From: Lachnospiraceae bacterium | Lineage (GTDB): Bacteria > Bacillota > Clostridia > Lachnospirales > Lachnospiraceae | Assembly (NCBI GenBank): GCA_902363825.1 | Contig: CABJBK010000022.1 | Coordinates: forward strand, 1 to 19,465 | Reading direction: 5' to 3' | Length of the DNA stretch: 19,465 nucleotides | Part shown: positions 1-19,465 of the stretch, piece by piece | Numbering within the stretch: the first letter of the stretch is position 1 | How the letters are laid out: every line of letters begins with the position of its first letter | The notes under the pieces: generated by a model | Seen by the model: only the letters and a program-made list of their open reading frames with translations | The model's database searches: none | What the model was told of the DNA's origin: nothing | Position numbers and translations under genes: made by a program

Positions 1-29
1 GGGCAGAATCCGGAAAATCGGCTCTGCCC
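1..29 (-). terminator. Hairpin downstream of the two-component operon, probable terminator
   Basis: A hairpin forms between gggcaga (1-7) and tctgccc (23-29), with an inner CCG/CGG pairing around a gaaaat loop. It lies about 65 nt after the stop of the histidine kinase, in the right place for a Rho-independent terminator. Any T-run would lie left of base 1 and cannot be seen. The same hairpin recurs inverted at 19438-19465. Confidence 0.5.
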
Positions 30-93
30 ATTTGTAACTATTCACAAATCTTATATCAGTTTTAAACGTTTACACAAAACTTGAAACGGTCTC
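2..93. repeat. Left copy of 92-bp terminal inverted repeat
   Basis: Bases 2-93 are the exact reverse complement of 19374-19465, with no mismatch that I can find. The repeat begins directly outside the stop codon of the histidine kinase (94-96). Its outer end contains the hairpin at 1-29. Beyond base 93 the two copies differ at once, so the boundary is sharp. The repeat encodes no protein that I recognise. It could be the end of a dispersed element or the overlap of an unresolved assembly node. Confidence 0.95.
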
Positions 94-1251
94 CTACATT
101 GAATGCTGTGCAAAAGTCACCTCGAAAATCGTTCCCCCAGTCTTGCCTGATTTGATACAAATACTGCCATCATGTACTCTAACGATTTCACGGACAAAAG
201 CAAGACCTAGCCCTACGCCACCCAGCTCCCGGCTTCTGGATTTATCCACACGGAAGAATGGCTCGAACACTCTCTCCCTAAGCTCCTTTGGTATTCCGCT
301 TCCCGTATCTTCTACAGACAGATAAACATGCTTGTTTCTCTGATATGCGGTTACTGTAACCTGTCCGAGCGGATGATTATATTTGATGGCATTCTCAACC
401 AGATTGTATACAAGCCTGTAAATAAGGATATCACTGCCTATCATAGTGGCATCCTCACATTTTCCAATCAGCTTTATATTCTTTTCCACGGCAAGAGGCT
501 CAAGGTCTGCCAAAACCTCTTCAACAATAGCATCCAATATAATTTTATCATCCCTTCCCACCGTCTGAAGCTCACTCATGTCAAGAAGAGTCTTTACCAT
601 CCTGTTTAATTTATCATTTTGTTCCGTAACCATTTTTATGGTCTGCAAAGTGTCTGCATCATTTCCCGGGTGAGAGGCAGAATTATATAAATCAAGCTGT
701 ACCTGCATTAACGCTAATGGAGTACGCAGCTCATGTGCTGCATTTGCAGTAAACTGTCTCTGTATCTCAAATGCTTCCGACAGACGCTCAAGCATCTTAT
801 TATAAGAAATACCCAGCTGGTTCAGTTCCTTAACATTGTTTTCCTCTATTCTTGAATCAGACAGATTCTGAGCCTGTACCTCTTCAATTTTATCTGAAAA
901 CTCCCTGATTGGTCTGAGTGCATGCCCGCTTATAAAATAAGTGACGACACCTCCCAAAAGCGCCAGCAAAACCGTGATTATCAGACTGTTTCTTTTATAG
1001 TCGGCCTTATTATTGTACACCTGAACCGAAAATTCATCCGCAAACTCATCCCATTTATCGTCCGGTATGCTGATATATATTTCATCTGATTTGTTTCCTT
1101 TTTCATCCCCCTGTGACTCTACCGCATCCTGCAGAGAATCGATGTAATTCACACCATTTTTATAGACAAACATAGTCAGGCAGCCACATATAATAGCAAT
1201 ACACAATGTAGTAATGCACGTAAGTCTCCACTGTAGCGACATTCTTTTCAT
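94..1251 (-). CDS. Sensor histidine kinase of a two-component system
   Basis: A 385-residue membrane sensor kinase. It has two membrane segments (about 11-30 and 89-109) flanking an extracytoplasmic loop of about 60 residues rich in acidic residues. A HAMP linker follows (about 110-163), then a HisKA domain with the phospho-acceptor H173 in HELRTP, then an ATPase domain with the N box (NLVENAIKYN, about 283-292), G1 (DTGSGI) and G2 (GVGLGL). All catalytic boxes are present, so it should be active. Its ATG overlaps the stop of the response regulator gene (ATGA), so the two are translationally coupled. The stimulus is unknown; the divergent thiol-redox cassette suggests redox or extracytoplasmic stress sensing, which is inference only. 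The stop codon sits exactly at the edge of the terminal inverted repeat. Confidence 0.93.
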   Translation of the reverse strand: MKRMSLQWRLTCITTLCIAIICGCLTMFVYKNGVNYIDSLQDAVESQGDEKGNKSDEIYISIPDDKWDEFADEFSVQVYNNKADYKRNSLIITVLLALLGGVVTYFISGHALRPIREFSDKIEEVQAQNLSDSRIEENNVKELNQLGISYNKMLERLSEAFEIQRQFTANAAHELRTPLALMQVQLDLYNSASHPGNDADTLQTIKMVTEQNDKLNRMVKTLLDMSELQTVGRDDKIILDAIVEEVLADLEPLAVEKNIKLIGKCEDATMIGSDILIYRLVYNLVENAIKYNHPLGQVTVTAYQRNKHVYLSVEDTGSGIPKELRERVFEPFFRVDKSRSRELGGVGLGLAFVREIVRVHDGSICIKSGKTGGTIFEVTFAQHSM

Positions 1252-1928
1252 CTGTCAGACTCCTCCCGTATTTTATAGCCTTCACCTACCTTGTTCTGAA
1301 TGGGATCATATCCCAGCTTCGCCTTAAGCTTTTTTCTAAGTGAAGACATATGTACCCTGATTGCTCCGCTAAAGCTGTCTGCCGTGGCATCCCACACATG
1401 CTCTATCAGCTCCTCCTGACTCACCGGTCTGCCTATATTGATAAGTAAATATTCCAAAATACCATTCTCTTTTCTTGTCAGTGGAACCGGCTCTTCCTTT
1501 GCATATGCCTCGCGTTTAATCGTATCAAACTTTATTTCTCCGCATTTAAGACATATATCATTCTGTACAAATTTCCTTCTTGTCAGGCTTCTGATACGTG
1601 CCTCAAGCTCCTGCAGATGGAATGGTTTTTCCATGTAATCATTTGCTCCTGCATCCAGTCCCTCTACCTTATCAGCAATCTGACCTCTTGCAGATAATAT
1701 CAAAACCTTAGTTTCATCATTGTATTTTCTAAGCTCCTTAAGAAGCTCCATGCCATCCATCCCCGGCAGATTCAAATCCAAAACTATCAGATCATAATTC
1801 TCCGACAGTATACATTCAAGAGCCTCTTTCCCATCATAACAGGTATCCACCTCATAACCGGCAGCATACAGACTCTTTGCAACCATATCACATATTTGTT
1901 TCTCATCCTCAACAATTAATAATCTCAA
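1248..1928 (-). CDS. OmpR/PhoB-family response regulator
   Basis: A 226-residue response regulator. The receiver domain shows the acidic pair in VEDE (7-9), phospho-acceptor D51 in VLDLNLPGMDG, the S/T switch position S79 and K101 in KPF. The C-terminal winged helix ends in the typical RVHMSSLRKKL and VGEGYKI motifs. I place the start at a TTG (1926-1928) because AGGAG lies six bases upstream and the receiver domain begins there. The open frame continues far upstream to 2240, but that extension matches no domain and crosses the divergent promoter. A promoter reading in this direction fits at 1968-1996. It probably controls the divergent redox genes and its own operon. Confidence 0.92.
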   Translation of the reverse strand: MRLLIVEDEKQICDMVAKSLYAAGYEVDTCYDGKEALECILSENYDLIVLDLNLPGMDGMELLKELRKYNDETKVLILSARGQIADKVEGLDAGANDYMEKPFHLQELEARIRSLTRRKFVQNDICLKCGEIKFDTIKREAYAKEEPVPLTRKENGILEYLLINIGRPVSQEELIEHVWDATADSFSGAIRVHMSSLRKKLKAKLGYDPIQNKVGEGYKIREESDR

Positions 1929-1967
1929 AATGTTCTCCTGCTTCTTAACAATAATTTTACAACCTAT

Positions 1968-1996
1968 ATTGTATAATACCAAAGTCAGCTGGTCAA
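1968..1996 (-). promoter_or_regulatory. Promoter of the response regulator/kinase operon
   Basis: On the minus strand TTGACC (1991-1996) and TACAAT (1968-1973) are separated by 17 bases, a good vegetative sigma-factor pattern. It lies 40 bases upstream of the TTG start. A TATAAT on the plus strand at 1972-1977 overlaps it and may serve the rightward redox genes, but I see no convincing -35 for that direction. Confidence 0.6.
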
Positions 1997-2021
1997 CAAT
2001 ACAACAAAAAGGAGCAACATT

Positions 2022-2165
2022 ATGTTGAAATACCAAAAAACATGTCAAATCATTCTGCTTATCCTTGGTGTATCTATGATAAGCTATGGTGCAGTCAGAG
2101 GTGAGGCGGCTACAGTGCTTGGTAAAGCAATAAAAATATGTCTGGAGTGTGTCGGAATTGGATAA
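2022..2165 (+). CDS. Small CXXC membrane peptide, CD1871A-like
   Basis: A 47-residue protein with ribosome site AAGGAG at 2008-2013. Residues about 8-22 form one hydrophobic segment, followed by YGAVRGEAATVL and a C-terminal ICLECVGIG that carries a CXXC pair (C40, C43). This pattern, a GE..xVL..A..ICLECxGxG tail after one membrane segment, is what I know as the CD1871A family of CXXC-containing peptides, usually found next to 4Fe-4S membrane proteins. Its function is not established. The cysteine pair suggests thiol exchange or metal/cluster contact with the next gene product. It overlaps the next gene, so the two are probably made together. Confidence 0.8.
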   Translation: MLKYQKTCQIILLILGVSMISYGAVRGEAATVLGKAIKICLECVGIG

Positions 2166-3045
2166 GGAAAAGAAATTACTATCAAGAAAACTGGCAAAAA
2201 TACGTGGCTGGATACAGGCCGCAGCAACGCTGCTGACCAATATTCATATTCCAAATTTATTTAAGGGTAAAATATATCAGGGCAATGCAAAAACAGTATG
2301 CGTACCCGGATTAAACTGCTACTCCTGCCCTGCCGCGACAGGAGCCTGTCCAATAGGGGCATTTCAGGCAGTTGTCGGATCATCAAAATTTAAGTTTTCA
2401 TACTACATAACCGGATTTTTTATTTTACTCGGTGTAACTCTCGGCAGATTTATATGTGGTTTTTTGTGCCCATTTGGATGGTTTCAGGATTTACTTCATA
2501 AAATCCCCGGAAAGAAATTATCCACAGCCAAACTAAAGCCTCTTAGGTACCTAAAATATGTCATTCTTATTGTTTTCGTTATACTTCTTCCGATGCTTGT
2601 AACGAACTCTATAGGAATGGGAGACCCGTTCTTCTGCAAATATATCTGTCCTCAGGGTGTTTTAGAGGGTGCTATACCGTTATCTATTGGAAATGCTGCT
2701 ATCCGTTCTGCGCTGGGAAAGCTTTTTTCTTTCAAGTGTATGATTTTGATTGCAGTGATTGTATTAAGTATCTTATTTTACAGGCCCTTCTGTAAATGGA
2801 TTTGTCCGCTTGGAGCAATCTACTCATTATTTAATAAGGTCAGCCTGCTCAAAATCACCGTTGATAGCAGCAAATGTGTCGGATGCGGTCAATGCTCAAA
2901 GGCATGTAAGATGGATGTGGATGTGTGTAAGACACCGGATCACCCCGAGTGCATACGCTGCGGTGCCTGCATAAAGGCCTGTCCGAAGGACGCCATCTGC
3001 TACCGGTTTATGGGAAAATCATGTCAAAAAAATGACAACAGATAG
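2158..3045 (+). CDS. NapH/NosR-like polytopic 4Fe-4S membrane protein
   Basis: About 295 residues. An N-terminal cysteine block (CVPGLNCYSCPAATGACPIG) is followed by four or five membrane helices. CxxxCP motifs (GFLCPFGW, CKYICPQG, CKWICPLG) lie between them, and a C-terminal two-cluster ferredoxin domain ends the protein (CVGCGQCSKAC ... CIRCGACIKACP). This is the architecture of NapH/NosR/polyferredoxin-type proteins that pass electrons from cytoplasmic donors through the membrane. I prefer the TTG start at 2158, ten bases after GGAG at 2144-2147; the GTG at 2149 is also open but too close to that site. It overlaps the CXXC peptide gene and precedes a thioredoxin-like lipoprotein, which is the likely electron acceptor (inference). 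Confidence 0.87.
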   Translation: MDKEKKLLSRKLAKIRGWIQAAATLLTNIHIPNLFKGKIYQGNAKTVCVPGLNCYSCPAATGACPIGAFQAVVGSSKFKFSYYITGFFILLGVTLGRFICGFLCPFGWFQDLLHKIPGKKLSTAKLKPLRYLKYVILIVFVILLPMLVTNSIGMGDPFFCKYICPQGVLEGAIPLSIGNAAIRSALGKLFSFKCMILIAVIVLSILFYRPFCKWICPLGAIYSLFNKVSLLKITVDSSKCVGCGQCSKACKMDVDVCKTPDHPECIRCGACIKACPKDAICYRFMGKSCQKNDNR

Positions 3046-3086
3046 CTATTAAACATTTTACTATTATTTTAAAGGAGAAATTACTC

Positions 3087-3989
3087 ATGAAAAACAAATT
3101 ATCATTTATTTCTATTTTTACACTCTGCATAGCATTATCACTTACAGCATGTGGCGTAAAGCAAGCTTCCACAACAGATTCTAAGAACACTCAGACTGAA
3201 GCCGGCTCAGAAGCATCCGGCAAATCAGATTCCAGACTTGATGATTTATATCAGCAGGAAAATCAGCTTTTTGCAGATCACGCTGATGTGTGGAACAAGG
3301 CATTTGGCATGATGAACAAAAGTGACGCCGATCCAAACGGAAATTATGCTGATTATCTTGCCGGTACCGTAGAATCAAACAAGAATTCATTCACAGACGA
3401 TGAGCTTAAAACACTTAATGAGGATATTGAAACCATACGAAAAATTGAGGAACAGATAGCAGAGCTTGAAAACAAAAATACATCATCAGACGATAACAAG
3501 AAGGACAGCTTTAAAGCCTCATCTGTATTCAGTGATTTTTCCGGTGAGGATTTTGATGGCAATAAGGTTGATGACAGCCTGTTTTCCGGTAATGCAGTAA
3601 CAGTCGTCAATTTCTGGTTTACCGGCTGCAAACCATGTGTCGCTGAATTATCCAAGCTTAACGAATTAAATGATGCTATCAAATCAATGGGCGGAGAAGT
3701 TGTTGGCATCAACACTGAGACCTTCGATGGCAATAAAACAGCTATCAAAGAGGCTGCCTCTGTTCTTGAAAGCCAGGGTGTCAAATATCGTAATCTGTCA
3801 ATTGACTCCTCTAGTGCTGCCGGTAAATATGCCTCAGAAATCATGGCCTTTCCAACAACTATACTTGTTGACAGAAATGGCAATATTGTAGGCGAACCAA
3901 TGCTCGGCGGAATTGATAACAAGGACAACTATGATGCCCTTATGAAGCAGATTCAGTCTGTAATTGATGCAGACAGCACAAATAAATAG
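3087..3989 (+). CDS. TlpA-like thioredoxin-fold lipoprotein
   Basis: A 300-residue secreted lipoprotein. A lipobox (LTAC, C22) follows a hydrophobic signal. Residues 23-50 are a low-complexity Ser/Thr/Gly linker. Residues about 50-130 form a charged helical region, and residues about 145-295 a redoxin fold. The active site is FTGCKPC (C181, C184), the position of WCxxC in TlpA/ResA, and the cis-proline lies in AFPTT. AAGGAG sits 11 bases before the ATG and the gap to the Fe-S gene is 41 bases, so they form one operon. Its likely role is to keep extracytoplasmic disulfides or methionine sulfoxide reductases reduced, fed by the upstream membrane Fe-S protein. No CcdA/DsbD homologue is present in the window. 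The family call is firm; the partner is inferred. Confidence 0.88.
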   Translation: MKNKLSFISIFTLCIALSLTACGVKQASTTDSKNTQTEAGSEASGKSDSRLDDLYQQENQLFADHADVWNKAFGMMNKSDADPNGNYADYLAGTVESNKNSFTDDELKTLNEDIETIRKIEEQIAELENKNTSSDDNKKDSFKASSVFSDFSGEDFDGNKVDDSLFSGNAVTVVNFWFTGCKPCVAELSKLNELNDAIKSMGGEVVGINTETFDGNKTAIKEAASVLESQGVKYRNLSIDSSSAAGKYASEIMAFPTTILVDRNGNIVGEPMLGGIDNKDNYDALMKQIQSVIDADSTNK

Positions 3990-4001
3990 AGGTCTACATA
4001 T

Positions 4002-4064
4002 AAAAAGCTCCTGAGCTAATATGCATCAGACACACTTTTGTAAAAAGGGAGTTTTTTATTTTTT
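4002..4064 (+). terminator. Probable terminator after the redox operon
   Basis: AAAAAGCTCC (4002-4011) can pair with GGGAGTTTTT (4047-4056) with one bulge. A T-rich run follows to 4064. The loop is long (about 35 bases), so the call is moderate. It lies 13 bases after the lipoprotein stop codon. Confidence 0.5.
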
Positions 4065-4154
4065 GAAGGACACAACAAAATAAATCAATAAAAATGATTA
4101 AATTTAACCATTCATTTTTCCAATGTCCTGTGATAGGATATAGAAACATGAAAA

Positions 4155-4450
4155 GCTGTGAAAAGGAATAGTAACTGCATGCGTTTCCGAAAAGAGAGCT
4201 GTCGGGTGGTGCGAGACAGTGGGGACAAAGCGGCGAACTCACCTTCGAGCTTCCGGCTGAATCAGTTTTGCGTGACCGGCAAAGGATCCCGCAAAAGGAA
4301 ATAGGTTGTGACGGATACCCACCGTTAGCGGGGCACGGCATGTTTGTGCCGGATGAGTGCATGTGTTACATGAAATAGAGTGGTACCGCGAAAGAATTAT
4401 TCTTCCGTCTCTATGATCTTTCAAAAGATATAGAGGGCGGATTTTTTTTC
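4155..4450 (+). promoter_or_regulatory. Leucine T-box riboswitch upstream of leuA
   Basis: Stem I carries the AGAGAGCTGTCGG...GGTGCGAGACAG pattern (about 4193-4219). The specifier region GAACTCACC places a CTC leucine codon at 4238-4240. The conserved T-box TGGTACCGCG is at 4381-4390. The alternative terminator pairs about 4405-4420 with 4424-4440, followed by eight Ts (4442-4449). Uncharged tRNA-Leu should stabilise the antiterminator and allow transcription of leuA. The 5' edge is approximate and I did not find a convincing promoter. Confidence 0.93.
4405..4449 (+). terminator. T-box intrinsic terminator
   Basis: CCGTCTCTAT and ATAGAGGGCGG form the stem with a loop containing GATCTTTCAAAAGAT, followed by a run of eight Ts. 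It competes with the antiterminator that includes the T-box sequence at 4381-4390. Confidence 0.88.
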
Positions 4451-4487
4451 GCCCAAAACGAAAAACATGGTATGGAGGTCAGGAAAA

Positions 4488-6494
4488 ATGAAGAATGCAA
4501 ACAAGTATATGAGACAGTATTTTATGCCGCCGGTGTGTGAATACGACTGGGTGAAAAAAGATTATGTGGACGCGCCGCCGATCTGGTGCTCCGTGGATCT
4601 CCGGGACGGCAACCAGGCATTGATCGAGCCGATGAGTTTAGAGGAAAAGCTGGAGTTTTTCCGGATGCTCGTAAAGATCGGGTTTAAGGAGATCGAAGTA
4701 GGATTTCCGGCGGCTTCCGAGACAGAATTTGACTTTATGCGCGCGCTGATCGAGCGGGATATGATCCCGGATGACGTGACCGTGCAGGTACTGACACAGG
4801 CGAGAGAACATATCATCAAAAAGACGTTTGAGGCGGTGAAAGGAGCGCCGCACGCAGTCATACATCTTTACAATTCCACCTCGGTGGCGCAGAGAGAGCA
4901 GGTATTTAAAAAAGATAAAGAGCAGATCAAAAAGCTTGCGGTGGACGGTGCAAAGCTGTTAAAGAAACTGGCGGATGAGACAGAGGGAGATTTCTCCTTT
5001 GAGTACAGCCCGGAGAGTTTTCATGGTACGGAAGTCGATTATGCGGTGGAAGTGTGCAATGCGGTACTTGAAGTATGGAAACCGACAGCAGAAAACAAGG
5101 CGATCATCAATATCCCGGCAACCGTAGAGACCGCAATGCCGCATGTATTCGCGACACAGATCGAGTATGTCAGCAAAAATTTGAAATACCGCGACCATGT
5201 TGTGTTAAGCCTGCATCCGCACAACGACAGAGGCTGTGGAGTCGCGGACGCGGAATTGGGTATGTTAGCAGGGGCTGACCGGATCGAAGGAACGCTGTTC
5301 GGAAACGGGGAGCGCACCGGAAATGTGGATATCATCACGATCGCGATGAACATGTTTTCCCATGGGATCGATCCGAAACTGGATTTCTCGGATATGCCAA
5401 AGATCCGTGAGACCTACGAGAGACTGACCGGCATGCAGGTCTACGCACGCCAGCCATACGCCGGAGATCTGGTGTTTACGGCATTTTCCGGCTCCCATCA
5501 GGATGCGATCGCCAAAGGTATGGCGTTCCGGGAGGAGAAAAAGGCGGAGAAATGGACGGTGCCGTATCTGCCGATCGACCCAGTGGATGTGGGACGCACC
5601 TACGACTCGGACGTTATCCGTATCAACAGCCAGTCCGGAAAGGGCGGTATCAGCTATATCTTAAAACAGAACTTCAGTATTTCGCTGCCGGAAAAAATGC
5701 GTGAGGAAGTCGGTTACGCGGTAAAACAGGTATCAGATGAGGAACATAAGGAACTGTCTCCGCAGTGGGTATATGAGATCTTTGAGGAAAATTACATGAA
5801 CCATACGCCGTATTTCCACATCAGCGAGTGTCATTTCAAGCAGAATGACGGGATCATGGCGGAGGCAACGATCTGCCACGGAGAGAAAAAGACCATCGTG
5901 GATGCAAACGGAAACGGGCGTCTTGACGCAGTCAGCAACATTTTGAAAGAATTTTTCGGGATCAGCTATGAACTTTCGGTTTATGAGGAACATGCGCTCT
6001 CCCACGGATCGTCATCCAAGGCAATGTCCTATGTCGGTATTACCTGCGATGGAAAGATGTACTGGGGCGCGGGCGTGAACGAAGATATCATCAAGGCATC
6101 GATCCATGCGCTGACCGTAGCGGTCAATAAACTGCCGCAGGTAAAAAATGATGAAAAATGTGAAGACGACAGACTGGTTTCTATGTTAAACTTTATACAG
6201 ACCAACTATCAGACCGTGACACTGGAAGATATGGCGGAGCAGTTCCATTTATCCGAGCCGTACATTTCCAAATACATCAAGGACAGATCCGGGCAGACAT
6301 TCGGAGAACATGTGGCGGGGATCCGTATGAAACGTGCGAAGAGCCTGTTAAAAAACGGAAACATGACGGTTGAGAATATTGCATACGCGGTTGGCTATCA
6401 GAATGTGGAGCATTTTAACCGGGTATTTAAAAAGAACATGGAAATGACGCCGGTCCAGTACCGGAATTTGAGCCGGGAGAACGGCGGCGTATAA
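4488..6494 (+). CDS. leuA: 2-isopropylmalate synthase fused to an AraC-type DNA-binding domain
   Basis: A 668-residue protein. It would condense 2-ketoisovalerate with acetyl-CoA, the first committed step to leucine. Residues 1-550 are a complete type-2 LeuA. The TIM barrel has DLRDGN (37-42), EVGFPAASETEFD, the HPHND metal motif (243-247) and GNGERTGN (272-279). The C-terminal regulatory/dimer domain spans about 430-548. After a short charged linker (about 551-561), residues 562-662 are a full AraC/XylS double helix-turn-helix, with LEDMAEQFHLSEPYISKYIK and ENIAYAVGYQNVEHFNRVFKK followed by TPVQYR. LeuA normally ends near 550-560, so this domain is an extra of about 100 residues. I choose ATG 4488 because GGAGGT lies eight bases upstream; the in-frame ATG at 4467 has no such site. 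The leucine T-box controls it. Whether the fusion binds DNA is unknown. Confidence 0.93.
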   Translation: MKNANKYMRQYFMPPVCEYDWVKKDYVDAPPIWCSVDLRDGNQALIEPMSLEEKLEFFRMLVKIGFKEIEVGFPAASETEFDFMRALIERDMIPDDVTVQVLTQAREHIIKKTFEAVKGAPHAVIHLYNSTSVAQREQVFKKDKEQIKKLAVDGAKLLKKLADETEGDFSFEYSPESFHGTEVDYAVEVCNAVLEVWKPTAENKAIINIPATVETAMPHVFATQIEYVSKNLKYRDHVVLSLHPHNDRGCGVADAELGMLAGADRIEGTLFGNGERTGNVDIITIAMNMFSHGIDPKLDFSDMPKIRETYERLTGMQVYARQPYAGDLVFTAFSGSHQDAIAKGMAFREEKKAEKWTVPYLPIDPVDVGRTYDSDVIRINSQSGKGGISYILKQNFSISLPEKMREEVGYAVKQVSDEEHKELSPQWVYEIFEENYMNHTPYFHISECHFKQNDGIMAEATICHGEKKTIVDANGNGRLDAVSNILKEFFGISYELSVYEEHALSHGSSSKAMSYVGITCDGKMYWGAGVNEDIIKASIHALTVAVNKLPQVKNDEKCEDDRLVSMLNFIQTNYQTVTLEDMAEQFHLSEPYISKYIKDRSGQTFGEHVAGIRMKRAKSLLKNGNMTVENIAYAVGYQNVEHFNRVFKKNMEMTPVQYRNLSRENGGV

Positions 6495-6517
6495 CAATAA
6501 AAAAGCAGGTGGAATAT

Positions 6518-7543
6518 ATGATAACGATCAAAGATATGGCGGAGATTGCGGGAGTGAGCCCGACAACAGTGGCGAATGTCCTGCATGGAAGGACAAAAAA
6601 GATGTCAAAAGAGACGTTAAAAAAGGTTCAGGATGTCATTGACCGTTCGAATTATGTTTCCAATATGGGCGCGCGGGTTCTGGCAAATTATGGCTCCAGG
6701 ATCATTGGAGTCATTATGAATTACGACAGAAGAGCCGAGAACAACGCACTGTCCGATCCGTTTTACGGAACGATCGTCGGAGCGCTGGAAAAAGAGATCC
6801 GTGAGCACGGGTATTACATGATGCTCTATATGGCGGGGAGCATTGAGGAGACGGTGCGCCTTGCGTCTTCGTGGAATATCGAGGGGCTGGTGGCGCTTGG
6901 ATGCCGGCCGGATGAGGCGCGAAAGATCCGTCAGCAGATGGAGCTTCCGGTCGTTCTGATCGATTCTTATTTTGAGGATGGGGTGGAAGACTGCTATAAT
7001 GTAGGGCTGGATGACTTTGGCGGAGGCTATCGGATGACCAGTTATCTGATCCGCCAGGGACACCGTCATATTGCGTTTTTAGCTGATGAGAAAGAGCCGG
7101 TGGGGGTAGATCGTGAACGGCTCAAAGGGTATCAGAAGGCACTGGAAGAAAATGGGATCGAATTCCGGGAGAAAGATTATATCCCGCTCAGTTTCCGGAA
7201 ACAGACGAGACACACCAGACTGTGGGAATTTTCGCAGGATCGGATCTCAGAATACACGGCGCTTTTCTTTGCGTCAGATTTTTACGCGAGTGACGCGGTC
7301 AATATTTTCCGGACGCAGGGGATCCGTGTGCCGGAGGATATTTCCATCGTCGGGTTTGATGATAATGTCTTTGCGGAACATTGCAGACCGATGCTCACAA
7401 CGGTGCAGCAGGTGGTTGCGGACAAAGCGTACTATGCGTTTGATATGCTTCATAAGCTGATCAAAGGCGAGGAGTGCCCGGAATCGAACATTCATCTGCC
7501 GGTAAAACTGGTCATCCGGGAAAGTGTGAAGAAACTGGGTTAA
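6518..7543 (+). CDS. LacI-family repressor of the alpha-glucoside operon
   Basis: A 341-residue regulator. The LacI helix-turn-helix is at the N-terminus (IKDMAEIAGVSPTTVANVLHG), with a slightly long hinge stretch (RTKKMS) and the hinge helix near RVLANYGSR. A periplasmic-binding-protein-like sensor domain follows, ending in SIVGFDD and a C-terminal PVKLVIRES. The ATG at 6518 follows AGGTGG by five bases; the in-frame GTG at 6509 lies inside that site. It starts 23 bases after leuA with no terminator between, so it is probably transcribed from the leucine T-box leader. The two palindromes in front of the next operon are its likely targets. The sugar ligand cannot be read from sequence. Confidence 0.92.
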   Translation: MITIKDMAEIAGVSPTTVANVLHGRTKKMSKETLKKVQDVIDRSNYVSNMGARVLANYGSRIIGVIMNYDRRAENNALSDPFYGTIVGALEKEIREHGYYMMLYMAGSIEETVRLASSWNIEGLVALGCRPDEARKIRQQMELPVVLIDSYFEDGVEDCYNVGLDDFGGGYRMTSYLIRQGHRHIAFLADEKEPVGVDRERLKGYQKALEENGIEFREKDYIPLSFRKQTRHTRLWEFSQDRISEYTALFFASDFYASDAVNIFRTQGIRVPEDISIVGFDDNVFAEHCRPMLTTVQQVVADKAYYAFDMLHKLIKGEECPESNIHLPVKLVIRESVKKLG

Positions 7544-7579
7544 GGATCGCAAACGGAAATAAATAGGTAAGACAGACAG

Positions 7580-7624
7580 GAGACATCTGTTGTGCAAAAT
7601 GCACATAGGATGTCTCTTTTTATT
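7580..7624 (+). terminator. Terminator after the LacI gene
   Basis: GAGACATC (7580-7587) pairs with GATGTCTC (7609-7616). Inside, TGTGCA pairs with TGCACA around three As. A T-rich tail (7616-7624) follows. It closes the leuA-lacI unit before the sugar operon promoter. Confidence 0.85.
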
Positions 7625-7632
7625 GTGAAAAT

Positions 7633-7656
7633 AATAGGTGTTACACAACACCTATT
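7633..7656 (+). promoter_or_regulatory. Upstream LacI-type operator (O1)
   Basis: A perfect inverted repeat with 10-base arms, AATAGGTGTT and AACACCTATT, around ACAC. Its right end reaches into the -35 element at 7655. The core GGTGTT-N4-AACACC recurs at 7701-7716, with centres 64 bases apart, about six helical turns. This fits a repressor that binds both and loops the promoter. Confidence 0.85.
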
Positions 7657-7683
7657 GCCGTATGTAGGGGAAAATGATACCAT
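7655..7683 (+). promoter_or_regulatory. Promoter of the alpha-glucoside operon
   Basis: TTGCCG (7655-7660) and TACCAT (7678-7683) are 17 bases apart. Both LacI-type operators flank it: one touches the -35, the other starts about 17 bases after the -10, over the first transcribed bases. The gene start is at 7740 after AGGAGGG. Confidence 0.65.
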
Positions 7684-7700
7684 ATGCATTGTAAGGGAAA

Positions 7701-7716
7701 GGTGTTACGCAACACC
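7701..7716 (+). promoter_or_regulatory. Downstream LacI-type operator (O2)
   Basis: GGTGTTACGCAACACC is a 16-base palindrome apart from the central bases. It has the same arms as the upstream operator and the central CG step typical of LacI-family sites. It lies just after the expected transcription start, so binding would block initiation or escape. Confidence 0.85.
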
Positions 7717-7739
7717 AACATTATTTAGGAGGGATTTAT

Positions 7740-9038
7740 ATGAAAGGGAAAAAGATTGTAGCACTTGGATTGATCGCTGTAATGACAGGGAGCATGCTGG
7801 CAGGATGTGGGGGTACATCCGGCGGCGAAAGCGGAACCGAACAGACGGCAAAGAGCGATGGAGGAACGGTGGAACTTGAACTGTTTTCCAGTAAAACAGA
7901 GAATGCGGACGCACTGCAGAAGATGATCGATGGATTTATGGAACAGAATCCGGACATCAAGATCACGCTCACCTCAGAGTCGGATGCCGCAACAGTTTTA
8001 AAAACAAGACTGACCAAGAATGATATTCCGGAGCTTATCTCAATGGGCGGTGATTCCAACTATACCGAGCTTCAGAGCGCGGGCGTACTGCTTGACTTGA
8101 GCGGAGACGATTTCATCTCCGAAGTGCAGGATGCATATCTTGAGATGCTTTATGATGTAAATGTTGACAAGGAACAGGCAGCATATGGCGTACCGTACGC
8201 AACCAATGCTTCCGGCGTTTTATATAATGAAGACCTGTTTGCGCAGGCTGGAGTGGAAGTGCCAAAGACCTGGAGCGAGTTTCAGGATGTTATAACAAAG
8301 CTGGAGGATGCGGGAATCACACCGTTTGAATTCACCTTCGCGGACAGCTGGACCTGCCTCCCGCCGTGGAACAGTATGGCACCGGTCATCCCGGCAGCAG
8401 ACTTTACCGATCAGAGAAAAGAAGGAAAAACAACATTTGTCGGTACACATGAAGAGATCCTGGAAAAATATCTGTCGCTTTTGGATCATGCACAGGATGA
8501 TTTCATGGGAACCACCTACACAGACGGTAACGCAGCATTCGCAAATGGCAGTGCGGCAATGATGATCAACGGAAACTGGGCAATTTCCGAGTTCTTAAAT
8601 ACAAATCCGGATATGAATGTCAATATGTTTGCATTCCCGTCCGTAGATGATGAGAGCAAAAACACGGTAACTTCCGGTGTAGACGTATTATTCGCAGTAT
8701 CCAACCAGGGAAGCGAAGAGCAGCAGGAAGCAGCAAAAGAATTTATCCGCTACGCGCTGACCAAAGATGTTGCACAGGAATATATTGACGATCAGTTCGC
8801 ATTCTCCGCAGTAAACGGTGTGGAACAGCAGAATGAGACGGTATCCGGTGTCGCAAAAGATATCGCGAACGGCAAGGTATCCAACTTCCCGGATCACTAC
8901 TATCCGAACGGATTTGATCTGTCAACGATCTTACAGCAGTTTGCTTTAAATAAAGTAAATGGCATGGATGATACCGAAAATATATCAGAAACACTGGCAT
9001 CCTGTGACGAGCAGTACGATGCGGCAAATGTAGAATAA
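7740..9038 (+). CDS. Sugar ABC transporter substrate-binding lipoprotein
   Basis: A 432-residue extracellular solute-binding protein of family 1 (MalE-like). The signal ends in a lipobox, SMLAGC, placing the lipid on C23, followed by a Gly/Ser-rich spacer. The mature part has the usual SBP_1 features: VELELFSSKT at the start of the first lobe, a hinge around AYGVPYATNASGVLYNEDLF, PKTWSEFQDVITKLEDAG, and FANGSAAMMINGNWAISEF near residue 280. It is the first gene of the operon, with AGGAGGG seven bases before the ATG. The downstream isomaltase-type glucosidase suggests the ligand is isomaltose, panose or related alpha-1,6 gluco-oligosaccharides, which is inference. Confidence 0.93.
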   Translation: MKGKKIVALGLIAVMTGSMLAGCGGTSGGESGTEQTAKSDGGTVELELFSSKTENADALQKMIDGFMEQNPDIKITLTSESDAATVLKTRLTKNDIPELISMGGDSNYTELQSAGVLLDLSGDDFISEVQDAYLEMLYDVNVDKEQAAYGVPYATNASGVLYNEDLFAQAGVEVPKTWSEFQDVITKLEDAGITPFEFTFADSWTCLPPWNSMAPVIPAADFTDQRKEGKTTFVGTHEEILEKYLSLLDHAQDDFMGTTYTDGNAAFANGSAAMMINGNWAISEFLNTNPDMNVNMFAFPSVDDESKNTVTSGVDVLFAVSNQGSEEQQEAAKEFIRYALTKDVAQEYIDDQFAFSAVNGVEQQNETVSGVAKDIANGKVSNFPDHYYPNGFDLSTILQQFALNKVNGMDDTENISETLASCDEQYDAANVE

Positions 9039-9057
9039 AAACAAAAGAGGCGTTTGT

Positions 9058-9930
9058 ATGAGACAGAAAAATAGAATTAACAAGGCATTTTATATTATGA
9101 CAGTGCCGATGGCGATCCTGTTTTTCTGTTTTCATACCTTTCCGTTTCTGCAGGGTGTGTTTTACAGCTTTACGGACTGGAAAGGATATGGAAACTGGAA
9201 ATTTGTAGGATTGCGTAATTATCTTCATATCTTTCAGGATAAAAATGTGCTCTCTGCATACCTTTTTACTTTTGAATTCGCGGTCTGCGCGACCATACTG
9301 GTCAACGTGTTAAGTCTTTTGGTGGCATGCGCGCTGAATGCGAAGATCAAATGTAAAAACTTCTTAAAAGCAGTCTTTTTCCTGCCGTATATGCTTGGAA
9401 CACTGATCATCAGCTATGTATTTAAATACATTTTTTCCAACATCATTCCGGCGTTCGGAAAGGCACTCGGCATTGCGGCGTTAAGCAGCAATGTACTCGG
9501 AACCAATCATGCGTGGATCGGGGTACTGGTGGTTACGGTATGGCAGTCCATGGCGTTTAATACGCTGATCTATCTCTCAGGACTGCAGACGGTAGACCGT
9601 GATCTCTATGAGGCTGCGGCACTGGATGGCGCGACCGGCTGGAAACGCTTTATCAAGATCACGTTTCCGCTGATCGCACCGTTCTTTACGATCAACATGG
9701 TCCTTAGCGGAAAAAATTTCCTGATGGCATTTGATCAGTTTATCGCAATGACCAACGGCGGACCCGGAACGGCAACCACAACGATCTCCGTGCTGATCTA
9801 TAAGAAAGGCTTCAGTGGCGGACAGTTCGCATACCAGTCGGCAAATGCGGTGGTACTGTTCTTAGTAGTAGTATTGATCTCGGTATTTCAGCTTCGGGTA
9901 TTGGAGCGAAGGGAGGCGAAGGTGAACTGA
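9058..9930 (+). CDS. Sugar ABC transporter permease, MalF/UgpA type
   Basis: A 290-residue inner-membrane permease with six predicted helices. It carries the EAA signature that contacts the ATPase (EAAALDGATGWKRFIKITFP, about residues 184-203) and the family's FTDWKGYGNWKFVGLRNY near the N-terminus. It starts 19 bases after the binding protein stop and shares one base with the next permease (TGATG), so it is translationally coupled. It forms a heterodimer with that permease. No ATPase gene follows, so a shared MsmX/MsmK-type ATPase encoded elsewhere is expected. Confidence 0.93.
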   Translation: MRQKNRINKAFYIMTVPMAILFFCFHTFPFLQGVFYSFTDWKGYGNWKFVGLRNYLHIFQDKNVLSAYLFTFEFAVCATILVNVLSLLVACALNAKIKCKNFLKAVFFLPYMLGTLIISYVFKYIFSNIIPAFGKALGIAALSSNVLGTNHAWIGVLVVTVWQSMAFNTLIYLSGLQTVDRDLYEAAALDGATGWKRFIKITFPLIAPFFTINMVLSGKNFLMAFDQFIAMTNGGPGTATTTISVLIYKKGFSGGQFAYQSANAVVLFLVVVLISVFQLRVLERREAKVN

Positions 9931-10775
9931 TGGAACAGGTGATAAAAACAAAAAAAGAAAAGGCAAATCTGCCACTTACACTGCTTTTATTTCTGATCGC
10001 GATCCTGTTCATTTTCGGACCGCTCTATATGACAGTAGTGATAGCCTTAAAAAGTCCGCAGGAGATGGGAAATGTGCTTGCACTTCCAAAGAGCATCCAG
10101 TGGAGCAATTTCACGAAGGCATGGGAGATGACAGATTATCCGAGAAAATTCGGAAACACATTGTTTATTACGCTGGTAAATCTCGTATTTACCGTATTTA
10201 CCAATGCGATGGCTTCCTACGCGATCGCGAGAAACCGTAAAAAGAGCAGATTTTTCAATTTCCTGTATTACTATTTTATCAGCGCAATGTTCATTCCGTT
10301 TAATGTTCTGATGCTTCCGTTAGTAAATGAGGCAAATAAATTTCATATCGATAATGTCATCGGTATCACATTTTTGTATATTGTATTCGGTATGCCGATG
10401 AATACGTTTCTGTATACCGGCTATATCAAATCCATACCGGAAGCGCTTGATGAGGCGGCAGTGATCGACGGCGCAACGCCGATCCAGACCTTTGTGCTTA
10501 TCATGTTTCCGATGTTAAAGCCGATGACGGCGACGGTTGCGATCCTGTCCGTGATGTGGACGTGGAATGACTTTCTGATGCCGCTCGTACTTTTAAGTGA
10601 CAAGAGCCAGCAGACATTACAGCTTGCGCAGTACATTTTCCAGGGACAGTTCAATACGCAGTATAACCTGGCATTTGCCTCGTATCTGCTAGTTCTGCTT
10701 CCGGTGCTGATCTTTTATGTGATCTGCCAGAAATGGATCATTTCCGGTGTTGTGACCGGTGCGGTAAAACAGTAA
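9930..10775 (+). CDS. Sugar ABC transporter permease, MalG/UgpE type
   Basis: A 281-residue permease. A short cytoplasmic N-terminus rich in lysine is followed by six helices. The EAA loop is EAAVIDGATPIQTFVLIMFP (about residues 172-191), as in MalG-type subunits. The ATG overlaps the stop of the first permease. It partners that protein in the membrane. The next gene, a glucosidase, starts 27 bases downstream without a terminator. Confidence 0.93.
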   Translation: MEQVIKTKKEKANLPLTLLLFLIAILFIFGPLYMTVVIALKSPQEMGNVLALPKSIQWSNFTKAWEMTDYPRKFGNTLFITLVNLVFTVFTNAMASYAIARNRKKSRFFNFLYYYFISAMFIPFNVLMLPLVNEANKFHIDNVIGITFLYIVFGMPMNTFLYTGYIKSIPEALDEAAVIDGATPIQTFVLIMFPMLKPMTATVAILSVMWTWNDFLMPLVLLSDKSQQTLQLAQYIFQGQFNTQYNLAFASYLLVLLPVLIFYVICQKWIISGVVTGAVKQ

Positions 10776-10802
10776 AGAAAAGAGAAAAGTGAGGAAAAAG
10801 AT

Positions 10803-12473
10803 ATGAAAAACGCATGGTGGAAAGAATCTGTGATCTACCAGATCTATCCGAGAAGCTTCTGCGACAGCAACGGCGACGGCATCGGAGACATCCAGGGTAT
10901 CATAAGCAAGTTAGACTATTTGAAGCGGCTTGGGATCGATATTATCTGGCTTTCTCCGGTCTATGAATCACCGAATGACGATAACGGATATGATATCAGT
11001 GATTACAGAAAGATCATGAAAGAATTCGGAAGCATGGAGGATTTTGACCGGCTTCTGGCGGAAGCGCATGTGCGCAACATCCGTATCATCATGGATCTCG
11101 TGGTCAACCATACATCCGATGAACATGCATGGTTTGTGGAGAGCAGAAAGAGCAGGGAAAACCCGTACCGTGATTTTTACATCTGGAAAGAGGGAAAAGA
11201 CGGAAAAGAGCCGAATAACTGGGGATCCTGGTTCGGCGGAAGCGCATGGCAGTATGATGAGATGACCGATATGTATTATCTGCATATTTTCTCGAAAAAG
11301 CAGCCGGATCTGAACTGGGATAACGCGGATGTAAGAACGCAGGTCTATGATATGATGCGCTGGTGGCTGGAAAAGGGCGTGGATGGTTTCCGCATGGATG
11401 TCATCAGCCTGATCTCCAAAAACCCGGATTTCCCGGATGGTGAGGTAAAAGGGCTGTATGGGGATCTGACCCCGTACTGCGCGCATGGCCCGCATGTCCA
11501 TGAATATTTACAGGAAATGAACCGCGAAGTGCTCTCAAAATACGATATCATGACGGTTGGAGAGACCGCATGCGTAACACTTGAAGAAGCGAAAAAGTAT
11601 GCGGGAGAAGACAGAAACGAGTTAAATATGGTATTCCAGTTTGAACATGTGGAACTCGGAAGCGGAAAATACGGAAAGTGGAACGATGCTCCGGTCGATC
11701 TGGTGCAACTTAAGAAAGTGTTCAAAAAATGGGAAGAAGGCCTTGAGGGGATCGGCTGGAATGCGCTGTTCTGGGGCAACCACGATCAGCCAAGGGCGGT
11801 TTCCAGATTCGGGGACGACAAAGAATACCGTGAGTGCTCCGCGAAAATGCTCGGTGTCTGCCTGCATCTGATGAAGGGTACGCCTTATATCTATCAGGGC
11901 GAGGAACTCGGCATGACAAACGCCGGTTTTGAGAATCTTTCAGATTACAGGGATCTGGAATCGATCAATGCGTACCATGAGCTGGTGGAGGAACAGGATG
12001 TCCCGGCAGAGCAGATGATGACTTATTTAAAGAAGATCAGCAGGGACAACGCGAGAACCCCGATGCAGTGGAATGATGAGGAAAATGCCGGATTCACGAC
12101 CGGAACGCCGTGGATCGCAGTCAATAAAAATTACAGAGAGATCAACGCGAAAGCGCAGATCAAAGATCCGGATTCTGTATACAATTTTTACCGGAAGCTG
12201 ATCCAGCTGCGGCATGAGGAGGAGATCGTGGTACACGGCAGCTTTGAGATGCTCTCAGAGGACAGCGAGCAGATCTTTGCGTATCAGCGTGTGCTCGATG
12301 ATACAAAGCTGGTGGTGTTATGCAATTTCACGCCGAACCATGTGGCATTTGACGGATTGCCGAAGAAAGCAAAGATCGTGATCACAAACTACAAGACCGA
12401 GGGCGGATCGTTTCTGCGGCCTTATGAGGCAGTGGCGTATAAAGTTCCGGTGGAGGAATCTTCAGATAAGTAA
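10803..12473 (+). CDS. GH13_31 alpha-glucosidase, probable oligo-1,6-glucosidase (isomaltase)
   Basis: A 556-residue cytoplasmic glycoside hydrolase, full length for the GH13_31 group. The conserved regions are present: DLVVNH (98-103), QPDLNW (167-172), FRMDV with nucleophile D199, VGE with acid/base E254, and NHDQ with D328. A calcium-type loop (DSNGDGIGD, 21-29) is also present. The residue after the nucleophile is Val (V200); in this family Val favours alpha-1,6 and Thr favours alpha-1,4 linkages, so hydrolysis of isomaltose-type sugars is predicted. Trehalose-6-phosphate or sucrose activity is less likely but not excluded. It is the last gene of the transporter operon and would cleave the imported oligosaccharides to glucose. 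Confidence 0.93.
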   Translation: MKNAWWKESVIYQIYPRSFCDSNGDGIGDIQGIISKLDYLKRLGIDIIWLSPVYESPNDDNGYDISDYRKIMKEFGSMEDFDRLLAEAHVRNIRIIMDLVVNHTSDEHAWFVESRKSRENPYRDFYIWKEGKDGKEPNNWGSWFGGSAWQYDEMTDMYYLHIFSKKQPDLNWDNADVRTQVYDMMRWWLEKGVDGFRMDVISLISKNPDFPDGEVKGLYGDLTPYCAHGPHVHEYLQEMNREVLSKYDIMTVGETACVTLEEAKKYAGEDRNELNMVFQFEHVELGSGKYGKWNDAPVDLVQLKKVFKKWEEGLEGIGWNALFWGNHDQPRAVSRFGDDKEYRECSAKMLGVCLHLMKGTPYIYQGEELGMTNAGFENLSDYRDLESINAYHELVEEQDVPAEQMMTYLKKISRDNARTPMQWNDEENAGFTTGTPWIAVNKNYREINAKAQIKDPDSVYNFYRKLIQLRHEEEIVVHGSFEMLSEDSEQIFAYQRVLDDTKLVVLCNFTPNHVAFDGLPKKAKIVITNYKTEGGSFLRPYEAVAYKVPVEESSDK

Positions 12474-12491
12474 ATCGCTGTATGTAACATC

Positions 12492-12538
12492 AAAGACATT
12501 CGTGTCTGGTAAAAATACCGGGCGTGAATGTCTTTTTT
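12492..12538 (+). terminator. Terminator of the alpha-glucoside operon
   Basis: AAAGACATTC (12492-12501) pairs with GAATGTCTTT (12526-12535). An inner GGTA/TACC pairing and a run of six Ts complete it. It lies 18 bases after the glucosidase stop. Confidence 0.9.
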
Positions 12539-12807
12539 GGGCATCAGATAAGTTTGACAATGAAAGCGTAATTACCCGCATATTTCGTATGTTATGGACA
12601 GTATGAGGAAAAATTCAGGGAGCGATAAAAGAAAAGGGCGTTTGGTTAATTCCAGATGATGCGATAATATCAATTCTATATATACAATGATTGACTCGTT
12701 AAGTGAGGAAGAACTGTTTAAGCCACACATGAGAAAATGGAAGAAGATTGGTTGTAATCTGAAATATGGGTAAAATATCACAAAAATCGAATGAGAATTT
12801 TGTGGCT
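12539..12807 (+). pseudogene. Decayed coding DNA with a ClbS/DfsB-like fragment
   Basis: No intact gene. Bases 12687-12773 encode a 28-residue peptide, MIDSLSEEELFKPHMRKWKK plus eight residues, that resembles the middle of ClbS/DfsB (DUF1706) four-helix proteins. Those have a LSEEELF..H..KW segment and, at the C-terminus, IRKWKK. One explanation is a deletion between the two RKW-coding sites, which would fuse the middle to the tail. Upstream, at about 12595-12680, short pieces in shifted frames (YGQYEEKFRE, then AIKEKGVWLIPDDAI) also look like former protein, but I cannot name them. The ClbS link is from memory of the family and is tentative. Confidence 0.4.
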
Positions 12808-12823
12808 GGTTACACGTTTAACC
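12808..12823 (+). promoter_or_regulatory. LacI-type operator in front of the kinase-like gene
   Basis: GGTTACACGTTTAACC is a near-palindrome with a central CG step. It matches the operator at 17697-17712 at 14 of 16 positions and lies in the same place relative to a promoter. It is probably a target of the LacI regulator at 17776-18786. Confidence 0.75.
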
Positions 12824-12824
12824 T

Positions 12825-12853
12825 TTGTAAAAACCATATTTCTATTGTAATAT
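12825..12853 (+). promoter_or_regulatory. Promoter of the kinase-like gene
   Basis: TTGTAA (12825-12830) and TAATAT (12848-12853) are separated by 17 bases, directly after the operator. The spacing and position match those of the promoter at 17714-17742 exactly, within a segment about 75% identical. Confidence 0.7.
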
Positions 12854-12884
12854 TGAACCAGAATATCAAAAATCAGAAATCAAT

Positions 12885-12914
12885 GTGGCACAGAACAGAG
12901 GAGAAAAAACATGA
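12885..12914 (+). pseudogene. Vestigial LacI start codons overlapping the kinase-like gene
   Basis: GTG GCA CAG AAC AGA encodes M-A-Q-N-R, the same first five residues as the LacI protein at 17776 (ATG GCG CAG AAC AGG). The frame then ends after nine codons at a TGA that overlaps the ATG of the next gene. It looks like the cut-off 5' end of a LacI gene copy whose body has been replaced. It may still be read as a leader peptide, though no ribosome site is obvious before the GTG. Confidence 0.65.
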
Positions 12915-13447
12915 ATAAAGAAATGACCGTAAATGGGAAAAGCTATACAATAATTAAATTGTTAGGAAAGGGGAAAGGTGGATATTCTTATTTGGCAGAG
13001 TCTGGAAATAACAGGTATGTTTTGAAGCAGATACATCATGAACCTTGTGATTATTATCAGTTCGGAAACAAGCTTGAGGCAGAAATCAGGGATTACAAGA
13101 AATTGAAAGAAATCGGAATAAAGATGCCTGCCATGCTTGAAACAGATGTGAAAAATGAACGTATTTTGAAGGAGTTTATTGACGGTGACACGATTTATCA
13201 GTTGGTTTTAGAAGACAAGATGAAAACTGGCTATATCGAGCAATTGCATAAAATGTGTGCGCTGTTATATGCTGCCAATACAAATATTGATTATTTTCCA
13301 ACGAATTTTGTTGTACATAATGAAGAAATATATTATGTGGATTTCGAGTGCAACGATTACATGGAAGAATGGAATTTTGAAAACTGGGGTGTAAAATACT
13401 GGTCAAAGACACCGGAATTTCTGCAGTATGTGAAAGAACATTCATGA
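12911..13447 (+). CDS. Minimal protein-kinase-fold protein
   Basis: A 178-residue protein with kinase landmarks in order: a glycine-rich loop (LGKGKGGYSYLA, 18-29), an ATP lysine K39 in YVLKQI, a helix-C glutamate (E56 or E58), a catalytic loop DYFPTN (D127, N132, with the same spacing as D-L-K-P-x-N) and a metal-binding DFE (144-146) in place of DFG. It is much shorter than Ser/Thr kinases and closer in size to RIO/Bud32-like or small aminoglycoside-phosphotransferase-fold kinases. The region after DFE is only about 32 residues, so the C-lobe is minimal. AGGAG precedes the ATG. It has a LacI-type operator and promoter copied from the LacI gene at 17776. Its substrate is unknown. Confidence 0.75.
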   Translation: MNKEMTVNGKSYTIIKLLGKGKGGYSYLAESGNNRYVLKQIHHEPCDYYQFGNKLEAEIRDYKKLKEIGIKMPAMLETDVKNERILKEFIDGDTIYQLVLEDKMKTGYIEQLHKMCALLYAANTNIDYFPTNFVVHNEEIYYVDFECNDYMEEWNFENWGVKYWSKTPEFLQYVKEHS

Positions 13448-13535
13448 TACAAGTATTGTTTTCGTGCAGTGATAATCAATAATTACTTTCCAGATGTGTT
13501 TTACAAAATCGGAAGTTGAAGGAGAAATTTATGCA

Positions 13536-13838
13536 ATGAAAGAGAAAATATCTACCAATAAAATATTGGCTTCGACATCACTTGTGTTTGGTATACTCTC
13601 ATTATTTTCATTTGTGCTTTACTTTTACAGCGCAAATCATGCGCCGTATACCTATATTGATGTTATATTTTTGGGACCATTATGCTCGTTTATTGGAATC
13701 GTGATTTCTATTATCACACGAAAGAGTCGAAAAATACATCCTGCGCTATGGATATTAGGGATTATTAGTTGCATGCTTGGCTTTATTGTATGTATGTTTG
13801 TTTTTAGTATGTTGATAGTGCTAATGGCAGCTAAATAG
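13536..13838 (+). CDS. Small hypothetical membrane protein, DUF4190-like
   Basis: A 100-residue protein with three hydrophobic segments (about 11-30, 43-60 and 71-95) and a basic cytoplasmic loop (TRKSRKIH). The pattern of a first helix beginning ...GILSLFSF, a glycine-rich second helix and a third ending the protein is like DUF4190-type membrane proteins, but the match is by shape only. ATG 13536 lies 11 bases after AAGGAG (13519-13524). An out-of-frame ATG CAA TGA at 13531 sits at a better distance and its stop overlaps the real start. It follows the kinase-like gene by 88 bases on the same strand. Function unknown. Confidence 0.6.
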   Translation: MKEKISTNKILASTSLVFGILSLFSFVLYFYSANHAPYTYIDVIFLGPLCSFIGIVISIITRKSRKIHPALWILGIISCMLGFIVCMFVFSMLIVLMAAK

Positions 13839-14065
13839 GTAATAAAACCACGAGATGTTCCCCAATTATTGGAGCAGGCGGAGTGCCCGAAGCAATAGAA
13901 GCTGCAAATATAGATAATCAGAAGAATACACTGAAAAACAAGCATTTGCGGGAATGATACGAATCGTATCACGTATGTGAATGAGCGTTTCTTTCATAGT
14001 TTTAAGCTTTTTGATAGGGTGGAGATGTCGGAAAGACAAACCAAAACAGAAAGGTGGAAAAAATT
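13839..14065 (+). pseudogene. Unidentified gene remnants
   Basis: No intact gene. Several short peptides in shifted frames look protein-like. At about 13852-13950 one frame reads CSPIIGAGGVPEAIEAANID. At 13956-14069 another runs from RITYVNERFFHSFKLFDRVE to a TGA that overlaps the ATG of the phosphatase pseudogene. That ATGA overlap suggests the second piece is the end of a gene once coupled to the phosphatase. I do not recognise either protein. Confidence 0.4.
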
Positions 14066-14577
14066 ATGAAAAAGAACGAAAAAAAAAGTTTACTGATTGG
14101 AAGTATATTCATTGCAATGTTTGCAGTATGGACAGTTTTGATTTTGACTGTGGATGTGCAGCCACTTGGTCAAAACGGAACAGGTATTGGATTTGCGGCA
14201 TTCAATTGTTGGTTTCACCATTTTACAGGGGTAAACATGGTAATTTATACGATTACCGATTGGATGGGGCTTGTGCCTGTCGCAATATGCCTTAGTTTCG
14301 CAGGTATTGGTCTGGTACAGTTGATTAAAAGAAGAAGCCTTTTCAGGGTGGATGCAGATATTATGATCCTGGGTGTATATTTTGTCATCGTGTTTCTGGC
14401 ATTACAGCGAAACGAATTATAAAGATTGTGGCAATCGCTTTTTCGGCATTTATGGTGATTGGAAGATTGGTTTCCGGAGTACATTGGTTCACAGATATCG
14501 TAGGTGGTGTCCTGTTAAGTGCTGGTGTGTTTATGCTTTATAAAGCGGCAGTTATGCTGGCATTAAAAGAAAAATAG
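14066..14577 (+). pseudogene. PAP2-family phosphatase, internally deleted and frameshifted
   Basis: The first frame (14066-14422, 118 residues) has the N-terminal membrane helices of a PAP2-type phosphatase and stops early at QRNEL. From about 14410 a second frame continues to 14577 with FMVIGRLVSGVHWFTDIVGG, the third PAP2 motif (R-x5-H-x3-D). The first two motifs (K-x6-RP and PSGH-type) are absent, so the catalytic core was lost by a deletion near 14395-14430 that also shifted the frame. AAGGTGG precedes the ATG. A full-length relative would act on a lipid phosphate at the membrane; this copy cannot. Confidence 0.82.
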
Positions 14578-14600
14578 AACAGGCATGGGAGGTATAGATT

Positions 14601-15215
14601 TTGGAATTTCATGAAAAACTTCAGGAATTAAGAAAAAGTCGGGGTTTGACACAGGAAGAATTAGCCGAGGCATTATTTGTTTCCAGAACCGCTATTTCAA
14701 AATGGGAATCTGGAAGAGGATACCCAGGCATAGATTCGTTAAAGGAAATATCCAGCTATTTTTCTGTATCAATTGATGATTTGTTATCTGGAGAACAATT
14801 GATTTTCATAGCAGAAAAAGAAAACAAATCAAATCTCAATAGTGTATGCGATTTGTTATTAGGGTTTGTTGACTTATTTTCGCTGATGCTGATATTTCTT
14901 CCGCTGTATCCGAAGCCGGTCAATGGATATATCTATTCAGTAAATCTCTTTGGGTATGTAGGTAATAATACCTTTATAATTAAGATTTATTGGGCATTGT
15001 TTGCCAGTTTAACGATTATTGGAATTGTAAAAATACTGATGGTCTATTTCAAATTTGAACAAGGCAAAAAGATAGTTACATCTTTGTCTGTAGGACTCAG
15101 TATAATTGCTGTTTTGTTTTTGGCTATGGCGAGAGAACCGTATGCGATAACCGTAACATTCCTGTTATTGCTTATCAAAGGCATTTTGCTTTATAAGCAA
15201 GCTAAGGCAGGTTGA
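14601..15215 (+). CDS. XRE-family regulator with a C-terminal membrane domain
   Basis: A 204-residue protein. Residues 3-62 are a Cro/C1-type helix-turn-helix (LTQEELAEALFVSRTAISKW, then YPGIDSLKEISSYFSVSIDDLLSGE). A short linker follows, then about four hydrophobic segments (82-101, 128-148, 158-175, 181-196). This is a known Firmicutes type: a membrane-tethered repressor that probably senses envelope state or antimicrobials and may control an adjacent gene. The start is a TTG at 14601, eight bases after GGGAGG; no ATG gives a full domain. It is complete, unlike its neighbours on both sides. The former partner genes may be among the decayed ones. Confidence 0.85.
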   Translation: MEFHEKLQELRKSRGLTQEELAEALFVSRTAISKWESGRGYPGIDSLKEISSYFSVSIDDLLSGEQLIFIAEKENKSNLNSVCDLLLGFVDLFSLMLIFLPLYPKPVNGYIYSVNLFGYVGNNTFIIKIYWALFASLTIIGIVKILMVYFKFEQGKKIVTSLSVGLSIIAVLFLAMAREPYAITVTFLLLLIKGILLYKQAKAG

Positions 15216-15417
15216 GAAGTTTGTAAGATCTCTTTCTATTACCATTCCGGCTAAATATGAGGATGAGATCTACAAATTATATCCAACAGATATATATTAT
15301 ATTGAGACAATTGACAGGCGTACATATCTGTATACAGCCAGTCGGGTTTATCAAAGTAGTGAGAAGCTGCTCTCGTTAGAGAAACTCTTAGAGGCAGCTG
15401 ATAAAGGAAATAAATGA
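15216..15417 (+). pseudogene. LytTR-type regulator fragment
   Basis: One frame gives about 67 residues, SLSITIPAKYEDEIYKLYPT followed by DIYYIETIDRRTYLYT and ending EKLLEAADKGNK. DIYYIE..DR.T.LYT is the start of a LytTR DNA-binding domain. The second half, with the FFRASKS-type recognition strand, is missing, and the frame has no start of its own because it begins inside the end of the XRE gene. It is a remnant truncated at both ends. Confidence 0.6.
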
Positions 15418-15544
15418 TTTACAGATAGATGGATTGCCACGGGTAGACAGATTAAACGCACTTGGGGGAAAATATGTGAATCTGGAATATACACTGCCAA
15501 ATGGACAGATATATGAATCGATAAAAATATATAAACGTACCTGA
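15418..15544 (+). pseudogene. Unidentified C-terminal gene fragment
   Basis: An open frame of about 41 residues contains VDRLNALGGKYVNLEYTLPN and ends GQIYESIKIYKRT before a TGA at 15542-15544. It looks like the end of a small beta-rich protein, but I do not recognise the family. It has no start codon or ribosome site. From here to 15638 I see only an AT-rich leader with GGGAG for the TetR fragment. Confidence 0.35.
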
Positions 15545-15638
15545 CTTTTTTGCAGATTGGTATTATCGTAAAGCTAACGATGAGTAGCAATAAAGCTATA
15601 AAACGGTAAACTATATATCACAGGGAGACAGGTACATA

Positions 15639-15818
15639 ATGAGCAATAGCCGAAAAGAAGAGATCGTTCTTGTAACACTTGAACTTGCAGCCGACAAAGG
15701 TCTTGCAAATGTTCCTATGAGTATGATTGCAGACAAAATAGGGATAAAGAAGCCTTCACTTTATAAACATTTTGCTTCTAAGGATGAGATTGTAGAAAAT
15801 TGTCGGAGGCATATATGA
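15639..15818 (+). pseudogene. TetR-family regulator, N-terminal fragment
   Basis: ATG at 15639 with GGGAG upstream. It encodes the TetR DNA-binding domain (IVLVTLELAADKGLANVPMS, then MIADKIGIKKPSLYKHFASK and DEIVE). The sequence then leaves the family and stops at residue 59; TetR proteins are about 190 residues. The last codons are an out-of-frame reading of the TfoX-like fragment that follows, so a deletion joined two genes at about 15795. It may still make a lone DNA-binding domain, but dimerisation is lost. Confidence 0.8.
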
Positions 15819-16011
15819 TGACAGATTACTCGTGAAACCAATGAAATCTGCGATTTCTTATATGTCGGCAACAACTTATGAATTACCGTATGATGGAGCA
15901 AAAGAAATGTTGTTAGTAGAAGATGTTGACAATAAAGAATTCCTGGCGGGGCTGTTTAATGCAATGTACGATGAATTGCCAGCTCATAAATCAAAAAACA
16001 AAAAGAAGTAG
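15796..16011 (+). pseudogene. TfoX/Sxy N-terminal-domain protein, C-terminal fragment
   Basis: A frame of 71 residues runs from KIVGGIYDDRLLVKPMKSA through YELPYDGAKEMLLVEDVDN and KEFLAGLFNAMYDELP to a lysine-rich end. This order (xGxIYDDRLLVKP, PYxGAKxMxLVE, D..FL..L...M..ELP, poly-Lys) is that of small TfoX_N proteins, which are about 110 residues. The first 40 or so residues and the start codon are missing. It is fused out of frame to the TetR fragment. Family identification is from memory of the motif order. Confidence 0.65.
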
Positions 16012-16052
16012 ACAGCCCAAGATATAAGAATCGCATTTGAGAAACGCTGGTA

Positions 16053-16099
16053 AAAATAAGTTAGTGTATGTTAAAAAATATGCATTAGCTTATTTTTTA
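16053..16099 (+). terminator. Intrinsic terminator
   Basis: AAAATAAGTTAGTGTAT (16053-16069) pairs with ATGCATTAGCTTATTTT (16080-16096), with two G-U pairs, around a short A-rich loop. It ends in a T-run. It probably served the TfoX-like gene. Confidence 0.7.
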
Positions 16100-16159
16100 T
16101 TGTCAATGTATAAAAATATCCTTGACATTAGTACGATCTTTTCCTTTTGCAGAACATAG

Positions 16160-16309
16160 ATCTTCATGGTCATTCCGGCGTTAGTATTGCCACAGATATT
16201 AGGAATCAATGGAGTATGGCTGTCAATCACGGTGGGAGAAGTATGTAGTATCGTTATGAGTATTTATTATTTCAGGAAATACAGAGAAATTTGGACAGGT
16301 TTGATATAA
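16160..16309 (+). pseudogene. MATE exporter, C-terminal fragment
   Basis: A frame of 49 residues, IFMVIPALVLPQILGINGVW, then LSITVGEVCSIVMSIYYFRK and YREIWTGLI, ends in TAA. The P..LG..G.W.S...E......I..Y..K pattern is the last helix pair of a MATE-family exporter. The preceding 400 or so residues are gone and a stop codon lies just upstream (16157-16159). It is not a continuation of the MATE gene at 18786, which lies downstream on the same strand. Confidence 0.65.
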
Positions 16310-16403
16310 TAAATGTAGTTTCGAGTAGTTAAATTGAAAATCTTTTGATAAAATGAGATCAATAAGAAAAATTTTTAGTTGTAACAGAACGGAGGATGTA
16401 CTT

Positions 16404-17030
16404 ATGGATGAGAATATCAGAAAACGCAACGAATGTCTGGCACAGACTGTGATCAGGGGGTTACAGTCCCGGAATATGTCCGGTTATTATGCGGCAAATA
16501 AGGAAGAAGCAAAAAAGCAGGCATTGGAACTGATCCCGGAGGGCAGCAGGATCGCCATGGGTGGCTGTATGAGCGCACATGAGATTGGACTGATCGAGGC
16601 TCTGGAAGCAGGAAATTACAACTATATTGACCGTTCCAAGCTGGATGCCAGAGCGGGACTTATGGCAGCTTATGATGCCGATGTCTTTCTTTCAAGCGCG
16701 AATGCCATCACAAGCGACGGTATCATGGTCAATATCGATGGAAATTCCAATCGTGTTTCCTGCATTGCACAGGGGCCGAGGAAGGTTGTATTTATCGTTG
16801 GACTGAATAAGGTATGTGACGATCTCGACGGTGCCATGAAGCGCGCCAGAAATGTGGCGGCTCCCTGCAACGCGCAGAGATTCGACATTAAGACCCCATG
16901 TAGGGAGACGGGAAAGTGCTTTGACTGCAAGTCCCCGGATACCATCTGCTGTCAGTTTCTGATCACCAGATATTCCAGACATACGGACAGAATTCATGTG
17001 ATTCTCGTCAATGAAAATCTGGGATTCTGA
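16404..17030 (+). CDS. LUD-domain protein (DUF162, LutC/YkgG-like)
   Basis: A 208-residue protein filling the LUD fold. It has ALELIPEGSRIAMGGCMSAHE near residues 40-60, DARAGLMAAYDADVFLSSAN, VNIDGNSNRVSCIAQGPRKV and VVFIVGLNKVCDDLDGAMKR. The C-terminal 60 residues hold a cysteine cluster (CNAQRF, TPCRETGKCFDCKSPDTICC) that could bind metal or a cluster. Family members include LutC of the lactate oxidase complex; lone short members such as this are mostly uncharacterised, and no lutA or lutB lies nearby. GGAGG precedes ATG 16404 by eight bases. Its GC content looks higher than the decayed DNA before it. It is followed by a flavodoxin gene 66 bases on. Confidence 0.85.
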   Translation: MDENIRKRNECLAQTVIRGLQSRNMSGYYAANKEEAKKQALELIPEGSRIAMGGCMSAHEIGLIEALEAGNYNYIDRSKLDARAGLMAAYDADVFLSSANAITSDGIMVNIDGNSNRVSCIAQGPRKVVFIVGLNKVCDDLDGAMKRARNVAAPCNAQRFDIKTPCRETGKCFDCKSPDTICCQFLITRYSRHTDRIHVILVNENLGF

Positions 17031-17096
17031 TGGAGGAGAAAAGGCAGTTTATCATTGTGGAAAAATTCAAGTATTTATAGAAAGAGGCAATGTGGT

Positions 17097-17600
17097 ATGA
17101 AAAAGGAAACATATTCGATAATATTTAGTAGTTTAACAGGTAATACAAAGAAACTTGCTGATGCAATCCATGAAGTGTTACCAAAAGATGAGTGTGAATA
17201 TTTTGGTACGACAGAAGCACAAGTACCTCAGTCAGAATTGCTGTATATTGGTTTTTGGACAGACAAAGGTAATGCGGATAAGAATACTTTAGATTTGTTG
17301 CCTAAATTAAAACACAGGAGAATTTTTTTATTTGGTACAGCTGGTTTTGGTGGCAGTGATATATATTTTCAAAAGATTCTCGGACAGGTCAAACAGTCCA
17401 TTGATTCAAGTAATGCTGTTATCGGAGAGTATATGTGCCAGGGGAAAATGCCCCAGTCTGTGCGGGAACGCTATATAAAAATGAAAGAGGATCCTGAGCA
17501 TCCGGCTAATCTTGATGCATTGATTGAAAATTTTGACTGTGCTTTGTCCCACCCTGATATGGACGACTTGGAAAGACTAAAAATGATCATTATGAAATGA
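17097..17600 (+). CDS. Flavodoxin-family protein, BilS-like
   Basis: A 167-residue flavodoxin. The FMN phosphate loop is SSLTGNTKKLADAI near the N-terminus. Beta-strand LLYIGFWTDKGNAD and the aromatic loop FLFGTAGFGGSD follow, then a C-terminal tail with YMCQGKMPQSVRERY. The GFWTDKG...GTAGFGG and CQGKM elements match what I recall of the BilS group, flavodoxins often encoded with the bilirubin reductase BilR; no BilR is in this window, so the name is only a resemblance. ATG 17097 follows AAAGAGG by nine bases; the frame is open to 17055, but that part matches no fold. It probably carries electrons for a reductase. It may be co-transcribed with the LUD gene. Confidence 0.85.
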   Translation: MKKETYSIIFSSLTGNTKKLADAIHEVLPKDECEYFGTTEAQVPQSELLYIGFWTDKGNADKNTLDLLPKLKHRRIFLFGTAGFGGSDIYFQKILGQVKQSIDSSNAVIGEYMCQGKMPQSVRERYIKMKEDPEHPANLDALIENFDCALSHPDMDDLERLKMIIMK

Positions 17601-17696
17601 TGACCTGCTTTTCTTGCTTGCAATATTTGCAGGAATAATCCTTATAAAAGGAATATTAGTAAAAAGTAACAAAACGGTGCTTTGAATTTTGGAACG

Positions 17697-17712
17697 GGTT
17701 ATGCGTTTAACC
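17697..17712 (+). promoter_or_regulatory. LacI-type operator of the second LacI gene
   Basis: GGTTATGCGTTTAACC is a palindrome with mismatches only near the centre and a central CG step. It ends one base before the -35 element. The copy at 12808-12823 agrees at 14 of 16 positions. It probably mediates autoregulation. Confidence 0.78.
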
Positions 17713-17713
17713 G

Positions 17714-17742
17714 TTGAGAAAACGGTGTTTCTACTGTACTAT
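17714..17742 (+). promoter_or_regulatory. Promoter of the second LacI-MATE operon
   Basis: TTGAGA (17714-17719) and TACTAT (17737-17742) are separated by 17 bases, directly after the operator. The gene starts 34 bases after the -10. Confidence 0.72.
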
Positions 17743-17775
17743 GTAATTAAAATATCAGAAAAAAAAGGAATGGGT

Positions 17776-18786
17776 ATGGCGCAGAACAGGGTTCGCATCG
17801 TGGATGTCGCAGATGCATTGGGGCTTAGTACAGCGACGGTTTCAAAAGTGATTCATGGTAAAACCGGCAAGATTTCAGACGAAACAGTAAAACGTGTCCA
17901 GCAGGAGCTCGAAAAGTCAGGATATATCCCCAATATGGCAGGAATATTGCTTGCAAGAAATAATTCAAGAATCATCGGCGTGGTGGTGAATGACCATGTT
18001 AAGTATGAGGGCAGGGTTTTAGAAGATGGATTTGTGATGGCATCATTAAATGCTCTTTCTCACGAGGTGAATGAAAAAGGATATTTTCTGATGATAAAAA
18101 CAACATCAGATATCAGTGAAATTCCGGTGTTTGCTTCCATGTGGAATATGGATGGCCTGATTTTGATGGGGTTTTGCGAAGCGGATTATGAGAAGCTCCG
18201 CAATCAGATGAGAATCTCTTTTGTTGTGTATGATGGTTATTTTGAAAAATGCTCAAAAGTGGTTAATCTGGTAATTGACCACTATGACGGAGGATGTCAG
18301 GCAGGAAAATATTTTAGAGAGCTTGGTCATGAAAAAGCATTATGTATAGCAGATAATTTCATATGCATGGATAAGGAGCGAATCGAAGGATTTTGCAAAG
18401 CGTTTGAGCCGGGTGAGACATTGATATGGCAGATTCCAAAGACCGAAAAGGAAAGAGTATGTTTTTATCAGGATAAATTCTCAGAATTATTAAAGAGCAA
18501 TGTTACAGCTGTTTTTGCGGTATCAGATTTTTATGCACTTGAGTTTATGCGATTTTTACAGGGAAAGGGCATACAAATTCCTGGGGATATACAGATAATC
18601 GGATTTGATGACAATATGTCCAGCAGAGAAAGCAATCCTGCACTTACGACGATTCATCAGGAGGCATCCATCAGGGCAAAAACTGCAATTAAATGTCTTG
18701 AGGCAATGCGCGATGGATTAGACTGTGAGACGGAAATCGTGTTACCGGTTGAATTAGTAAAAAGGGAAAGTACGAGGTTGCTATAA
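17776..18786 (+). CDS. Second LacI-family regulator
   Basis: A 336-residue regulator. The N-terminal helix-turn-helix is VDVADALGLSTATVSKVIHG, followed by the same longer hinge stretch (KTGKIS) as the LacI protein at 6518, then a hinge helix and sensor domain with IIGFDD and LPVELVKRES at the end. The two regulators are clearly related but differ in the recognition helix (STATVSKV against SPTTVANV), in line with different palindromes. I choose ATG 17776, six bases after AGGA; the open frame to 17689 crosses the operator and promoter. Its TAA shares a base with the ATG of the MATE gene, so the two are coupled. It probably controls itself, the MATE exporter and the kinase-like gene at 12911. 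Confidence 0.9.
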   Translation: MAQNRVRIVDVADALGLSTATVSKVIHGKTGKISDETVKRVQQELEKSGYIPNMAGILLARNNSRIIGVVVNDHVKYEGRVLEDGFVMASLNALSHEVNEKGYFLMIKTTSDISEIPVFASMWNMDGLILMGFCEADYEKLRNQMRISFVVYDGYFEKCSKVVNLVIDHYDGGCQAGKYFRELGHEKALCIADNFICMDKERIEGFCKAFEPGETLIWQIPKTEKERVCFYQDKFSELLKSNVTAVFAVSDFYALEFMRFLQGKGIQIPGDIQIIGFDDNMSSRESNPALTTIHQEASIRAKTAIKCLEAMRDGLDCETEIVLPVELVKRESTRLL

Positions 18787-19397
18787 TGTCAAAGTTTATG
18801 AAATCATTATGTAAAATAGCAATTCCTGTTACCTTACAAAGTATGCTGCAGGCATCATTTTCAATCGTTGACCAGATAATGATTGGGCAGTTAGGAGAAA
18901 CTAATATATCAGCAGTTGGATTATGTGGTAACTTTTCTTTGATTTTTTCCGTGGTGATTGGTGCAGTAAGCACTGTGGCGGGAATATTGATAGCACAGTT
19001 TATTGGCGCTGACGATACGAAGGAAGCCTGGAGCAGCTTTCATGTGAGCCTCATTTGTGGAATTATAATTTCTGCGATGTTCCTGTTTGCATCGGGAGTT
19101 TTTTCATCACAGATTTTGGGACTTTATACTAAGGATATGAGCATTATAAATGCAGGTGCAGTCTATTTTAGAATTATAGCGTTTACATATATTCCAATGG
19201 CAATCAGTGCTTGTTTATCCTCATGGCTGCGCTGTAAAGAGCATGCAGCAATACCGTTTTTAGCAAGCTTTGCAGCGGTTGTTGTAAATACAGGAATGAA
19301 TTATGTACTGATATTTGGAAAATTCGGATTTCCATGCATGGGAATAAAAGGGGCTGCAATCGCAACTCTTGTTGAGACCGTTTCAAGTTTTGTGTAA
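18786..19397 (+). pseudogene. MATE-family exporter, N-terminal part cut by the terminal repeat
   Basis: The first 196 residues are the N-terminal half of a MATE exporter (LCKIAIPVTLQSMLQASFSI, then VDQIMIGQLGETNISAVGL, a ...SSWLRCKEHA loop and GFPCMGIKGAAIATL). They hold about five membrane helices. MATE proteins are about 450 residues with twelve helices. At codon 197 (19374) the frame enters the inverted repeat, reads seven more codons and stops at TAA 19395-19397. It is either truly interrupted by a repeated element or truncated by the contig edge. It would export a cationic or drug-like compound if whole. It is coupled to the LacI gene by a one-base overlap. Confidence 0.85.
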
Positions 19398-19465
19398 ACG
19401 TTTAAAACTGATATAAGATTTGTGAATAGTTACAAATGGGCAGAGCCGATTTTCCGGATTCTGCC
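19374..19465. repeat. Right copy of 92-bp terminal inverted repeat
   Basis: The exact reverse complement of 2-93. It begins inside the MATE reading frame at GAGACC and runs to the last base of the window, ending in the hairpin at 19438-19465. It contains TGTAAACGTTTAAAA, which looks a little like a LacI/Cre-type site, but no gene here uses it. Confidence 0.95.

Follow-up and report, generated by a model that had tools for sequence, protein, structure and literature searches.

A 2-isopropylmalate synthase with a fused AraC-type domain is a probable regulator of its own gene in many gut bacteria

Many gut bacteria carry a leucine-synthesis enzyme, LeuA, joined to an AraC-type DNA-binding domain, and the comparisons reported here suggest that this fused LeuA probably switches its own gene. 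The case was found in a stretch of 19,465 nucleotides from a Lachnospiraceae bacterium (the window), where a whole 2-isopropylmalate synthase and, behind it, an entire AraC-type domain share the open reading frame at 4488–6494 (+). We consider it probable that the protein is an autoregulatory trigger enzyme, a working 2-isopropylmalate synthase that also controls its own gene as a transcription factor.

The leuA-araC gene is a single uninterrupted frame of 668 amino acids plus stop. An alternative ATG at 4467 would lengthen the protein by 7 residues; the start was placed at 4488 because relatives align from that position. Pfam coordinates are given in the longer, 675-residue numbering and identify the HMGL-like catalytic domain (39–315; 4581–5411, +), the post-catalytic IPMS_D2 domain (334–400; 5466–5666, +) and the allosteric LeuA_dimer domain (430–556; 5754–6134, +), which we take to be the leucine site of known LeuA. 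A linker of variable sequence (residues 551–566; 6138–6185, +) leads into the AraC-type DNA-binding domain (6186–6470, +), where the helix-turn-helix (HTH) models HTH_18 (589–667, 73.5 bits, gathering cut-off 33.6) and HTH_AraC (629–667, 49.9 bits, gathering cut-off 26.6) both match. Its predicted recognition helices occupy residues 590–601 (6255–6290) and 640–651 (6405–6440), and the region of the second, GYQNVEHFNRxFKK, is highly conserved. The open frame and these domains bear out the preliminary description of this DNA, which had reported a complete LeuA with its regulatory domain and an in-frame AraC HTH. As in a trigger enzyme, enzyme and DNA-binding domain lie in a single chain.

The NCBIfam model NF002991 (PRK03739) assigns the protein as a 2-isopropylmalate synthase (811.1 bits against a cut-off of 455). 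The VDLRDGNQ and GNGERTGN motifs of the HMGL-like domain are identical in 91/91 fused proteins, and every residue of HPHND in the same domain is kept in 90 or 91 of the 91; all three are presumably the catalytic motifs of LeuA. GNGR of LeuA_dimer (residues 475–478) is likewise identical in all 91. The HTH part has sequence matches to solved AraC domains, and a predicted structure of modest quality (pLDDT 74, pTM 0.51) places seven helices at 561–665, the number expected of a two-HTH AraC-type domain; this part was folded only within the whole protein, for which the listed fold matches were led by the LeuA part. Among the 25 best of 50 models, named AraC regulators (AraC, RhaS, PocR, AryK and others) scored far below their equivalog cut-offs.

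The fusion is widespread. The window's own protein entry (P0024) stands for 587 contigs, and a protein search with residues 540–668 returned 2246 matches, with HTH_18 in 120/120 of those listed and HMGL-like as well in 119. Named genomes were scanned as well, and of 400 confirmed fusion stretches the best 80 were kept; they come from Roseburia, Agathobacter, Butyrivibrio, Coprococcus, Dorea, Hespellia, Faecalicatena, Claveliimonas and others, and the frame is open across the LeuA-HTH junction in all 80 of these best loci, 4 of which are cut by the contig start. In the family of the R. faecis genome (G001, locus L016), 224 of 250 genomes have a LeuA match and at least 59 the full fusion, a lower bound for matches listed down to about 613 bits; across the class, 13 of 391 genomes carry the full fusion at E≤1e-235. 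The database and Lachnospiraceae comparisons proposed in the preliminary description thus show a LeuA-HTH architecture common to many relatives. An assembly error at the junction was rejected on these grounds: 587 contigs, 80/80 related loci open, and relatives that share the fusion.

The fused protein is the sole LeuA at E≤1e-10 in 10/10 named genomes, and two LeuA matches occur in 9 of the 250 family genomes. Some genomes with a fused LeuA hold a second, HTH-less LeuA that is ~50% identical (L120 in G153, L126 in G019). Other AraC domains of the ten named genomes are at most 38% identical to the fused HTH.

Pooled dN/dS over 8 pairs was 0.014 for the HTH, 0.019 for the catalytic domain, 0.007 for D2, 0.024 for LeuA_dimer and 0.034 for the linker. 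Judged by these ratios the fused HTH is under strong purifying selection, as had been suspected from its intact motifs, and relaxed selection was rejected. The preliminary description had named two findings that would tell against the fusion, a frameshift or assembly error at the linker and a lack of fused relatives together with relaxed selection on the AraC part; instead, relatives share the open fusion and the AraC part has a low dN/dS. The linker stretch 551–565 varies in sequence and is 15 residues long in 90/91 fused proteins (14 in the other). By these comparative measures the LeuA-HTH fusion is genuine and ancient, and selection acts on it.

A tree of LeuA residues 1–550, rooted at its midpoint, was built from 117 proteins (91 fused, 26 unfused), after removal of six proteins cut by contig ends (L026, L027, L048, L069, L110, L121) and eight duplicates, which were also left out of the site counts below. 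The fused/unfused label changes 8 times on this tree, with at least 6 changes forced by starred branches, against a mean of 23.8 for shuffled labels. The tree fits a single gain of the HTH at a branch of 102 rows (support 98) and several losses afterwards; some unfused rows have long branches. One contig labelled Muribaculaceae (L015) carries a Lachnospiraceae-type fused leuA that sits beside L020 (end branches 0.009 and 0.010), and is perhaps a mislabelled bin.

Upstream of leuA lies a candidate operator of ~45 bp (4072–4118, +; matrix core 4078–4102, 36.1 bits). It consists of a direct repeat, TTAAAnnnnATCA, around a palindrome, TGATTAAATTTAATCA, with a period of 23, or 22 in another group. 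The motif emerged, with 754 bits, when EM was run on the regions upstream of leuA in 62 fused loci that lack a T-box motif, compared with 145 bits in one block-shuffled control set run with half the seeds. Counting matrix scores above 14 bits within 800 bp upstream of leuA, at fused loci with at least 100 bp of upstream sequence (two shorter ones were omitted, leaving 89 of 91), we found the operator at 82/89 fused, 0/24 HTH-less and 2/2 split-HTH loci (Fisher p ~8e-19 with loci counted as independent and kinship uncorrected). As in a trigger enzyme too, a conserved candidate operator tied to the DNA-binding domain is found in the protein's own promoter.

The only operator-bearing loci among the 26 unfused are L092 and L109, and in both a separate HTH ORF follows directly downstream of leuA; no such HTH was found in the other 24, up to 1500 bp examined, and L122 has a lone 23% HTH match downstream on the opposite strand. 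Since the operator is kept in the two split genomes, the fusion may be dispensable there, unless these are assembly indels. In L092 (G088) the split HTH lies in another frame right after leuA, which ends with eight consecutive A in its terminal part; this could reflect an indel, frameshifting or a genuine split. Seven fused loci have no operator within 800 bp (L023, L041, L045, L070, L113, L114, L128). That of L070 lies farther upstream, and L128 has the sole plainly altered second recognition helix among the 16 proteins compared; this helix is ordinary in the other site-less fused loci compared. Overall, the presence of the operator follows that of the HTH, of which it is the likely target.

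Away from leuA promoters, only 5 matches exceed 14 bits and none exceeds 16 in the loci scanned, which total 1.87 Mb and include overlapping copies. Of 11 loci outside the matrix set, 10 score at least 13.9 bits, 8 of them above 20, and the last 7.6. In whole genomes, sequence models found the leuA operator in 22/24 fused genomes at E≤1 (20 at E<1e-5) and in 30/40 at E≤0.02 in a second scan, part of the scanned fused genomes having provided training sites. In the HTH-less genomes it was absent from the listed matches of all 10 in the first scan (to E ~0.6) and from 40/40 at E≤0.02 in the second. Over both scans model R1 gave no leuA match in 12/64 fused genomes; the sequence model recovered the site of one split genome (G071) and missed that of the other (G088). 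A control pattern with a spacer of 5 instead of 6 gave scattered one-mismatch genome matches, none at leuA.

The site stands in a regular promoter layout. An extended -10 element, TGATAGGAT (4131–4139, +), lies 28 nt after the TGATTAAA half-site, a distance fixed in 71/79 sites; in the loci outside the matrix set a -10 lies at 26–28 nt in 11/11, with kinship to the set left aside. The predicted transcription start is ~4146, three bases before the T-box leader described below, which would put the operator at about -74 to -35. At best spacing the -35 matches 3.4 of 6 positions against 2.5 at random, so a -35 is not absent. In AraC-type class II activation the site location and -10 spacing are those of such a layout, and by this analogy the operator and fixed extended -10 look like an activator arrangement. 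In six Dorea-like loci (L051, L062, L066, L067, L072, L078) the operator is embedded in a long inverted repeat, AAGGAAAGTGAT...CACTTTCCTT, with T-rich sequence after it, an arrangement resembling a terminator of the gene that lies upstream.

Beyond leuA, fused genomes gave ten operator matches at E<1e-3, and six lie before branched-chain genes. Four precede leuC-leuD in a common gene order (G214, G435, G476, G598), with the core 73–84 nt before leuC and, by eye, TGTTATATT at 29 nt. In G198 the operator lies 470 nt upstream of ilvB-ilvN with a T-box between (only E 0.015 in the second model), and in G046 it lies 32 nt upstream of ilvN-ilvC as the central palindrome only (12.9 bits). Gene names behind the extra operators were verified by NCBIfam at L242, L335, L241 and L287. 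Two further matches precede transporter genes behind T-boxes: CstA in R. inulinivorans (G003), with the operator 314 nt upstream and the T-box between, and SBF in G198 (L240), where the site lies behind folD and ahead of the T-box and transporter gene on the same strand; a folD site was rejected because of that position. Operator and T-box thus stand in tandem before the CstA, SBF and ilvB genes (L239, L240, L241). The specifiers, read by eye, are AUC (Ile) for CstA and SBF and GUA (Val) for ilvB; together with the Leu specifier of the window, the operator therefore stands before Leu, Ile and Val T-boxes. The remaining two matches, before PspA_IM30 (G057) and MarR-pheA (G163), have no clear link.

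One HTH-less genome (G186) had a comparable match, E 4.7e-4, before an unrelated gene. No T-box was found in 20 loci around weaker or HTH-less operator matches, including L286, the G163 match. Matches above E 1e-3, such as one at an alanine-dehydrogenase-like ORF (L295), were not counted as targets; nor was a weak operator-like match (E 0.010) before a sodium:neurotransmitter-symporter-family (SNF) gene, named by Pfam, in C. comes (L342, G006). The leuB, ilvD, leuC and ilvC loci of the ten named genomes (L131–L170) have no operator above 14 bits, and any wider regulon is therefore lineage-specific. So leuA is the general target, and leuCD, ilvBN, ilvN-ilvC and transporter genes are lineage-specific ones. 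Neighbouring genes gave no clue to targets, no gene family lying beside more than 12 of the loci compared.

In the window the operator precedes a T-box leader (4149–4415, +; Rfam RF00230, 110.8 bits, cut-off 93) whose specifier, read by eye, is CTC (Leu) at 4238–4240. A T-box motif occurs in 26/91 fused against 15/24 HTH-less leuA leaders (Fisher p 0.0035, kinship uncorrected; an odd L124 match excluded, and three fused loci having short upstreams). Rfam found no T-box in 8 fused loci that lack the motif; among 19 unfused loci it found 12. These counts suggest that T-box and HTH partly exclude each other. The HTH-less L094 has a Clostridiales-1 RNA (RF01699) at 4722–4885, between T-box and leuA.

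Downstream of the fusion, the window holds a LacI-type regulator, sugar ABC transporter genes (membrane subunits by eye) and a GH13 enzyme that scores above the PRK10933 phosphotrehalase subfamily cut-off (6509–12473), and further on a LUD-domain protein (16353–17030) and a second LacI-type regulator (17689–18786). The LacI and sugar ABC genes behind leuA are what might favour the reading that a decayed AraC gene was joined to leuA by chance or by assembly error, or that the partner was a sugar-operon regulator, the last akin to a possibility raised in the preliminary description. We give this almost no credence: the best 80/80 loci are fused and open, neighbour genes are not widely shared, dN/dS is low, and the leuA site is the only one in the window above 14 bits, so there is none at the sugar genes. 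The evidence therefore does not support an accidental joining to a lost sugar regulator. It is also quite improbable that the operator is the site of some other regulator and that the fused HTH has another DNA target or none. Several fused loci with an ordinary HTH do lack the operator, but across the 89 fused and 24 HTH-less loci and the 2 with a split HTH, and through several changes of label on the tree, site and HTH occur together with some exceptions. No other AraC domain of the ten named genomes exceeds 38% identity, and the HTH appears to be under strong purifying selection.

With the pairing of HTH and operator taken as right, the protein might repress the promoter, with leucine or a substrate as co-repressor or inducer; the trigger enzyme PutA represses its own promoter (PMC8249747). 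The operator also lies against the -35 region, where a bound protein could block polymerase. We regard repression as rather doubtful, however, given a site at about -74 to -35 and an extended -10 at a fixed distance, as in AraC-type class II activation. As to the signal, the effector could be a substrate (2-ketoisovalerate, acetyl-CoA) or the catalytic state instead of leucine, which seems on the unlikely side. Yeast Leu3 reads the product alpha-isopropylmalate, which counts for this alternative, as does PutA, which responds to its substrate (PMC8249747). Against it, the HTH lies directly behind the leucine-binding domain with a linker of constant length, and in the window this pathway is also monitored by a leucine T-box.

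We therefore return to the autoregulatory trigger enzyme and propose how it might work. A LeuA dimer would place two AraC-type domains, held at a fixed distance by the 15-residue linker, on the tandem site at about -74 to -35. We infer that the fused HTH binds DNA there, and that it activates rather than represses; the bound fusion would most likely activate the promoter, whose extended -10 is good and whose -35 is middling. LeuA_dimer, beside the linker, is the likely leucine sensor, and feedback inhibition and transcriptional feedback would therefore be coupled in one polypeptide with leucine as effector. The window promoter would feed the leucine T-box as a second, tRNA-based check, and in some lineages the same site would have been added before leuCD, ilvBN, ilvN-ilvC or transporter genes. 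The earlier suggestion that the enzyme acts as a transcription factor sensing substrate or leucine thus gains strong, indirect support in its transcription-factor part, from a candidate operator that comes and goes with the HTH and stands before leuCD, ilvBN and ilvN-ilvC in some lineages. The fuller scheme is one we hold tentatively, at slightly less than an even chance: a Lachnospiraceae single-chain device in which one leucine-binding event inhibits LeuA and, via the AraC domain, resets transcription of leuA (in places also of leuCD, ilv and transporter genes), and which has partly replaced the leucine T-box and been lost several times together with its operator.

Searches of open-licence PMC papers turned up no description of a LeuA-AraC protein, in agreement with the preliminary description, which knew of no case; papers outside open licence could exist. 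Only a handful of trigger enzymes that are also transcription factors have been described, five of them in E. coli K-12 by the count in PMC8249747. The step that the fused enzyme occupies, in Roseburia, Coprococcus, Dorea and many other gut Lachnospiraceae, is the first committed one of leucine synthesis and is subject to feedback inhibition. Because a candidate operator is mapped, natural variants exist (fused, split, without the HTH, with a degenerate HTH) and the same gene has a T-box, the joining of allosteric inhibition and gene control in one protein is directly testable.

Among known systems, E. coli PutA, a proline dehydrogenase, is like the fusion a metabolic enzyme carrying a DNA-binding domain; it acts on its own promoter, as the fusion is proposed to, at a single target region (PMC8249747). 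PutA is catabolic and represses, whereas the fusion is anabolic and feedback-inhibited, has its AraC-type domain at the C-terminus and faces a site of activator-like layout. The DNA-binding domain of PutA is a ribbon-helix-helix. The Ada methyltransferase of E. coli is, like the fusion, an enzyme joined to an AraC-type domain, and activates its own promoter; unlike the fusion, it serves DNA repair through an irreversible methylation switch and has no allosteric end-product domain. BirA and NadR differ in having an N-terminal, non-AraC HTH and in belonging to other pathways. Both are listed as trigger enzymes, enzymes also acting as transcription factors, in PMC8249747, and share with the fusion, as proposed here, the union of enzyme and transcription factor in one protein. 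Mycobacterium tuberculosis LeuA (1SR9, 3FIG, 3U6W) matches the fusion over a sequence that covers no DNA-binding domain. In BzdR the enzyme-like part has a shikimate-kinase fold. As in the fusion, a DNA-binding domain has there been recruited by an enzyme fold (PMC3602430). BzdR, however, is a dedicated regulator, whereas the fusion keeps its catalytic motifs and is the sole LeuA in 10/10 named genomes.
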